From assembly GCF_017302985.1 (NCBI RefSeq), contig NZ_JAFIMU010000007.1:62001-126000 (forward strand): a DNA stretch of 64,000 nucleotides, written 5' to 3'. This document shows, piece by piece, positions 1 through 64,000 of the stretch (position 1 is its first letter; every line of letters starts with the position of its first letter). The position numbers and the translations under genes were made by a program. Origin of the DNA: Corallococcus macrosporus (GTDB lineage Bacteria > Myxococcota > Myxococcia > Myxococcales > Myxococcaceae). The notes beneath the pieces are model-generated. The model did no database searches. It saw only the letters and a program-made list of their open reading frames with translations, and had not been told where the DNA came from.

Positions 1-609
1 GCTGGTGACGATGGCGGTGCGCGGGCGGTAGTGGAGGAACTTGGAGCCCTTGTCCCAGTACGCGGTGTCGTACTCGTCGCCTTCGACGACGAAGTGCGGG
101 CCCTTCCCTACGCGGTAGTTGCCCGCGTAGTTCTGGGTGACACCGCCCACGAGGAAGCTCGGGTCCTTGCCCGCGGCCACCAGCACGTGGGCCATGAGCG
201 AGGACGTCGTCGTCTTGCCGTGCGTGCCGGCCACGACGACGGAGTGCGAGCGGTCCAGGAAGAGCGAGCCCAGCGCGGCGGGGAAGGACATCTGCTTGAG
301 GCCCCGCTCGCGCACGGCGGTGGCCTCCGGGTTCACGCGGCGGATGACGTTGCCGATGATGACCAGGTCCGGCTTCGCCGCGTCCAGGTTTGCGGGCGAG
401 TACGGGCTGCTGGCGGGGATGCCCCACGTCCGGAGCATGTTGCTCATGGGCGGGTAGACGTTCTCGTCGCTGCCGGTGACGTCGTAGCCGGCGGCCTTGA
501 GCATGCCGGCGAAGGAGCCCATGCCGGTGCCAGCCACGCCCACCAGGTGGATGCGGCGCACGGACTTCGGGTCGAGGGTGTCGAGGACGTTGCCGTTGTC
601 GTCAGCCAT
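1..609 (-). CDS. mpl: UDP-MurNAc:tripeptide ligase Mpl (3' end cut by window edge)
   Basis: Cytoplasmic murein-recycling ligase that joins recovered L-Ala-gamma-D-Glu-meso-DAP to UDP-MurNAc. The first 203 residues are present. The N-terminal Rossmann part reads IHLVGVAGTGMGSFAGML, followed by the Mur-ligase P-loop AGTHGKTTTSS at about residue 142 and the EGDEYDTAYWDKGSKF stretch, which favours Mpl over MurC. ATG start at 609, 12 bases after the stop of the preceding hydrolase gene, so it is the last visible gene of an LD-carboxypeptidase/hydrolase/mpl operon. The C-terminal ligase domain lies outside the window. Family assignment is secure. Confidence 0.93.
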   Translation of the reverse strand, partial: MADDNGNVLDTLDPKSVRRIHLVGVAGTGMGSFAGMLKAAGYDVTGSDENVYPPMSNMLRTWGIPASSPYSPANLDAAKPDLVIIGNVIRRVNPEATAVRERGLKQMSFPAALGSLFLDRSHSVVVAGTHGKTTTSSLMAHVLVAAGKDPSFLVGGVTQNYAGNYRVGKGPHFVVEGDEYDTAYWDKGSKFLHYRPRTAIVTS

Positions 610-621
610 GCTGCGGTTTCC

Positions 622-1785
622 TCAGGGGAGGACGTGGAGGTCGAGCGCCTCCACGACGAGCTCGTGGAAGGCGGGGCGGAAGTCGCGGATGCGCAGGTCC
701 TGTCGGCCCTGGGCCACGCGGTTGGTGATGAGCGCGACGACGAGCGACCGCCTCAGGTCCACCCAGAGGCTGGTGCCGGTGAAGCCCAGGTGGCCCACCG
801 CGCCCGGAGGCGTGTCGCCAATGAAGCGGCCCGCGCTGGAATGACCCTTCGACGGCGAGTCGAAGCCCATGGAGCGCGTGCTGCCCGCCACCAGCGGATC
901 CGTGGCGAGCGCGCGGTGCCACAAGGGCCCCGGAGCAATCGCGGCATGCGTGCCCGCGGCGCCTTCCAGCACGGCCTGGCCGAAGCGGGCCACGTCCACG
1001 GCGGTGCCGAAGAGGCCCGCGTGTCCCGCGACGCCGTCCAGCACCCAGGCGTTGTCGTCGTCCACCTCACCGGGCCGGGACGGCTGCGACGGCACGTCCT
1101 TCCACAGCGACTCCTGGCCGGGCGCGGGCTCGCGCGGGCGCATGGCGCCGGTGGGCGCGGTGGCGCCGTCCGCGGGGAAGTCGGTGAGGCGGTGGAAGCG
1201 GGCCTTCAGGTCCAGCGGCTCCGCGATGTGGCGGTGGAAGAGCACGTCCAGCGGGGCGCCGCCAGCCCGGGCGAGGATGTCCCCCAGGAGGATGAAGCCC
1301 ACGTCGCTGTACGCGGTCTTCGTGCGCACGGGCGCATCCAGCGGCGTGGCGGCGGCGGCGTGCAGCACCTCCGCGTGGACCTGCGCGCGAAGGCTCGCGG
1401 GGCACGCCGCGTCGAGCAGCTCCGGATGGGCCTTGAGGGCGTCCGCGAAGAACGGGACGAAGGGGGGCAGGCCGGAGCGGTGGTAGAGCAGGTCCGCGAC
1501 GGTGACGCCCGCGTCGCCCGCGGGTGAGCCGGGGAAGTAGCGGGACACGAGCGTGTCCGGGCCCACCTTGCCCTCGGTCCACAGGCGCAGGAAGAGCGCG
1601 GTGGTGGAGAGGACCTTGGTGAGGGACGCGAGGTCGAAGCGCGTGTCGCCCTTCACGTTGCCGGCGACGCCGCCGAAGACCTGCACGCCCTTGTGGAGCA
1701 CCACGGCCTGTGCGGCGGGGAAGATGCCCAGCTCCACGCCGTCATCCAGCACGGCCTGGAGGTTGGCGATGGGGTGCTGGTTCAT
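622..1785 (-). CDS. Serine hydrolase, class C beta-lactamase-like
   Basis: Predicted 387-residue serine hydrolase of the penicillin-binding/AmpC/esterase fold. Visible motifs are the nucleophile SxxK as S-L-T-K at 54-57, a YSD triad at 159-161 in place of YxN, the GHAGLFGTAVDVARF block, and GHLGFTGTS near the C-terminus in the KTG position. No signal peptide is visible, so it is probably cytoplasmic. The ATG overlaps the stop of the LD-carboxypeptidase gene (ATGA at 1782-1785), giving translational coupling, and mpl follows 12 bases later. The context suggests action on a cytoplasmic murein fragment; the substrate is an inference. Confidence 0.85.
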   Translation of the reverse strand: MNQHPIANLQAVLDDGVELGIFPAAQAVVLHKGVQVFGGVAGNVKGDTRFDLASLTKVLSTTALFLRLWTEGKVGPDTLVSRYFPGSPAGDAGVTVADLLYHRSGLPPFVPFFADALKAHPELLDAACPASLRAQVHAEVLHAAAATPLDAPVRTKTAYSDVGFILLGDILARAGGAPLDVLFHRHIAEPLDLKARFHRLTDFPADGATAPTGAMRPREPAPGQESLWKDVPSQPSRPGEVDDDNAWVLDGVAGHAGLFGTAVDVARFGQAVLEGAAGTHAAIAPGPLWHRALATDPLVAGSTRSMGFDSPSKGHSSAGRFIGDTPPGAVGHLGFTGTSLWVDLRRSLVVALITNRVAQGRQDLRIRDFRPAFHELVVEALDLHVLP

Positions 1786-2696
1786 CCGGGGCTCACCGCG
1801 CCTTCGAGGAACGTGAGGCGCGCGGCGTCCGCGTCCAGGCGCACCTGGGTGCCCAGGGCCACGGGGTAGTTGATGGCGCCATGGCCAATGGGGAAGCCCG
1901 CAGCGCAGGGAAGCTTCGCGTCCCGGGCCAGCTCGCGGAGCACGTCCGCGCTGGAGTAGTTCGCGTCCTTCTCCTCGCAGGCGGTGAAGTCGCCCAGGAC
2001 GATGCCGCGCACGCGGGCGAAGACGCCGGCGAGCCGCAGGTGGGTCCACATGCGGTCGATGCGGTAGGGGCGCTCGGTGACGTCCTCCAGCAGGAGCACT
2101 GCGCCGTCGAGCGGCGGCATGTACGGCGTGCCCAGGAGCCGGGAGAAGACAGACAGGTTGCCGCCCACGAGGACGCCCTCGGCGGTGCCGGGGACGTAGG
2201 TGGCGTTGCCCGTGAGGGGCGGCGGGGCCTCCGAGGATTCAAGGAGGCGGAAGAGGTAGTCGTGGACCTGGGTGGACTGGCGGCCCAGCTGCGTGAGGAC
2301 GGGCGCGTGGATGGAGACGCGGCGCAGTGCCTGGAGCGCGCAGTGGACGGACGTCAGGTCGGAGAAGCCGGTGAAGGCGACGGGGCCGGCCTTGTCGAGC
2401 GGCAGCTCCGGCAGCAGGCGCGCACTGCCATAGCCCCCCCGGGCGCAGAAGATGGCGCGCGAGGCCCGGTCGAGGAACGCGTGGGACAGCTCCTCCTGGC
2501 GGCGGGCGTCATCCCCCGCGAGGTAGCGGTGGGACGCGCCGATGTCGGGGCGGACCACCGGGCTGTAGCGCTCGGAGAGGATGCGCAGGCCGGCCTCGAA
2601 GGGGGCCTGTTCGAAGGGGCCCGCGGGGGCGACGACCTGCACCGTGTCCCGGGGGCGAAGCGGAAGGGGCTTGAGCCAACGCACGCAGCGCTTCAT
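1782..2696 (-). CDS. ldcA: LD-carboxypeptidase (S66), murein tetrapeptide recycling
   Basis: Removes the terminal D-Ala from cytoplasmic murein tetrapeptides, giving the tripeptide that Mpl uses. 304 residues, the usual S66 length. The catalytic Ser is at 91 in ARGGYGSARLLPEL. The Glu and His of the Ser-Glu-His triad are visible in LLLEDVTERPYR and in FPIGHGAINYP. ATG start at 2696. First gene of a three-gene operon, overlapping the next gene by four bases. A start further upstream is unlikely because the preceding sequence is a repeat-containing spacer. Symbol assigned by family. Confidence 0.88.
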   Translation of the reverse strand: MKRCVRWLKPLPLRPRDTVQVVAPAGPFEQAPFEAGLRILSERYSPVVRPDIGASHRYLAGDDARRQEELSHAFLDRASRAIFCARGGYGSARLLPELPLDKAGPVAFTGFSDLTSVHCALQALRRVSIHAPVLTQLGRQSTQVHDYLFRLLESSEAPPPLTGNATYVPGTAEGVLVGGNLSVFSRLLGTPYMPPLDGAVLLLEDVTERPYRIDRMWTHLRLAGVFARVRGIVLGDFTACEEKDANYSSADVLRELARDAKLPCAAGFPIGHGAINYPVALGTQVRLDADAARLTFLEGAVSPG

Positions 2697-2825
2697 AGCA
2701 CCCGGTGCCGGGGCGCCACGGTGTTTCAGGGAGCTGATGGCCCCAAGCGTTGAGTACCGCAGGCCGGAGGAACGAGGCCCCGTGGAGCGCTCGTCCGCCC
2801 GCCCGCCGCCGGAGCGGAGCCGCCC

Positions 2826-2850
2826 AACTGGTCCGACTGTCGGACCAGTT
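2826..2850. repeat. Perfect palindrome, copy 1
   Basis: Inverted repeat with 11-base arms (AACTGGTCCGA / TCGGACCAGTT) around CTG. It shares the inner six arm bases TCCGA plus neighbouring T with the palindrome at 2907-2933. Outer arm bases differ, but on both arms together, so pairing is kept. It may be a terminator hairpin for the minus-strand methyltransferase gene or a protein-binding dyad. There is no T-tract. Confidence 0.75.
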
Positions 2851-2906
2851 CGGAACCAGCCCGCCCAACCCCGCCGAGCTGCGTTCGAGCACCGCCGCGT
2901 CGCCGG

Positions 2907-2933
2907 AAACCTGTCCGACAGTCGGACAGGTTT
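2907..2933. repeat. Perfect palindrome, copy 2
   Basis: Inverted repeat with 12-base arms (AAACCTGTCCGA / TCGGACAGGTTT) around CAG. It lies 14 bases beyond the stop codon of the minus-strand RsmB-like gene, where a factor-independent terminator would sit, although a T-run is missing. It is related to the palindrome at 2826-2850 with compensatory substitutions. Confidence 0.75.
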
Positions 2934-2947
2934 GGAACCGGACCGCC

Positions 2948-4141
2948 CTACCCCTCTGAGCTGTGTTCAAGCACCGCCGCGAAGAACCCGTCCGTCCCGT
3001 GCCGGTGCGGGGTGACGAAGAGGAACCCGTCCTGGACACACGCGTCCGGAAGCCAACCGGCGCCCGGGGTGACGGCACGGAAGTCCGGGCGGGAGCGGAG
3101 GAAGTCCGCGACCACGTCCTGGTTCTCCGCGCGGTTGACGGTGCAGGTCGCGTAGACGACCCGGCCGCCGGGGCGCACCACGTCCCCGGCCCGGGCCAGG
3201 ATGTCCCGCTGGACGACGGTATCCCGGGAGAGGACGTCCGGGCTGAGCCGGAAGCGGAGGTCCGGGCCCCGGCGCAGGGAGCCCAGCTCGGAACAGGGTA
3301 CGTCCGCGAGGACGCGGTCGACGTTGAGCCCCGCCGACGGAGGCGTCCGCAGCACCTGGACGCGGGTGAGCCCGGCACGGGAGGCCCGTTGCTGGAGCCG
3401 GTCCAGCCGCTCCGCATCCGGGTCATAGGCGAGCAGCTTGCCCGAGTCGTTCATGGCCGCCCCCAACTGGAGCGTCTTCCCCCCTGCCCCGGCGCAGAGG
3501 TCCAGCACGGTCTCCCCGGGCCGGGCCTCCACGAGGAGCCCCAGGAGCTGGCTTCCCTCGTCCTGGACCTCGAACAGGCCCTCACGAAGAGAGGCCAGCC
3601 CATAAAGGTTGGGCCGGGGCCCGTCGACATGGAGGGACAGCGGGCTCCAGGAACCAGGGCGGGTCGCGACGCCCTCGGCAGCCAGGCGCGAGGCCAGGGC
3701 CTCACGGGAGATGCGGGCAGGATTCACCCGGAGCGTGATGGGGCCCGGCACGTTGAGGTGGGCGCAGAAGTCCTCCGCCTCCGGCCCCAGCTCCCGGGCG
3801 AAGTGGTCCGCGAGCCAGTCCGGCAGCGAGGCCCGGAGCGCCAGCGACGGAGGCGGCTCCATGCGCAGCGGCACCGGGGCCGGAAGCCCCGCCCACGACG
3901 CGGCCTCCGGAGCAGGAACGCCGACGAGGCCATGCAGGAGCGCGAAGAGGAGCTGGGACGGCAGAGCGTCCGGAGAGCCCAGCAGGAACCCCAGGCGGCG
4001 GCGCCAGAGGCCCACGTTGAAGACGGCTTCCTTCAGGGCCTGACGCCCGTCGCGGGACAGGTCGCGGTGGGCCCGCAGGGTCCGGTCGAGGACGCGCTCG
4101 GCGGGGTCCCCCGAGAGGACGCGGGCAAGCGCGTCAGACAC
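2948..4141 (-). CDS. RsmB/NOP-family rRNA (cytosine-C5)-methyltransferase
   Basis: SAM-dependent RNA m5C methyltransferase, most like 16S rRNA methyltransferase RsmB. It has an N-terminal NusB-like helical region and a Rossmann domain with VLDLCAGAGGKTLQLG (motif I), ADVPCSELGSLRRGPD (motif IV with Pro-Cys) and VVYATCTVNRAENQ (motif VI nucleophile Cys). 397 residues from a GTG at 4141. The frame stays open upstream and reads like protein (RLTSQPWSALEGLGPV), so the real start may be a rare CTG at 4205-4207 or the N-terminus may be eroded. Single gene, downstream (on the minus strand) of a tRNA on the opposite strand. Confidence 0.85.
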   Translation of the reverse strand: MSDALARVLSGDPAERVLDRTLRAHRDLSRDGRQALKEAVFNVGLWRRRLGFLLGSPDALPSQLLFALLHGLVGVPAPEAASWAGLPAPVPLRMEPPPSLALRASLPDWLADHFARELGPEAEDFCAHLNVPGPITLRVNPARISREALASRLAAEGVATRPGSWSPLSLHVDGPRPNLYGLASLREGLFEVQDEGSQLLGLLVEARPGETVLDLCAGAGGKTLQLGAAMNDSGKLLAYDPDAERLDRLQQRASRAGLTRVQVLRTPPSAGLNVDRVLADVPCSELGSLRRGPDLRFRLSPDVLSRDTVVQRDILARAGDVVRPGGRVVYATCTVNRAENQDVVADFLRSRPDFRAVTPGAGWLPDACVQDGFLFVTPHRHGTDGFFAAVLEHSSEG

Positions 4142-4282
4142 GACGGGGCCCAGTCCCTCCAGAGCGGACCAGGGCTGCGAAGTAAGCCGGGAGATCGGAT
4201 CGAACAGGACAGTTGACAGGGCAGGCTCGGTTCTCTAGAAGTCGCATCCGTCTCGGCAACGCACCGCCGCGACGGGACATAT

Positions 4283-4355
4283 TCCCCGATAGCTCAGCTG
4301 GTAGAGCGGGTGACTGTTAATCACCATGTCCGTGGTTCGAGTCCACGTCGGGGAG
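4283..4355 (+). tRNA. tRNA-Asn (anticodon GTT)
   Basis: 73-base cloverleaf. The acceptor stem TCCCCGA pairs with TCGGGGA and the discriminator base is G. D-arm TAGCTCAGCTGGTAGAGC; anticodon stem GGTGA/TCACC with loop CTGTTAA (anticodon 4316-4318); T-loop GTTCGAGTC. The 3' CCA is not encoded. A strong terminator follows at once. Confidence 0.97.
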
Positions 4356-4363
4356 CAAAAAAG

Positions 4364-4395
4364 AAGGCCCTGCCCTAATCCGGCAGGGCCTTTTT
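4364..4395 (+). terminator. Intrinsic terminator after tRNA-Asn
   Basis: Perfect 11-base stem AAGGCCCTGCC / GGCAGGGCCTT with a seven-base loop and a TTTTT run, starting nine bases after the tRNA. Confidence 0.93.
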
Positions 4396-4607
4396 GCTTT
4401 TCTCGGCCCGCCGAGAATGTGCGTGCAGCGCTCCCCAAAGAGCATGGCTCGGCGAATCGAGTCCTCCCAAGCAGGCCGCCAGAAGTTCCGAGACAAATTC
4501 GGGTCGCATGCCCAATTCCTGGGGCAAGCGACCGGCAAGTAGCCCAGCCGAGCTGGGGCTGACAGCACACGAGCTGAAGAGCGTCGGAGGGGGTTCTCAA
4601 CGCCCTG

Positions 4608-6512
4608 CTAGGGCAGCCTGGTGATGCGATTGAGCGCGGGGGCGGGCAAGGGGCTCGCCTGACTGCTGTGTGCCTTCAGGTATGCCTCCAGCGCGTCGCT
4701 GTCCACGGCGCCACCCAGCCGGTTCGTCCCCTCGGCGAACACCTGGAAGCCATCACCCCCACTCGCGAGGTAGTTGTTCGCGGTGACGCGGTAGTTCGCC
4801 GCCGGGTCCACCGTCACGCCGTTGATCCGGATGGACGCAGGGTCTACGCGGCTTCCGACGGGCGCCGACGCGCTGAACGCATAGGTGAAGCCCGCCGACG
4901 GAAGCAGCATGAGGGTGGCTCCCGACGGCCGCCACTGCCGCTCCAGCAGTTGCTCGATTTGCGCGCCCGTCAGCGTCAGGGTGACCAGGCCGTTGCCGAA
5001 CGGCTGCGTCGTGAAGGCCTCGCCGTAGGTGACCTCGCCCTGGGCGATGTCCGCGCGCACGCCGCCCGGGTTCATGAAGGCCACCTGCGCCCCACCCAGG
5101 TTCGCGGGCTTCGTCGCCTCCAGATGCGAGTCCGCGATGACGAAGCCCAGGCTGGACTGGCCTACGGAGTCCGACTGTGTCCTGAGCGTTTGCGACACCC
5201 AGCCGATGACCCGGTTGGCCCTCGGCGTGACGAGTTCCTGGTACTTCGTCACCAACTCCTTCACCGCGCCGACCTCCTGCACGTCGCGAGTGACGATGAT
5301 GTTGTTTGCTCGCGCCTCCACGACGTCGCCCGTCGCCTTGCTCAACGTCAGGTCGATGTCCGTGACGAGCTGCCCCATCGACGAGGCGCTCGTGACGACC
5401 TTGCCATCGATGACGCAGTTGTAGGCCTGATGCGTGTGGCCGCTGACGATGACATCCACCGCGGCGTTGAGGCCCTTGGCCACGCCCACGATGGCACCTG
5501 AGATGAGGCCGTCCGCACCCGCGCCCTTGCAATCGTTCACCAGCGAGCCCGAGGTCGGAATTCCGCCCTGGTGCACCACCACGATGATGGCTTCGATGCC
5601 CTGCCGCCGCAGCTCCGGCACCAGCGCGTTCACCGTCTGCACTTCGTCCTTGAAGGTGAGCCCCGCTACGCCCGTGGGGATGACGCTTTCCGGCGTGTCC
5701 TCCAACGTCATGCCGATGAAGGCCACCTTCACGCCCTCGAACTCGCGCACGTCGTAGCGGGGGAACAGTGTGCTGTCCACGCCCGTGGCCACGTTGGCCG
5801 CCAGGAACTTGAACTTCGCACCCCGGAAGCCATCCCCGTCCAGGCAGCCATCCACCGGGTGGCAGCCGCCCGACTGCATGCGCAACAGCTCCGTGCTGCC
5901 CTCGTCGAACTCGTGGTTGCCCACCGCGACCAGGTCCAGGCCAATCAGGTTCATCGCCTCGACGGTGGGCTCGTCGTGAAAGAGCCCCGACAGCAGCGGG
6001 GAGGCGCCAATGAGGTCTCCCGCCGCTACCACCACCGTGTTCGGATTGGCGGCCCGCAGGGCCGCGATGTGCCGGGCGAAGTACGTCACGCCGCCCGCGT
6101 TCACCCGCACCGGTCCACCGTCGGCGGCCACGCCCGCCAGAATCTGGCCCGCGGGCTCCTCGAGTTGCCCGTGGAAGTCATTGAACGCGAGCACCTGCAC
6201 GCTCACCGTGGAGGGACCCGAGTCGGGCGTCCCTGAGTCGGGCGTCCCTGAGTCGGGCGTCCCCGCGTCCGTGCCGGAATCCGGGGGCGGCACCTGGACG
6301 GAATGCTGATCACAGCGCTTGTCCTCGCAGACCCACTCCGTGTTCGAAGCCGGCGGTCCCTTGTCTTCACGGCAGTCGGCGGCGTCCTGGCACTCGTCAC
6401 CTCCGCAGCCGCCCTGGGCGAAGAGGAACATGCCGGTGACGAACGCTCCGGCGAGCAGGAAGACGCTGGGACGCGCGTCCAGAAGTGACGAGCGCGGTGT
6501 GGCTTGTGGCAT
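4608..6512 (-). CDS. 5'-nucleotidase / cyclic phosphodiesterase lipoprotein (UshA type)
   Basis: 634-residue exported metallophosphoesterase hydrolysing nucleotides or nucleotide-like phosphates outside the cytoplasm. A hydrophobic N-terminus (15-35) ends in AQGGC, a relaxed lipobox. A Cys-rich segment (36-67) and a TPDSG-repeat linker (78-100) follow. The calcineurin-like domain has DFH at 112-114, GDLIGASPLL, VGNHEFDEG and SGHTHQ. The C-terminal 5'-nucleotidase domain contains LTGAQIEQLLERQW. Start at 6512 was chosen for GGTGGAG eight bases upstream; in-frame ATG codons further out lack a ribosome site. Confidence 0.9.
   Translation of the reverse strand: MPQATPRSSLLDARPSVFLLAGAFVTGMFLFAQGGCGGDECQDAADCREDKGPPASNTEWVCEDKRCDQHSVQVPPPDSGTDAGTPDSGTPDSGTPDSGPSTVSVQVLAFNDFHGQLEEPAGQILAGVAADGGPVRVNAGGVTYFARHIAALRAANPNTVVVAAGDLIGASPLLSGLFHDEPTVEAMNLIGLDLVAVGNHEFDEGSTELLRMQSGGCHPVDGCLDGDGFRGAKFKFLAANVATGVDSTLFPRYDVREFEGVKVAFIGMTLEDTPESVIPTGVAGLTFKDEVQTVNALVPELRRQGIEAIIVVVHQGGIPTSGSLVNDCKGAGADGLISGAIVGVAKGLNAAVDVIVSGHTHQAYNCVIDGKVVTSASSMGQLVTDIDLTLSKATGDVVEARANNIIVTRDVQEVGAVKELVTKYQELVTPRANRVIGWVSQTLRTQSDSVGQSSLGFVIADSHLEATKPANLGGAQVAFMNPGGVRADIAQGEVTYGEAFTTQPFGNGLVTLTLTGAQIEQLLERQWRPSGATLMLLPSAGFTYAFSASAPVGSRVDPASIRINGVTVDPAANYRVTANNYLASGGDGFQVFAEGTNRLGGAVDSDALEAYLKAHSSQASPLPAPALNRITRLP
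6221..6264. repeat. 15-bp tandem repeat in the nucleotidase linker
   Basis: About three copies of AGTCGGGCGTCCCTG, encoding the PDSGT linker units on the minus strand. A coding low-complexity spacer between lipid anchor and enzyme, not a CRISPR or mobile repeat. Confidence 0.85.
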
Positions 6513-6906
6513 CGACGGAACTCCACCGAACAGGGAGGGAGAACCTACTTCGGTTCGTAGACGATGGAGCGACTTCATGGCGGCACGGTGAAGCTCGCGC
6601 CCCGACGTCACGAGCCGGTCACAGCCACGGTCACGAGGCTTGCCTGGAGGCGCACCCCTCGGGGTGCCGGCCGCCCTTCGGCCCTCGCACCCTGCGCGGA
6701 AGTCCTTGGGCCTGGCGTTCTCCAAGGACTCCGCGTGACCGCATGGACAGGACTGCCACCTTCTTTCGATGACACCTGACGATCCCAACCATTTCACGGC
6801 AGCTTTCCCGTGCCATGACAGTGGATTGCGCTTCGCACTTCGGCGTTCTTCACATGGCTGATTCCCGGACCTCCAGTCCGGTGAGTCGACACCCGATCGA
6901 AACCCC
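6513..6906. other. Divergent promoter region with a hairpin
   Basis: 394-base region between two divergently transcribed lipoprotein genes. No gene is supported. The main structure is an imperfect inverted repeat, 6695-6709 against 6722-6735 (core AGTCCTTGG / CCAAGGACT, extended by CGCGG with one bulged A). It may be a regulator site or a decayed terminator. Confidence 0.5.
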
Positions 6907-9822
6907 ATGACCCGATTCCGAAGTCTGTGGCTCGCGGCCGCCCTACTGCTGGCCGCCTGTGGAACGACTGAACTCGCGCAACCCGACGACGTACAGGATG
7001 CGATGACGGCCCAGGGCCTCTCCATGCTCTCCGTGCGAGGAACCACCAGCGCGAGCGGCCTGGCCACCACCACCCTCTCCATCCCCACCCCCGTCGGTAC
7101 GGCCGCCGGAGATGTGCTGGTGATGCAGCTGAGCAATCGCGAGGCCGTCACCGCCGTCGCCACCCCACCCGCTGGCTGGACGCTGCTGCGCTCCGAGCAG
7201 AGCGCCTCGGCCATCAAGTCCTGGCTCTTCCTCCGCGTGGCCAGCGCGGCCGAGCCGAGCAGTCACACCTTCACCCTCGACCTCGCCAGCTCCATGGCGG
7301 CCACCCTGGTCGCTGTGTCGGGCGCGGATCCGCTCCAGCCGGTCGACGTGCACGTGGGCCAGAAGAATGGCAACAGCGCGAGCCTCGCGCTGCCCGTCGC
7401 CACCACGTCGTCCGCGAACGGCCTCGCAGTGTGGTTCTCGGCCCAGGTCTGGGGAGGCGCCGCGTGCCCCGCGGTCCACACTCCTCCGGCGGGCTTCACC
7501 GAGCAGCTCGACACCTGCCTCGTCTCGTCGTCGCTCGGCGTGCTGCACAGCGCCGCCACCTCGGAGCTCGGGGCCGCGGGTGCCCAGCCCGCCTTCACCG
7601 GCAGCTCCACGCTCCCCAACACCAACATCACGCACGCGGTGGTGCTGCGTCCCCGCCAGCCGCCGGCCACCGGGGAGATCACCCTCGTCGGCACCACGCA
7701 CGCGAGCGGCAAGACGGTCACCAGCCTGACCCTCTCGACCCCTCCGGGCGTCGCCGCCGGTAACGTGCTGCTGGCGCACCTTGCGAACCGGAACCAGATT
7801 GGCGCCGAGTTCACCCCGCCTCCGGGTTGGACGCTGGTGCGCACCGACATGAGCACCTGGAGCATCCGCGGCTGGGTCTTCGTCCGCGTCGCCACCGCCA
7901 GCGAGCCCGCGAGCCACACGTTCCAGGGTTCCATCGCGAGCAACCTCGTCGGCAGCCTCGTGGCGTATGCCGGCGTCAATCCGGCCAACCCGATCGACAC
8001 GCACGCCGGCAAGAGCAACAGCGGCTCGACGGCCTTCACGACGCCGCAACTGAGCACCACGACCGCGGGCGGGGCTGCCGTCTGGTTCGGCGCGCAGGCG
8101 TGGACCGGCGCCGCGTGTCCGGCCCCGGCGATCGAGCCTCCCGTGGGCTTCGCCGAGACCTACGACACCTGCCTGGTGTCCTCGTCCCAGGGCCTCGTCT
8201 TCAACGCCGCCTTCATGCCCCTCGCCGGTGCCGGCATCCAGGGACCGTTCAACGGGAGCTCGACGTTCGCCGAGACCAACGTCGCGCAGGTCGTCGCCCT
8301 TCGCCGCGCCGAGGTCGCACCGTCCTCGGGGGTCGCGTTGCGTGGGAGCTCGCGCCACAGCGGCCTGTCGCTCTCCTCGCTGTCGATCCCCAAGCCGGTG
8401 GGGACCGCGGCCAACGACGCACTCATCGCGCGGGTGACCGTGCGCAACAACATCTCCGCGACCGTCACGCCGCCCGCCGGCTGGACGTTCCTGCGCTCGG
8501 AGCAGAGCGCCTGGGCCATCCGCACCTGGATCTTCTACCGCGTCGCGAGCGCCTCCGAGCCCGCGAGCTACGCGTTCGGACTGGACGCGACCACCCACAT
8601 GGCTGGGAGCGTGGAGGCCTTCAGCGGCGTCGATCCGGTCCAGCCCATCGACGTGCACGCAGGCCAGAAGAACGGCGACTCCGCGTCGTTCACCGTGCCC
8701 GACGTGGTGACCGGCAGCGCGGGTGGCCTCGCCGTCTGGTACGGCTCACAGGTCTGGCCGGACGCCACCTGCCCTGCCACCGGCATCGAGCCGCCGCTCG
8801 GCTTCACCGAGGCCTTCGACGCGTGCCTGGGTCACACCAACGGACTGCTCTTCAATGCGGCCTACCGGTCGCTCACCGCGCCGGGCCTCCAGACGGGCCT
8901 CTCCGGCAGCTCCGCGTTCGTGCAGACCAACACCGCGCACGTGATCGTCCTGCGCGCCGCCAACGCCCCCAGTTGCATGGTCGGCGACACGTACGCGAGC
9001 ACCTTCACGCTCCAGGGCACCGTGACCGCGCCGGAAATCGTGGAGCCCTCGGGCCTGGCCGCGAGCCGCGTGGTCGGCAACGCGCTCTACGTGCACAACG
9101 AGGACACCACCGCGATCGTCGCGATCAACACCCTCAACGCGAGCACGATCGGCACGTTCAACGTGACCAACGTGACGCCGGCCGACTGGGAGGACCTCGC
9201 GACCGGGCCCTGCCCGAGCGGCTCGTGCATCTTCATCGGTGACATCGGGAAGTGGAGCGCCAACTTCCCTCCGGGTGGCACCCCCACGTCATTCACGATC
9301 TACCGCGTGCCCGAGCCGGATCTCGCCAACGGCCAGACCTCGGGGGGGCTCGTCGCCGAGGCCTTCCCGTTCGTCTATCCGGACGGCGCGAAGGACGCGG
9401 AGTCGCTGATGGTGCACCCCACCACCGGGGACATCTACGTCGTCACCAAGAACGGGGGCACGGGGCAGAGCGGCGTGTACAAGTTCCCCCGGCCGCTGAC
9501 GCCGGGCGTGCAGGCCACGCTGATCCACGTCCACACGATCCAACTGCCGCTGAACGGAGACGCCAACTTCTCGGCCGCGACCGCGGCGGCGATCCATCCA
9601 TGCGCGGATCGTTTCCTCCTTCGCACCTACCGCACTGTCTACGAGTTCCGTGCGACGCCGGGACTTGGCTTCGAGTCGGCCGTCTTCGCGACGCCCGTCA
9701 CGCTGACCGACACCTCCGAGGGCCAGGGTGAGGCGCTCGAGTACGAGGCCAACGGCGCGAGCTACTTCACGATGAGCGAGAGCCCCTCCCCCTTCAGGCT
9801 CAAGCGCGTGCCCCTGCGGTAG
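6907..9822 (+). CDS. Large lipoprotein: three ~215-residue repeats plus C-terminal propeller-like domain
   Basis: 971 residues. Signal peptide with lipobox LLAAC (Cys 18). Three homologous repeats at about 42-255, 258-470 and 476-685. Each contains a PxPVGTAAxD-type block, ATPPAGWTxLRSEQSAxxI, ASAxEPxSxTF, a P(I/V)DxHxGxKNG(D/N)SA segment, AVWxxxQVWxxAxCPA and two conserved Cys. The C-terminal 280 residues (YVHNEDTTAIVAIN, PADWEDLA, GDIGKW, IYRVPEPD, KDAESLMVHPTTGDIYVVTK) resemble secreted beta-propeller proteins. Function unknown; a surface-displayed, disulfide-stabilised adhesin-like stalk is an inference. ATG at 6907 directly precedes the signal peptide. Confidence 0.85.
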   Translation: MTRFRSLWLAAALLLAACGTTELAQPDDVQDAMTAQGLSMLSVRGTTSASGLATTTLSIPTPVGTAAGDVLVMQLSNREAVTAVATPPAGWTLLRSEQSASAIKSWLFLRVASAAEPSSHTFTLDLASSMAATLVAVSGADPLQPVDVHVGQKNGNSASLALPVATTSSANGLAVWFSAQVWGGAACPAVHTPPAGFTEQLDTCLVSSSLGVLHSAATSELGAAGAQPAFTGSSTLPNTNITHAVVLRPRQPPATGEITLVGTTHASGKTVTSLTLSTPPGVAAGNVLLAHLANRNQIGAEFTPPPGWTLVRTDMSTWSIRGWVFVRVATASEPASHTFQGSIASNLVGSLVAYAGVNPANPIDTHAGKSNSGSTAFTTPQLSTTTAGGAAVWFGAQAWTGAACPAPAIEPPVGFAETYDTCLVSSSQGLVFNAAFMPLAGAGIQGPFNGSSTFAETNVAQVVALRRAEVAPSSGVALRGSSRHSGLSLSSLSIPKPVGTAANDALIARVTVRNNISATVTPPAGWTFLRSEQSAWAIRTWIFYRVASASEPASYAFGLDATTHMAGSVEAFSGVDPVQPIDVHAGQKNGDSASFTVPDVVTGSAGGLAVWYGSQVWPDATCPATGIEPPLGFTEAFDACLGHTNGLLFNAAYRSLTAPGLQTGLSGSSAFVQTNTAHVIVLRAANAPSCMVGDTYASTFTLQGTVTAPEIVEPSGLAASRVVGNALYVHNEDTTAIVAINTLNASTIGTFNVTNVTPADWEDLATGPCPSGSCIFIGDIGKWSANFPPGGTPTSFTIYRVPEPDLANGQTSGGLVAEAFPFVYPDGAKDAESLMVHPTTGDIYVVTKNGGTGQSGVYKFPRPLTPGVQATLIHVHTIQLPLNGDANFSAATAAAIHPCADRFLLRTYRTVYEFRATPGLGFESAVFATPVTLTDTSEGQGEALEYEANGASYFTMSESPSPFRLKRVPLR

Positions 9823-9843
9823 GACCGCGTCGACACGCCGAGC

Positions 9844-9886
9844 AGCAAGGCCGGTCGTGGGGCACGTCCCCATGGCCGGCCTTGCT
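9844..9886. terminator. Long hairpin terminator after the triple-repeat lipoprotein
   Basis: Perfect 11-base outer arms AGCAAGGCCGG / CCGGCCTTGCT, continued inward by about eight further pairs (two G-T wobbles) to a small loop. It begins 21 bases after the stop codon. There is no long T-run. Confidence 0.7.
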
Positions 9887-10071
9887 GTTCCGAGCTGGGA
9901 GCTCGCGCCAGGCGCCGCCGTTCACGCGGTCGTACACACGGCGTCCCGCCTGATGCCTCTCCCCGGAAGCGACGTGCGGCACGGAGGTCTACGCGTCAGA
10001 CTCCTTGCGAACCTGCGGGGCAGCTGCGCCCGCTGCGAGCGAGTCCCCGCGATGGAGACGATGGAGCGGCT

Positions 10072-10449
10072 TCAGCCCGGACAGCGCGCGAAGGTCGCCG
10101 AGGCGGCCAAAGCTGAGCTGGAGCGACTCCAGGCTTCGACTTCGCGAGATTCCGTCGAGGTCCCGGATGCTGTTGCGGTCGTCAGGCCCGTGAGCCAGCG
10201 GACGCGGATCTGCATGCGGAGCTCAGCTGCACGGGGCCCGTTCGCGTCGCGAAAGCGCCGAAGCACCTCGATGACTCGCTGCTCGCGCACGTCCATGTCC
10301 TGCCAGTCGTCCTTGCCGCCCTCGAAGCGGAGCTGTCCCGGTGTGGCATGAACGACATCAAGGATGTTTCTGTTGGGCGCGGGGTCGTAGCGAACCGTCG
10401 CGAACAGTGCCTCATCGCTTTCCCCGACCCACCGTCCTGCGTCCCACAT
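10072..10449 (-). CDS. Hypothetical protein, 125 residues
   Basis: No family recognised. ATG at 10449 has a very good ribosome site (AGGGGGA, six bases away), which supports translation. The first ~75 residues look protein-like (FATVRYDPAPNRNILDVV, VREQRVIEVLRRFRDANG). The last ~45 are Ser/Thr/Ala-rich and of low quality (SSSALAASATFARCPG), so the 3' end may be degraded or frameshifted. Isolated between a terminator hairpin and the SDR operon. Confidence 0.5.
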   Translation of the reverse strand: MWDAGRWVGESDEALFATVRYDPAPNRNILDVVHATPGQLRFEGGKDDWQDMDVREQRVIEVLRRFRDANGPRAAELRMQIRVRWLTGLTTATASGTSTESREVEAWSRSSSALAASATFARCPG

Positions 10450-10561
10450 CGTGTGTCCCCCTGGCGGCAGTGTACCTGGGACAGCCGGGCGTGGATGACG
10501 AGGGCCCGCTCCTGCTCCGGTGCGGGAGGTCGTCCCCGCACCGGAGTTTTTCCGCGGCCTG

Positions 10562-11308
10562 CTAGCTCACGGGCACCGTCCCGCCGTCGATCACGTACTC
10601 CGCCCCGGTGATCGCGCTCGCCCGGTCCGAGACGAGAAACCCGATCAGCTCGGCGACCTCGGCCGGACGCGCGGGGCGCCCGAGAGGAATTCCGCCGAGC
10701 GAGCGCATCACGAGTTCCTTCGCGCCCGCCTCGTCGGTGCCGTTCTTCGCCGCGATCTCGCTCATGAATCCGACGGAGGCCTCGGTCTCGACCCAGCCCG
10801 GCGACACGCGATTCACGCGCACGCCCTGCGGCGCGACCTCCTTCGAGAGGGCCTTGCTGTAGTTCGAGAGTGCGGCCTTGGCCGAGGCGTACGCGGTCGT
10901 CGCTTCATGAAGCGGCATCTGCCGCTGGATCGACGTCACGTGCACGACCGCGCCGGTCCGGCGCTCGCGCATTCCAGTGACTAGTGCCCGGTCGAGACGC
11001 ACCGCCGCCATCAGGTTCAGGTCGATCGTCTTCTGCCACGCGTCGTCGTCGAGGACGGAGAAGCCGCCCGCCGGCGCCGACGTTCCCCCCACGACGTGCA
11101 CCAGGATGTCCACGGCTCCGGCGGCCTTGACGACGCGCGCGCAGCCCTCGGCCGTGGCGACATCGGCGGCGATGAAGCCCTCGCCCGTTCCCTCCCGCGC
11201 GGTCGTCAGTACCGTCGCGCCGGCCGCGCGCAGCCATGTGACCACCGCCTTGCCGATGCCCTTCGTCCCGCCCGTCACGAGCGCGCGCTTACCCTCTAGC
11301 TCTCTCAT
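10562..11308 (-). CDS. Short-chain dehydrogenase/reductase (SDR)
   Basis: NAD(P)-dependent oxidoreductase, 248 residues, classical SDR. Cofactor motif TGGTKGIG at the N-terminus, catalytic Ser in HVTSIQ, YASAK (Tyr-x-x-x-Lys) and a C-terminal [13 protein letters not shown]. The usual NNAG is replaced by HVVGG. Start at 11308 was chosen because GGAAGGAG lies eight bases upstream; a longer reading adds an unlikely tail. It follows the SnoaL-like gene by 41 bases, so the two are probably cotranscribed under the divergent LysR regulator. Substrate unknown. Confidence 0.88.
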
Positions 11309-11349
11309 CACGTCATCTCCTTCCGCAGGGTTGAAATGGGCACCGCGGC

Positions 11350-11661
11350 TCACGCGCCGATGCTCAAGGCCGCGATCCGATCGCCCTTCATCCGGAACGC
11401 GAACGTGAGCGTGATGGGACTGCCGGGAAACCGGCCCGTCACCTTCGCGCGAACCTCGCAGGCATCGTCCTTCGCGTTCACTTCGATCGGCTGCGCGACG
11501 GCCTGATACTTCGCCTGGGAGTCACGCCACCATGCGTCGATGGCCGCATGCCCGACATGCCGATGTCCCTCATCCTCGACAACGGCATCGGGCGCGAAGG
11601 CGTGGAGCGGCGTGGCACTGCCCGCGTCGAAATAGGCTCGAATGGATGGGTGCATTGTCAT
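11350..11661 (-). CDS. SnoaL/NTF2-like protein
   Basis: 103-residue cone-fold protein of the SnoaL/ketosteroid-isomerase-like type. Typical features are [27 protein letters not shown], then [11 protein letters not shown] and a C-terminal strand set ending [17 protein letters not shown]. Such proteins are small-molecule isomerases, cyclases or binders. Two ATGs (11661, 11655) are possible and neither has a strong ribosome site. Lies between the SDR gene and a divergent LysR gene and is probably the first gene of a regulated two-gene operon. Confidence 0.8.
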
Positions 11662-11710
11662 GACCCAAGAGGTAAGCCCTCGCGATTGCGCGCTCAACAG
11701 GGACAAACCA

Positions 11711-11723
11711 GGATGCGGCATCC
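11711..11723. promoter_or_regulatory. Palindrome GGATGC-G-GCATCC in LysR/SnoaL intergenic region
   Basis: Perfect 6+1+6 dyad in the 80-base gap between divergent genes, about 18 bases before the LysR start. Candidate operator for the LysR protein, by position only. Confidence 0.45.
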
Positions 11724-11741
11724 CGAATTAGAGGACTATCG

Positions 11742-12644
11742 ATGTATCAACCCGGACTGAATGATCTCGATGCCGTCCTCGCCGTCGCTCGCAGGAGCTC
11801 GTTTCGCGGCGCTGCCCTCGATCTCGGGATGTCGACGACGGCGATGAGCAGCGCGATCGCGAAGCTCGAAGCACATCTGGGCGTCCGCCTCTTCAACCGC
11901 ACGACGCGCAGCGTCTCGCTGACCGACGCCGGCAGAGCGTTCGTCGAACAGGTGGCTCCGGGACTCGAGGACATCCGCGGCGCGATGGACGCGGCTCGCT
12001 CCCAGCAGGCGAAGCCGTCCGGCATGCTGCGCATCAACACCTTCGCGACAGCGGCGCGCGAGATCCTCGCGCCACTGGTGCTGGAGTACCTCCGCCGCCA
12101 TCCGGACGTGCATATCGACGTCGTGACCGAAGGCCGGCTGGTCGACGTCGTCGCCGAGGGGTTCGACTTCGGCGTGCGGATGGCGAACCTCGTGCCCACC
12201 GACATGATTGCCATTCCGCTGGGAGCGCCCCAACGCCATGCCATCGTCGCTTCGCCGGCGTACCTGAAGAAGCACGGTCGGCCGCGCGTCCCCTCGGACC
12301 TCTTCCGTCACCGGTGTATCCGGGTGCGCTTGCCGAACGGCAGCCTCTTCCGGTGGGAGTTCCGTAAGCGGGGGCAGACGGCCCTGATCGATGTGACGGG
12401 GCCCCTCACGCTGGACGAGGCCAGCCTCTCGCGGATCGCAGTCCTGGAGGGCATCGGACTCGGCTTCTTCATGGAGCCGGACGTGCGAGGCGACATCGAA
12501 GCGGGACGCCTCGTTCGCGTGCTCGAGGACTGGACACCCGAGCTCGCTCGGCTCTGCCTCTACTACCCTGGCCGGCGCAATGCCTCGGCCGCTCACACGG
12601 CGTTCGTCGCACTGGCCCGCGAAGTCGCGGTCGCTCGCAAATGA
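11742..12644 (+). CDS. LysR-family transcriptional regulator
   Basis: 300 residues. N-terminal winged helix ([59 protein letters not shown], about 6-65, with the recognition helix in its second half), then a periplasmic-binding-protein-like effector domain ([14 protein letters not shown] onward). The ATG follows AGAGGA by six bases. Divergent from the SnoaL-like/SDR pair with an 80-base gap, the classic LysR arrangement, so it probably controls that pair and itself. Confidence 0.92.
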
Positions 12645-12690
12645 GGCTCGCCGTAGGCAACTGGCAAGGGGCTCAACGGAATCCCGGTCA

Positions 12691-13581
12691 CTACGACGAC
12701 GCGTCCTCCGAGCCGAAGTCGCGGGCCCAGTGTGCCCTCAGGATTCGCGCGAAGCTCTCACGCTGCCTCGCGCCGGAACGACGCAGCGAATCTTGCGAGG
12801 AGATCCAGAACGCGTTGAACCGCTTCGGGTCCTCGAGCAGCACCTCCGCGAGCGCCTCGAGGAAGTGCCGGACACGCTCCGGCTCCCGTCTCGCGGAGGG
12901 CGGCACGAGATTCCATTCCTGCTCCACCACGTTGGAGATGACTCCGTCCTCGAAGGTGACCACCATGAAGAGGATGGAGAGCGACTCGTCGGGCCCCTGC
13001 TGGGTGTCCACCCATTGGAGGCGCGTGGAGTCGGTCTCGCGCACCGCCTCGAGCGGCGGCAGGCCCTCGAGACAGTCCTTCAGCGCCCGGGCCGAGAGCG
13101 CCTCTCCAGGAAGGAACGGCTCCGTGACGGTCTCCTCGGGATGGAGATCGAGCGCCGGCAGGTCGGGCGAGCCCGTGGATGAGAAGTTCACCGAGCTGAG
13201 CCGTCTGCCTTCACCTCCGACGTGGGTGGTGAACACGTCGAGCCGACGTGCCTCCACATCGAAGACATAGACATAGGCCACGGCACCGGTCTCCTCCGGT
13301 GCGACGCGCAGTCCCGGCTCCTGCTCCGAGAAGCGTTGGCCCTCCGGCTTCTCGGGGCCCGGCATGCAGAGCGACCAGCCCCAGGGGGCCTCATCGATGA
13401 GCTGGCGCACCACGGCCCCCAGGTCCCCCTGCGCGCGCTGCGCGCGGTACAGAAGGTGTTGCCCGAGGCCGGTGGGGTAGCCATCCCAGTGGTGATAGAC
13501 CCCACGCCAGGGCCGCTCTGAGACGTGCTCGGGGATGCCCGAGCCCGACGTGTACACAGCGATTGCTCCGGGAGTCGACAT
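12691..13581 (-). CDS. Hypothetical protein with GVYHHWDGYPTGLG motif
   Basis: 296 residues, no signal peptide, no known enzyme motif. The N-terminal stretch VYTSGSGIPEHV-x-RPWRGVYHHWDGYPTGLG recurs in uncharacterised bacterial proteins (from memory). The C-terminal half is acidic and helical. Start at 13581 (MSTPGAIAVY) is chosen by the conserved-looking N-terminus; no good ribosome site is visible and a TTG at 13629 is possible. Last of three minus-strand genes (15790 to 12691), 50 bases after the preceding stop. Confidence 0.7.
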   Translation of the reverse strand: MSTPGAIAVYTSGSGIPEHVSERPWRGVYHHWDGYPTGLGQHLLYRAQRAQGDLGAVVRQLIDEAPWGWSLCMPGPEKPEGQRFSEQEPGLRVAPEETGAVAYVYVFDVEARRLDVFTTHVGGEGRRLSSVNFSSTGSPDLPALDLHPEETVTEPFLPGEALSARALKDCLEGLPPLEAVRETDSTRLQWVDTQQGPDESLSILFMVVTFEDGVISNVVEQEWNLVPPSARREPERVRHFLEALAEVLLEDPKRFNAFWISSQDSLRRSGARQRESFARILRAHWARDFGSEDASS

Positions 13582-13631
13582 GAGATGGAGAGTGTAGTGT
13601 CTCCACGCTCCTACCGAAACAGGCTCCAAGC

Positions 13632-14390
13632 TCAGCGGAGGGCCTTCTCCAGCTCCTCGCGGCTGAAGTCCCTGGAGAGGTTGTTCGGGTCCCAGAGGTC
13701 GGCCAGCTCGACGATGGCCGGCAGCAGTGCCTGGATGCGGTCCTTGAGCCTGGCGCGCACGTGCTCCTTGAACCGCTGGTTCTTCACGCGGGCCAGCTCG
13801 CGCACCTCTTCCGGGACGCGGTTGACCAGGTCGTCCAGGGGGCGCAGGCCCCGCTCGAGCGCGCTGTCGGCCTCGCTCTGGAGGTTGCCCGGCAGCGCCT
13901 TGAGCTTGCCGGCGGCGTCCTTGCGAGTGATTTCCTCGAGGTGCTGACAGAAGAGGTAGGACTCCGCGAGCTGCTCGAGGGTCTCGCTCCCCAGGGACTG
14001 GACGAAGATGCCGACGAGCAGGTCGTCGTGGAGCTGGGGCGTCTGCACCTTGGCCAGGGAGTCGAAGAAGGCCATCTCGTGCTCCAGCGCCTGGTACCAG
14101 AAGAGCTGGAGGGCGGGCGAGAGCATGTGGTCCTTGGCGGCATCACCAAAGGCGCGGCTGATGTCGGCCGTGGCCGTGGCGCAGCGCTCCTGCCACTTGC
14201 GCGGCGTCCCCAGATTGCCGGCGCTGGTGCGCTCGCTGGCGTCGAGCATGGCCGACAGGGCTTGATCGGCCGCGTTTCCAACCTTCACGATGGCGTCGCT
14301 CAAAGCGCGCTTCACCGTGTCGGGGGCGCCCTCGGAGGCGCGGTTCAACTGCTCGTTGAGTTCAGAGACGCGGCTCGAATACCAGCCCAT
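13632..14390 (-). CDS. Hypothetical helical protein
   Basis: 252 residues, almost entirely predicted helix, charged and without membrane or signal segments. No family recognised. The ATG at 14390 has AAGGAG six bases upstream. The previous gene stops 10 bases before the start, and its TAA stop lies inside TAAGGAG, so the two genes are coupled. Possibly a partner of the preceding PDZ-containing gene product. Confidence 0.8.
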   Translation of the reverse strand: MGWYSSRVSELNEQLNRASEGAPDTVKRALSDAIVKVGNAADQALSAMLDASERTSAGNLGTPRKWQERCATATADISRAFGDAAKDHMLSPALQLFWYQALEHEMAFFDSLAKVQTPQLHDDLLVGIFVQSLGSETLEQLAESYLFCQHLEEITRKDAAGKLKALPGNLQSEADSALERGLRPLDDLVNRVPEEVRELARVKNQRFKEHVRARLKDRIQALLPAIVELADLWDPNNLSRDFSREELEKALR

Positions 14391-14400
14391 GGAGTGCTCC

Positions 14401-15594
14401 TTACAGGCGCTGCTCGCTGGTGATGCGCCAGGGGCCACCGTTGCGGCGTTGCACCGTCCAGCGCCGACGCACGTCGACTGACTTGAAAGTGCGGGTCTGG
14501 CCCTCGAAGAGGCCGACGTGGTCCAGCTCCAACTCGACCTCCTCGACGCGCGGCAGGCCCGGAGCCTCGTCGCCCCGGATGACGACCCGTACATCGCCCA
14601 TCCAGCGCACCCGCGCGTCGAGCACCTTGTTGAGCAGGAGTTGCCGCGAGCGCACCCACTCGCTGTCGCGGCCGTTCCAGGTCCAGACCGGGTAGTAGAT
14701 GGGCCGGTCGGCGTCTGGCACGGCGCGCCAGTCCGCGAAGAGGCCGTTCCAGGTCTCCTGGTCACCGCGCTTCACGGCCGAAATCATCGCGGTGAGGACC
14801 TCGCGCGGGCTCGCGTCGTCGGCCGGAGCGCCGAAGCGCTCCTGGCGGAGCGTCTCCTCTCCAGCGAAGCGCGGTCCGCCCTCGCTCGGGTCGCTGACGT
14901 CGACGCAGACCACGCCGCCGACCAGGGCGGCGACGGGCTCCACCTCCAGGCCGGCGGCGGTGCGGCCCGAGCCCGCGAGCAGGCGGGGGTCCGGAAGGAT
15001 GCGGCCGAGCACGGCGATGTCGAGCCTCACCGACGGGGCCACGCGCTTCTGGTAGCGCTGCATGGCGGAGAAGACCTTGTTCATGGCCGGGGTGCTGGCG
15101 GGGCAGAAGACCCAGGCGCCGGACTGGTTCCAGGCCAGGTAGTTCTTGCCCATGTCGACCAGCCACTCGCGCTGCGTCAGCGTCGGCAGTGAGACCAGCT
15201 TGCCAGTCACCGCCGAGCGGTCACCCCGGAAGGGGTCGATGACGGGGAAGGCGCCGAGTGTCTCCCCTGCACGCGCCTCCAGCAGCACCTTCCACGCCGC
15301 CGCGGCCTGGAGGCCGATGGCCTTCACCTGCTCCTCGCCCCGGGTGCGGAACTCGAGGGCATCCGCCGGGAGCGTGACGAGGTCTCCATCGAGACAGGCA
15401 CGCACCGTCTCCCAGTCCTCGCGCATCGCCGTCGCGAAGGGGCCGGGATGATGCTCGACGAGGAAGTCGACGCGGGCCTTGTGTCCGAGGTGATTCGCGA
15501 GCTCCGCGCGCGTCCCTCGCGAGGTGCGCCAGGCGCCGAAGGTGCTGTCGAGCAGGCGCTCCCAGTCGAAGACGCGCTTCTCGAGCCATGACAT
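14401..15594 (-). CDS. Hypothetical protein; probably 3' part of a frameshifted PDZ-protein gene
   Basis: 397 residues from ATG 15594 (SWLEKRVFDWERLLDSTFGAW…), no recognised family. It has no ribosome site of its own. The segment before it, 15790-15600, is in another frame, has a good ribosome site and encodes a PDZ-like domain that stops making sense exactly where this frame begins to (STGSLSETW before the ATG also reads as protein). The simplest reading is one gene, about 460 residues, broken by an indel near 15600-15615. Coupled to the following helical-protein gene. Confidence 0.7.
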   Translation of the reverse strand: MSWLEKRVFDWERLLDSTFGAWRTSRGTRAELANHLGHKARVDFLVEHHPGPFATAMREDWETVRACLDGDLVTLPADALEFRTRGEEQVKAIGLQAAAAWKVLLEARAGETLGAFPVIDPFRGDRSAVTGKLVSLPTLTQREWLVDMGKNYLAWNQSGAWVFCPASTPAMNKVFSAMQRYQKRVAPSVRLDIAVLGRILPDPRLLAGSGRTAAGLEVEPVAALVGGVVCVDVSDPSEGGPRFAGEETLRQERFGAPADDASPREVLTAMISAVKRGDQETWNGLFADWRAVPDADRPIYYPVWTWNGRDSEWVRSRQLLLNKVLDARVRWMGDVRVVIRGDEAPGLPRVEEVELELDHVGLFEGQTRTFKSVDVRRRWTVQRRNGGPWRITSEQRL

Positions 15595-15599
15595 CCAGG

Positions 15600-15790
15600 T
15601 CTCCGACAGGCTGCCCGTCGACAGCGATGACCCGGTCGCCCACGCGCAGTCCCGAACCGCGGAAGCCGCTGTCCCAGGAGATCCACGCCACGTGGAGGTG
15701 GGGCGTCAGGGCGTCGAAGCGCGCGTCGAGCTTGAGGCCGCTGCGCAGGCCAGCTTGGAGGTATTCCTTCTCAGCGCCACGAGGGTTCAT
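15600..15790 (-). pseudogene. PDZ-like 5' segment, frame-disrupted from the gene at 14401-15594
   Basis: ATG at 15790 with CAGGAG seven bases upstream. The peptide runs MNPRGAEKEYLQAGLRSGLK, then HLHVAWISWDSGFRGSGLRVGDRVIAVDGQPV, a typical PDZ carboxylate-loop/strand pattern (GLRVGDRVIAVDGQ). After this the frame becomes Arg-rich non-protein sequence down to 15221, while the neighbouring frame continues sensibly. A 1-2 base indel (natural or a sequencing error) is inferred. Confidence 0.6.
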
Positions 15791-15987
15791 GAAGGCGCTC
15801 CTGCCCTGAATCCCCGCCCCCTGCGGAGATGAGGCATCAATCTCTATCTCGCGGGCCTCGGCGCTTCGAGGAAGGGGGACGCCGGAGCACCTTAAAGGGA
15901 CCACATCCTCAGCGAGGGCAGAGGCTTCGCAAAAAATCGCTATTCGTGGTAGTCCTGGACTCCAATTTCTTCGGGAGTTTTGAAACA

Positions 15988-16875
15988 ATGAAGAAGTGGA
16001 CTCGCTCTCTGGTAGCCCTGGTTGGGTCGTGCCTTGGCCTTGTGTCGAGCACGGCCGCCGCGCAGCAGGCCGTCCTCACGGATGCGTCTGGGAAAATCCA
16101 GATCGGCATCTTCCACAAGGATTCGGAGCAGGCCGCCCAACCCATTGTCACCATTCCCGTAGGCGGGGATTGGGTGGTCATTGGCGGCGGTGGGTTCACC
16201 GACTGGCTGGGATACAATGGTTACGGGAGCCTGCTGACCGCATCCTACCCCGACCCGTATTTCTCTTCATGGACGGTACGGGCGAAGGACCACATCTACT
16301 CGAACCCGGCTGTCATTCGCGGGTATGCCATTGGGATGAGGGTGAGTGGTCTATCGCGCCAGCAACTCCTGGAGCACGTGAAGCTGAACTCGGTGGCAAG
16401 CGCCTACTCCGGCACTCCGAGCGCCACGGCCTACGTCGACAGCGGCTACACACTGCTGGGATGCGCCTTCCAGATTCAGTACAGCAGCGCGGGAAACATG
16501 GCCGTGGACGCTTATCCCTCGAACTCGAGCAGTTGCTACGCATCAGGCAAGGACCACCAGATTTTCGATGTGTCGATGATGTTCGTGTCCACCATTGGCA
16601 TCCGCACCACCATTCCTGGCGTGGGCAACATCATCAACACCCTCCAGAGCGCGCTTTCCACAGCCAGCTATCCTCCCATGGCGACCGCGAAGGTGCCGGA
16701 CGGCTTCGTGGTGACGGGCGGCGGCGCGGACATCACCTCCTCCGGAGCAGGCCATCTGCTCTGGATGAACAGGCCGCTGGTGAGCAATAGCTGGACCGTT
16801 GGCTCCAAGTGGCATGCGGTCACGGATACCTCCGGCTACGTCCGGGCCTTCGCCATCGGTGTGAAGGTGCAGTAG
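15988..16875 (+). CDS. Secreted hypothetical protein with internal duplication
   Basis: 295 residues. Signal peptide LVALVGSCLGLVSSTAAAQQ with cleavage about residue 26. Two related segments are visible: residues ~60-118 (VVIGGGGFTDW…SWTVRAKDH…IRGYAIGMRV) and ~235-295 (VVTGGGADIT…SWTVGSKWHAV…VRAFAIGVKV). No catalytic motif recognised. ATG at 15988 after CGGGAG. Monocistronic, convergent with the PD40 lipoprotein gene. Confidence 0.78.
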   Translation: MKKWTRSLVALVGSCLGLVSSTAAAQQAVLTDASGKIQIGIFHKDSEQAAQPIVTIPVGGDWVVIGGGGFTDWLGYNGYGSLLTASYPDPYFSSWTVRAKDHIYSNPAVIRGYAIGMRVSGLSRQQLLEHVKLNSVASAYSGTPSATAYVDSGYTLLGCAFQIQYSSAGNMAVDAYPSNSSSCYASGKDHQIFDVSMMFVSTIGIRTTIPGVGNIINTLQSALSTASYPPMATAKVPDGFVVTGGGADITSSGAGHLLWMNRPLVSNSWTVGSKWHAVTDTSGYVRAFAIGVKVQ

Positions 16876-16910
16876 CCCTTCAGCCCTTGCGCTTCGTGGC
16901 GCGCTGGCGC

Positions 16911-17930
16911 TCACAACCCCAGCACGGACATGGGGAGCCGGTAGATGTCGCCTGTTCCCCGGCCGATTCCTTCGAGTGACGCGTCATTCCTGGGAGTGTC
17001 GAAGCGCGTGCCCACGGGGCCCGTGAAGGGCCGGTTGCTGCTGAAGTAGAGCCACTGGCCGTCCGGCGAGACGCTCTGGTTGAAGTCTCGCGCCGGGGAG
17101 TTGATGCCCTCGCAGAGGTGCTGGGCCGGCTCCCAGCCCCCGGGCCCCCTGCGGCTGACGTACAGGTCGTAGCTGCCGCGGCTGTCCGCGCGATTCAGGG
17201 CGCTGAAGAGGAGGAAGCGCCCGTCGGGGGCAATCCAGGGCTCGACCTCTGGGCCTTTCGTGTTGATGGCGTCCCCAAGATTCTCGGGAGGCTGGTGGAC
17301 GCCCCCCACGAGGCGGGACACCCAGAGGTCGCTCCCCCCGTGGCCCCCTGGCCTGTCCGCGCCGAAGTACAGGTCTCCGTTCGCGGCCACCGAGGGGGAC
17401 CACTCGTCCCGGGTCGCGTCGCTCACCGGCTCGGGGACCCGGCGGGCCTCGCTCCATTCGCCGTCCGCCTGGAGCGAGGCGGTCCAGACGTCGAACGTCG
17501 CGCGGGCCGCGGTCCCCTCCTCTCCCGGGTTGGGACGGTTGGAGATGAAGAAGACCGCGCGGCCGTCGGGCGTGAAGTGTGGATCCGCGTCGCTCCATCC
17601 GGAAGCGAAGCGCGGCTTCACGGGAGGGGACCAGCTCCCGTCCGTGCCGAGCCGGGTCTCGTAGAGCGTGTAGTGCTCGAAGCCGTCATCCGCGCGGCCG
17701 AAGACCACGCGCCGCTGGTCGGGCGTGAACGCGAGGAAGAAGTCCCACGCGCCCGTGGTGAAGAGGCCCGCGCCGTAGAGCTCGGGGACGCAGTGCGTGG
17801 CGGGGGCTCCGGTCCCGGCATTGGTGGTCCGGCAGCCCGCCAGTCCGACGCAGAGCATCAGCGAGAGGCTCCACGCACGGGTGCACACGGGGGACTGCCG
17901 GGACGAAGCGGAACGAGAAGGTTCGTGCAT
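16911..17930 (-). CDS. PD40 (TolB-like) beta-propeller lipoprotein
   Basis: 339 residues. Signal peptide with lipobox VGLAGC at about 35-40. At least four PD40/WD40-like blades end in F/YF-x-S/G-xxRP: PHFTPDGRAVFFISNRP, SVAANGDLYFGADRPGG, WIAPDGRFLLFSALNR and SVSPDGQWLYFSSNRP. Probably an outer-membrane-anchored protein-interaction or sensor propeller. ATG at 17930 with GGAG ten bases upstream. Divergent from an AraC regulator gene (82-base gap). Confidence 0.87.
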   Translation of the reverse strand: MHEPSRSASSRQSPVCTRAWSLSLMLCVGLAGCRTTNAGTGAPATHCVPELYGAGLFTTGAWDFFLAFTPDQRRVVFGRADDGFEHYTLYETRLGTDGSWSPPVKPRFASGWSDADPHFTPDGRAVFFISNRPNPGEEGTAARATFDVWTASLQADGEWSEARRVPEPVSDATRDEWSPSVAANGDLYFGADRPGGHGGSDLWVSRLVGGVHQPPENLGDAINTKGPEVEPWIAPDGRFLLFSALNRADSRGSYDLYVSRRGPGGWEPAQHLCEGINSPARDFNQSVSPDGQWLYFSSNRPFTGPVGTRFDTPRNDASLEGIGRGTGDIYRLPMSVLGL

Positions 17931-18012
17931 GGGACGGTGGCTCCAGGGGATGCCGCGATGCGGCCAGCGCAAGCGACTCCAGCTCGATGAGTCGTGGCAG
18001 TAGCATCCGTGC

Positions 18013-18900
18013 ATGGCGCGAAACTTGGGGAATGTTGCGACGGTCCCGCTCCCGGTCCGGCCGTGCGGCTTCCACGAACTGATCCGTGACGAGGCATGGG
18101 GCGCCCGGGATTGCGTCTGCGCGCTGGGCATCCGCGCTCGCCGCTCCCAGGGGGCCCACCCTCGCGCACGGATCGCGGTCATCCTCTCCGGCACCTTCCA
18201 GGCGCGGTCGAGCCAGGGCGAGATGCTGGTGGGACCGGGGGCGTTCCTGCTCGGGAACGCGGCGGCGGAATACGAGTACCGCCATGTCGATGACGGCGGG
18301 GACCGCTCGCTCGTCTTTGATTATTCGGAGGCGCAGCTGGAAGAAGTGGGCCGCTCGCTCGGCGTTCACGTCCGCGGTGCGAGGTCCTTTGGTCGGGTCG
18401 CGGTGCCTGCCGCACCCGGGTCGGTGCGGGCCGTGGCGCTCGCGCACGAGGCCCTTTGGGACGGTGGACGCGAGGCGTTGCGTGAGGCGGCCCTGCTCGG
18501 CGCGGAGGTCGTCCTGTCCGAGCAGAACGGAGGAAGGCATTGCGTGGCGGAGCCCTCCGCGACGCAGGTCCGGCAGGTCGCCCGGATGCTCCGCTACATC
18601 GAAGCCCACAGCGCGGGGGATTGCTCGCTCGATGCGCTGGCCGCGCTCGCGGGGCTGAGCCGCTTCCACTTCCTGCGCATCTTCCAGAAACAGACCGGCC
18701 AGACACCCCGCCAGTACGTCATCGCCACCCGGCTGCGGGTCGCCGCCACCACGCTTCGGACGACCCGCCTGCCCGTCACCCAGGTCTCACTCGATGCCGG
18801 CTTCGGGGACCTGTCCCACTTCACGACGCGCTTCACACAAGCCTTCGGTGCATCGCCTCGCGCGTACCGGCTCCGGCACCTGCCCCGTGCCGCGCATTGA
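18013..18900 (+). CDS. AraC-family regulator with cupin N-domain
   Basis: 295 residues. A cupin-like ligand domain (about 50-115: RIAVILSGTFQARSS, GPGAFLLGNAAAEYEY) is followed by a full double HTH at ~195-290 (SLDALAALAGLSRFHFLRIFQKQTGQTP and the second helix pair VTQVSLDAGFGDLSHFTTRFTQAFGASPRAYR). Divergent from the PD40 lipoprotein gene, which is its likely target. ATG at 18013. Confidence 0.92.
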   Translation: MARNLGNVATVPLPVRPCGFHELIRDEAWGARDCVCALGIRARRSQGAHPRARIAVILSGTFQARSSQGEMLVGPGAFLLGNAAAEYEYRHVDDGGDRSLVFDYSEAQLEEVGRSLGVHVRGARSFGRVAVPAAPGSVRAVALAHEALWDGGREALREAALLGAEVVLSEQNGGRHCVAEPSATQVRQVARMLRYIEAHSAGDCSLDALAALAGLSRFHFLRIFQKQTGQTPRQYVIATRLRVAATTLRTTRLPVTQVSLDAGFGDLSHFTTRFTQAFGASPRAYRLRHLPRAAH

Positions 18901-18916
18901 GGCTGGGAGCGCTGCT

Positions 18917-19600
18917 TCACACGGGGCCATGTGAGCCCGCGTCGTCCGTCGGGCCGTGCGTGTCCCCATGGATGCGGCGGTAGAGGAAGTACGAATAGAG
19001 CACCGGAGCCGCCGCCGCGACGGCGACCGCCGCGATCACGGGGACCGGCCCTCCACCGAGCAGCCCCGACACGAGGACGATGACTCCCGCGAGGACGAAG
19101 AGCCTTCCTCCCAGGCGATGCGTGCGCAGCCAGACCTCGTCACTCGCGAGCGTCCAGGGCGTCCGGATTCCGCAGAAGAAGTTCTTGGTGAATTTCCCCA
19201 TGTAGTTGCCCAGCACCACGAGGAGCAGGCCCGTGGCCACGGGAACCACACGCTCCATCGGCACGGCAACGCCGATGCCCGCGAGCAGGACCAGGGCGTT
19301 GATCAGGAACAGGAACGCGACCAGCACCGCCTGGATGCCCTCGAAGATGCCCTGGAACCTCGCCACGCCGTAGCCCCTGGGCGAGATGCGCGGCACGGCC
19401 ACCAGGACCAGGTACACGGCAGCCGTCACCAGCGGCAGGACGAAGGGTCCCCAGGGCTTGGGCGTGTACCCATCCACCACGCCCTCGGCATTCCAATGCG
19501 TGGGGATCGACTCCGGCAACTGGCCGTAGAGCATGAAGGCCATCGCGAACGACGCGACGACCCATCCCAGACTCACTGCATGGGCTCGGCGGATGCTCAT
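18917..19600 (-). CDS. SdpI-like integral membrane protein
   Basis: 227 residues with about six membrane segments. The N-terminal LPESIPTHWNAEGVVDGYTPKPWGPFVLPL matches the DUF1648/SdpI pattern (IPxHWxxxGxxD). The later segment GNYMGKFTKNFFCGIRTPWTLAS matches the SdpI (YhfL-like) box N-x-x-G-x-R-T-P-W-T. In Bacillus, SdpI gives immunity to the SdpC toxin and sequesters SdpR. The ATG overlaps the stop of the ArsR gene by four bases (19597-19600). No sdpC-like toxin gene is visible. Confidence 0.88.
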   Translation of the reverse strand: MSIRRAHAVSLGWVVASFAMAFMLYGQLPESIPTHWNAEGVVDGYTPKPWGPFVLPLVTAAVYLVLVAVPRISPRGYGVARFQGIFEGIQAVLVAFLFLINALVLLAGIGVAVPMERVVPVATGLLLVVLGNYMGKFTKNFFCGIRTPWTLASDEVWLRTHRLGGRLFVLAGVIVLVSGLLGGGPVPVIAAVAVAAAAPVLYSYFLYRRIHGDTHGPTDDAGSHGPV

Positions 19601-19884
19601 GACTGCCCTCCATTCCTCTTGTCGACCTTGAAGAGATCGAGAAGGACTGCCGCGACGTCCTCGAACACGGTCGTATTGAGCGAGTAGACGATCTGCTGTC
19701 CGCGGCGCTCGCAGCGCACCAGGTCCGCGGCCTTGAGGATGTTGAAGTGATGCGACAGCGACCCCTTCGTGATGTCGAAGGCCTCGGCGAGCTCTCCCGC
19801 TGACTTCGAGCCGCCCTGCAGGAGCTTGAGCACCTTGCGCCGGGTGGGGTCTGAAATGGCCTTGAAGACCTCCTGCGTCCGCAT
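19597..19884 (-). CDS. ArsR-family repressor, SdpR-like
   Basis: 95-residue winged-helix protein (VFKAISDPTRRKVLKLLQGG, AGELAEAFDITKGSLSHHFNILKAADLV, RGQQIVYSLNTTVFED), very close in pattern to Bacillus SdpR. No metal-binding Cys pair. ATG at 19884 preferred over the overlapping GTG at 19887 because GAAAGG is then five bases away. Coupled by ATGA to the SdpI-like gene; autorepression relieved by the membrane partner is the known model for SdpRI. Confidence 0.9.
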   Translation of the reverse strand: MRTQEVFKAISDPTRRKVLKLLQGGSKSAGELAEAFDITKGSLSHHFNILKAADLVRCERRGQQIVYSLNTTVFEDVAAVLLDLFKVDKRNGGQS

Positions 19885-19889
19885 CACGA

Positions 19890-19925
19890 CCTTTCGATAT
19901 TTTTATAAACTTCAAAATAACGACC
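19890..19925 (-). promoter_or_regulatory. AT-rich promoter/operator upstream of sdpR-like gene
   Basis: An unusually AT-rich stretch for this genome (minus strand: TTATTTTGAAGTTTATAAAA). It contains a quasi-dyad TTTT…AAAA and promoter-like TTGAAG and TATAAA hexamers immediately before the ArsR gene. Likely core promoter plus autorepressor site. Confidence 0.5.
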
Positions 19926-20050
19926 GAGACGCTCCTGTCAAGGGGACTGCCTGGGAGCCGGAATTCGGGAGAATTGCCCTGGCGCATCCTTCCCAGGTGC
20001 TTCAAAGAACGTGATGTTGCCTCCCCCCTTCCCCCCCTGGAGTGAGTCGC

Positions 20051-21388
20051 ATGCGCAGCCTGTCAGTCCCCCTCCTCGTCGCCACCCTCCTCGTCGGTTG
20101 CCAGGACGATCCAGAACCCACGCCCCCGGACTCGGGCGTCTCGCAGCAGCAGGACTCGGGCGTCTCGCAGCAGCAGGACTCAGGCGTCCCGGAGAACGAC
20201 GCGGGTGTCCCGGAGACCGACGCGGGCATCCCGGAGGATCCGCTCCCCAGCGGTCCCCCGGTTCCGCAGGGCCCGCCCAACGTGCCCGAGTTCCAGCCGG
20301 CCTTCCCGGGGCAGACGCGCGTCCCCGCCATCCAGACGAAGACGGCCCTCCAGGTCACGGAGCTTGCCTCGGGCTTCAGGAACCCCTGGGCCATCGCCTT
20401 CCTGCCGGACCAGCGCATGCTGGTGACGGAGAAGCCCACCGGCTCGCTCTACATCGTCACGCAGCAGGGCGCGAAGTCCTCCGCCGTCAAAGGCCTGCCC
20501 GCCGTGGACGGACGTGAGCAGGGCGGCCTGCTCGACGTGGAGGTGGGCCCGGACTACGCCCAGAGCGGGCTCATCTACTGGACCTACTCCGAGCCCCGTC
20601 AGGGCGGCAACGGGCTGGCGGTGGCGCGCGGGCGGCTGGTGGATGGAGCGCAGCCTGCCGTGGAGGGCGTCCAGGTCATCTTCCGCATGATGCCCACGCT
20701 CGAGTCGACGCTGCACTTCGGGGGACGGATGGTGTTCACCCCGGACGGCAAGCTGTTCGTGACGCTCGGGGAGCGCTCCATCACCGCGGGCCGCGCGCAG
20801 GCCCAGGACGTGAAGAGCCACCTCGGCAAGGTGGTCCGCATCAACCCGGACGGCACCGTGCCCCAGGACAATCCCTACCGGAACAACCCGGAGGCGAAGC
20901 CGGAGCTCTGGTCCATCGGTCACCGCAACGTCCAGTCCGCGGCGCTCGACAGCCAGAACCGGCTGTGGACGGTGGAGATGGGACCGCAGGGCGGTGACGA
21001 GTTGAACCGCCCCGAGGCAGGCAAGGACTACGGCTGGCCCACCATCGGGTACGGCGAGGAGTACTCCGGCTTGCCCATCCACCAGAGCACCCAGGCGCCG
21101 GGCATGGAGCAGCCCGTGTACTACTGGGACCCGGTGATTGCCCCCTCGGGGATGACCATCTACTCCGGGACCCTGTTCCCCGAGTGGCGCGACAACATCT
21201 TCATCGGCGGCCTGGCCGCGAAGGCGCTGGTGCGGCTCATGGTGCGCAACGACCGCGTGGTGGGCGAGGAGCACCTCCTCAAGAACCTGAACGCGCGCAT
21301 CCGCGAGGTGGTGCAGGGCCCCGACGGCGCCCTCTACCTGCTCACCGACGCCACCAACGGCAAGGTGCTCAAGGTCACGCCGAAGTGA
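20051..21388 (+). CDS. PQQ-dependent sugar (aldose) dehydrogenase lipoprotein
   Basis: 445 residues, soluble glucose-dehydrogenase-like six-bladed propeller. Lipobox LLVGC (Cys about 17) and a DSGVSQQQ-repeat linker (~28-65), then LASGFRNPWAIAFLPDQRMLVTEKPTGSL, HFGGRMVFTPDGKLFVTLGER, GKVVRINPDGTVPQDNPY, SIGHRNVQSAALD and EMGPQGGDELNRPEAGKDYGWP. The two His positions typical of the active site (HFGGR, GHRN) are present. Start 20051 chosen over GTG 20042 because GGAG lies eight bases before it. Monocistronic with its own terminator. Confidence 0.9.
   Translation: MRSLSVPLLVATLLVGCQDDPEPTPPDSGVSQQQDSGVSQQQDSGVPENDAGVPETDAGIPEDPLPSGPPVPQGPPNVPEFQPAFPGQTRVPAIQTKTALQVTELASGFRNPWAIAFLPDQRMLVTEKPTGSLYIVTQQGAKSSAVKGLPAVDGREQGGLLDVEVGPDYAQSGLIYWTYSEPRQGGNGLAVARGRLVDGAQPAVEGVQVIFRMMPTLESTLHFGGRMVFTPDGKLFVTLGERSITAGRAQAQDVKSHLGKVVRINPDGTVPQDNPYRNNPEAKPELWSIGHRNVQSAALDSQNRLWTVEMGPQGGDELNRPEAGKDYGWPTIGYGEEYSGLPIHQSTQAPGMEQPVYYWDPVIAPSGMTIYSGTLFPEWRDNIFIGGLAAKALVRLMVRNDRVVGEEHLLKNLNARIREVVQGPDGALYLLTDATNGKVLKVTPK
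20129..20188 (+). repeat. 24-bp tandem repeat in dehydrogenase linker
   Basis: Two and a half copies of a 24-base unit beginning GACTCGGGCGTCTCG and ending in CAG triplets. It encodes DSGVSQQQ between the lipid anchor and the enzyme domain. Copy number is likely to vary between strains. Confidence 0.8.
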
Positions 21389-21415
21389 AGCAGCCGTAGG
21401 CCCCGGCCTGCGCCC

Positions 21416-21447
21416 CGCTCCCCGAGCGAATCAAACCTCGGGGAGCG
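21416..21447. terminator. Bidirectional terminator hairpin
   Basis: Perfect 11-base arms CGCTCCCCGAG / CTCGGGGAGCG around a 10-base loop, with further GCCC/GGGC pairing outside. It lies between convergent genes, and its right arm and part of the loop overlap the final codons and stop (21431) of the hydrolase gene. Confidence 0.8.
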
Positions 21448-22342
21448 CAAGGGGCGCGCCGGGCTTCGTGGCGGCATTCCGGGCGGATGCTGCCTCGTCG
21501 AAGTGCCGCAGGAGTGCCGCCGCGAGCGGTGGCACGACCGCGCGAGGAAGTGCGTGCCCCATGCCTTCAATGCTCACCCATGTCGCGCGCGGCAAGGTTT
21601 CCGCGAGGAACCGGGCATGGGACACCGGATGGGTGGGGTCCTCCGGGGCGGCGATGACGAGCGTGGGCACGGTGACGTGCGTGAGTTCCGCGCCGCGAGC
21701 CATTCCGGAAGGGTCGGCCCGGGCATGGGCCGTCGAAGTATCGTGACGACCCGCATGCGCGATGACGCGCCGCTCGAGTGCACGGAACGCGTCGGCATCG
21801 AAGGGAATCACGCCACCGTTGAGCCGGCGCCAGTTCTCGACCCGCCATTCCACCTGCGCATCCAGGTCGCGCGGGTCGAACATGTGGCTCCAGAACTCGA
21901 GCAGTCCGGGGTCGATGGGCGCGCGGGATGGGAGGTCGCCGCGTGCAGGGGCACCCTCGAGCGCGGGAGCCCCGATGACCGTCGCGCTGAGGAGCCGCGC
22001 GGGATGCGTGACCAGCAGCCACTGCGCCAGCAAGCCCCCCAGCGACAGTCCCACGACGTGCGCGCGAGCGATGCCGAGTGCATCCAGGATGGCCAGTGCA
22101 TCCTCGGCCATCCGGGTCGCCGGATAGGGGTTCCGGTCGAAGTCCCAGGTGGACGCCCCGGTGTCTCGATGGTCGTAGCGGATGACCCGGTAGCTCCGGG
22201 CAAGAAGCGCCACGAGTTCATCCGGCCAGAAGAGCCCCGATGCCGTGGACCCCATGATGAGCAGAACAGCGGGAGCCTCCTCCGGGCCTCGTGACTCGAC
22301 CCAGAGCGAGACGCCCTCAGCGACCTTGACGAAGTGTTCCAT
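21431..22342 (-). CDS. Alpha/beta hydrolase
   Basis: 303 residues, typical alpha/beta hydrolase similar to RdmC-type esterases. Oxyanion region LLIMGSTASG, nucleophile elbow GLSLGG, acid in APEDPTHP, His in GMGHALP. Start at 22342 gives the usual MEHFVKVAEGVSLWVESRG N-terminus. An in-frame ATG at 22384 overlaps the upstream stop (TGATG) and could be used for coupling. Second gene after the antibiotic-biosynthesis-monooxygenase-like gene, divergent from a truncated AraC regulator. Confidence 0.88.
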   Translation of the reverse strand: MEHFVKVAEGVSLWVESRGPEEAPAVLLIMGSTASGLFWPDELVALLARSYRVIRYDHRDTGASTWDFDRNPYPATRMAEDALAILDALGIARAHVVGLSLGGLLAQWLLVTHPARLLSATVIGAPALEGAPARGDLPSRAPIDPGLLEFWSHMFDPRDLDAQVEWRVENWRRLNGGVIPFDADAFRALERRVIAHAGRHDTSTAHARADPSGMARGAELTHVTVPTLVIAAPEDPTHPVSHARFLAETLPRATWVSIEGMGHALPRAVVPPLAAALLRHFDEAASARNAATKPGAPLALPEV

Positions 22343-22383
22343 GCCCCCAGCTTCGCCGATCCAGGCGAGGATGGGAGCAGGCA

Positions 22384-22689
22384 TCACGCACGGACCCAGG
22401 CACTCTCGACGCGGTAGTGCTTCATCTCCTGGATGTCGGCGACGAAGGGCTTGATGAGCTCGAAGAACTTCCGGAACTCGGGGCCGCGGCGGAACCCCTG
22501 GAGGTGGCCCTCCTCGGAGTCCCACTCGATGCGGACCACGAAGTGGTGCGGCTCCTCCACGCCCTGGCTCACTTCGTAGCGCAGGCAATGGGGCGAGGCG
22601 CGCAGGTGCTCACCCGCGCGCTGATAGGCCTCGAGAAACGCCGCCGTCCGCTCGGCGGGAACGTCATAACGGATGTACTCCACGACCAT
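22384..22689 (-). CDS. ABM-domain (antibiotic biosynthesis monooxygenase-like) protein
   Basis: 101-residue ferredoxin-like dimeric alpha/beta-barrel protein. VEYIRYDVPAERTAAFLEAYQRAGEHLRASPHC, then RIEWDSEEGHLQGFRRGPEF match the ABM pattern found in cofactor-free oxygenases and stress proteins. ATG 22689 after AAGAAGG at eight bases. Its stop overlaps a possible start of the hydrolase gene, so the two probably form an operon. Confidence 0.87.
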   Translation of the reverse strand: MVVEYIRYDVPAERTAAFLEAYQRAGEHLRASPHCLRYEVSQGVEEPHHFVVRIEWDSEEGHLQGFRRGPEFRKFFELIKPFVADIQEMKHYRVESAWVRA

Positions 22690-22742
22690 GGTCGGTACCT
22701 TCTTCGAAAGGGGCTGACCTCCCGCCCGTGCCTGAACATGTA

Positions 22743-22777
22743 GAACGTAGCGAGGCGGCCTGCTTTGCCGCACGTTC
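22743..22777. promoter_or_regulatory. Imperfect dyad in ABM/AraC intergenic region
   Basis: GAACGT (22743-22748) and ACGTTC (22772-22777) frame GC-rich inner arms that also partly pair (GCGaGGC / GCCGC). Candidate operator in the 121-base gap between divergent genes; positional evidence only. Confidence 0.35.
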
Positions 22778-22810
22778 CGAATCCTGTGCCCGGCGTCCCG
22801 GAAGGATGAA

Positions 22811-23593
22811 ATGCGGATGGAGCCACTCTCGGCGGTACTTCGCGGGATGCGCCTGAAAGGGAGCATCTATGCCGCCTGGGAGCTGCGCGCGCCCTGGGGC
22901 ATGGACCTGCCGGAAGGCCCCTTCGCTTCGTTCCACCTGGTGGAGCGAGGACGGTGCGTGCTGCGCACCGCGAGCGAACTCATCCACCTGGAGGCCGGTG
23001 AGCTGGTCGTCCTCTTCGACGGTCAGGCGCACCAACTGCTGTCCTCACGGGAAGCCCCCGCCGTTTCCCTGGCACAGCTCATCGCACGGCATCCCCGGGT
23101 GGATGGCGCGCATCAGGTGCCCGGAGCGGGCGAGCCCATCCGTCTGGTCTGCGGCAAGTTCGCCGCCGAGGGCGCGCAGGGAAGCCGCATGCTGCGCGGG
23201 CTCCCCCGCGTGGTCCACCTGGGACGCACGAAGCTGGCCGCCCTTCCCGCGCTCCGCGCACTGCTGGAATCCCTCGCGCACGAAGCAGCCTCCTCCGCTC
23301 CCGGTGCGGACACGGCCGCCGCTCGCATCACGGAGGCGCTCTTCATCCAGGTGCTGCGCGCCCTGCTCCTCGACACGGAGAGGACGCCGCCGGGATGGTT
23401 GGCGGGCCTGAGCGAGCCCCGATTGGCGGAGGCCCTCCAGCACCTCCACCTGGATCCGGCTCGAAGCTGGTCCGTGGGAGCGCTGGCCGAGCGCGTGGGC
23501 ATGTCCCGCACGCGGTTCGCCCTGCTCTTCCAGCAACGCGTCGGTCAGACGCCCTCGGCCTTCCGCAAGGCCTTGAATTCCTATCCTGCCTAA
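22811..23593 (+). CDS. AraC-family regulator lacking the second HTH (truncated)
   Basis: 260 residues. An N-terminal cupin domain (SIYAAWELRAPWGMDLPEG, FHLVERGRCVLR, LEAGELVVLFDGQAHQL) and a first HTH at ~205-248 (WSVGALAERVGMSRTRFALLFQQRVGQTP). The protein ends 12 residues later (SAFRKALNSYPA), whereas family members continue about 45 residues through a second HTH and the FSRAFRRxFG block. The second DNA-binding half is therefore missing. ATG 22811 follows GGAAGG. Divergent from the ABM/hydrolase pair, probably its former or altered regulator. Confidence 0.85.
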   Translation: MRMEPLSAVLRGMRLKGSIYAAWELRAPWGMDLPEGPFASFHLVERGRCVLRTASELIHLEAGELVVLFDGQAHQLLSSREAPAVSLAQLIARHPRVDGAHQVPGAGEPIRLVCGKFAAEGAQGSRMLRGLPRVVHLGRTKLAALPALRALLESLAHEAASSAPGADTAAARITEALFIQVLRALLLDTERTPPGWLAGLSEPRLAEALQHLHLDPARSWSVGALAERVGMSRTRFALLFQQRVGQTPSAFRKALNSYPA

Positions 23594-23639
23594 CACGCTT
23601 TCATTGTAATACCCGCCTATCCAACCGAGAGGAGCAGCG

Positions 23640-26603
23640 ATGCCATCACAGGTGAAAACGAGTGGACGAGCGGGGTGTCCCCATTCCCTTATCGTCATGT
23701 GCGCGGTCTTCTCCCTCGTCGTGGGCTGCTCGACGCCGGAGCCCCAGGAACTCGGGGTCGCGCGCGCGGGCGCGGTCGTTCAAGACGCCAACTTCGCCGA
23801 CTCCGTCTTCGTCAGCGGCCTCCAGGGACCGACCACCATGACCTTCGCGCCCGACGGGCGCCTGTTCGTCTCGGAGAAGAACGGCTCACTGCGCATCGTC
23901 CAGAACGGCCAGCTTCTGGCGACTCCGTTCGTGACGCTCGCCGTGGACAACGACAACGAGCGAGGGCTGATGGGCGTCGCATTCGATCCCAACTTCGCCA
24001 GCAATCACTACCTGTATGTCTATTACACGTCCGTCGCCGGCAGCATCCACAATCGGGTCAGCCGCTTCACCGCCAACGGCAATGTGGCGGTCCCTGGAAG
24101 CGAGCTGGTGCTCGCCGACCTTCCGACGCTCGACGCAGCCAACCACAACGGCGGCGCGGTTCGCTTCGGGCCCGACGGCAAGCTCTACGTTTCCGTTGGC
24201 GAAAACGCGGTCTCGTCCAACTCGCAGAGCCTGAACACGCCCCTCGGAAAGCTGCTGCGCTTCAACCCGGACGGCAGTATCCCCACGGACAATCCGTTCT
24301 ACGCGACCGCCACCGGGCTCGCGAAGGCGACCTGGGCGATGGGGCTGCGCAACCCCTTCACCTTCGACATCCAGCCCGGCTCGGGGACCCTGTTCATCAA
24401 CGACGTGGGCGAAGGCGGCTGGGAAGAGATCAACCGCGGACAGGCCGGTGCCAACTACGGCTGGCCCATGACCGAAGGCTACTTCACGAATCGCCCGGGG
24501 CTCACCCAGCCGTTCTACGCGTACCCCCATGGCTCCGGCACGGCCGCCGGCAACTGCATCGCCGGGGGTGCCTTCTACAACCCACCCGTCCCTGCGTTTC
24601 CCAGCGCATACGTCGGTCAGTACTTCTTCGCGGATTACACCAACAACTGGATCGCGCGCATCGACCCGAACTCCGGTGCGCGTTCGCTGTTCGCGACGGC
24701 CGCCGCGGGGCCCGTGGACCTCGATGTGGGGCCTGACGGCGCGCTCTACTACCTGGCGCGCGGCGCGGGCCAGGTGGGCCGGATCGCCTACACGGCTTCA
24801 CTGCCGCCGAGCATCGCTCAGCAACCCGCGAGCACGTTGGTCTCCGTCGGCAATCCGGCGACCTTCACGGTATCAGCGAGTGGCGAGCCGCCGCTCACCT
24901 ACCGGTGGCAGCGCAACGGCGTGGACATCGCCGGCACGACCTCGCCGAGCTACGTGCTGAACGCCGCGCAGCTCGCTGACAGCGGCGCGCGCTTCCGGGC
25001 CGTCGTCACCAACGGGCTTGGCTCGGCCACCAGCACCGAGGCGGTGCTGACGGTGACGTCCAACAAGCCGCCGGTGGCCACGATCGCGACGCCGGCGGAG
25101 GGAGCGACCTACACCGCGTCCACCCAACTGATGTTCTCCGGCTCGGCCAGCGACCTGGAGGATGGCGCGCTGCCGCCGAGCGCGATGACCTGGAGCATCG
25201 TCTTCCATCACGACACCCACACGCATCCCGCCATGCCCGATACCGCCGGCATCGCGAGCGGGAGCTGGCCCATTCCGAACGTCGGCGAGAGCTCGGCCAA
25301 CGTCTGGTATCGCGTGCGGCTCACGGTGCGGGACTCGATTGGCCTCACCCACACGACCTATCGCGACGTCCTGCCGGTCACGGTCCCGCTCCAGGTGACC
25401 AGCGTGCCCAGCGGGCTGCAGGTCCTGATGGACGGCCGGCCCTTCGCCGCGCCGCACGACACGACCGGCGTGGTCGGCGTCATCCGCTCGGTGGGCGTCG
25501 ACTCGCCCCAGTACGCGAACGGACGCTTCTGGGCGTTCTCGTCGTGGTCGGACGGCGGCGCGCAATCGCACTCCTTCACCACGCCTGGCAGCGCGGCCAC
25601 CTATACGGCCACGTTCATCGAGACCTCGGGCGGGAGCTGCTACCAGATTCAAAGCGAGCGCTCCGACAAGTGGCTCATCGTCGACAGCGCGGGCAAGGTC
25701 GTCGCCGGCAGCACGACGCAAGCGGGAGGGCAGATCTTCCAGCTCGTCCCGAACGGCGCCGGGTACAAGCTCAAGGGCTCGGGCGATGCGTTCCTGGCGG
25801 TGGCGGCGAACCAGCTCGCGATGAGCGCCAACTTCTCCAGCGCGGAGTCGTTCACCCAGCTTCCCTGCGGCTATGGCGGCCGCAACCGTGTCGGCTTCAA
25901 GGCTTCGTCGGGGAGCGCGCCCCATTGGAAGGAGACCACGCCGGGCGGGCCGATCCAGAGCGGTGACGGCGGCAATGGCGGCGCCTGCAACCCGAACGAT
26001 GCGGGCGCCTGGGAGGGCTTCTACCTCGAACCGGTGACCTGCCCGGGTGTCAGCACCGGTCCCGTGTGCGGCAACGGCACCGTCGAGAGCGGCGAGCAGT
26101 GCGACGATGGCAACACCCAGCCGGGCGATGGCTGCGATGCGACATGCCACACCGAGACGGCCAGCGGCGGGAGCTGCTTCCGCATCCAGAGCGAGCGCAG
26201 CGACAGGTGGCTCACCATCGACGGCGCGGGCAAGGTGGCCGCGGTCAGCACGACGCAGACCGGTGGCGCGGTCTTCGAGCTCGTCACGAGCGGCACGAAA
26301 TACAAGCTCAAGGGGGCGAGCGGCGCGTACGTGGCGGTGGTCGCGGACCAGCTCACCGTGGGGGCCTCGCTCAGCACGGCGGAGCCGTTCACCCGCTACG
26401 ACTGCGGCATCCACGGCGGCCGCAATCGCTATGGCTTCGAATCGTCGACGGGCACCGCACGCAACTGGAAGGAGGTCACGGTCGGCACGCCCATCCAGAG
26501 CGGAAGTGGCGGCAACGTGGGCATCTGCAATCCGACCGACGCTGGCGCGTGGGAGGCCTTCTACCTCGAGCCCGCGACCTGCCCGGCGGCGGGAGGAGTG
26601 TGA
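23640..26603 (+). CDS. Multidomain secreted PQQ sugar dehydrogenase-like lipoprotein
   Basis: 987 residues. Lipoprotein signal (VVGC, Cys about 30). Residues ~45-385 form a GSDH propeller (GPTTMTFAPDGRLFVSEKNG, GLMGVAFDPNF, NHNGGAVRFGPDGKLYVSVGE, GLRNPFTFDIQPGSGTLFINDVGEG). An Ig-like domain follows at ~390-475 (YRWQRNGVDIAGTTSPSY), a PKD-like segment with HHDTHTHP at ~480-580, a PEGA-like strand set, then two fascin/beta-trefoil-like modules (~664-805, ~846-985) flanking a Myxococcus Cys repeat at ~810-840 (GNGTVESGEQCDDGN). Likely a surface carbohydrate oxidase or binder. Strong ribosome site GAGAGGAG. Confidence 0.88.
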   Translation: MPSQVKTSGRAGCPHSLIVMCAVFSLVVGCSTPEPQELGVARAGAVVQDANFADSVFVSGLQGPTTMTFAPDGRLFVSEKNGSLRIVQNGQLLATPFVTLAVDNDNERGLMGVAFDPNFASNHYLYVYYTSVAGSIHNRVSRFTANGNVAVPGSELVLADLPTLDAANHNGGAVRFGPDGKLYVSVGENAVSSNSQSLNTPLGKLLRFNPDGSIPTDNPFYATATGLAKATWAMGLRNPFTFDIQPGSGTLFINDVGEGGWEEINRGQAGANYGWPMTEGYFTNRPGLTQPFYAYPHGSGTAAGNCIAGGAFYNPPVPAFPSAYVGQYFFADYTNNWIARIDPNSGARSLFATAAAGPVDLDVGPDGALYYLARGAGQVGRIAYTASLPPSIAQQPASTLVSVGNPATFTVSASGEPPLTYRWQRNGVDIAGTTSPSYVLNAAQLADSGARFRAVVTNGLGSATSTEAVLTVTSNKPPVATIATPAEGATYTASTQLMFSGSASDLEDGALPPSAMTWSIVFHHDTHTHPAMPDTAGIASGSWPIPNVGESSANVWYRVRLTVRDSIGLTHTTYRDVLPVTVPLQVTSVPSGLQVLMDGRPFAAPHDTTGVVGVIRSVGVDSPQYANGRFWAFSSWSDGGAQSHSFTTPGSAATYTATFIETSGGSCYQIQSERSDKWLIVDSAGKVVAGSTTQAGGQIFQLVPNGAGYKLKGSGDAFLAVAANQLAMSANFSSAESFTQLPCGYGGRNRVGFKASSGSAPHWKETTPGGPIQSGDGGNGGACNPNDAGAWEGFYLEPVTCPGVSTGPVCGNGTVESGEQCDDGNTQPGDGCDATCHTETASGGSCFRIQSERSDRWLTIDGAGKVAAVSTTQTGGAVFELVTSGTKYKLKGASGAYVAVVADQLTVGASLSTAEPFTRYDCGIHGGRNRYGFESSTGTARNWKEVTVGTPIQSGSGGNVGICNPTDAGAWEAFYLEPATCPAAGGV

Positions 26604-26680
26604 GAAGGGCCTGTCCATTCCTCACCCTTCGCCCATAGCAGCCTGCCTTTGTCAGCGTCGCTGGACACGCGTTCCAGCGC

Positions 26681-27805
26681 TCAGAACATGGAGTGGGTCT
26701 CCGCGTTCCTCGCGCGGATGGCCTCTTCGGTCCTGGGGACCAGGGACGCGAGCCCGGTCCGCACCGCTTCCGCCTGGACCTGTTCGATGAACGGGCGGAA
26801 GCGCTCGTTGTAGGTGCGAAACGCGAGCTCGAAGTCGCAGTCGTGCTCTCGCATCGCATCCGCCAGCGCTGCCGCGCCATCGATGGCCAACGAGCCGCCC
26901 ATGCCGGCGGCAGGTGAAGGGCAATATCCCGCATCGCCCACCAACGCGACCCGGCCCTTCGTCCAGGAAGGCATCCGGACCTGGCACAGCTTGTCGAAGT
27001 AGAAGCTCTTCGAACCGCGCACTTCCTCGAGCAGCTCCGCCGTCCTCCAGCCCACCCCGCCGAACCGGTCCGCGATGATGCGCCGCTGCGCCTCCTCGTC
27101 GCGGCGGTCGTACGGAATCTCCTTGTCGGAGACGAACGCGAAGATGATGTCCGTGTTGTTCTTGTAGGCGTTCAACATCACGGCCTTGCCCGGCACGTTG
27201 AACATCTGCGCGGTGTCCCGCTCGATGAGCAACCTGTCCACGATCGTGATGGAGAAGTACTGCTCGAGAAAGTGGATGTACCGGGCCTCTTCGCCGAACC
27301 ACAGCCGCCGGACGGCGGAGTGGACACCGTCGCAGCCGAACACCAGGTCGAACGTGCGTCGCGCGCCCCTGGCGAACGTGACCTCGATGCTGTCTTGCGT
27401 CTCGCTCAGCGCGGTAATGCTGTCGTTGAAGACGACCTCGACGTGATCCTTCACGGCGTCGAACAGCAGGTTCAGCAGGACGGTCCGCTCAACCTCGAAC
27501 GCGTCGTCCGAAGGTGCTTCACCCTCACCTCTCAGCACCAACGAGCGCTCCGTGACGTCGCGCTCGTTCTTCATCTCCCAGCGCTGCAAGCTCAGCCGGT
27601 TCGACCGGATCTGTTCGAAGAGGCCCATGCGCCGGACGATGTCGACGGTGTTGCCCTTGATGTCCACGGCCGTGCCGCCCGTCCGAAGCCCGCGCGCGAC
27701 CTCCACGACGGTGACCTCGTAGCCCAGACGGCTCATCCAGAAAGCGGTCGAGAGCCCGGCGAAGCTCGCGCCGGAGATGAGGACCTGCTTGCCCTTCGCG
27801 CCCAT
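26681..27805 (-). CDS. FAD-dependent monooxygenase (PHBH/TetX type)
   Basis: 374 residues, class A flavin monooxygenase. FAD Rossmann motif ISGASFAGLSTAFWMSRLGYEVTVVE (a GxSxAG variant of GxGxxG), the DG motif FGCDGVHSAVRR, and GDAGYCPSPAAGMGGSLAI, the second FAD-binding block. This branch includes tetracycline-destructase-like and polyketide hydroxylases. ATG at 27805 with AGGAGGAG six bases upstream. Divergent from a TetR gene with paired operator-like sites between them, so probably an inducible detoxification enzyme. Confidence 0.92.
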   Translation of the reverse strand: MGAKGKQVLISGASFAGLSTAFWMSRLGYEVTVVEVARGLRTGGTAVDIKGNTVDIVRRMGLFEQIRSNRLSLQRWEMKNERDVTERSLVLRGEGEAPSDDAFEVERTVLLNLLFDAVKDHVEVVFNDSITALSETQDSIEVTFARGARRTFDLVFGCDGVHSAVRRLWFGEEARYIHFLEQYFSITIVDRLLIERDTAQMFNVPGKAVMLNAYKNNTDIIFAFVSDKEIPYDRRDEEAQRRIIADRFGGVGWRTAELLEEVRGSKSFYFDKLCQVRMPSWTKGRVALVGDAGYCPSPAAGMGGSLAIDGAAALADAMREHDCDFELAFRTYNERFRPFIEQVQAEAVRTGLASLVPRTEEAIRARNAETHSMF

Positions 27806-27832
27806 GACGTCTCCTCCTGATGGCCCGAATAT

Positions 27833-27877
27833 TATACCCGGTCAATTTTTCCGCAATGGATTCGTTTACCGGGCATA
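27833..27877. promoter_or_regulatory. Paired inverted operator-like sites between monooxygenase and TetR gene
   Basis: TATACCCGGTCAA (27833-27845) and TTTACCGGGCATA (27865-27877) are inverted copies, 11 of 13 positions matching, with centres 32 bases apart (about three helical turns). They lie in an AT-rich gap of 118 bases, one near each divergent start. Likely TetR binding sites. Confidence 0.65.
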
Positions 27878-27923
27878 AAAATCCGAATCCCCACGCCAGC
27901 AAGGCTTCGCTAGAATCCGGGGC

Positions 27924-28574
27924 ATGGGCGAGCGACGCGAGAGCAAGAAGCGCGAGACGCGGCAGCGGATCTCCGATGCCGCGACGGAGCTGTTCTTCGC
28001 GCGGGGCTTCGATGCAGTGACGCTCGACGAGATCGCGGCCGCCGCGGGCGTCTCCAAGATGACGGTCTTCAACTACTTCCCGCGCAAGGAAGACCTCATG
28101 CTCGACCGCCAGGATGACCTGAAGCTGGTCTTCTTTCGCGAGGCGATTCGCGCGAGGGCGCCCGGAAAATCTCCGGTCGCCGAGCTCCGCGCGCTCATGG
28201 GCAGGTTGCGGGAGCAGAAGCATCCGTTCGTCCGCTTCGACCGCCATGCGGCTGAGTTCTGGCGTTTCATCGCGGCGAGCCCGTCGCTCGAGGCGCGGCT
28301 CCGGGAGCTCAACGACGAAGCGGCGGAAGGGCTCGCGACCGAGCTCGACGGCCCGACGCCGGATGGCCTGGCGCGGCTCGCGGCCGGCATGATCGTGCTG
28401 ACGGTGCGCACGGCCCGCCAGGAAGCCATCCGCGTGTTCGAACACGGAGGCTCCGCGAAGAAGGCGGGCGCGGTGTTCTTCACCTTGATCGACCAGGGCT
28501 TCGCGGCCGTCCAGGCCATCGAGCCATCCCTGGCGGGGGGCACGTTCGCGCCGGACGGAAGGGATGCGGGCTGA
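27924..28574 (+). CDS. TetR-family repressor
   Basis: 216 residues. TetR HTH at ~12-58 (RQRISDAATELFFARGFDAVTLDEIAAAAGVSKMTVFNYFPRKEDLML), then a helical ligand domain. ATG 27924. Divergent from the flavin monooxygenase gene; the intergenic dyads suggest it represses both itself and that gene. Confidence 0.92.
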   Translation: MGERRESKKRETRQRISDAATELFFARGFDAVTLDEIAAAAGVSKMTVFNYFPRKEDLMLDRQDDLKLVFFREAIRARAPGKSPVAELRALMGRLREQKHPFVRFDRHAAEFWRFIAASPSLEARLRELNDEAAEGLATELDGPTPDGLARLAAGMIVLTVRTARQEAIRVFEHGGSAKKAGAVFFTLIDQGFAAVQAIEPSLAGGTFAPDGRDAG

Positions 28575-28577
28575 GGG

Positions 28578-29351
28578 TCAGCGCGCCGTCATCCCGCCGT
28601 CCACGCGGTAGTTCACGCCGGTCAGCCACTTGCCGCGCTCCGAGACGAGCAGCGCGACGACCTCCGCGATGTCGTCGGTGCTGCCCCAGCGGCCGAGCGG
28701 CACGGACTGGAGCCACGCCTCGGCGGGGACGCCCATCGAGTCGCCGAACGTCTTCCGGAGCGCGTCCGAGCCTACGGTCGACACCGGTCCAGGGGTGACG
28801 ACGTTCACGCGGATGTTGCTCGGCGCGAGCTCCACGGCGAGGACGCGTGAGTAGGCGTCGAGCGCCGCCTTCGCCGCGCTGTAGTGGGCGAAGGGACCCG
28901 CCCCCGCCCCCATCGTCGCCGCCGTCGAGGAGAGGTTCACGACCGCTGCCGCCTTGGATTCACGGAGCGCTGGCAACACCGCGCGGGTGAGGCGGACCGA
29001 GGAGAAGAGGTTCAACGCGAAGACGTCCTGCCACTCCTCCTCCGGGATGGAAGCGGCGCCTTCCGGGAACCCGTTCGACCCTCCCGCGTTGTTCACGAGG
29101 ATGTCGAGCCCACCGAGGGCCGCGAGCGCCCCCGAAGCAATCGCCTTCACCCCTTCCGGGGTGCGGATGTCCCCGGCAACGAACGTCGCCGCCGCGGGGG
29201 TCTCCTGGTTGCGCGACCGCGCGGAGACGACGACCTTCGCGCCGGCGTCGAGCAGACGCTGCGCCACCGCCGCGCCGATTCCGCGCGAGCCTCCGGTGAC
29301 GAGGGCACGGCGGCCGGTGAGTTCCTTCGAGAAATCGAGCTTGCTGGACAT
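28578..29351 (-). CDS. Short-chain dehydrogenase/reductase (SDR)
   Basis: 257 residues, classical SDR. TGGSRGIG cofactor loop, NNAG, catalytic Ser in VNLSSTAA, HYSAAK (Tyr-x-x-x-Lys), the VTPGPV loop and C-terminal VDGG. ATG 29351 has AAGGGG six bases upstream; an earlier ATG at 29369 is less likely. Divergent from a TetR gene, with three tandem palindromic boxes in the gap. Confidence 0.92.
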   Translation of the reverse strand: MSSKLDFSKELTGRRALVTGGSRGIGAAVAQRLLDAGAKVVVSARSRNQETPAAATFVAGDIRTPEGVKAIASGALAALGGLDILVNNAGGSNGFPEGAASIPEEEWQDVFALNLFSSVRLTRAVLPALRESKAAAVVNLSSTAATMGAGAGPFAHYSAAKAALDAYSRVLAVELAPSNIRVNVVTPGPVSTVGSDALRKTFGDSMGVPAEAWLQSVPLGRWGSTDDIAEVVALLVSERGKWLTGVNYRVDGGMTAR

Positions 29352-29398
29352 GGGTTTCCCCTTCGCCACGACGGGCGTCTGGATGCGCTATGTTTTCC

Positions 29399-29453
29399 GG
29401 AGCAGCGCTCCAATTATCCGGAGCACTGCTCCATATATTCGGAGCACTGCCCC
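29399..29453. promoter_or_regulatory. Three tandem palindromic operator boxes, 21-bp period
   Basis: GGAGCAGCGCTCC (29399-29411), GGAGCACTGCTCC (29420-29432) and GGAGCACTGCCCC (29441-29453) repeat at exactly 21 bp, two turns of the helix, with AT-rich linkers (AATTAT, ATATAT). Placed between the divergent SDR and TetR starts. Very probably the TetR operator array; linkers may also hold the promoter. Confidence 0.82.
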
Positions 29454-29471
29454 GCTTGTCAAGGGAACCTC

Positions 29472-30065
29472 ATGCGTGCGGACGCCAAGAAGAACTACGA
29501 CCACCTGCTCGCCGTCGCGCGCGCCGTCGTGAAGGAGCAGGGGGCGGACGCATCGCTGCGCGACATCGCCCGACAGGCCGACGTCGGACTCGGCACGCTG
29601 TACCGTCACTTCCCGACGCGCGAGGCGTTGCTCGAGGCGCTGCTTCGCACGACGCTCGACGAGATGACGGCGCAGGCAGCCGACCTCGAGGCCTCGAACG
29701 CGCCCGACGATGCGCTGGTGACGTGGCTCCGCGAGGCGGTTGCATTCACGCACCAGTACCGAGGCGTCACGGAGCTGATGACGGCCGCCCTGGATGACCC
29801 GGAGTCCGCGCTCCACGCCTCATGCGTCACGGTGCGCGCGGCGGGCGCACGGCTGCTCGCCCGCGCACAGGCGGAAGGAAAGGCGCGAAGCGACATCGAT
29901 GGCACGGAGCTGTTCGCGCTGATCGCGGCGCTGGCCTGGCTCAGCGACCAGCCCGCCTTCGGACGACACGCCCCTCGTCTCTTCGAGATCGTCGCGAGCG
30001 CCATCCTGCCGGATCGACCGGACACCGAAGGCCGAACCCCACGCCGACCCAAGACCCGGAGCTGA
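29472..30065 (+). CDS. TetR-family repressor
   Basis: 197 residues. HTH SLRDIARQADVGLGTLYRHFPTREALLEALL at ~28-60, C-terminal domain of the SbtR type (ESALHASCVTVRAAGARLLARAQAEGKARSDIDG). ATG 29472 after AAGGGA. The three palindromic boxes directly upstream point to autoregulation and control of the divergent SDR gene. Confidence 0.92.
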   Translation: MRADAKKNYDHLLAVARAVVKEQGADASLRDIARQADVGLGTLYRHFPTREALLEALLRTTLDEMTAQAADLEASNAPDDALVTWLREAVAFTHQYRGVTELMTAALDDPESALHASCVTVRAAGARLLARAQAEGKARSDIDGTELFALIAALAWLSDQPAFGRHAPRLFEIVASAILPDRPDTEGRTPRRPKTRS

Positions 30066-30074
30066 CCCCCGGGA

Positions 30075-30722
30075 CTACTCCGCGCCGGGTCGCATCCGGT
30101 CGATGAACAGGATTTCCTCCACGGGCTTGCGCGGCTTCTTCGTCCAGTTGCCCTCGCCCTCGTGGCCGACACAGATGATGAGCGAAACGAGGTAGCGGCT
30201 CGGGATGCCAAAGGCCTCGCGAATGCCGTCGGCATTGAAACCTCCGACGGGGCCGGAGACGTAGCCCAGGGCATGTGCCGCGGTCATGAGGTTCATCGAC
30301 GCGAGTGCCGCGGACCGCAGGGCCTCGTCCCGGTTGACCTGCGCATCCCGGTAGTTGTCGGCCAGGCGGTTCCACGTCTCGCGCATGCCCTCGCCGAAGA
30401 CGTTGGCGCGAATCGCCGCGTCGGTCAGCCGGGGCATCTCGTCCACGGCGCGCAGGTCCGCCAGCACGACGAACACCGCCGAACAATCACTGACCTTCCG
30501 CTGCCCCAAGGCGTACCCACGCAGCAGGTTCTTCTGCTCGGGGTCCACCAACGCCAGGAAGCGCCAGTGCTGAAGGTTCGATGAGGAGGGAGCCTGCGAC
30601 GCGGAGTGCACCAGGGCGCGGACGTCCTCGAGCGGCATCGGGCGGCCGGGTTGGAAGTAGGTGACCGACTTTCGCGCCTCCAGTTGACGCAGCACCTCTG
30701 GATGTCGTTCAGGGAGGGACAT
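30075..30722 (-). CDS. Nitroreductase-family protein (FMN oxidoreductase)
   Basis: 215 residues, NfsA/NfsB-like. RKSVTYFQPGRPMPLEDVRALVHSASQAPSSSNLQHWRF is the typical N-terminal FMN-binding pattern, and ALASMNLMTAAHALGYVSGPVGGF matches the late helix. NAD(P)H-dependent reduction of nitroaromatics, quinones or flavins is expected. ATG 30722 (MSLPERHPEV). Divergent from an AraC-type regulator gene, 100-base gap with a dyad. Confidence 0.9.
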   Translation of the reverse strand: MSLPERHPEVLRQLEARKSVTYFQPGRPMPLEDVRALVHSASQAPSSSNLQHWRFLALVDPEQKNLLRGYALGQRKVSDCSAVFVVLADLRAVDEMPRLTDAAIRANVFGEGMRETWNRLADNYRDAQVNRDEALRSAALASMNLMTAAHALGYVSGPVGGFNADGIREAFGIPSRYLVSLIICVGHEGEGNWTKKPRKPVEEILFIDRMRPGAE

Positions 30723-30785
30723 GTGTCGCGCATCTCCAGGGTTCGGGGATGGGCGCAAGCTGCCGGACTTCGGTGCCTGGGAAAA

Positions 30786-30801
30786 TTGTCTGGAACGACA
30801 A
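30786..30801. promoter_or_regulatory. Dyad TTGTC-N6-GACAA upstream of AraC gene
   Basis: Perfect five-base arms in TTGTCTGGAACGACAA, 22 bases before the AraC start and in the gap shared with the nitroreductase gene. Possible operator or stem in the leader. Confidence 0.4.
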
Positions 30802-30822
30802 GGTTTTTGCCATTCTCGCCAG

Positions 30823-31770
30823 ATGCACGTCGTCATCCACCTGCCGCGCTTCTTCTACGCCACGCTGGCCTCCACGGTCGCGGAGATGCTCGCGCTGGCC
30901 AACACCGTGGACGACGGGCCGCGGTTCACGACGGAGTTCGTGTCCTCGCATGTCCCCTCCGTGTCGAGGCTCGGCATCACCTTCCCCGCACGACCCAAGC
31001 CCTCAAGGAAGCTGGACGTGCTGGTGCTCCTGTCGGCACCGCACCCGACCCCCGAGGAGACAATCTCCCTGCTGCTGGAGGAGGGGCGACGCGTCCAGGG
31101 ACTTGTCGACCTGGCACTGCGCCAGGGCGCGACCATCGCGGCGCCGTGCGCGGCCCCCTTCTTCCTGGCCATGCGCGGCCTGCTCCACGCGCGAAAGGCC
31201 ACGATTGGCTGGTGGCTGAAGGACGAGGTCCAGCAGCGCTTTCCGGCCGTGAAGTGGGACACGTCCCGGCTGGTCGTGCGCCAGGGTCCCTTCTACACGG
31301 CGGGAGCCTCCTTCGCCGTGGTGGACCTGATGTCGACGCTCCTGATCGACCTGGGCTTCGCGGCGCAGGAGCGGCAGGTGCGCAGGCTGATGGCCCTGCC
31401 CGCGCGTCGAAAGGTGCAGACCCCGTTCGAGCTCCCCGATGACCATCGCAGCCACCCCTTCGTGAAGGAGGCCCTGCGACACGTCCCACGCGACCTGTCA
31501 CTCCTCACGCCGAGGTACCTTGCGGGCAAGCTGCACCTGAGCGAGCGAACCCTCTCCCGGCGCTTCGAGGTAGAACTCGGCACCAGCCCCGGACAGTGGA
31601 TCCAGGGGCTGAAGCTCCAGGCAGCGCGGGCGCTGCTCGAGGACACCCAACTGCCCGTGTCCGAGGTGTGTCTGCGCTCGGGCTATCTTGACCAGGCGTC
31701 GTTCTCACGCCTGTTCAAGCGAAAGACAGGAGTGACTCCGGGTGACTACCGGAGCCACTTCCTCGTCTGA
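30823..31770 (+). CDS. GlxA-type AraC regulator (DJ-1/PfpI-like N-domain)
   Basis: 315 residues. The N-terminal ~175 residues resemble the class I amidotransferase/DJ-1 fold of GlxA/FtrA regulators (FFYATLASTVAEMLALAN, GATIAAPCAAPFFLAMRGLL with the Cys position, GPFYTAGASFAVVDLM). The C-terminal double HTH is at ~225-312 (LSERTLSRRFEVELGTSPGQW, SEVCLRSGYLDQASFSRLFKRKTGVTPGDYR). Start 30823 fits the domain but lacks a clear ribosome site. Divergent from the nitroreductase gene. Confidence 0.9.
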   Translation: MHVVIHLPRFFYATLASTVAEMLALANTVDDGPRFTTEFVSSHVPSVSRLGITFPARPKPSRKLDVLVLLSAPHPTPEETISLLLEEGRRVQGLVDLALRQGATIAAPCAAPFFLAMRGLLHARKATIGWWLKDEVQQRFPAVKWDTSRLVVRQGPFYTAGASFAVVDLMSTLLIDLGFAAQERQVRRLMALPARRKVQTPFELPDDHRSHPFVKEALRHVPRDLSLLTPRYLAGKLHLSERTLSRRFEVELGTSPGQWIQGLKLQAARALLEDTQLPVSEVCLRSGYLDQASFSRLFKRKTGVTPGDYRSHFLV

Positions 31771-31817
31771 TCATCCAGGTTCCTGGCGCTTCCACGCGTC
31801 GTACAGTCCCTGCTCCC

Positions 31818-31847
31818 CCGCCGGGCTCCCTGCAGGGAACCCGGCGG
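31818..31847. terminator. Bidirectional terminator hairpin
   Basis: CCGCCGGG-C-TCCC, loop TGCA, GGGA-A-CCCGGCGG: 12 base pairs with one internal C/A mismatch. Located in the 110-base gap between the convergent AraC and metalloprotease genes. Confidence 0.7.
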
Positions 31848-31880
31848 CCGCATGCAACGCTTCAGCAAGGAAGACCGGGC

Positions 31881-32903
31881 CTACCGGGCGTCGCGCGCAT
31901 CCACGGTGAGGCAGGGCTCCATCTTCTCGGGGGCGACGAGGAACCGCTCCTCACGGCCCAGGTCCTGGGAGAGGCCCTGCGCGGCGAAGCCAATCTGGCC
32001 GCCGCCGTCGTACAAGAGGGCCGTCCAGTCGTTCTGCGAAGCGGGGAACACGTTGTTGGCGGCGCCGGAGCGGTTGAAGTCCAGGGCGTAGGACGCGGCC
32101 TGGATGGTCCCGTTGTTGTCGAAGTCCAGGTTGGCGCTCGCGTTGCCGGTGACCTGGACGTTGTTGAAGCGCAGCCCGCTGATGAGGGCGAGGTCCGCTT
32201 CCGTGGTGGGAGCGACGGGCGCGAAGGCGGACACCTCGTTGACCGTCGCCTCGTTGAAGGCGGCCACCTGCACGCGCGAGTAATCCAGCACGTTGTTCAA
32301 GCCGCCCTTCCCGAAGCCATAGAACTGGTACTCGTAGTTCATGATGCTCAGGTAGTTGGGCTTGTAGTTGGAGTCGTCGTTGCCGCCGTGGCGCAGCCCG
32401 ATGTTGTGTCCCAGCTCGTGCATCAGGGTGCCGGCCTGCTGCAACTCCGTGCCGCCGCCGATGAAGCCCAGCGTCACCACGAAGTCATGCGCGGGGATGC
32501 CACGCGAGATGCCGCTGGAGTTGCCTCCGCTGTAGCGGTTCGCGAACAGCATGTAGTGGAAGTAGGGCGCGCGGCTGGCGGTGAAGTACTTCCCCTTGAT
32601 GACGTCGAAGTCCGTCCAGCGAGCGTTCGCGCCGAGCGTCGGCAGGTCCAGGACGCCGCCGAATCCGAACGCCTCCGCGTAGTCGCTGAGGCGGTCCCCG
32701 TCCGTGTCGGAGCTGTTGGGATTGGTGCCCAACACCGCCTCCACGAGGTCGCAGATGCCGTCGCTGTCCGTATCCAGCGCGCCCACCGGGCACCCAGGGA
32801 CCGGGAGGGGCACCGCCGCCGCCGCCACGCCTTGCAGGGTGCTTGCCGTCTCCACGCCTTGGAGATCGGCACTGCCGCAGCCATTCAGGAACAGGAACGC
32901 CAC
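31881..32903 (-). CDS. Secreted zinc metalloprotease (metzincin-like), N-terminus truncated
   Basis: 340 residues from a GTG at 32903. Lipoprotein-like Cys in LFLNGCGSADLQ. Calcium-binding type-3 repeats follow (LDTDSDGICDLVE, SSDTDGDRLSDYAE), then a zinc site HELGHNIGLRH (HExxHxxGxxH) with a downstream YLSIMNYEYQF Met-turn. The signal peptide before the lipobox is only eight residues and lies inside the last codons of the LysR gene. The 5' end, including the normal start and promoter, therefore seems to have been lost in a deletion that joined the two genes. It might be expressed by read-through from the LysR gene. Confidence 0.75.
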   Translation of the reverse strand: MAFLFLNGCGSADLQGVETASTLQGVAAAAVPLPVPGCPVGALDTDSDGICDLVEAVLGTNPNSSDTDGDRLSDYAEAFGFGGVLDLPTLGANARWTDFDVIKGKYFTASRAPYFHYMLFANRYSGGNSSGISRGIPAHDFVVTLGFIGGGTELQQAGTLMHELGHNIGLRHGGNDDSNYKPNYLSIMNYEYQFYGFGKGGLNNVLDYSRVQVAAFNEATVNEVSAFAPVAPTTEADLALISGLRFNNVQVTGNASANLDFDNNGTIQAASYALDFNRSGAANNVFPASQNDWTALLYDGGGQIGFAAQGLSQDLGREERFLVAPEKMEPCLTVDARDAR

Positions 32904-33811
32904 GGGTGCCCGCGGGGCTGCAAGGATTTGACGAAGTCGATGAACGCACGCAGCGGCGTCGGGAGGTGGTGACGTCCGGGGTAGTAGAGCACCGGCCCGG
33001 AGAAGGCAGGCCACCAGGGCTCGAGCACGGGTTCGAGCTCTCCCCGGTCGATGTAGGGCCGCAGCCAGTCCTCGAAGTCGTAGATGATCCCGGTCCCCGC
33101 CACGGCGGCAGCCACCGCGAGGTCGGTGGTCGTGCCAAGGCCGACCACCAGCGGGCCCTTCGGATCGACGCGGAGGGTCTTTCCACCGCGCTCGAACTCC
33201 CACGCATGCAGCGGGCCCCCGATGTACCGGCCCCCCAGGCAATCGTGGTCCAGCAGCTCGCGCGGGTGTCTGGGGCGGCCACGGCGTGCGAAGTACGCGG
33301 GCGAGGCGGCGGTCGCGAACCGCTGGACGCGAGGACCAATCGGGACCGCCACCATGTCCTGCGCGAGCCGCTCCTCGTAGCGGATGCCCGCGTCGTAGCC
33401 CTCGGCCACCACGTCGACGAGGCGCTCCTCGGCGATCACCTCCAGGCGGATGTCGGGATACTTCGCGAGGAACGGCGGCACGATGCCCGGCAGCACGAGC
33501 CGCGCCGCCGCGATGGGGACGTTGAGCCGAAGCCGTCCCGCGGGGCGGTCGCGGAAGTCGTTGACCACGTCCAACGCCGAGCGCACCTCGCCGAGCGCGG
33601 GCGCGAGCCGCTCCAGCAGGCGGGCCCCTGCGTCCGTGGGCGTCACGCTGCGCGTGGTCCGGTGGAGCAGCCGGACGCCCAGCCGGGCTTCCAGGCGGCG
33701 GACCGCGTCTCCCATGCGTGAAGCACTGCTGCCCGCCGCACGGGCAGCGCTGCGAAACCCGCCCTCGCGAGCGACCGTCATGAAGGCCGTGAGGTCCGTG
33801 AGCTCATCCAT
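32885..33811 (-). CDS. LysR-family transcriptional regulator
   Basis: 308 residues. Winged helix LTDLTAFMTVAREGGFRSAARAAGSSASRMGDAVRRLEARLGVRLLHRTTRSVTPTDAG, then an effector domain (RLRLNVPIAAARLVLPG, VVGLGTTTDLAVAAAVAGTGI). The last residues (PRGHPWRSCS) are unusual and overlap the metalloprotease signal sequence in another frame. ATG 33811. Divergent from an aldo/keto reductase gene, its likely target. Confidence 0.9.
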   Translation of the reverse strand: MDELTDLTAFMTVAREGGFRSAARAAGSSASRMGDAVRRLEARLGVRLLHRTTRSVTPTDAGARLLERLAPALGEVRSALDVVNDFRDRPAGRLRLNVPIAAARLVLPGIVPPFLAKYPDIRLEVIAEERLVDVVAEGYDAGIRYEERLAQDMVAVPIGPRVQRFATAASPAYFARRGRPRHPRELLDHDCLGGRYIGGPLHAWEFERGGKTLRVDPKGPLVVGLGTTTDLAVAAAVAGTGIIYDFEDWLRPYIDRGELEPVLEPWWPAFSGPVLYYPGRHHLPTPLRAFIDFVKSLQPRGHPWRSCS

Positions 33812-33812
33812 C

Positions 33813-33834
33813 GCTGTGCGGATTTTCGCACAGC
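33813..33834. promoter_or_regulatory. Perfect 8-bp dyad before the LysR start
   Basis: GCTGTGCG, six-base spacer GATTTT, CGCACAGC. It ends two bases from the LysR ATG. Either an autoregulatory operator or a hairpin hiding the LysR translation start. Confidence 0.6.
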
Positions 33835-33917
33835 CTGTACAGACTGCCACCGATAGTCGCGCAGTGGTTCGTTGCGTACATGGGGTGGGCCACCTCGTTC
33901 AACCCAGGAGCTTCACC

Positions 33918-34781
33918 GTGACCCACCCGCACATTCCAGGCAGCTATCGCATTGGCACGCACACCGTTCGCCGCGTCGGGTATGGCGCCATGCAGCTCGC
34001 CGGCCCCGGCGTCTTCGGCCCTCCCAGGGACCGCAAGGCGGCGGTCGCGGTGCTGCAAGAGGCCATCGCCCAGGGCGTCGACCATCTCGACACCAGCGAC
34101 ATCTACGGCCCCCACGTGACCAACCAGCTCATCCGTGAGGCGCTGCACCCGTATCGCGACGGGCTGGTCATCGCCACGAAGGTCGGCGCGGTGCGCGGCC
34201 CCCATGGCTCGTGGGAGCCCGCGTTCTCCGCGGCGGACCTCGAGCGCTCGGTCCACGACAACCTGCGCAACCTCGGGCTCGAGGTGCTCGACGTCGTGAA
34301 CTTCCGCGCGATGTTCAGCGCCGAGGGCCCGGTGGAAGGCTCCATCGAGGCGCCGCTCACAGCGCTCGCGGAGCTTCAGCGGCGCGGCCTCATCCGCCAC
34401 ATCGGCTTGAGCAACGTCACGCCGACGCAGGTCGCCGAGGGCCGCGGAATCACAGACATCGTCTGCGTGCAGAACCACTACAACCTGACGCACCGGCGCG
34501 ACGACGCGTTGATCGACCAGCTCGCCGCCAGCGGCACGGCCTACGTGCCGTTCTTCCCGCTGGGCGGGTTCACGCCGCTGCAGTCGAGCACCCTGAACGG
34601 CCTGGCCGCGCGGCTGGGCGCGACACCGATGCAGGTCGCGCTGGCCTGGCTCCTCCATCGCTCCCCCAACGTGCTCCCCATCCCGGGCACGTCGTCGGTG
34701 AAGCACCTGAAGGAGAACCTCGCGAGCGCCGCGCTCCGCCTGAGCGCGGAGGACATGGGCACCCTGAACCGTCTGCCCTGA
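33918..34781 (+). CDS. Aldo/keto reductase
   Basis: 287 residues, NADPH-dependent TIM-barrel reductase. Active-site Asp/Tyr in HLDTSDIYGP, Lys in VIATKVG, cofactor region IPGTSSVKHLKENLASAALRLSAED. The barrel strand usually bearing the catalytic His reads DVVNFRAM. GTG start at 33918 with CAGGAG seven bases upstream. Divergent from a LysR gene and convergent with a methyltransferase gene two bases away. Confidence 0.92.
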   Translation: MTHPHIPGSYRIGTHTVRRVGYGAMQLAGPGVFGPPRDRKAAVAVLQEAIAQGVDHLDTSDIYGPHVTNQLIREALHPYRDGLVIATKVGAVRGPHGSWEPAFSAADLERSVHDNLRNLGLEVLDVVNFRAMFSAEGPVEGSIEAPLTALAELQRRGLIRHIGLSNVTPTQVAEGRGITDIVCVQNHYNLTHRRDDALIDQLAASGTAYVPFFPLGGFTPLQSSTLNGLAARLGATPMQVALAWLLHRSPNVLPIPGTSSVKHLKENLASAALRLSAEDMGTLNRLP

Positions 34782-34783
34782 CC

Positions 34784-35359
34784 TCAGCCCGTCTTTCGCG
34801 CCAGGTAGTAGCGGTTCCCGCCCGGGTCCGTGTGCGTCGTCTCCAGCATGAGCCCGTGCGCGCGCAGCAGGTCGCGATACCCGTCGACGCTGTACGAGTG
34901 ATAGCGGAACGGCACGCCATCCATTGGCGCGCCATCGATGGAGCCGTGGGTGTCGCCCGAGGTGAAGAGGAACGGGGCGCCAGGCTTCAACGCGCTGGCG
35001 ATGTTGGCGATCGCCTGTTCCTGCGCTTCGTGGCTCAGGTGGAACAGGACGCCCCACGCCATCGCGGCGTCGAACGCCCGCGCCGGGAGCTCACACGACT
35101 GGATGGGCGCACAGCGCACCGGCACGTGGGGGAAGTTCGCCTGGAATCGCGCCAGCAGCTCGTGGGAGCTGTCCACGCCCGTCACCTGGCAGCCGTGCTC
35201 CAGCAACACCCGCGTCAGCGGCAGCCCCGTGCCGCAGCCGACATCCAGCACGGAGGCGCCGGCCGGAAGCGAGGCCGCGAGCGCCGTCACTTCCGGCACG
35301 CCCATGGGTCCCGCGCGGTGGGCTGCATACCAGTCCGCGATCAAGTCGTACTCGTGCAC
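34784..35359 (-). CDS. Class I SAM-dependent methyltransferase
   Basis: 191 residues. SAM motif I VLDVGCGTGLPLTRVLLEHGCQVTGVDSS, motif II/III region AFDAAMAWGVLFHLS, then LKPGAPFLFTSGD. Substrate unknown. GTG start at 35359 after AGGAGG. Third gene of a compact minus-strand operon (36400 to 34784; gaps of 13 and 11 bases). Confidence 0.9.
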   Translation of the reverse strand: MHEYDLIADWYAAHRAGPMGVPEVTALAASLPAGASVLDVGCGTGLPLTRVLLEHGCQVTGVDSSHELLARFQANFPHVPVRCAPIQSCELPARAFDAAMAWGVLFHLSHEAQEQAIANIASALKPGAPFLFTSGDTHGSIDGAPMDGVPFRYHSYSVDGYRDLLRAHGLMLETTHTDPGGNRYYLARKTG

Positions 35360-35370
35360 GCGTCAGCCTC

Positions 35371-35988
35371 CTACCGCCCGTGCGCCGGCCGGACCCGATA
35401 CGGCGCGTGCTTGTAGTATTTCGGCCGTGCGTCGAGCCGCACGTGCAGCCACGGCACCCCGCTCCCCGACGTGCTCAGCCACACCGGTGCCGGCCCGCGG
35501 GCCCATGCGGCTGTCAACGCCTCGCCAACCGCCTGCCATAGCGCATGGACCTGCGACGCCGGAGCTGCGCGCACGAACGCGGCCAGATGGCCATACGACT
35601 CGGAGTCCGCCATCGCGCGCGGCACCACCAGGGTCGCGTCCCCACCCAGGTTGGCGAACGTGCGGACCTCTGGCCCCGACCGGTCCTCCAACTGGAGCTG
35701 CTCCGCGAACGCCACCGGTGACGCTTTCGTCCCCGCCAGAGAGGGAGCGGAAACCAGCACCATCTCGAACGGCGTTCCGGTCCCTGCCGCCGACACTGCT
35801 GGGGTCTCCCAGAAGAACGCCGGGTACGGGCAGTCCGCCAGGGTCTCGGAGAGCGCCGACCGCAGCGCGGGCTCCGTGCGCAGGCCCGCCGCGAACGCGG
35901 CCCAGGACACCGCCATCCCGGCGGAGAGCAGCCGGTGCTGGCGCGTATCGCTGCGCAGGGATTCGCAGGTGAAGTGAAACGGATGCAT
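35371..35988 (-). CDS. Uncharacterised protein (resembles DUF6940 family)
   Basis: 205 residues. The C-terminal GVPWLHVRLDARPKYYKHAPYR and the YPAFFWETPAV segment match a family I recall as DUF6940 (memory, not searched). No enzyme motif known. ATG 35988 with AGGAGG upstream. Middle gene of a three-gene operon between the GFA-like zinc protein and the methyltransferase. Confidence 0.78.
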   Translation of the reverse strand: MHPFHFTCESLRSDTRQHRLLSAGMAVSWAAFAAGLRTEPALRSALSETLADCPYPAFFWETPAVSAAGTGTPFEMVLVSAPSLAGTKASPVAFAEQLQLEDRSGPEVRTFANLGGDATLVVPRAMADSESYGHLAAFVRAAPASQVHALWQAVGEALTAAWARGPAPVWLSTSGSGVPWLHVRLDARPKYYKHAPYRVRPAHGR

Positions 35989-36001
35989 CCGCCGGCCCTC
36001 C

Positions 36002-36400
36002 TCAATGCGGCTTGGGTGGGATCGTGTCGAACCGAGGCACGCCGTCCGCGATGTCGTAATAGTCGCCCTTGTGGGCCGTGTAGACATGGACCGCGATGCG
36101 GGTGTGGGTTGGCGTGTCGAAGGCACCCATGGCAATTCCAATCCAGTCGCGCTGGAGCGGGTCCCAGAACAGCGACGAACCACAGACAGAGCAGAAGCCG
36201 CGACGCGCCTTCTCGGACGACTGGAACCAGCCAATCTTGTCCTGGCCCTCGATGGTGACCGCCGAGCGCGGCACGTCGGCCGACACGAAGTAGTGGCCCG
36301 AGTGCTTGCGGCACTTGCCGCAATGGCAGGCATCGGGGGCGGGCAACTCGCCCTCGACGGTGAAGCGGACCGCGCCGCACAAGCATGAACCCTGATGCAT
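36002..36400 (-). CDS. GFA-family zinc protein
   Basis: 132-residue Mss4-like fold protein of the glutathione-dependent formaldehyde-activating (GFA/CENP-V) family. Zinc ligands in GSCLCGAVRF, ACHCGKCRKHSG and FCSVCGSSLFW. Members carry one structural and one catalytic zinc; true formaldehyde activation is shown for few of them. ATG 36400. First gene of the operon. Confidence 0.9.
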   Translation of the reverse strand: MHQGSCLCGAVRFTVEGELPAPDACHCGKCRKHSGHYFVSADVPRSAVTIEGQDKIGWFQSSEKARRGFCSVCGSSLFWDPLQRDWIGIAMGAFDTPTHTRIAVHVYTAHKGDYYDIADGVPRFDTIPPKPH

Positions 36401-36533
36401 GGGTGGGTGAGGACTCCTTCAAGAGGTGCCTCAGTATAGATAAGCCTGAAACCCTGGCTATCCAGGACTCGGGCGCGTCGCTCCACGCGCAGTGAGTGGT
36501 ACCCCAGCGTGACGGCGCCCATAGTCGTGAGAC

Positions 36534-37265
36534 ATGGCACGCATCTTTATCACCGGGTCCGCGGACGGCTTGGGCAAAGCCGCCGCCCGGACCCTTCTCT
36601 CCGACGGTCATGAGGTGATCATCCACGTGCGCGGCGAGCAGCGGCTCGCGGGCGTACAGGACCTGGTGGCGCAAGGCGCGACCGCGCTGGTCGCGGACAT
36701 CGCGGCGCTGGACCAGACCCGAGACCTCGCCCGGCAGGTCAACACGCTGGGGCGCATGGACGCCGTCATCCACAACGCAGGCGTGTACTCCAGCCCGTCG
36801 GTCCTGTCCGTGAACGTCGTGGCGCCCTACGTGCTCACCGCGCTCATCCAGCGGCCCCAGCGCCTCATCTACCTGAGCAGCGGGATGCACCGGGGCGGCA
36901 AGCCGGACCTCGATGACATGGATTGGACCGGAGGTCGCGCCACGGGGAGCTACTCGGACAGCAAGCTCTTCGTCACCACGCTGGCCGCGGCCATCGCCCG
37001 GCGCTGGCCGGAGGTCTTCAGCAACTCGGTCGATCCGGGCTGGGTTCCCACGAAGATGGGCGGGCCCAACGCGCCGGATGACCTGCGGCTCGGTCACCTC
37101 ACGCAGGAGTGGCTGGCGACCAGCGACGCCACGGAGGCCTGCACCACCGGTGGCTACTGGCACCACCAGCGGCGGGTCGAACCGCATGCCGCGGTCCACG
37201 ACCTGGAGTTCCAGGCCCAGCTGCTCAGTGAGCTGGCCCGGGCCACCGGCATTTCGATTCCCTGA
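36534..37265 (+). CDS. Short-chain dehydrogenase/reductase-like protein
   Basis: 243 residues. TGSADGLG cofactor loop, HNAG in place of NNAG, LSSGMH with the catalytic Ser, SYSDSK (Tyr-x-x-x-Lys) and DPGWVPTKMGG. Probably NADP-linked. Stands alone; convergent with a TetR gene. No strong ribosome site before ATG 36534. Confidence 0.88.
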   Translation: MARIFITGSADGLGKAAARTLLSDGHEVIIHVRGEQRLAGVQDLVAQGATALVADIAALDQTRDLARQVNTLGRMDAVIHNAGVYSSPSVLSVNVVAPYVLTALIQRPQRLIYLSSGMHRGGKPDLDDMDWTGGRATGSYSDSKLFVTTLAAAIARRWPEVFSNSVDPGWVPTKMGGPNAPDDLRLGHLTQEWLATSDATEACTTGGYWHHQRRVEPHAAVHDLEFQAQLLSELARATGISIP

Positions 37266-37283
37266 CGGGAAGCGCTTCCGGCT

Positions 37284-37835
37284 TCACGGCCGAATGCCGG
37301 TGAGCGCCAGGCGCAGCAAGCGGCGCGCGGTGAGCGGGTCGTTCTCGTTGGCCACGGCAATTGCGTTCGCCAGCTTCATCAGGTCCCCCGGTGTCACGTC
37401 GGCGTGGAGTGCGCCCGCCGCGGAGGCGCGGTCCACCAGGACGGACATCGCGCCGGTGAGCCGGTCGGTGGCGCAGAGGTCTTCCGCCGCCCGGCCATCC
37501 AGCCCGGCCAGCAGCGCGGCGGCAAGCCCGCGGTGGGTCGCGGTGTAGACCGTCAGCTCCTCGAGCCAGGCCGCCAGCTCGACGGCGGGAGCCTTGCCCG
37601 GTTGCGCGGCGGCCCGAGCACAGAGCTGTGCGACGCCATCTTGGAAGACCGCCTCCAGCAGCGCCTGCCGCGACGGGAAGTGCCGGTGCAGGGTCGCTGA
37701 CCCCACCCCCGCCTGCCGCGCAATCTCCTCCAGGGATACCTGCGCGCCATCCCTCGCGATCAGCTCCGCGGCGACCTCGACAATCCGCTCCCGGTTGCGT
37801 TGTCCGTCCGCTCGCAACCGCTTCACCCGCTCCAC
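37284..37835 (-). CDS. TetR-family repressor
   Basis: 183 residues. HTH QVSLEEIARQAGVGSATLHRHFPSRQALLEAVF at ~33-64, SbtR-like C-domain. GTG start at 37835 behind GAGGAGGA. Divergent from an NmrA-like gene; dyads in the 107-base gap match an operator/promoter arrangement. Confidence 0.92.
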   Translation of the reverse strand: MERVKRLRADGQRNRERIVEVAAELIARDGAQVSLEEIARQAGVGSATLHRHFPSRQALLEAVFQDGVAQLCARAAAQPGKAPAVELAAWLEELTVYTATHRGLAAALLAGLDGRAAEDLCATDRLTGAMSVLVDRASAAGALHADVTPGDLMKLANAIAVANENDPLTARRLLRLALTGIRP

Positions 37836-37865
37836 GGCGGCTTCCTCCTCACGCGCCCCTTCGAT

Positions 37866-37924
37866 TTGACAAACGGGGGGCCCCTCCGTATCTAACCACG
37901 GAAATAAACGGTGGGGTCCCCCAC
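37866..37924 (+). promoter_or_regulatory. Promoter with operator in the -35/-10 spacer, plus second dyad
   Basis: TTGACA (37866-37871), exactly 17 bases, then TATCTA (37889-37894), reading towards the NmrA-like gene. The spacer is itself a near-palindrome, ACGGGGGGCCCCTCCGT (37873-37889). A second near-palindrome GTGGGGTCCCCCAC (37911-37924) lies downstream. Both are preceded by AAACGG/AACGG. This fits direct TetR repression. Confidence 0.65.
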
Positions 37925-37942
37925 TTACGAGAGGAGCGCTCG

Positions 37943-38860
37943 ATGGGCAGCAAGGATGTCGTTCTCGTCACGGCCGCCACGGGGCGCCAGGGCGGCGCCA
38001 CCGCCCGGGCACTGCTGGCAGGGGGCCGCACCGCGGTGCGCGTGCTGGTGCGCGATCCGGCGGCGGCGAATGCCAGGGCGCTCGCGGCGGCTGGCGCGGA
38101 GGTCGTCGTCGGCAATCTCAACAACCCGGCGTCGTTGCGCGCCGCCTGCGCCGGGGCTCGGGCGGTCTTCTCGATGCAGTCCCCCATCGTCTCCGCGACC
38201 GGCATCGACTTCAGCCAGGAGCTCCAGCAAGGCAGGAACCTCGTCGGGGCCGCGCTTGCCGAGGGCGTCGAGACGTTCGTGCACACCGCGACGTCCGGCG
38301 TCGGGGACCACCGCAACGTCGAGGGCTGGGCGGAGGGACGCTGGAAGTTTCAAGAGACGTACTGGGAGAACAAGCTCGCCACCTGCGACCTCGTCCGCAC
38401 CGCGGGCTTCAAGCACTGGACGCTCATCCTGCCCTCCACCTTCATGGATCAACCCATGTTCGATCCGGCCGGGTTCGCTGACGGACGCCGGCTGCTCACG
38501 GTGATCAGGACCGACAAGCCCCTCGCGCTGGTCGCGCCCGAGGACGTCGGGCAAGCGGCCGCGGCGGCCCTCCTCGATCCCGCGAGGTTCCACGGCGTGA
38601 CCCTCCAGCTCGCGAGCGACCTGCTCACGCTTCCTGAAATTGCCGAGACCCTGTCGCGCATCGATGGCAAGGAGTACGTCGTCCAGTCCTGCACCATCGA
38701 GGAGGCCGTCGCGGCGGGCCTGCATCCCGGCGTGGCGCAGGGCCTGACCTACATGAACGTCGCCCCGCTGCTGGCACGGCCTGAGTTCGCGCGCTCCTAC
38801 GGCCTGGTCCCCACCAGCTTCGAGACCTGGGCGCGGCGACGTCACGAGCTGGCTGCTTAG
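37943..38860 (+). CDS. NmrA-like NAD(P)-binding protein
   Basis: 305 residues, atypical SDR. TAATGRQGGATARAL cofactor loop, VRVLVRDP, FSMQSP and WENKLATCDLVR (the Lys of the usual YxxxK lies in ENK). Members are redox sensors or quinone/NAD(P)H oxidoreductases. ATG 37943 with GAGAGGAG upstream. Divergent from the TetR gene. Confidence 0.9.
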   Translation: MGSKDVVLVTAATGRQGGATARALLAGGRTAVRVLVRDPAAANARALAAAGAEVVVGNLNNPASLRAACAGARAVFSMQSPIVSATGIDFSQELQQGRNLVGAALAEGVETFVHTATSGVGDHRNVEGWAEGRWKFQETYWENKLATCDLVRTAGFKHWTLILPSTFMDQPMFDPAGFADGRRLLTVIRTDKPLALVAPEDVGQAAAAALLDPARFHGVTLQLASDLLTLPEIAETLSRIDGKEYVVQSCTIEEAVAAGLHPGVAQGLTYMNVAPLLARPEFARSYGLVPTSFETWARRRHELAA

Positions 38861-38867
38861 GGAGGCT

Positions 38868-39674
38868 TCAGCGTCCGCCGTGGTCGTTGAGCAACTGTTC
38901 GACCCCACGCGCGGAAGCGTCGTCGGCGGGTGAGAGGACCACCATGCTCAGGCCGTCGCTGTCATCGACGGAGAACGTCGATGCGTCGAACAGGAGCTCG
39001 CCGACCTCCGGCCGGAAGAACCGCCGGGACTTCACGCCGTGCGTGGACAGCTCGTTCTCGGCCCACAGCCGGCGGAACTCCTCACTTGTCTGCATCAGCT
39101 CATCGACGAGCGCGGCCGCTTCCTCGGAGGCTCCCGCCCGCTCGATGTCGACGCGAAACGCGGCGAGGGCCGTGCGGCGCATGTCCTCGCCATGCGGCAG
39201 GAACGTGGCGGCTTCGGGATGGAAGACCCGGCGGAGCATGTTCCGGTCGCGCTCGGCAAGCGCGGCGTAGTCGCCGATCACCGCCACCGCGGCGCGATTC
39301 CACGCGACAATCTGGAACGTCGGCGTCTTCACGAACGCGGGCACGCGCAGGCTGTCGAGCACGCGCTGGAGTGTCGGCGTGACCTCGGACGGCGGTGTGT
39401 AGCGGCGAGGCGGCGGACGCGCGTGGGCGAGCAGGAACAGCATCTCCCGGTTCGTGTCATCCAGCTCGAGTGCGCGAGCGAGGCGTTCGAGCACGTCGTC
39501 GGACGGCACCCCACCCCGCCCCTGTTCGAGCCACGTGTACCAGGTGACGCTCACCCCGGCGCGCGCCGCGACCTCCTCGCGCCGCAGCCCGGGCGTGCGT
39601 CGCCGCCCGGTGGACTCGGGGTGAAGCCGCTCGCGGCGACTGCGGAGGAATTCAGGGAGGGTGGTAGTCGCCAT
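38868..39674 (-). CDS. XRE-family regulator with MmyB-like ligand domain
   Basis: 268 residues. Cro/C1 HTH at ~5-70 (LPEFLRSRRERL, TPGLRREEVAARAGVSVTWYTWLEQGR), followed by a MmyB-like LBD (RVPAFVKTPTFQIVAWNRAAVAVIGDY, LRRVFHPEA, FFRPEVGELLFDASTFSVD). This is a very common actinobacterial/myxobacterial regulator type that usually faces a redox enzyme gene. Divergent from a GST gene, 89-base gap. ATG 39674 lacks a strong ribosome site. Confidence 0.92.
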   Translation of the reverse strand: MATTTLPEFLRSRRERLHPESTGRRRTPGLRREEVAARAGVSVTWYTWLEQGRGGVPSDDVLERLARALELDDTNREMLFLLAHARPPPRRYTPPSEVTPTLQRVLDSLRVPAFVKTPTFQIVAWNRAAVAVIGDYAALAERDRNMLRRVFHPEAATFLPHGEDMRRTALAAFRVDIERAGASEEAAALVDELMQTSEEFRRLWAENELSTHGVKSRRFFRPEVGELLFDASTFSVDDSDGLSMVVLSPADDASARGVEQLLNDHGGR

Positions 39675-39763
39675 ACCGGTATCCGGGCACGTCTTTTCCA
39701 GCGGACGCGCGAAGCCTACGGTCCACCCATGCGCACGACAATGCTTCGGGCCAGGGTGTCCCC

Positions 39764-40417
39764 ATGCTGACGCTTCATCATCTCGGACGGTCGCAATCCG
39801 AGCGGATCGTCTGGCTCTGCGAGGAGCTCGGGCTCGACTACGAGCTGAAGCGGTATCCGCGCCGGGCCGACAACCGGCTGGCCCCACCGGAATACAAGGC
39901 GCTCCACCCGATGGGCACGGCGCCGGTCCTCACCGACGGCGGCCTCGTCCTCGGCGAGTCCGGAGCCATCTGCGAGTACCTGCTCCAGACCCACGGCGAC
40001 GGCCGGCTCGTCGTGAAGCGGGGCGAGCCCGGCTTCGCCGACTATCTGTACTGGTTCCATTTCGCCAACGGGACGCTGCAACCGCTCGTCCTGCAGGTGA
40101 GGTACCTGGAGCGCGCCGACCCTTCGGAGAAGAACGTGCTGCTGCAGGCAGCCAGGGACCGGTTCAACCTGGCCTTCTCCACCCTGGAGAGGCGGCTGGG
40201 GGAGGCGCCCTACCTGGCCGGCGAGGCGCTGACGGCGGCGGACATCATGACCGTGTTCACGCTGACCACGATGCGGCTGTTCAAGCCGTATGACCTGTCG
40301 CCCTGGCCCCACATCCTGGCCTACCTGCAACGCATTGGCGCGCGGCCCGCGTACCGGCGGGCCATGCAAAAGGCGGATCCTGATCTGACGCCCGTGCTGG
40401 GCGCCCTTCCGGAATAG
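39764..40417 (+). CDS. Glutathione S-transferase
   Basis: 217 residues. Thioredoxin-like N-domain (LHHLGRSQSERIVWLCEELGLDYELKRY, HPMGTAPVL, LGESGAICEYLL) and helical C-domain with AGEALTAADIM (N-capping box). Divergent from the XRE gene. Its TAG stop directly abuts the CTA of the opposite DUF1801 gene, with no bases between. Confidence 0.92.
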   Translation: MLTLHHLGRSQSERIVWLCEELGLDYELKRYPRRADNRLAPPEYKALHPMGTAPVLTDGGLVLGESGAICEYLLQTHGDGRLVVKRGEPGFADYLYWFHFANGTLQPLVLQVRYLERADPSEKNVLLQAARDRFNLAFSTLERRLGEAPYLAGEALTAADIMTVFTLTTMRLFKPYDLSPWPHILAYLQRIGARPAYRRAMQKADPDLTPVLGALPE

Positions 40418-40825
40418 CTACTGGACCAGGCCCGGGAGCGCGGCGGCCTGGCGGATCCACGAGGCCAGTTGCTCCTCGTCGAGCTTCCCCTCGTGGATGT
40501 CGTAGTAGCGGACGTCCTTCACCTTGGACTCGCCAGGGGGGAGCGGCTTGAGCGACGTGCCCCGGAAGAAGGTCACCTTGACGTACTTGTTGAAGCAGTG
40601 GAACGCGGCGAAGTAGCCCTCCTCGCCGACGCCGAAGAACGGCGTGTTCCACTTCACCGCCTTGCGCACGCCCGGGACGGTGCGGACGATGAGCGCGTCG
40701 ATGCGACGGCCGACGTCGCGCTTCCACCCGGGCATGGCTTCGATGAAGGCCTGCACCGGCGCGTCCCCCTCGCCTTTCGGAATCTGGGGGTTGCCACCGG
40801 ACAGGAGCTTTGGCTTCGTGGGCAT
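40418..40825 (-). CDS. DUF1801 (YdhG-like) protein, operon A
   Basis: 135 residues. APVQAFIEAMPGWKRDVGRRIDALI, VRKAVKWNTPFFG, YFAAFHCFNKYVKVTFFRGT, YYDIHEGKLDEEQLASWIRQA match DUF1801, a frataxin-like fold of unknown function. Last gene of operon A (ArsR-SRPBCC-DoxX-DUF1801); 15 bases after the DoxX gene. A diverged homologue occupies the same place in operon B at 51320-51721. Confidence 0.88.
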   Translation of the reverse strand: MPTKPKLLSGGNPQIPKGEGDAPVQAFIEAMPGWKRDVGRRIDALIVRTVPGVRKAVKWNTPFFGVGEEGYFAAFHCFNKYVKVTFFRGTSLKPLPPGESKVKDVRYYDIHEGKLDEEQLASWIRQAAALPGLVQ

Positions 40826-40840
40826 GGTCCCTCCCTTGCG

Positions 40841-41227
40841 TCACGCGGTGACCGGCACCACCGGATGGAGGACGTAGCGGCCGTACGCCACGAAGGCGAC
40901 CAGCCCCCCCATCACGAGCGCCCAGAGCATCGGGTTCTCGGGCGTCAGCTTCGTCGAATGACGGGCGTACAGCGCGGCGAGCGCGAACGTCTCGAACGCG
41001 AGCACCGCGGCCGCGTGCGCGGTGAGGCCGGGCATCCACTTCAATGCCGCCGGGATGATGAGCAGCACGCCCCCGGCCATCTCCAGCAAGCCGAGTGCTC
41101 GCCATCCCGCGTGCGGGACCTCGCTGAACTGGCCCGCGAGTTGCTGGAACGAGAAGGCCTTGTACGCCCCGCCCGAGAGGAACAGCAGCGCGAGGACGAC
41201 CTGAAGACTCCAGAAGAGGATGTTCAT
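40841..41227 (-). CDS. DoxX-like membrane protein, operon A
   Basis: 128 residues with four predicted membrane helices (ILFWSLQVVLALLFLSGGAYKAF, LGLLEMAGGVLLIIPAAL, LTAHAAAVLAFETFALAAL, LWALVMGGLVAFVAYGRY). DoxX/DoxD-like; members are quinone-related or redox-linked membrane proteins. The ATG overlaps the SRPBCC stop by four bases (41224-41227). Confidence 0.88.
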   Translation of the reverse strand: MNILFWSLQVVLALLFLSGGAYKAFSFQQLAGQFSEVPHAGWRALGLLEMAGGVLLIIPAALKWMPGLTAHAAAVLAFETFALAALYARHSTKLTPENPMLWALVMGGLVAFVAYGRYVLHPVVPVTA

Positions 41228-41646
41228 GGATGGGGGTTCCTGAGGGTCTTGGAGAGCTTTCCGTGCATCATCTTCCAGCCGTACCCGGCGCCGTGGAACG
41301 CGGAGTCCTCCTTGAAGCCGGAGTGCTCGAAGAGCACGCGCGTCCCGTCGCCGTCGGCTTCCAGCCGGTAGCTGACGCGCGTGTCCAGCCAGCCCTCGCC
41401 CACGACCCACGTGAACTCGAGCTCGGACGGAGGCGCGCACTTGAGGACCTCGCAGTGCACGACGAGCCCCTGCATGTTGGCCCGGGGGTCCGGAGGCACG
41501 CGGAACGTGAAGCGGTGCCCGACGCGCGGCTCGAAGTCGTTCGGGTACATCCAGTCCGCGAGCGCCTCGCGGGTCGTGAGCGCGCGCCACACCACGGCGG
41601 GCGACTGGGTGAACTTCAGCTCCCGCCGGATGGCCTTCGTCGTCAT
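41224..41646 (-). CDS. SRPBCC (AHSA1-like) protein, operon A
   Basis: 140 residues. KFTQSPAVVWRALTTREALADWMYPNDFEPRVGHRF, LEFTWVVGEGWLDTRVSYRLEADGDGTRVLFEHSGF and GWKMMHGKLSKTL are the AHSA1/START-like ligand-binding helix-grip pattern. Overlaps the ArsR stop and the DoxX start by ATGA sequences, so all three are translationally coupled. Confidence 0.9.
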   Translation of the reverse strand: MTTKAIRRELKFTQSPAVVWRALTTREALADWMYPNDFEPRVGHRFTFRVPPDPRANMQGLVVHCEVLKCAPPSELEFTWVVGEGWLDTRVSYRLEADGDGTRVLFEHSGFKEDSAFHGAGYGWKMMHGKLSKTLRNPHP

Positions 41647-41966
41647 CGCTCGTCGCCCTTCTCGAGGTGCCGCCGCAGGCGGGTGAAGTTGTCGTCCCAG
41701 AACCGCTCGTAGTGAGCGAGCCAGTCGCGCACCGGCTCCAGCCGCTCCGGCACCAGGCGATACCGCCGCTCCCGGCCGTGCCGCTGCTCGGTGACCAGGC
41801 CCGCGTCGAGCAGCACCCGCAGGTGCTGCGACACCGCCGGGCGGCTCATCTCGAAGTTCTCGGCGATCGCATTCACCGGACGGTCGCCTTCGACCAGCAG
41901 GTCCAGCATGCGGCGCCGCGCCGGATGGCTGATTGCCCCGAATACCCCTGGCTCCGTGTGCATCAT
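41643..41966 (-). CDS. ArsR-family repressor, operon A
   Basis: 107 residues. Winged helix FGAISHPARRRMLDLLVEGDRPVNAIAENFEMSRPAVSQHLRVLLDAGLV, wing RHGRERRYRLVPERL, tail HYERFWDDNFTRLRRHLE typical of ArsR proteins paired with SRPBCC genes. No metal ligands visible. ATG pair at 41966/41963 without a good ribosome site. First gene of operon A; a perfect dyad is 17 bases upstream. Confidence 0.92.
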   Translation of the reverse strand: MMHTEPGVFGAISHPARRRMLDLLVEGDRPVNAIAENFEMSRPAVSQHLRVLLDAGLVTEQRHGRERRYRLVPERLEPVRDWLAHYERFWDDNFTRLRRHLEKGDER

Positions 41967-41982
41967 CGCCCGCGCATGATGA

Positions 41983-41998
41983 GTAAGAACTCTCTTAC
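41983..41998. promoter_or_regulatory. ArsR operator dyad GTAAGA-N4-TCTTAC
   Basis: Perfect six-base arms in GTAAGAACTCTCTTAC, AT-rich against its surroundings and just before the ArsR gene. Likely the autorepression site of operon A. Confidence 0.7.
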
Positions 41999-42069
41999 CT
42001 GTCAAGCCATTGGATTGCAGACGCACTGGGAGTAACGTTCCCAATGCCTCTCAACCCAAGGAGCATCAG

Positions 42070-42342
42070 ATGCTGCGGAAGCTCGTTTCCGGAGTCGCCC
42101 TGAGTTTTGCCTTCGTGGTGGGAATGGCTGTCCCCTCTTCCTCGCAGCTCGCCCCGGGTGAGGTCGTGGCGAACGAGGAAGCCGTGCTCGTCTCGACCGC
42201 TCCCAGCAGCGCGGTGCCGGACGAGACCACGGGAGAACCCTCGAACCTGCTGGGCTGCTGCACCGGTGATGGCGAGTTCTGCATCAACACGGCGGCATGT
42301 CAGGCCCGGGGTGCCGGCATCTGCGGCGCGCCCTGTAACTAG
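42070..42342 (+). CDS. Small secreted Cys-rich peptide
   Basis: 90 residues. Signal peptide (KLVSGVALSFAFVVGMAVPSSS), an acidic/Ser-rich middle (EVVANEEAVLVSTAPSSAVPDETTGE) and a C-terminal 28-residue core with six Cys (CC, C, C, C, C) ending in CGAPCN. It reads like a pre-pro-peptide with a three-disulfide mini-domain. ATG 42070 has AAGGAG six bases upstream, and a terminator hairpin follows. No family recognised; a toxin, signalling peptide or inhibitor are all possible. Confidence 0.8.
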   Translation: MLRKLVSGVALSFAFVVGMAVPSSSQLAPGEVVANEEAVLVSTAPSSAVPDETTGEPSNLLGCCTGDGEFCINTAACQARGAGICGAPCN

Positions 42343-42353
42343 ACGTCGCTTCT

Positions 42354-42385
42354 GCATGCCGGCCCGGGAGGAGGGGCCGGCATGC
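42354..42385. terminator. Bidirectional terminator hairpin
   Basis: Perfect 12-base arms GCATGCCGGCCC / GGGCCGGCATGC, loop of eight. Between the Cys-rich peptide gene (+) and the convergent gene ending at 42403. Confidence 0.82.
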
Positions 42386-42402
42386 GGCTTCTCAGCGGCG
42401 CA

Positions 42403-43569
42403 TCACGACCGGTGGAAGGCCTTGGCGAAGAACTTCTCGACGTGGGACTTCTCGGGCTCGATGGCGAGCGTGGGGGCCGGCACGCCCATGGCGCCGCCGA
42501 GGGCGGGACGCAGGCCGGAGGCGATGCCCGGCTTGAGGTGGTGACGCAGGTCGACCGCCACGTCGGTCTTCACGTGGGTGCCCACGCCCAGGGCGGTGCT
42601 CACGTCCGCGGACTGCTTGAGGAAGCCGTTCTCCAGGCCGAACTTCCCGCCCGCCTGGGCGGAGGCACCCGCCACCGCGCCCGCCGTGACCGAGCCGTGC
42701 ACCCGGCCCACGTGCCCGCCCGCCGTGGCGTACGCGCCCGCGGTGGCTGACGCGCCCACCTGCCCGGAGACCATCGCCGTGGCCGTCTTCGGATCCACGG
42801 TGGCCACGCCCTCCGCGAAGGCGTTGGCGGAGGCCTTCGCCTCACCCTTCACGTAGCCGCCCACGTGCCGGTTGAAGTCGTGGCTGGCGCTCGCCGTGAC
42901 GCCCACGCCCGTCTCCGCCTTGGCCGTCAGCGCGGCGGTGTACGCGTGCGAGCCCGTGTCGGCCGACACGCCGGCCTGCGCCTGCGCCTTGAAGCTGTTC
43001 GCCTCGCCGGTGAGCTGCGCGCTCGACACGCCGAAGCGGCCCGCGTGCGTCTTCTGCAGCTCGTAGGAGGCGTGGGGCCCCTGCACCTCGGCCTGGGCCG
43101 AGTAGTGGTGCACGCCACCGCCGCTGTGGGTCGTGGTGGAGGCCTGCATCGAGCCCATGCCGCCGCTCAGCCGGCCACCGCCGAAGGTGTCCTTCTGGAA
43201 GGGGGTGCCCGGCTTGTCGACGAACATCGTCTGCTTCGCGGCCGGGGGCGCCGTGAGCTTGTTGTCACCGCCGCTCAGCGACACATCCGAGCCCTGGCCC
43301 GTCGTCTTCTCCCAGGGGGTGTAGGAGGGCGCGCCCTCGGGCCCGCCCGCGTGCTTCACCGGCCGGGGCTCCGTGGCGGCCGGCGTGGTCGCGGTGGGCT
43401 TCGTGGCCGTCGTGGTGGGCTTCGTGGCCGTCACGGCGGGCGTCGTCGCCACGGGCTTCGTGGGCGTCGTGGGGAGCGTCGACGCGCGCGCGGGAGGCTT
43501 GGGCTGGGACACCGTGGAGGTCGGGAGCGTGGCGGAGCGGGAGAGGGACGAACCGATGCGACGGGCCAT
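42403..43569 (-). CDS. Large Ala/Gly-rich protein with disordered Thr/Pro N-terminus (effector-like)
   Basis: 388 residues, no signal peptide. Residues 1-75 are Ser/Thr/Pro-rich and probably disordered (ISS-like start ARRIGSSLSRSATLPTSTVS, then ATKPTTTATKPTATTP). Residues ~130-370 form a repetitive Ala/Gly region with alternating small residues (ASATAGAYATAGGHVGRVHG, AEGVATVDPKTATAMVSGQ), reminiscent of amphipathic or beta-repeat sheets. ATG 43569 after GAGG. Same strand as, and N-terminally similar in style to, the next gene upstream (44820). Function unknown; possible secreted effector (inference). Confidence 0.78.
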   Translation of the reverse strand: MARRIGSSLSRSATLPTSTVSQPKPPARASTLPTTPTKPVATTPAVTATKPTTTATKPTATTPAATEPRPVKHAGGPEGAPSYTPWEKTTGQGSDVSLSGGDNKLTAPPAAKQTMFVDKPGTPFQKDTFGGGRLSGGMGSMQASTTTHSGGGVHHYSAQAEVQGPHASYELQKTHAGRFGVSSAQLTGEANSFKAQAQAGVSADTGSHAYTAALTAKAETGVGVTASASHDFNRHVGGYVKGEAKASANAFAEGVATVDPKTATAMVSGQVGASATAGAYATAGGHVGRVHGSVTAGAVAGASAQAGGKFGLENGFLKQSADVSTALGVGTHVKTDVAVDLRHHLKPGIASGLRPALGGAMGVPAPTLAIEPEKSHVEKFFAKAFHRS

Positions 43570-43776
43570 GGGAGCAACCTCAGGGGCGGCGAAGGGGGAC
43601 TGAACAGCGATGCCCTCCCCTACTGCATCCGACATGCCGCCCCTCCAGCGCACCGTGTGGCCAGGCCCCGCCCGTGGTTTCAAGCAGTTGGCGGAAGGGG
43701 CGTCGCGGGAGCTGGTGACTGCGATCACCAGTGCCGGCGACAGCAGCCATCACCCGCCGCCGCGCCCCAAACGGCG

Positions 43777-43811
43777 ACGGCCTGCCCCTCCGCATAAGAG
43801 GGGCAGGCCGT
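43777..43811 (-). terminator. Terminator hairpin after the 327-residue gene
   Basis: Perfect 14-base arms ACGGCCTGCCCCTC / GAGGGGCAGGCCGT with a seven-base loop, 26 bases past the stop codon on the minus strand. It separates the two effector-like genes. Confidence 0.85.
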
Positions 43812-43836
43812 CCTTGAAGCGACGTCTCCTGGTGGC

Positions 43837-44820
43837 TCAGAACAGGCTGGCGATGTCCTTCACCGGCTGGGGAGCGGCCTCGGTGTTCGACAGCGCGCCC
43901 ATGTAGGCGCCGAAGAGCATGGAGGCCGGGTTGGCGCGGCCCTTCGTGATGGAGCCGACGACGCCCTCCGCGACGCCCTTCAGGGTGTTGAGGGTGCCGG
44001 TCGCGGCGCCCTCGATGACGCCCTTGAAGCCGCCCTCCGAGTTGCCGATGCCCGTCAGCACGTTGCTGACTCCCGGCAGGAACCACAGGGCCTTGCCCGC
44101 CTCGCCCGCGGCCCACTGGAAGTTGTCCTTGTTGCTCCCGTCCGCCTTGACGTGGGTGTCCTTCGTCGTCGGCAGCTGGTGCTCGCCCAGGAAGGAGTAG
44201 CCCTTCTCGGCGAAGTCCTTGAGCATGCCGGCCTCGGTGCCGTGGCGCGCGTCGCCGTCCTTGGTGATGCCCTCGATGTTGCCGTCGCCCTTGCCGTCCT
44301 GGACCTTGTTCGAGCGGTCCCCGCCCGTGGAGGCCTTGGCGCTGTCGATGAACTCCAGCACCTTCGTGAGGCGGTAGACGGCGTCGGCGTTCTGCTTCGG
44401 GTCCTTCAGGTCGAGCTTGGGGTCGATGCCCGTCTGCTTGCACAGCTCATCGAACTTGATGTCCTTCTGGCGGCCCAGCTTCTTGAGCACGGGCGAGTCG
44501 TCGACGATCTGCGCCGCCGTCCGGTTGTCGCCCGCGGGCCGCTTGTCATTGGCGCTCGGGACGCCCGAACCGGAGGGCGGCTGGGGAGCGGCGGCCACCG
44601 GAGGGGTCGGGCACCGGTTGATGACCGCCGCGGGCTCGAAGGAATCCAGCGGGCTGAAGCCCCGCGCGCTCATGTCCCGGACGGGACCCGCCGACAGCTG
44701 CTGCTTCGGGGTGACGGGGGTGGACGAAACAGCGCTGGGACGCAGGGAAGACGAGAAGGCCGTGGGGTTGGCGAGGCGCATGGGGGTCACCGGGTTCGGG
44801 ACGTCGTTGCGCTGGCTCAT
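43837..44820 (-). CDS. Effector-like protein with disordered N-terminus and Ca-loop-like motif
   Basis: 327 residues, no signal peptide. N-terminal ~100 residues are Ser/Thr/Pro-rich (TAFSSSLRPSAVSSTPVTPKQQLS). A folded middle follows (KKLGRQKDIKFDELCKQTGID, VYRLTKVLEFIDSAK) with DGKGDGNIEGITKDGDARHG resembling an EF-hand loop. The C-terminus is Gly/Ala-rich and hydrophobic (VLTGIGNSEGGFKGVIEGAA, GTLNTLKGVAEGVVG), possibly membrane-active. ATG 44820, no good ribosome site. Divergent from a SUKH-like protein gene (168-base gap). Unrecognised family. Confidence 0.78.
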   Translation of the reverse strand: MSQRNDVPNPVTPMRLANPTAFSSSLRPSAVSSTPVTPKQQLSAGPVRDMSARGFSPLDSFEPAAVINRCPTPPVAAAPQPPSGSGVPSANDKRPAGDNRTAAQIVDDSPVLKKLGRQKDIKFDELCKQTGIDPKLDLKDPKQNADAVYRLTKVLEFIDSAKASTGGDRSNKVQDGKGDGNIEGITKDGDARHGTEAGMLKDFAEKGYSFLGEHQLPTTKDTHVKADGSNKDNFQWAAGEAGKALWFLPGVSNVLTGIGNSEGGFKGVIEGAATGTLNTLKGVAEGVVGSITKGRANPASMLFGAYMGALSNTEAAPQPVKDIASLF

Positions 44821-44988
44821 TGCAGCGCGGATGCCAGCCAGGTGGACCGCACAACCCATGAACTTCACAGGGACAGGGGTCGCGCATCAGGGCTCCAGCC
44901 GATGACCGCAGTCACCAGGCGGATGGCGCCAGTCATCAGGACGCCCGCGCTTGCTCCTGCTCGGCGTTTGCCCGGAAGCTGTCTGGGA

Positions 44989-45897
44989 ATGATCGACCCA
45001 CGCTTTCCCGCCAGACTTCTGGAAGACCTGTCCCGAGGGGGCTCCATCGCCGGGCCCCGGACGCGCCTCAACCTGGACCGGTACGGCGATGAGAGCGATG
45101 ACCTGCCCGGGCTGGTCCCCTTCGCCAGGGATGGGGGCGGCGGCGCCTGGTACCTCGACGTCGAGGACCGGCTCCAGCGGGGCGCGGGGGCCGTCTTCTA
45201 CCTCCACATGAGCGAGACGTATGGCGATACGCGCTTCATCGCCTCCACCTACGACGCGCTCCTGCAACGCGTCTCGGAGGGCCTGCATCCGCACGACATG
45301 CCCTCCTTCGACCAGCTCGCGTCGGAGCACGCTCCCAAGAACACGCGGGTGCCCGGCATCGAAGGCCTGGTGGACGTCGAGCGCATCCACGCGTCCACCG
45401 GCAGGCCCGCGACCGTCACGCCGCATGATGACGCGCGCTGCGAAGGGGGCTTCGTGGCGCGGGCGGGCACCCCGGTCTACCTCTCCGAACACGGCCGGAT
45501 CTACCTCGTCACCCTGGCCGGACCCGCGCTCGTGGAAGGCGTCGCGTGCGCCGGAGGCACGGAGCTCTTCCGTCATCCGGAGACGGGGCGCCCGCTGCGC
45601 TTCACCCCGTCCGAGCCCATGGTGGTCGAAGGCCTTCCCCTGGCCCCCTTCCACGAAGTCACGATCCCGGACCCCGTCTACTTCGCCGAGGTGAGCGGCG
45701 TGCTCGCCCGGGACCACGACGTGAAGGGGCTCCCGCTGGCGGGCGGGACGCACCTGAGCCTTTCCTCGCGGATCTTCAACGGCACGCTGCGTGCCGACGC
45801 CGTGGTCGCGGGGAGCGCGCTCCCCGCCGGCACCTCGTTCGAGCTCTCGAACGGGGTCCTCAGGCCGCCTTTGATTCGGGGCGGTGCGCCTTCATGA
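44989..45897 (+). CDS. SUKH (SMI1/KNR4)-like protein, possible immunity protein
   Basis: 302 residues. The N-terminal ~110 residues show the SUKH pattern (DLPGLVPFARDGGGGAWYLDVEDR, AGAVFYLHMSE, SFDQLASE). A ~190-residue C-terminal extension rich in beta strands is unlike other SUKH proteins I know and contains repeated small loops (GGFVARAGTPVYLSEHG, PLAGGTHLSLSSRIFNGTL). SUKH proteins are common immunity proteins of polymorphic toxins. ATG 44989. The 3' end overlaps the convergent M48 protease gene by 38 bases. Confidence 0.72.
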   Translation: MIDPRFPARLLEDLSRGGSIAGPRTRLNLDRYGDESDDLPGLVPFARDGGGGAWYLDVEDRLQRGAGAVFYLHMSETYGDTRFIASTYDALLQRVSEGLHPHDMPSFDQLASEHAPKNTRVPGIEGLVDVERIHASTGRPATVTPHDDARCEGGFVARAGTPVYLSEHGRIYLVTLAGPALVEGVACAGGTELFRHPETGRPLRFTPSEPMVVEGLPLAPFHEVTIPDPVYFAEVSGVLARDHDVKGLPLAGGTHLSLSSRIFNGTLRADAVVAGSALPAGTSFELSNGVLRPPLIRGGAPS

Positions 45898-47707
45898 ACC
45901 GGTGCCGTCCCAGGTAGTTCTGGAAGGCATTGAGCACCGCATCGGGGTCCTTGAGCTTGCTCAGGCAGATGGAGCGCCGGCTGGTGGAGCGGCTTCCGTC
46001 AATGACATCCAGGTCCAGGTACTTCTTGAACAGGCGCTCGGCGGTGGAGGGGGTCACGACCTGGTCGAACAGGACGGGCTGCTCCCACTCCGTGCAGCTC
46101 ACCTGCGCGTAGTCCATCCGCACCTCGTAGCCGGCCTCCTTGCCCTCGAAGACGAGCGGCGGGAAGTGCTTCTCCACCAGCTGCCGCTCCTCGTCCGTGG
46201 CCGGTTCGTAGCGGCAGGCCAGCGCCAGCTCATGAGCCCGGGCGAAGCGCTCCTCGTAGACGCCCCACAGCCGCGCCTCGATGGCCTCCGCGTCCACGAT
46301 GCCGTCCACCCACGAGGACGTCACGGGCTCCAGGAGCACCTGCGTCATGTCCGCGGGCTTGAGGTGGACGCCCACGTTCTCCATGCGCGCGGCCAGCGGC
46401 GGGTGGGAGTCGAAGGGATGGGGCGTCACGGCGCCCTTCAGGTCGTCGTGCACCGCCTCGGACCGGGCGTACTCGGAGAAGCCGTGCGCGACCCGCTGCG
46501 CGATGGCCACCGAGTGGTGCCGCGCATCCTCCGCGAAGAGCTTCTCCTCCACGCGCGCACGGAAGCTGGCGTACGCGCCCACCTTCACCAGGGAGCGGGA
46601 GATGTCCTGCCCCGACGTCACGCCCGCGGCCAGCCGGTCCGCCGCGAGCTCACTGGCGCGCCGGCTGCGGCCCAGCGACAGCTCGAACAACGCGCGATAG
46701 GCCCGCATGAAATAGAAGATGGGCATCGTCATGCCCCCTTCGTGCAGCGTCTGCAGGTAGTGGTTGAACCGGGACAGCGTGGGCGACAGCCGCTTGCTGT
46801 GCCCCGTGTCGCCGCCCAGCAGGTGCCCCATCTCGTGCGCCAGCACCGCCTCCGCCTCGGAGCGCTCCAGCGTGCGCAAGAGGGAAAGGCTCACGAAGAG
46901 CGTGCGGCCCGTCAGCGTGCGCCCGCCCACGCGCACTTCATGCTCGGTGACGAAGAAGTTGGTGTCGATGCCCGCGAGGATGTGGTCGGGCGGGGTCGTC
47001 TTCAGCCGCGCGCACAACTGGCGCACGCAGGCCCACAGCTCCGGGGCGCGCTCCTCGGGGAGCTCCTCCGCCTCCACCTCGAAGTCCGAGGACGGGCGGG
47101 TGAAGATGGCCATGACCACCACGAACACGGCGAGTCCCGCGATGCCGGCCATGATGAGGATGAGCTTCGGGTAGTAGCGGTTCGTCCACAGCGCGGTCAT
47201 CCAATAGGAGAGCCACACCAGCAGGGTGCCCTGCCCCAGCACCTGGAGCGCGCTGGAGATGCGCAGCACGTGCCAGCCGACCACGAAGCCGCCGTACTGG
47301 AAGGGGCGTGAGATGAACGCCGCCAGGCCGCACAGGAGCGCGATCGCCGTGGAGACAAGGCCGATGGCCAGCAGGATCCACGAGCCCAGCAGGGCCCACT
47401 GGAACTGCTTCAGGTCCGAGCACGCGTCGCCCAGGTTCTCGCGGTAGCGCGTCAGCTCCACGTCGTCGCTCGCGCAGGCCGCCGACGCGGGGACCGCGCT
47501 GTAGAAGGCGAACGCCTCCTGACGGTCCGCGGCGCTCAGCGACGTGTCCTGGTCCAACTGCTTCTTGACGGCTTCGAGCACATCCGCGTCGTAGCTGTCG
47601 GCGGCATGGCCGGAGAACCAGAGCCCGACCAGCGGCAGGGCGAAGAGCAGCAGCGCGGGCAACACGAGGCTGCGGACGAAACCAGGGGATTTCTGTGAGG
47701 AGGACAT
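45860..47707 (-). CDS. M48-family membrane metalloprotease
   Basis: 615 residues. About four membrane helices in the first 210 residues (LVLPALLLFALPLVGLWF, WALLGSWILLAIGLVSTAIALLCGLAAF, LQVLGQGTLLVWLSYWM, LILIMAGIAGLAVFVVVMAIF), then an HtpX/Ste24-like domain with HEMGH and the downstream Glu in SELAADRLAAG. The C-terminal ~200 residues are an extra domain of unknown role. Probably envelope quality control. ATG 47707. Divergent from the NlpC/P60 lipoprotein gene. Confidence 0.88.
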   Translation of the reverse strand: MSSSQKSPGFVRSLVLPALLLFALPLVGLWFSGHAADSYDADVLEAVKKQLDQDTSLSAADRQEAFAFYSAVPASAACASDDVELTRYRENLGDACSDLKQFQWALLGSWILLAIGLVSTAIALLCGLAAFISRPFQYGGFVVGWHVLRISSALQVLGQGTLLVWLSYWMTALWTNRYYPKLILIMAGIAGLAVFVVVMAIFTRPSSDFEVEAEELPEERAPELWACVRQLCARLKTTPPDHILAGIDTNFFVTEHEVRVGGRTLTGRTLFVSLSLLRTLERSEAEAVLAHEMGHLLGGDTGHSKRLSPTLSRFNHYLQTLHEGGMTMPIFYFMRAYRALFELSLGRSRRASELAADRLAAGVTSGQDISRSLVKVGAYASFRARVEEKLFAEDARHHSVAIAQRVAHGFSEYARSEAVHDDLKGAVTPHPFDSHPPLAARMENVGVHLKPADMTQVLLEPVTSSWVDGIVDAEAIEARLWGVYEERFARAHELALACRYEPATDEERQLVEKHFPPLVFEGKEAGYEVRMDYAQVSCTEWEQPVLFDQVVTPSTAERLFKKYLDLDVIDGSRSTSRRSICLSKLKDPDAVLNAFQNYLGRHRFMKAHRPESKAA

Positions 47708-47834
47708 GGGATGTGGCGGACCAGCATAGCGCACGGCGCGGGACACAGCCGCCACGGGTCTCCCGGAGAGGGACGTCACATGCCCGTGAAATCGCGGACG
47801 CCGGGAGTTCGTTCTTCCGGTAGGAGCGTTCCGC

Positions 47835-49289
47835 ATGGACCGTCTGGCCTCCCCCTCCTCGACTTCGACCCGCCGGGTGGGCACTCCCACGTGGCGCAGG
47901 CGGGCCATCTCGCTCGCCATGATGGGGGCCACGGCCTGCCTTGGCGCCTGCGCCGCGCCGTCCGCGCTCGCCGTGTCTCCGTCCGGGGTGCCGGCGTTCA
48001 GCGAAGACATGCTGTCGCCCGAGTATTGGATCCGCCGCGCGCCGTCTCCGGATGCGGTGCTGCTCGATGCCGACCAGGTGGCGGCGAAGCGCCTGCGCGC
48101 CTCGGGTCCGGAGGGAGGGCTGGTGGACCTGAAGCGCATCCCGGCCACGCTGACGCGGGCCCAGGTCGCTGGCTGGGTCCGGGATGCCGGGCGGACCCCC
48201 ATCCAGGCGGCCATCGACGAACAGGGGCGGCCGGTGACGGAGGCGGTGCTGGACGGGCTCCGCCAGAACGCCGCGGAGGAGCACCTCCCGGAATCCTCCC
48301 CCGCTCGCTACGGCCTCAGCGTGCGGCGCACACCCCTGCGGGCGCTGCCGTCGGACCGACAGTTCTTCGCTTCGGAGGACCTGCGCGACTACGAAAGCCT
48401 GCAGGCCGGCGTCCTGTTCCCGGGCGAGCCGGTCGTCATCGCGCACGAGAGCGCGGATCAGCAGTGGCTGTTCGTCCTGACGACCCAGGCCCCCGCGTGG
48501 GTTCGGCGGGGCGATATCGCGGAGGGCACGGCGGACGCGGTGTTCTCGTACGTGGCGAAGGCGCCCGGACGCGTCGTCACGGGGGACCAGGTCCGCACGG
48601 TCTTCACGCCGGAAGCACCGGAGGTGTCCGAGCTGGAGCTCGACATGGGGATCGCGCTGCCTCGGGCCGATGTCGCGCCCGGTGAGCCCGTCAACGGAGC
48701 CAGCAGCTACGCGTCGTGGCCGGTGCTGTTGCCGGTGCGCGGGCAGGAGGGCGCGCTGGCCTTCAAGAGTGCGCTGCTGCGCCGGACCGCCGACACCGCG
48801 CCGGGCTATCTGCCGCTGACGCGCGCCAACATCCTCCGTCAGGCGTTCAAGTTCCTCGGCGAGCGCTATGGCTGGGGGCACCAGTTCAATGCGCGCGACT
48901 GCAGCGGCCTGAGCAGTGAGGTGTACCGCGCCATGGGGCTGTTCCTGCCGCCCAACTCCGGGATGCAGGGCCGCAGCGCGGCGCTGAACCATCGCCTCTT
49001 CACGGCGCAGGACTCACACGCCGAGCGGCTGCGCGCACTGGCGCGGGCGGACGTGGGCGACCTCGTCGTCGTCCCCGGCCATGTGTTGATGATCATTGGC
49101 CACGTGAACGGCGAGCCCTACGTCATCCAGGACGTTCCCTACGCCGTGTTCAAGGACCCGGCCACGCAGCAGCTCCGCAAGACGAAGCTGAACCAGGTGT
49201 CCGTCACGCCCCTGCTGCCGCTGTATGCCGACGACACGACCCTGTACGTGGACGCGATGACCAGCCTCGTGCACGTCACGCGGCCATAG
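47835..49289 (+). CDS. NlpC/P60 peptidoglycan hydrolase lipoprotein
   Basis: 484 residues. Basic N-terminus, hydrophobic helix and lipobox CLGAC (Cys about 39). SH3-like bacterial domains at ~160-300 (YGLSVRRTPLRALPSDRQFF, LFPGEPVVIAHESADQQWLFVLT). C-terminal NlpC/P60 domain with catalytic Cys in RDCSGLSSEVYRAMG, His in GHVLMIIG and the following YVIQD. Cleaves murein stem peptides outside the cytoplasm. ATG 47835, facing away from the M48 protease gene. Confidence 0.9.
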   Translation: MDRLASPSSTSTRRVGTPTWRRRAISLAMMGATACLGACAAPSALAVSPSGVPAFSEDMLSPEYWIRRAPSPDAVLLDADQVAAKRLRASGPEGGLVDLKRIPATLTRAQVAGWVRDAGRTPIQAAIDEQGRPVTEAVLDGLRQNAAEEHLPESSPARYGLSVRRTPLRALPSDRQFFASEDLRDYESLQAGVLFPGEPVVIAHESADQQWLFVLTTQAPAWVRRGDIAEGTADAVFSYVAKAPGRVVTGDQVRTVFTPEAPEVSELELDMGIALPRADVAPGEPVNGASSYASWPVLLPVRGQEGALAFKSALLRRTADTAPGYLPLTRANILRQAFKFLGERYGWGHQFNARDCSGLSSEVYRAMGLFLPPNSGMQGRSAALNHRLFTAQDSHAERLRALARADVGDLVVVPGHVLMIIGHVNGEPYVIQDVPYAVFKDPATQQLRKTKLNQVSVTPLLPLYADDTTLYVDAMTSLVHVTRP

Positions 49290-49290
49290 G

Positions 49291-49659
49291 CTAACGGGTC
49301 GAATCGAAGCGCTCGCGCGCCTTCTTGACGACGCCGATGTTGTCGATGGACCAGTTCCGGAGTGCGTCGACGACGCCATAGAGCGAGCGGCCGAGTGGCG
49401 TCACCTCGTACTCCACGGTGACGGGGACCGTCGCGAAGACGCGGCGCTCGACGAGTCCGTTCCGCTCCAGCCGGCGCAGCGTCTGTCCGAGCATCTTCTG
49501 GGTGATGCCTTCGACCTTGCGCTTCAGCGCGTTGAAGCGCACCGGTCCGTCAGACAGGGCCAGCAGGAGCAACACCGACCACTTGTCAGCGAGCTGGTCG
49601 AGCAGCTCGCGCGTCGGGCACGTGGCGACGAAGGGGCCTTCCGGTCTGCGTGCGGCCAT
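49291..49659 (-). CDS. HxlR-family regulator
   Basis: 122 residues. CPTRELLDQLADKWSVLLLLALSDGPVRFNALKRKVEGITQKMLGQTLRRLERNGLVERRVFATVPVTVEYEVTPLG is the full HxlR winged helix with the N-terminal Cys (residue 14) that senses thiol-reactive electrophiles in many members. ATG 49659 with GGAGG eight bases upstream. Divergent from an alpha/beta hydrolase gene; a perfect dyad lies between. Confidence 0.93.
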   Translation of the reverse strand: MAARRPEGPFVATCPTRELLDQLADKWSVLLLLALSDGPVRFNALKRKVEGITQKMLGQTLRRLERNGLVERRVFATVPVTVEYEVTPLGRSLYGVVDALRNWSIDNIGVVKKARERFDSTR

Positions 49660-49709
49660 CGTGGTTTCCTCCAGGTGCGCTGGTCCCATCCAGGTACCCT
49701 GGACTCCTC

Positions 49710-49730
49710 CTGGTATCCTCTTGATACCAG
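49710..49730. promoter_or_regulatory. HxlR operator dyad CTGGTATC-N5-GATACCAG
   Basis: Perfect eight-base arms around CTCTT, in the 97-base divergent gap. GTATC/GATAC half-sites are typical of HxlR-family operators. A second smaller dyad, CCAGG-TAC-CCTGG, lies at about 49690-49702. Confidence 0.75.
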
Positions 49731-49756
49731 ATATCCCGAAGCACATGGTTGGCCCC

Positions 49757-50572
49757 ATGAACGACTTCCAGCATGACGCCGTCGAGGCCAACGGAATCGG
49801 GATCCACGTCGCGTCGGCGGGCAGGGGTCCGCCGCTCGTCTTCCTCCACGGGTTTCCGCACACCTGGTTCGTCTGGAGGAACGTGATGCGCGCGCTCGCC
49901 AGCGAGCATCAGGTCATCGCACCGGACCTCCGGGGCCTGGGCGCGACGACGCGCGCGACGTCGGGCTATGACCTCGACACGCTCGTCGCGGACGTGCTCG
50001 CCGTGCTCGCCGCGCGCACGAAGGAGCCCGCGGTCGTCATCGGCCTCGACCTCGGCGCGCCGATCGCGTTCCTCACCGCCGCGCGCCATCCCGAGCGGGT
50101 GAAGAAGCTCGTCGTGATGGAGGCGATCCTCGGCGGGCTCGCAGGCGCCGAGTCCTTCCGTCCGCCGTGGTGGTTCGCGTTCCACGCGATCCCCGACATG
50201 CCGGAGGCGGTCATCTCGGGCCACGAGGAGGCGTACTTCGACCACTTCTTCGCCATCGGCACGAAGCGCGGCCTCTCCGCCGAGGCACGCGCCGCGTTCC
50301 TCGATGCCTACCGAGGCCACGACGCGCTCCGCTGCGCCTTCGCGCACTACCGGGCGTTCCCCGAGAACGCCCGGCTCCTCGCGAAGGTCGAGCGCCTGAC
50401 CGTCCCGACGCTCGCGGTCGCCGGAGGAGTCGTCGGCGACGCCCTCGCGCGGCAGATCGCACCGCTGTGTGACCACCTCGTGACCGCGCGCCTCCCCGAC
50501 GCCGCGCACATCCTCCCCGAGGACCAACCCGAGGCGCTCGCCGAGCTCCTGCGTGATTTCGCCCGGTCATGA
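49757..50572 (+). CDS. Alpha/beta hydrolase, epoxide hydrolase/dehalogenase type
   Basis: 271 residues. HGFPHTWFVWRNVM (oxyanion HGxP), DLRGLGATTR, and the nucleophile elbow VIGLDLGAPIAF with Asp instead of Ser, as in epoxide hydrolases and haloalkane dehalogenases. His in DAAHILPEDQP. ATG 49757 preferred (MNDFQHDAVEANG); an in-frame ATG at 49745 is possible. Divergent from the HxlR regulator gene, suggesting induction by a reactive substrate. Confidence 0.9.
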   Translation: MNDFQHDAVEANGIGIHVASAGRGPPLVFLHGFPHTWFVWRNVMRALASEHQVIAPDLRGLGATTRATSGYDLDTLVADVLAVLAARTKEPAVVIGLDLGAPIAFLTAARHPERVKKLVVMEAILGGLAGAESFRPPWWFAFHAIPDMPEAVISGHEEAYFDHFFAIGTKRGLSAEARAAFLDAYRGHDALRCAFAHYRAFPENARLLAKVERLTVPTLAVAGGVVGDALARQIAPLCDHLVTARLPDAAHILPEDQPEALAELLRDFARS

Positions 50573-50691
50573 GCCGCCGGCTGTATCCTGCGGGCCTCCG
50601 GCAGGAGCGAAAGCGTGCATGACCAATCCAACGTGTCGCGCGGCAATGGGTCGATGACGACGGACTCCGCTCCAGCCTTCTCCTGTCCGTG

Positions 50692-51315
50692 ATGACGCGC
50701 GCCGACATCCAGTCCGGTGCGTTGAGGGGCGACGCGTTCCGCGAACTCCTGCTCTCGGTGCCACTGGTCGAGCGGGACGGCTGGGTCGACGCGCTGCTCG
50801 GGTTTGATGCGCCACCGCCCGACAGCGCGGACCTTCCACGCGGTGCGGTGCCCTATCTGCCGTGCGGCGTGGACGAGATTCTCGCGATGGTGGCCGAGGT
50901 GCCGCTCCGGCGCGATGACACGTTCGTCGACCTTGGCTCAGGGATGGGACGCGTGGCGATCCTCGCGCACCTCCTGTCCGGTGCGCGAGCGCAGGGGGTG
51001 GAGGTCCAGGAGCCTCTCGTCCACCTCGCAAGGGCGCGCTGCGCGGAACTGGCCCTGCCGCGCGTCTCGTTCGTTCACGCCAACGCCGCCGACACCGACC
51101 TCGATGGCTCGGTGTTCTTCCTCTACGCCCCCTTCAACGGCGAGATGCTGTCGGCCGTGCTCCGCCGCATCGAGGAAGTCGCCCGGAGAAGGCCCATCGT
51201 CGTCTGTACGGTGGACCTGGAGCTTCACGGCGTGCCCTGGCTGCGGGCACGGACGACCGGGAACGTTTCGCTGACGCTCTACGACTCATGCGTGCGCGGC
51301 GTCCCCGTCCGCTGA
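50692..51315 (+). CDS. Class I SAM-dependent methyltransferase (5' end probably disrupted)
   Basis: 207 residues from ATG 50692. PYLPCGVDEILAMV, SAM loop FVDLGSGMGRVAILAHLLSGARAQGVEVQ, FFLYAPFNGEML; similar in layout to DOT1-like/histone-methylation-fold methyltransferases. No ribosome site precedes this ATG. In-frame sequence upstream reads as protein (QWVDDDGLRSSLLLSV) but has no start, while an ATG at 50619 with CAGGAG is in another frame. A one-base indel near 50630-50645 is suspected. Confidence 0.8.
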   Translation: MTRADIQSGALRGDAFRELLLSVPLVERDGWVDALLGFDAPPPDSADLPRGAVPYLPCGVDEILAMVAEVPLRRDDTFVDLGSGMGRVAILAHLLSGARAQGVEVQEPLVHLARARCAELALPRVSFVHANAADTDLDGSVFFLYAPFNGEMLSAVLRRIEEVARRRPIVVCTVDLELHGVPWLRARTTGNVSLTLYDSCVRGVPVR

Positions 51316-51319
51316 CGCG

Positions 51320-51721
51320 CTACCGCTTCTTCTTCGCCGGGCCGTTCAGCGCCACCGCGGCCTTCACCAGCGCCTTGAAGGCCCGCGCGTCGACCTTCTC
51401 GCCTTCGTGGATGTCGATGGCCCGGCGCGTGTTGCCCTCCAGGCTGGAGTTGAAGAGGCCCGACGGGTCCGGGACGCTGGCCCCCTTGATGAAGGTCAGC
51501 TTCACGGCCTTCTTGTAGGACTCACCCGTGCAGACGATGCCGTGGTGCGACCAGACCGGGGTGCCCATCCACTTCCACTCCTCGGTCATCTCCGGGTCGG
51601 CCTCCAGGATGAGCGCCCGCATGCGGGCCAGGGTCTCCCCGCGCCAGTCGCCCAGGTCGACGATGCGCTGATCAATCAGCTTGGACGCGGCGGCTCCGGT
51701 GGCCTGGTCACTGCTAGCCAT
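51320..51721 (-). CDS. DUF1801 protein, operon B
   Basis: 133 residues. SKLIDQRIVDLGDWRGETLARMRALI, EEWKWMGTPVWSHHGIVCTGESYKKAVKLTFIKGA, RRAIDIHEGEKVDARAFKALVKAAV: DUF1801, clearly related in pattern to the protein encoded at 40418-40825. Overlaps the DoxX-like gene by eight bases. Last gene of operon B. Confidence 0.9.
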   Translation of the reverse strand: MASSDQATGAAASKLIDQRIVDLGDWRGETLARMRALILEADPEMTEEWKWMGTPVWSHHGIVCTGESYKKAVKLTFIKGASVPDPSGLFNSSLEGNTRRAIDIHEGEKVDARAFKALVKAAVALNGPAKKKR

Positions 51722-52118
51722 GGGCGACCTCCAGCGAAGGGGCGTGCGCCCGGACCTGCAGTTGGCGCCAGAGGACATACGAGAGCCCCCAGAGCCCGCC
51801 GGTGCCCACCGCGAAGCCCCACGCCTGCGGGCCATCCCCCACCGCGACGTGGGCAACGAACGCGGCAATCAGGTTGAAGGCGAAGCCCGCGTAGGCCCAC
51901 TCCTTCAACCGCGCCGGCACCGGCGCCAGCAGCACCGCCACGCCCAGGAACTTGGCCCAGGAGAGCCCCACCCGGAAGTAGCCCGGGAAGCCGAGGTGGG
52001 CGAACGACTCCGCCACCTGCGGCAGGGCCAGCTGCGCGTAGGCGGTGAAGCCGATCTGCAGGCAGAACAGCGCGGTGACGACCCAGAAGCCGATGAGGAT
52101 TCCCTTGTTGCGGTGCAT
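51714..52118 (-). CDS. DoxX-like membrane protein, operon B
   Basis: 134 residues, four predicted membrane helices (ILIGFWVVTALFCLQIGFTAYAQ, FLGVAVLLAPVPARL, YAGFAFNLIAAFVAHVAV, GGLWGLSYVLWRQLQ). DoxX-like, same operon position as 40841-41227. ATG 52118; separated by two bases from the SRPBCC stop. Confidence 0.88.
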   Translation of the reverse strand: MHRNKGILIGFWVVTALFCLQIGFTAYAQLALPQVAESFAHLGFPGYFRVGLSWAKFLGVAVLLAPVPARLKEWAYAGFAFNLIAAFVAHVAVGDGPQAWGFAVGTGGLWGLSYVLWRQLQVRAHAPSLEVAHG

Positions 52119-52120
52119 GG

Positions 52121-52684
52121 TCAGCTCCGGGGAGCGGAAGGAGGGTTGGGAGCTTCGACGCCGAACTGCTTCGCGTACTCGACGTTCAAGCGCTGCCATT
52201 CGAACTTCATGGCCTCGGCGCCGACGATGCGCCCCAGGGGCTCTCCGGCGAGCAGCTGATCCAGCACGTCGAAGCAGATGTGCCAGCCCGCGGCGCCCAT
52301 CGAGATGAAGCCCCGCTGGATGTTGTGCCAGAGCGTGAGCCGGGTGCCGCCGCTGTCCAGCGGCTCCAGCTCCCAGCGCATGTCGTTCCCACCCCAGCCG
52401 TACTCGAGCAGCTTCGGCGCCTCCGCGCGCTTCACCTGGCTCTCGGAGACCATTTCCTTCGGCGCGCCCACGGTGGTCAGCTTCACGGCCCCCACGGCGC
52501 CCAGGTTCCGGCTGGAATCGAACGGCGCCCACTCGCGCAGGTGCTCCGGAGCCGTGATGGCCTCCCAGACCTTCGTGGGCGGATGGCGCAGGTCCCGGAC
52601 GAGCACCAGCGTCCACTTCTCCCCTTCCTTCTGGATCCGGGCTCCCGCCGCGGGGCCGGGCGTGTACTTCGCACGGTGGCTCAT
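52121..52684 (-). CDS. SRPBCC (AHSA1-like) protein, operon B
   Basis: 187 residues. WTLVLVRDLRHPPTKVWEAITAPEHLREWAPFDSSRNLG, LLEYGWGGNDMRWELEPLDSGGTRLTLWHNI, GAAGWHICFDVLDQLLAGEPL are the SRPBCC pattern. Longer than the operon A member (140 residues) by N- and C-terminal extensions. The ATG overlaps the ArsR stop (ATGA, 52681-52684). Confidence 0.92.
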   Translation of the reverse strand: MSHRAKYTPGPAAGARIQKEGEKWTLVLVRDLRHPPTKVWEAITAPEHLREWAPFDSSRNLGAVGAVKLTTVGAPKEMVSESQVKRAEAPKLLEYGWGGNDMRWELEPLDSGGTRLTLWHNIQRGFISMGAAGWHICFDVLDQLLAGEPLGRIVGAEAMKFEWQRLNVEYAKQFGVEAPNPPSAPRS

Positions 52685-53022
52685 CGCTTCTTTCCTTTCG
52701 TGGGTGTCTCGGGGGTCGCGTCCATCCGGTCCAGATGGCGCTCCAGCGCATCGACGTGGGCCGTCCAGAAGCGCCGGAAGGGCGTCAGCCATTCGTCCAC
52801 CTCCATCAGCGGCTCGGGCCGCAGCCGGTAGACGCGCCGCTGGGCATCGACGCGCGCCTCCACGAAGCCGGCCTCGCGCAACACCTTCAGGTGCTTGGAC
52901 ACGGAGGACTGGGGCATCCTCAGCTGGCGCTCCAGCTCACCCACGGAGCACTCCGACGCCGCCAGCAGGCTGAGGATGCTCCGTCGGTTCGGCTCCGCGA
53001 TGATCGCGAACGAAGATTCCAT
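52681..53022 (-). CDS. ArsR-family repressor, operon B
   Basis: 113 residues from ATG 53022 (MESSFAIIAEPNRRSILSLLAASECSVGELERQLRMPQSSVSKHLKVLREAGFV). Tail PFRRFWTAHVDALERHLDR, as in ArsR proteins linked to SRPBCC genes. Another ATG at 53031 is in frame, but it lies inside the predicted -10 hexamer, so the transcript is probably leaderless from 53022. Divergent from the uvrA2-like gene. Confidence 0.92.
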   Translation of the reverse strand: MESSFAIIAEPNRRSILSLLAASECSVGELERQLRMPQSSVSKHLKVLREAGFVEARVDAQRRVYRLRPEPLMEVDEWLTPFRRFWTAHVDALERHLDRMDATPETPTKGKKR

Positions 53023-53024
53023 GC

Positions 53025-53058
53025 GGTTCATATACGCACTGGTTCATATTCCCGTCAA
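53025..53058 (-). promoter_or_regulatory. Promoter of operon B with direct-repeat sites
   Basis: On the minus strand TTGACG (53058-53053), 18 bases, TATATG (53034-53029), with the ArsR ATG (53022) seven bases on. Two direct repeats GGTTCATAT(A/T)C (53025-53035 and 53041-53051 on the plus strand, 16 bp apart) cover the -10 and spacer. Likely ArsR binding sites. Confidence 0.6.
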
Positions 53059-53076
53059 GGCATATACCCCACGCCC

Positions 53077-55380
<2,304 letters not shown>

Positions 55381-55392
55381 GGATTGAACGAC

Positions 55393-55420
55393 CGCCCCCT
55401 GCTCCGCCCAGTGGGGGGCG
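55393..55420 (+). terminator. Hairpin after uvrA2-like gene
   Basis: CGCCCCC / GGGGGCG arms separated by 14 bases, starting 13 bases after the stop. Weak candidate, no T-run. Confidence 0.4.
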
Positions 55421-55553
55421 CGTGCCGCGTGCCGCCGCCCTGAATGCCGGGACGACGGGACGGCCTGTGCTCTCCCGCTCGAAGGCGCTGTCCCCCTTGC
55501 AGGTGCGGATCCCCACCCCGAGCTTGAAGTGCACGAGCAATGGGAGACGGGCA

Positions 55554-56087
55554 ATGGAAATCAAACCCCAGGCCATGGCGATACCCAGGTCGACGGACCA
55601 TCTGGAGAAGGGGAAGTACGGTCCCATCTTCCCGAAGACCCCCGCCTGTTATGGCTTCACGATTGTCGCCAACGTCAAGCCGGGGCGCGCCGATACGCTG
55701 CGCGGCTACGGTCAGAGCCTGGCCGAAGCGCTCAAGGGCGCCCCGGACCTGCTCGCACCGCTCAAGCTCCACTACCTGCGCTGGGTGCTCTTCGATGACG
55801 ACACCCGGTTCATGTATCAGGGCATCTTCGACACCGACTTCGACAAATACACCGAGGACGCGGTCGTCCTCTTCACGAAGTCCGGCATCAACACCGCCTT
55901 CGAAAACCTCGAGGGGTTTCCCATGGACTGGAAGACCAACGCGCCCGCGTTCGTCAAGTTCATCCGGGACCACCAGTGCAACAGCTTCCTCGAATACGGC
56001 GAGTATCCCTACTTCACGAGCGATGAGATCAAGAAGGCCCTGAAGCTCAAGGCCTCGTTCACCGAGATGCTCGAGCAGATGCAGTAG
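55554..56087 (+). CDS. Uncharacterised protein, first gene of DyP operon
   Basis: 177 residues, no signal peptide. GFTIVANVKPGRADTLRGYGQSLAEAL, LKLHYLRWVLFDDDTRFMYQGIFDTDFDKYTEDAVVLF suggest a ferredoxin-like alpha/beta unit resembling half of a DyP/chlorite-dismutase-type barrel (inference). Trp, His and Tyr are abundant but no haem motif is certain. ATG 55554 with GGGAG seven bases upstream. The next gene begins nine bases after its stop. Confidence 0.78.
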   Translation: MEIKPQAMAIPRSTDHLEKGKYGPIFPKTPACYGFTIVANVKPGRADTLRGYGQSLAEALKGAPDLLAPLKLHYLRWVLFDDDTRFMYQGIFDTDFDKYTEDAVVLFTKSGINTAFENLEGFPMDWKTNAPAFVKFIRDHQCNSFLEYGEYPYFTSDEIKKALKLKASFTEMLEQMQ

Positions 56088-56096
56088 GGGCCTGTC

Positions 56097-57113
56097 ATGA
56101 GCGAGCCATCCGGGCGCACGTACAACCAGAGCCACACTCCCAGGAAGTACTCGCGGGACCATCGGCGGGTCAGCGTGTACACGTCCTGGAGCTACCCCGG
56201 AGAGGCCAATCGCAACACCGCCGAGATGGACAACCGGTTCTCGACGATGGTCGAGGTCCGCCGGGTGCTCTGGCCCGCCTACGAGTCCCCTCAGTGGTCG
56301 GACGCGCGGAGGTTCCAGCAGGGGATCGCGGGCTCGCTGGAGCTCTTCTTCTGGGCGTGGGTGAAGTTCCAGCAGGTCATCGAAGAGGTCACCGGGCACA
56401 AGGTCCCCATGTTCCAGCGGGTGGACCAGGCGGGCTTCTCCCTGCCGCTCGACGAGCGGGTCCTCGGGGATGCGGACACGCTGCTCATCTTCGGTCTGGA
56501 CCACGACGTCACCGAGCAGGAGGCCGCCCCGGAGGAGATCGAAGCGGTCCGCGCCTTCCTCGAGCGCGAAGGCACCTGTCTGGTGATTGGCCCCCACCAT
56601 GACGTCGGGCACTCTCCGGACCTGGACGAGCGTGCCCAGGAATACGCCCACCATGGCGATGCGCTGGTGCCGCGGCAGCAACGCTTCGGCCGCTATGCGC
56701 GCTCGTTGATGAAGGGGCTGGGAATCCCCGTGGAGAATCGCTGGGGTCTGCGCCCCGCCGTCGTCGCGGGGACGAACCGGAGCGCCCCGCTGACGGTGAT
56801 GGCGGACCTGGACACGCGCGGCTGGCTGACCGGGGTCCAGAACTTCAACTTCCACCTGCACCTGCCGCACTACGCGGTCACTTCGGAGGACTCCGGTTCG
56901 GCTCGCGTCCTGGCGAAGCAGCCCATCGACCGGACCCGGCCCCACCCGTTCACGAGCGCGGGCAACACCGAGTTCAACGCGCTGGTGTGGATGCCGCCAG
57001 GCGATGGCAGGGCCGGCGACGTGCTGGTGGCGGACTCCACCGTCTTCAGCACCCTGTTCGGGGCGGACGAGAGCCTCGTGCGTTTCTGGAAGAACCTCGC
57101 CACGGCCCACTGA
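56097..57113 (+). CDS. Uncharacterised protein, second gene of DyP operon
   Basis: 338 residues, no signal peptide. Central stretch ADTLLIFGLDHDVTEQEAAPEEIEAVRAFLEREGTCLVIGPHHDVG resembles the strand-helix-strand of GATase1-like/ThuA-like domains. Later FNFHLHLPHYAV is His-rich. Ends FGADESLVRFWKNLA. Family not recognised. ATG 56097, nine bases after the previous stop; the DyP gene starts one base after its stop, so expression is clearly joint. Confidence 0.8.
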   Translation: MSEPSGRTYNQSHTPRKYSRDHRRVSVYTSWSYPGEANRNTAEMDNRFSTMVEVRRVLWPAYESPQWSDARRFQQGIAGSLELFFWAWVKFQQVIEEVTGHKVPMFQRVDQAGFSLPLDERVLGDADTLLIFGLDHDVTEQEAAPEEIEAVRAFLEREGTCLVIGPHHDVGHSPDLDERAQEYAHHGDALVPRQQRFGRYARSLMKGLGIPVENRWGLRPAVVAGTNRSAPLTVMADLDTRGWLTGVQNFNFHLHLPHYAVTSEDSGSARVLAKQPIDRTRPHPFTSAGNTEFNALVWMPPGDGRAGDVLVADSTVFSTLFGADESLVRFWKNLATAH

Positions 57114-57114
57114 G

Positions 57115-58428
57115 ATGCTCGAACTGGACGACATCCAGAGCGGCGTGCTGCGGCCCCGGCCATCTCCGTACGTCGCGACGTACATCCTCCTGCGCATCGA
57201 TGAGCGGAGCGCGGGACGGGAGTTGATGCGGCGGCTCGGCGCGGCGGTGACCCCGGCCAGCGATCCCGGCAGCGCGGCCGCCGACCCCGGGCTCGGCGTC
57301 GCGCTCACGTATCACGGGCTCGAGGCGCTGGGCGTTCCGCGGGACTCCCTGGACAGCTTCGCGTGGGAGTTCCGGCAGGGCATGGCCGCCCGGGCGAAGA
57401 CCCTGGGCGACGACGGTGAGAGCAGCCCCGAACACTGGGAACCACCCCTGGGAACGAGCGAGGTCCACGTCGTATTGACGGCGCTTTCGCCCAATCAGGC
57501 CCGGCTCGAAGCCGCGCTGGACCGCGCGCACACGGCCCTGCGGGCGCTTGGCGGCATCACGGCCCTGTGGCGTCAGGACTGCCACGCCCTGAGCACGGGC
57601 AAGGAGCCGTTCGGGTTCAGGGACGGCATCAGCCATCCGGCCATCGAGGGGAGCGGCATTCCCGGGAGCAATCCCCATGAGGCGCCGCTCAAGCCAGGCG
57701 AATTCGTCCTCGGCTACCCGGATGAGACGGGCGGCATCTCCCCGATGCCCCGGCCCGACGTCCTGGGGCGCAATGGAACCTACGTCGCCTTCCGCAAGCT
57801 TCATCAGCGCGTGGCCGCGTTCAGGCAGTACCTGAAGGACGCCGCGAGCAGCCCGGAGGACGAGGAGGTCCTGGCGGCGAAGATGATGGGGAGGTGGCGG
57901 AGCGGCGCGCCGCTGGCGCTGTGCCCCCACCACGACGTTCCCGGCCTGGGCGCCGATGCGTCGCGAAACAATGACTTCCACTATTCCGATGACCCGACCG
58001 GATACAAGACACCTCCCGCGTCGCATATCCGGCGAGCGAATCCCCGCGACGCGTCGGTCGCTGGCGTGGTCAGGCTCCACCGGATGATCCGGCGCGGGAC
58101 GGCCTACGGCCCCGAGCTGCCCGACGGCGTCCTCGAGGACGATGGCGTCGACCGGGGGTTGATGTTCGCCTTCATCGGCGCGCACCTCGGACGGCAGTTC
58201 GAGTTCGTGCAAGCGGAGTGGGTCAACGGCGGTGAGTTCCTGGGGCTGGGCGATGCGAAGGACCCCATCGCTGGCGCGCACGACGGGGCGGGCGACTTCT
58301 CCTTCCCGAAGCGGCCCATCCCCAGGCGGCTGCAGGGCCTTTCGCGGTTCGTGGTCACGCGCGGAGGCGAGTACTGCTTCATGCCCGGGTTGCGCGCGTT
58401 GCGGTGGCTGGCGGAGCTCCAGACATGA
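57115..58428 (+). CDS. DyP-type haem peroxidase
   Basis: 437 residues. The DyP hallmark GFRDGISHP (GxxDG; distal Asp) at about 167-175, proximal His region VRLHRMIRRGTAYGPEL near 320, and a C-terminal GLMFAFIGAHLGRQFEFVQ block followed by GGEYCFMPGLRAL. Two ferredoxin-like domains expected. Cytoplasmic (no Tat signal RRxFL). Uses H2O2 to oxidise dyes, phenols or unknown partner substrates. ATG 57115 and its TGA overlaps the ATG of the flavoprotein gene (58425-58428). Confidence 0.92.
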   Translation: MLELDDIQSGVLRPRPSPYVATYILLRIDERSAGRELMRRLGAAVTPASDPGSAAADPGLGVALTYHGLEALGVPRDSLDSFAWEFRQGMAARAKTLGDDGESSPEHWEPPLGTSEVHVVLTALSPNQARLEAALDRAHTALRALGGITALWRQDCHALSTGKEPFGFRDGISHPAIEGSGIPGSNPHEAPLKPGEFVLGYPDETGGISPMPRPDVLGRNGTYVAFRKLHQRVAAFRQYLKDAASSPEDEEVLAAKMMGRWRSGAPLALCPHHDVPGLGADASRNNDFHYSDDPTGYKTPPASHIRRANPRDASVAGVVRLHRMIRRGTAYGPELPDGVLEDDGVDRGLMFAFIGAHLGRQFEFVQAEWVNGGEFLGLGDAKDPIAGAHDGAGDFSFPKRPIPRRLQGLSRFVVTRGGEYCFMPGLRALRWLAELQT

Positions 58429-59852
58429 ACGATTCAATCCCCATGGATGTGGTGGTCATCGGTGCCGGACCCGCGGGACTGCTCGCGGCGCTCCGCGCTG
58501 GCGACCTGGGTGCCCGGACCGCCCTGGTCACCCGCGACGAGTTCGGCGGCATGGCGGCCCACGACGGACCGGTTCCGGTGCGGACGCTGGCGCAGGCGGC
58601 GCGGCTGCTCCGCGACGCCCGGCAACTGGGGCGCTATGGCATCGCGGTGACAGAGCCCGTGCTGGACTACGAGCGGCTGCTCGAGCGCGTGCGCGAAGTG
58701 TCCGGCGACGTTCGCACCCACGCGGCCCTGCGCGAGCAGATCGCCGCGGCGGGGGTCACCGTGCACGAGCACGCCGGCGCCGCGCGCTTCACGGACCCGT
58801 ACACGCTCGAGACCGGGCGTGGGCTCCGGTTTCGAGCGGAGAAGTTCATCCTCTGCTCCGGCGGCGTGAGCCGGCGCCTCCCCATCCCGGGATTCGAGCT
58901 CACGAAGACCCACAGCGATGCGTGGAGCCTGACCGCCGTTCCACCGACGATGCTGGTCGTCGGCGGTGGCGCCACGGGCGTCCAGGTGGCGTCGGTCTTC
59001 AATGACTTCGGCACACGGGTGCAGCTCTTCGAGGCGGGAGCACGCATCCTGCCCACCGAGGACGAAGACGTGGCCGCCGCCGTCGCGGAGTCCTTCCGTC
59101 AGGCCGGCATGGAGGTGCGCGAGGACTTCGGCAGGATTGAACGCTTCGAAGCGACGCCAGGGGGCGTGCGGATGGTCTTCTCCAAGGATGGTGTGCAGGA
59201 CAGCGCCGAGGCCGCGCTCGTCGTCGCCGCCGTGGGCTGGATGGCGGACACCTCCGCGCTCAACCTCGCGGCCGCGGGCGTCGAGACCGACCCGCGAGGC
59301 TTCGTTCGCGTCGATGCCCAGCTGCGCACCTCCACGCCGCACATCTTCGCCGCCGGAGACGTGACGGGGCGCATGATGCTGGTCCCCCAGGCATTGCAGG
59401 ACGGGTTCGTGGCGGGCTCCAACGCGGCACGGGCACCGATGATCTCCGTCACGGACGAGGTGAGTCCCATGGGCAGCTTCACCGATCCCGAGTATGCGCA
59501 AGCGGGCCTGACCGAAGCGAAGGCACGTCAAACCCACGACGTCGTCGTGGCGGTGGTGCCCTTCGACTCGACGACGCGGACCCTCATCGATGGTCGAACG
59601 ACCGGGTTCTGCAAGCTCATCGTCGACCGCGCCACGCGGACCATCCTCGGCTGCCACGTGGTGGGAGAGCGCGCGGTCGACCTGGTCCAGACCGCGGCGA
59701 TCGCCATCGAGGCGGGGATGCGCGTGGAACAACTGGCTCGCATTCCCCTCTCGTTTCCCACCTATACCGGCGTCCTGGGTCGTGCGGCGGCCATCGCGGC
59801 CCGCCAGCTCCAGGTCGACGTGGAGCGGTCCCACCTCGCGGAGCTGCTCTGA
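58425..59852 (+). CDS. Flavoprotein disulfide-reductase homologue lacking the redox cysteines
   Basis: 475 residues. FAD motif VVVIGAGPAGLLAALRAGDLG, NAD(P) motif LVVGGGATGVQVASVFNDFGTRVQLFE, and the second FAD motif TPHIFAAGDVTGRMMLVPQALQDG. C-terminal dimerisation domain (GSFTDPEYAQAGLTEAKA, FCKLIVDRATRTILGCHVVG). In lipoamide/mercuric reductases the GGTCxxxGC segment holds the redox CxxxxC; here positions 41-51 read GGMAAHDGPVP, with Ala 44 and Pro 49 replacing both Cys, and the C-terminal His-Glu pair is also absent. Probably an electron-transfer or peroxide-related NAD(P)H oxidase (inference). Coupled to the DyP gene. Confidence 0.9.
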   Translation: MNDSIPMDVVVIGAGPAGLLAALRAGDLGARTALVTRDEFGGMAAHDGPVPVRTLAQAARLLRDARQLGRYGIAVTEPVLDYERLLERVREVSGDVRTHAALREQIAAAGVTVHEHAGAARFTDPYTLETGRGLRFRAEKFILCSGGVSRRLPIPGFELTKTHSDAWSLTAVPPTMLVVGGGATGVQVASVFNDFGTRVQLFEAGARILPTEDEDVAAAVAESFRQAGMEVREDFGRIERFEATPGGVRMVFSKDGVQDSAEAALVVAAVGWMADTSALNLAAAGVETDPRGFVRVDAQLRTSTPHIFAAGDVTGRMMLVPQALQDGFVAGSNAARAPMISVTDEVSPMGSFTDPEYAQAGLTEAKARQTHDVVVAVVPFDSTTRTLIDGRTTGFCKLIVDRATRTILGCHVVGERAVDLVQTAAIAIEAGMRVEQLARIPLSFPTYTGVLGRAAAIAARQLQVDVERSHLAELL

Positions 59853-59853
59853 C

Positions 59854-60228
59854 TCAGCGCGGCCGTTCGGCCAGCACGAGCGGCCGCAGCCGGTGCCCGT
59901 CGGGGTCCTCCACCACGAACGTGAACCCGAATGGCATGTCCGTGGGCTGCTGCAACACCTTCAGCCCCAGCCCGGTCCAGGCCTCATAGGTCTGGAGCAC
60001 CGCCTCCCGGCTCGTCTCGCTGAAGGCGAGTTCGATGCCTCCGGGTGTGACGGGCCTGGGCTCGATGTCATTCGCGGCCCACAGCCCGACCTTGATGCCG
60101 TTGGGCAGGACGTACAGGACGAACGTCTCCGAGTTCTCCACGGGCTCGCGGCCCAGGAGCTGGGTGTAGAGCCGGGCGCTCTCTCGCGGGCTGCGGACGG
60201 GGAGCAGCAGGTAGTTCAAGGTTCGCAT
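59854..60228 (-). CDS. VOC-superfamily protein (glyoxalase/bleomycin-resistance type)
   Basis: 124 residues. TLNYLLLPVRSPRESARLYTQLLGREPVENSETFVLYVLPNGIKVGLW and FVVEDPDGHRLRPLV show two beta-alpha-beta-beta-beta units. Possible metal ligands are limited, so it may bind or sequester a drug rather than catalyse. ATG 60228 behind AGGAGGA. 49 bases downstream of the WYL regulator gene on the same strand. Confidence 0.9.
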   Translation of the reverse strand: MRTLNYLLLPVRSPRESARLYTQLLGREPVENSETFVLYVLPNGIKVGLWAANDIEPRPVTPGGIELAFSETSREAVLQTYEAWTGLGLKVLQQPTDMPFGFTFVVEDPDGHRLRPLVLAERPR

Positions 60229-60277
60229 CGGATGTTCCTCCTGGCTGGGGACACCCGAGAGGTAGCGCCTGCGTGTG

Positions 60278-60970
60278 TCAGTTCCTGGCAGTGGCCGGCT
60301 TCTTCTGCCGCTTCCGCCACTCCTCCACGAGGGTGTGCCGCCTGCCTGGATAGCGGGCGTCGGAGGGCTCGGCGCTGGCGATGCGGTCGACGCGGAATGC
60401 GCGGAAGTCCTCGCGCAGCTCGCACCAGGCGGCCAGGACCATCACCCGGTCGAAGAAGCCGATGACGAGCGGCCAGACCGTGCGCCGGGTCGCGGCTCCG
60501 GCTTCGTTCCGGTACGTGAGCGTGACCTTGCGCTCCGCGCGGATGGCCTCGCGGATGACGGAGAGGTCGACCGTGGCGGGCGCTTCCAGGACCGGCACCG
60601 TCAGCATCACGTCGTCCACCTGGTCTCGCATCGCGGTGGGCAGCACCGCGCGGATCTTCGCGACCACGTCCTCGGCGGCGGTCCGCAGGCGCGAGTCGCC
60701 GCGCGCGGCCACCCACCGTGCGCCGAGCACGACGGCTTCAATCTCCTCCACGGAGAACATCATCGGCGGCAGCGTGAACCCCGGCCGCAGCACGTAGCCG
60801 AGCCCGGGCTCGCCCTGGATCTCCGCCCCCTGCTCCTGAAGCAGCGCGATGTCGCGATACAGCGTGCGGATGGAGATGCCGAGCGCCTTGGAGAGCTCCT
60901 GACCGCTGACCGGCGTGCGCCGGCGACGCAGGATCTGCATGAGCTCCAGCAAGCGGGATGCGCGCGGCAT
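60278..60970 (-). CDS. YafY/WYL-domain transcriptional regulator
   Basis: 230 residues. N-terminal HTH RLLELMQILRRRRTPVSGQELSKALGISIRTLYRDIALLQEQGAEIQGEPGLGYVLRPGF and a WYL domain (REAIRAERKVTLTYRNEAGAATRRTVWPLVIGFFDRVMVLAAWCELREDFRAFRVDRI), with VMVLAAWCELR at the WYL position. ATG 60970. Probably cotranscribed with the VOC gene that it may regulate. Confidence 0.92.
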   Translation of the reverse strand: MPRASRLLELMQILRRRRTPVSGQELSKALGISIRTLYRDIALLQEQGAEIQGEPGLGYVLRPGFTLPPMMFSVEEIEAVVLGARWVAARGDSRLRTAAEDVVAKIRAVLPTAMRDQVDDVMLTVPVLEAPATVDLSVIREAIRAERKVTLTYRNEAGAATRRTVWPLVIGFFDRVMVLAAWCELREDFRAFRVDRIASAEPSDARYPGRRHTLVEEWRKRQKKPATARN

Positions 60971-61013
60971 GGCGCCATGCTGCCCGCGACCGGTGCGCAC
61001 GGGAAGCCTTCGC

Positions 61014-61619
61014 TCACCCGGTCACGGCCCTGCGCACCGCGGGACGCAGGCTGTGACGCCGGACGTACGCCACCAGCTCCGGATGGCCGCCCAGCAGCAT
61101 CAGCGTGTTCGCGAGGTGGAGGATGGAGGCCATCACCACGTCGGCGGCGGTGAACGTCTGGCCCACCAGGACCTCACGGCCCCCGAGCCCCTTCTGGATG
61201 ACGTCGAGCACGGCCGTGAGCCGCGCCCTGTGCTTCTCGACCGCCGCGTCCGAGGGCTCGCGCTCCGCGGGCGCCTGCATGTCCCGGTGGAACACCATCA
61301 CCACGGGGTCGAGGCTCAGCTCGGCGAAGGCCATCCAGCCGTAATAGGCAGCGCGCTCCGCGGACCCCACCGGTGGTGCCAGGTGCTTCTCCGGGAAGCG
61401 GTCGGCCAGATGGAGACAGATGGCCAGGGACTCCAGCAGCGTGACGTCTCCGTCCACCAGGGCGGGCAGCTCGCCCAGGGGGTTCACCGCCAGATAGGCG
61501 GGCGCGGTGTTCTCCTGCCGGGCGAGGTCCAACCTCACCAGCTCGTAGGGCACTCCGAGTTCTTCCAACAACCAGCGGGGACGGACCGCTCGGGTCCTGG
61601 GGGCGAAGTAGAGCTTCAT
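61014..61619 (-). CDS. Glutathione S-transferase
   Basis: 201 residues. N-domain KLYFAPRTRAVRPRWLLEELGVPYELVRLDL, NPLGELPALVDGD, LLESLAICLHLAD; C-domain LVGQTFTAADVVMASIL. ATG 61619 chosen over GTG 61628 because AGGAG lies eight bases before it and the GTG overlaps that site. Divergent from a LysR gene with two dyads in the 104-base gap. Confidence 0.93.
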   Translation of the reverse strand: MKLYFAPRTRAVRPRWLLEELGVPYELVRLDLARQENTAPAYLAVNPLGELPALVDGDVTLLESLAICLHLADRFPEKHLAPPVGSAERAAYYGWMAFAELSLDPVVMVFHRDMQAPAEREPSDAAVEKHRARLTAVLDVIQKGLGGREVLVGQTFTAADVVMASILHLANTLMLLGGHPELVAYVRRHSLRPAVRRAVTG

Positions 61620-61622
61620 GTG

Positions 61623-61705
61623 GGGCACTCCTGGATGTCGCGGGAGACAACAAGATGCGGCGGTCGGAGTGCCCGGACAATGCGGCCCCCGTCGAACTCA
61701 TTGTC
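61623..61705. promoter_or_regulatory. Two inverted repeats between GST and LysR genes
   Basis: GGGCACTCC (61623-61631) with GGAGTGCCC (61666-61674), arm centres 43 bases apart; and GACAATG (61676-61682) with CATTGTC (61699-61705). All arms match perfectly. Candidate LysR recognition and activation sites. Confidence 0.55.
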
Positions 61706-61723
61706 AGGCTAGGCTTGACGGTC

Positions 61724-62617
61724 ATGATTCCTCCCGCTGACATGGTCCTCTTCGCGGTGGTCGTCCGGGAGGAGAGCTTCACCCGGGCGGCGCTCAAGCT
61801 CGGCATCACCAAGCAGACCGTCAGCGAGCGCATCCGCCAACTGGAAGAGCGCCTGGGCGTGCGACTCCTGGAGCGGACCACGCGCCGTCTGCGGGTCACC
61901 GGCGCCGGGGTGATGTACTCCGAGCGCTGTGCCGCCATCGCCGCGCTCATCGACGAGGCGAACAGCGAGGTGCAGCAGGGACAGGCGGACCCCACCGGCC
62001 TGCTGCGGGTCTCCGCGCCCGTGCTCTACGGCCGCCGGTACCTCACCCCCGTGATCTCGAAGTACCTCGCCCGCTATCCCCAGGCGCGGGTGGAGCTGGT
62101 GCTGGCGGACCGCCGGCCCCACCTCATCGAGGAGGGCTTCGACGTCGCCATCCACATCGGCCCGCTCAATGACTCATCGCTCGTGGCGCGGAAGCTGGGA
62201 GAGGGCGCGGTCCGCTTCGTGGCCAGTCCGCGCTTCCTGTCGAAGCACGGGACGCCGGATGCCCGGGGGCTCGGCTCCGCGCGCTGCATCGGCTTCAGCG
62301 CGTTCGAGACGTGGGAGGCCGAGGGCGTGAAGTCCCGGATCGATCCGGTCCTGATGGTGAATGACAGCGAGCTCGCGTGCGAGGCGGCCATCGCCGGGGT
62401 CGGCATCGCGCGGGTGCCGGACATCGTCTGCCAGGAGGCCGTCCGCGATGGCCGGCTCAAGGTCCTCTTCGGGCCCAAGCCCGCCGCGATGCGGCCCATC
62501 CACGTCGTCTATCCCAGCCGGCGGAACCTGCCGCACAAGGTCCGCCTCTTCGTGGATGCGCTGGCGACGCTGGCCGAACTGCCTCCTCCGAAGCCTCGCG
62601 GCCGGAAGCGGAAGTGA
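61724..62617 (+). CDS. LysR-family transcriptional regulator
   Basis: 297 residues. Winged helix DMVLFAVVVREESFTRAALKLGITKQTVSERIRQLEERLGVRLLERTTRRLRVTGAG, effector domain LLRVSAPVLYGRRYLTPVISKYL, and the late VMVNDSELACEAAIAGVGIARVP. ATG 61724. Likely controls the divergent GST gene. Its stop is three bases from the convergent hydrolase gene. Confidence 0.92.
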   Translation: MIPPADMVLFAVVVREESFTRAALKLGITKQTVSERIRQLEERLGVRLLERTTRRLRVTGAGVMYSERCAAIAALIDEANSEVQQGQADPTGLLRVSAPVLYGRRYLTPVISKYLARYPQARVELVLADRRPHLIEEGFDVAIHIGPLNDSSLVARKLGEGAVRFVASPRFLSKHGTPDARGLGSARCIGFSAFETWEAEGVKSRIDPVLMVNDSELACEAAIAGVGIARVPDIVCQEAVRDGRLKVLFGPKPAAMRPIHVVYPSRRNLPHKVRLFVDALATLAELPPPKPRGRKRK

Positions 62618-62620
62618 GCC

Positions 62621-63760
62621 TCACTTCGTGACAGGCATGAAGAGCTCTCCCAGCTGCGCGGCCTGCTCCTCGGCGAAGTCCGCGTAGGTGTTGCCCAGCA
62701 GGGCCACGACGAGCTGGGAGTCCGGGAAGAGCATCAGCATGGCGCGTCCCCCTTCGATGGCGCCCCGGTGGTGGAAGATGCGCCGCCCCTGGGCGGAGAC
62801 ACCCACCCGCCAGCCCATGCCCACGCCCGTCTCCTTGCCGGACTTCAGCTTCCGCGGCGTGAAGAGGAGGGCCAGTGTCTCCTTGCGCAGGAAGCCGGGC
62901 TGGAGGTGCGCGGAGCCGAAGAGGACCAGGTCCTCGGCGGTGGAGAGGAACCCGCCACCGGGCCACTTGTAGCTGTTGTCCACGTGGGCGGCGTGCTGAT
63001 GGCTTCCCTCCGGGCCGTTCGCGTAGAAGCGCGTGCGGTGGGGCACCAGTTGATGCGGGTGGTCCGCCCCGGTGTGGCGCATGCCCAGCGGTTCGAAGAC
63101 GGCGCGCTGCATGTAGCGGAGGAACTCCTCGTGAGCGGCGCCTTCCACCACCGCGCCCACCAGGTTGAAGCCATAGCTGGAGTAGGCGTAGGCCGTGCCG
63201 GGCTCGGACAGCAGCGGGTCGTCCCGGAAGAGCTCCAGGCCCTGCGTGACGCTCGTGAAGTGCTTCGCCTCCTTGAAGACGGCTTCATCCCGGTCCAGGT
63301 AGTGGCGGATGCCCGCCAGGTGTCCGGTGAGCTGTCTTGTGGTGATGGGCCAGGGCTTCACGGGGAATGACGGCACGTACTGCTGGATGGGAGCGTCCAG
63401 GTTCAGGCGCCCCTCCTCCACCAGCCGCGCCACGCCCGCGGTGGTGAGCACCTTGGACACGCTGCCCACGCGGAAGCGCGTCAACGGCGTGACGGGAAGG
63501 CCCTGCTCCAGGTCCGCGAAGCCAAAGCCCTCCGACCAGACAATCCGGCCGCGATGCGCGACGGCCACGGAGAGGCCCGGCAACTGGAAGTCCTTGAGCA
63601 GCTTCTGTGCGAAGGCGCGTGCCTGCTGGACCTGTGCTTCATGGCGGGAGGAGACCGGGGGGAGCGGATACGACCCGGCGTGCGCGGCGGGCAGCGCGAG
63701 CAGCGTGCCCAGGAACAGGGAGCACGCGAACCGCCGGATGGATACGGACGAGAGGAGCAC
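62621..63760 (-). CDS. Secreted serine hydrolase, class C beta-lactamase-like
   Basis: 379 residues. Signal peptide RRFACSLFLGTLLALPAAHAG. SxxK as S-V-S-K in VGSVSKVLT, YSS in AYSSYGFNLVG (YxN position), and HRG in FHHRGAIEGG (KTG position); WPGGGFLSTAEDLVLF is typical. May be a D-peptidase, esterase or beta-lactamase. GTG start at 63760 chosen because AAGGAA lies six bases upstream; a TTG at 63793 is the longer option. Differs from the hydrolase at 622-1785 by being exported. Confidence 0.9.
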   Translation of the reverse strand: MLLSSVSIRRFACSLFLGTLLALPAAHAGSYPLPPVSSRHEAQVQQARAFAQKLLKDFQLPGLSVAVAHRGRIVWSEGFGFADLEQGLPVTPLTRFRVGSVSKVLTTAGVARLVEEGRLNLDAPIQQYVPSFPVKPWPITTRQLTGHLAGIRHYLDRDEAVFKEAKHFTSVTQGLELFRDDPLLSEPGTAYAYSSYGFNLVGAVVEGAAHEEFLRYMQRAVFEPLGMRHTGADHPHQLVPHRTRFYANGPEGSHQHAAHVDNSYKWPGGGFLSTAEDLVLFGSAHLQPGFLRKETLALLFTPRKLKSGKETGVGMGWRVGVSAQGRRIFHHRGAIEGGRAMLMLFPDSQLVVALLGNTYADFAEEQAAQLGELFMPVTK

Positions 63761-63882
63761 GGAGCATTCCTTGGAAGCGGAGCCGGAATGCAACGTGCCC
63801 GCGCGCGCGTCACACGGGGAAAGTGTTCAGCCAGTGGGACCCGGGGCGCGGCGAAGCGGTGCCCGCGCGCCGCGAACGGGCT

Positions 63883-64000
63883 TCAGCGCAGGTGCTGGAA
63901 CTTCTCACGGTGGCTGCGGGCGACGCGCAGCTCCGCGCCGGAGGTGAGCACCACCACCAGGTCCCTGCGCCCCTCGCTGCGCAGCTCCCGGATGCGGCGC
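63883..64000 (-). CDS. LytTR-family DNA-binding regulator (C-terminal end only)
   Basis: Final ~38 residues visible (RRIRELRSEGRRDLVVVLTSGAELRVARSHREKFQHLR, given here in part: LVVVLTSGAELRVARSHREK). This matches the end of a LytTR domain, the DNA-binding module of LytR/AlgR-type response regulators. The rest lies outside the window. Confidence 0.75.
   Translation of the reverse strand, partial: RRIRELRSEGRRDLVVVLTSGAELRVARSHREKFQHLR

Follow-up and report, generated by a model that had tools for sequence, protein, structure and literature searches.

The genes for two proteins, designated P1 and P2, and for a DyP peroxidase form a conserved cassette, and P1 is the near-constant genomic partner of the clade of class-V DyP peroxidases to which this enzyme belongs. 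The cassette was found in the window, the whole 64,000-nucleotide stretch of Corallococcus macrosporus DNA that was analyzed, together with a gene for a flavoprotein, P4. The original prediction for this locus was an NAD(P)H-flavin-heme relay. The near-constant pairing of P1 with DyP is a stronger new result than that relay, and it is P1, not the flavoprotein P4, that accompanies DyP almost constantly. The four genes are as follows.

P1: 55554..56087, + strand, 177 aa, no Pfam or NCBIfam match above cut-off
P2: 56097..57113, + strand, 338 aa, no Pfam or NCBIfam match above cut-off
DyP: 57115..58428, + strand, 437 aa, matches to TIGR01413 and PF21105
P4: 58425..59852, + strand, 475 aa, matches to PF07992, PF02852, and PF00070

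The ORF coordinates confirm the predicted arrangement of four co-directional genes at 55554–59852. P1 and P2 are separated by 9 bases, P2 and DyP by 1 base, and the DyP and P4 genes share a 4-base ATGA overlap. Purifying selection acts on each of the four genes, as judged against the Corallococcus and Myxococcus loci (dN/dS of 0.03–0.29). It is strongest on P1, whose start at 55554 is kept in relatives. A scan for sigma-70 promoters and terminators gave nothing informative. A role in anti-phage defense was rejected, with no PADLOC match for the locus. Directly upstream of P1, a long ORF (52735–55380 of the window) with a UvrA-like ATPase sequence was recognized by eye.

The P2 alignment was scanned against one genome per species for 84,980 species. 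This search provided 293 encoded relatives, of which the best 80 were retained. P1 and DyP are encoded near P2 on the same strand in 80/80 of these loci, usually in the order P1-P2-DyP; the gene order is thus not unique to this genome. Chance adjacency of P1, P2, and DyP is rejected by this conservation together with the purifying selection, and the expectation that the genes constitute one real unit is borne out by their wide conservation across bacteria. The best 80 of the 293 loci are from the Myxococcota, Actinomycetota, Acidobacteriota, Pseudomonadota (Alphaproteobacteria), and Rokubacteria. The distribution is patchy, mainly in soil actinobacteria and myxobacteria. One more record, labeled Comamonas, shares 86% identity with the myxobacterial genes. 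The cassette is also carried on Streptomyces and Nostoc plasmids, with the order P1-DyP-P2 in Nostoc. P2 is present in 29 of 195 Myxococcota genomes, and the identical 29 genomes hold a DyP with >70% identity. All of the co-occurrence counts given here for P1, P2, DyP, and P4 were taken without phylogenetic correction.

Several loci depart from this arrangement. In genome G009 (L058, 5871–7312), in-frame stops are present in P1 and P2 while DyP is intact, and the cassette is apparently decaying. P1 was sought at the P2-only loci of Rhizobium and Caballeronia, and none was found there. In Rhizobium sp. T1473 (L076, 7077–9823), a P2 homologue (~39%) is located between DUF692 and DNA-binding-domain genes, after a DUF2282 gene, in a neighborhood resembling a peptide-modification cluster. 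A pyridoxal-dependent decarboxylase gene in Rhizobium leguminosarum (L073, 5859–8990) is followed directly by a P2 homologue, and a DyP-domain gene is found ~7 kb away.

The DyP protein is recognized by TIGR01413 (108 bits vs a cut-off of 100.5) and by PF21105. It is a class V enzyme (the former class C) for which the closest solved relative is the DyP from D. radiodurans (8re2 and 8re3; E of 9e-130 for 8re3); the fungal DyP 2d3q is matched at an E of 3e-41. Judged from the sequence, the catalytic residues are intact. The GXXDG motif, the proximal His, and the distal Arg appear at G167, D170, G171, H304, and R326, and G167, the distal D170, the proximal H304, and the distal R326 are conserved in 88/88 sequences. 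The absence of an export or encapsulin-type context was predicted correctly; the protein shows no obvious export signal, and encapsulins were found neither among the four operon products nor among the recurrent neighbors. Encapsulin-DyP operons are similar in that a DyP is encoded with a dedicated partner gene, but the Corallococcus operon has no encapsulin gene and the partner is the small P1 protein.

The D. radiodurans DyP (DR_A0145) is ~48% identical to the Corallococcus enzyme and shares its catalytic Asp, Arg, and proximal His, whereas the last residue of the GXXDG motif is Met in the former and Gly in the latter. A P1-family gene is also located directly upstream of DyP in D. radiodurans (L072), but this locus lacks P2 and P4 and contains a catalase-family gene instead. 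Once purified, the D. radiodurans enzyme shows no activity at pH 7.5, where it is in a six-coordinate low-spin state; its optimum is at pH 2.8, and the authors of that study raise the possibility of partner proteins, such as encapsulin (PMC10820274). We hypothesize that P1 relieves this neutral-pH block. Mentions of operons or neighboring genes were sought in selected papers on class-V DyPs and none was found, which does not prove their absence.

The 177-residue P1 and the 338-residue P2 were initially described as unrecognized. This description holds for the family databases but not beyond them, since each protein has a predicted fold and many relatives. Sequence-profile searches of the PDB with P1 and with P2 gave no significant match. 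The AF2 model of P1 (pLDDT of 72, pTM of 0.63, best structural Z of 7.2) is similar to ABM-type dimeric alpha+beta barrels, with moderate confidence. The N-domain of DyP is of the same fold class, according to the PF21105 description. The idea that P1 is a copied and diverged DyP domain was rejected, since the P1 HMM gave no hit in DyP. The predicted fold resembles that of the ABM-, NIPSNAP-, and EthD-type barrels, from which P1 differs in having no sequence match to them and in being tied to DyP genes. Positions conserved in ≥90% of 18 diverse P1-family sequences include H73, R76, D83, D93, D95, D97, Y99, and D102.

P1-DyP pairs without P2 and P4 are found in D. radiodurans, Rhodococcus, Agrobacterium, Microvirga, and Acinetobacter, and a neighboring DyP is present in 30/30 of the plasmid records listed for P1. 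With a profile made from 18 diverse P1 sequences, a P1-domain protein was detected directly upstream of 24/24 divergent Myxococcota DyPs (DyP identity of 31–42%); one of these matches is weak (L185, E of 7e-5). The proteins so detected are mostly ~500–700 aa in length, and the best-matched one contains two profile matches. Plasmid DyPs that seemingly lacked P1 were found by profile to have one in 8/8 cases, adjacent to DyP in seven and ~1.6 kb away in the eighth. P1-profile and DyP matches coincide in 16 of 59 relatives, the same 16 genomes for both. P1 is located beside nearly every related DyP examined and could for this reason be the partner so far missing for this type of enzyme.

Three other arrangements were observed near P1-like genes. 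Another myxobacterium (L051, 858–3974) encodes an in-frame fusion of a class-V DyP with a cytochrome P450, closely preceded by a P1-like gene. An animal-type heme peroxidase (L053, 9834–11408) is encoded three genes downstream of a P1-like/DyP pair. In Sinorhizobium chiapasense (L188, 4859–5770), a NIPSNAP-family gene directly follows DyP and is itself followed by a second P1-profile match.

The AF2 model of P2 (pLDDT of 82, pTM of 0.86) has a GATase/ThuA/IFT52-like fold, predicted with good confidence. The VIA Z values for the predicted structure are 13.7 to the IFT52 N-domain and 12.3 to the ThuA-like protein 1t0b. The residues H167, H168, H185, H186, D188, H253, H255, H258, H283, and D313 are invariant among 61 P2 sequences, and no catalytic Cys is found in the invariant or nearly invariant columns of the same alignment. 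These ten residues could form a metal site or take part in acid–base chemistry. The predicted fold resembles that of ThuA-like proteins, class I glutamine amidotransferase-like proteins, and the GIFT domains of IFT52 and OST48; P2 differs from these proteins in lacking the conserved Cys nucleophile, with PHHDVG at the elbow, in its ~10% identity, and in having no Pfam match. P2 represents an undescribed His-rich family with a predicted glutamine-amidotransferase-like fold.

The matches of P4 to PF07992, PF00070, and PF02852 identify FAD and NAD(P) Rossmann domains and a dimerization domain, in agreement with the prediction that the nucleotide sites are kept. The predicted substitution of the redox Cys pair by Ala and Pro was also found. 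The GGvCLNvGC segment of lipoamide dehydrogenase aligns with G41-G42-M-A44-A-H-D-G-P49 of P4. At the C-terminus, HPTxxE is replaced by F444-P-T-Y-T-G449, and the catalytic His-Glu pair is lost. The claim that P4 is incapable of disulfide chemistry is upheld by the loss of both pairs. The description of P4 as cysteine-free is correct for the redox pair (A44 and P49) but not for the whole protein, in which Cys144, Cys396, and Cys410 are present elsewhere. The losses at A44/P49 and F444/G449 are kept across all P4 orthologues, and the motif GGxAxxDGPxPVRTLAxAARL is common to those from Myxococcota, Actinomycetota, Alphaproteobacteria, Acidobacteriota, and Rokubacteria. P4 represents a conserved flavoprotein lineage that gave up disulfide chemistry.

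P4 scores below the SthA model PRK05249 (226.7 bits vs a cut-off of 465), with AXXXXP and not CXXXXT, and below the LpdA-type NAD(P)H-quinone dehydrogenase model PRK07845 (210.5 bits vs a cut-off of 479). P4 is similar to SthA, LpdA (Rv3303c), and Irc15p in keeping the FAD and NAD(P) sites and losing the disulfide center, and the His-Glu pair is missing from LpdA as well. It differs from these three proteins in lacking both Cys residues, the His, and the Glu, in falling below every NCBIfam cut-off, and in occurring almost only in the cassette. The characterized Cys-deficient relatives are transhydrogenases, quinone reductases, or diaphorases with a slow leak of peroxide (PMC9460512, PMC6296175). 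LpdA, with one Cys and the His-Glu pair missing, reduces quinones, and Irc15p reduces menadione and produces peroxide slowly (PMC6296175).

P4 is an optional fourth gene, present at 19 of the 80 loci (best 80 of 293). It is mostly located directly 3′ of DyP but precedes P1 in Nonomuraea and Thermoactinospora. Among the 195 Myxococcota genomes, P4 is found in 15 of the 29 that bear the cassette, and 15/15 myxobacterial P4 genes lie inside it. When 40 cassette genomes were searched, a P4 missing at the locus was missing elsewhere too, except in one genome (G068). The P4 and P2 trees have 10/14 splits in common; P4 has therefore for the most part moved together with the cassette. A relative at 42–43% is encoded on the opposite strand in Catellatospora. 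In two Acidobacteriota, a different flavoprotein, SthA-like (transhydrogenase-like) and free of the Cys pair, takes the slot and is encoded between P1 and P2.

Transport genes adjoin the cassette in relatives. An SBF transporter is encoded at 37 of the 80 loci (best 80 of 293), nearly all actinobacterial and mostly 3′ of DyP, and a Phenol_MetA_deg outer-membrane protein at 9 of the 80, all 9 Gram-negative. Neither was found by the same search in the retained Corallococcus loci. These neighbors suggest that the substrate of the cassette is a transported small organic or aromatic compound.

The reading that we prefer, with a probability of about 0.5, is that the four genes encode a module for oxidation in the cytoplasm, in which P1 and DyP together make up a two-component heme enzyme and P4 is an accessory NAD(P)H reductase. 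P1, a predicted ferredoxin-like alpha+beta-barrel protein, would dock on DyP and control access to the heme or its ligation state. The P1-DyP enzyme would then use peroxide to oxidize a small organic, probably aromatic, compound, which the transporters of relatives would move, and P2 would act on the substrate or the product. Where present, P4 would recycle an oxidized product or cofactor as an NAD(P)H-dependent diaphorase or quinone-type reductase, by analogy with the Cys-deficient LpdA, SthA, and Irc15p, which reduce quinones, nicotinamide, or dyes. The conserved adjacency of P1 and DyP can also reflect a shared pathway and not a complex, and the intact DyP alongside stop-bearing P1 and P2 genes in G009 counts against the two-component enzyme. 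Amycolatopsis DyP2, another class-V enzyme, was studied without any partner (PMC11107159), and from this and other class-V DyPs so studied P1 may not be needed for catalysis.

The relay originally proposed, in which P4 oxidizes NAD(P)H and either makes H2O2 for DyP or passes electrons directly to the DyP heme, is unlikely. It would fit the ATGA overlap of the P4 and DyP genes, their direct adjacency in most P4-bearing loci, and the peroxide released by Irc15p (PMC6296175), by the Cys-deficient SthA, and by its C45A variant, in which 37% of the NADH electrons go to peroxide (PMC9460512). The known oxidase rates are slow, however, at 0.1 per second for the side reaction of SthA (PMC9460512), and the position of P4 upstream of P1 in two genera argues against the relay. 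The relay cannot be the general mechanism because P4 is dispensable, with an orthologue missing genome-wide from most organisms that have P1-P2-DyP. Direct transfer from NAD(P)H to the heme is possible but not favored.

An antioxidant function, in which P1-DyP clears organic hydroperoxides and detoxifies lipid peroxides, is likewise improbable. P1-DyP pairs without P2 and P4 are often near genes for catalase-family proteins, 3-hydroxyacyl-CoA dehydrogenase, and oleate hydratase, and the animal-type heme peroxidase near one relative and the cytochrome P450 fusion of another would be in keeping with this function; the P2-containing cassette, by the recurrent-family count, has small-molecule transport genes beside it and none of these neighbors. 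It is very unlikely that the cassette makes rather than degrades a small metabolite that the SBF protein exports. The patchy distribution in mostly soil actinobacteria and myxobacteria, the occurrence of the fold predicted for P1 in polyketide cyclases and cofactor-free oxygenases, and the Rhizobium P2 homologue in its peptide-modification-like cluster are consistent with such tailoring, but no scaffold-building enzyme recurs among the neighbors, and the Phenol_MetA_deg outer-membrane barrels point more to the passage of hydrophobic compounds.

The two-component reading has a stronger form, which we regard as tentative and rather doubtful, in which a large bacterial clade of class-V DyPs would depend on P1 as an obligate activating subunit and, together with it, would turn over a specific small molecule at neutral pH. 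If this is true, past work on the class-V DyPs of this clade has left out the protein with which they naturally function. P1 provides a concrete candidate partner for these peroxidases.
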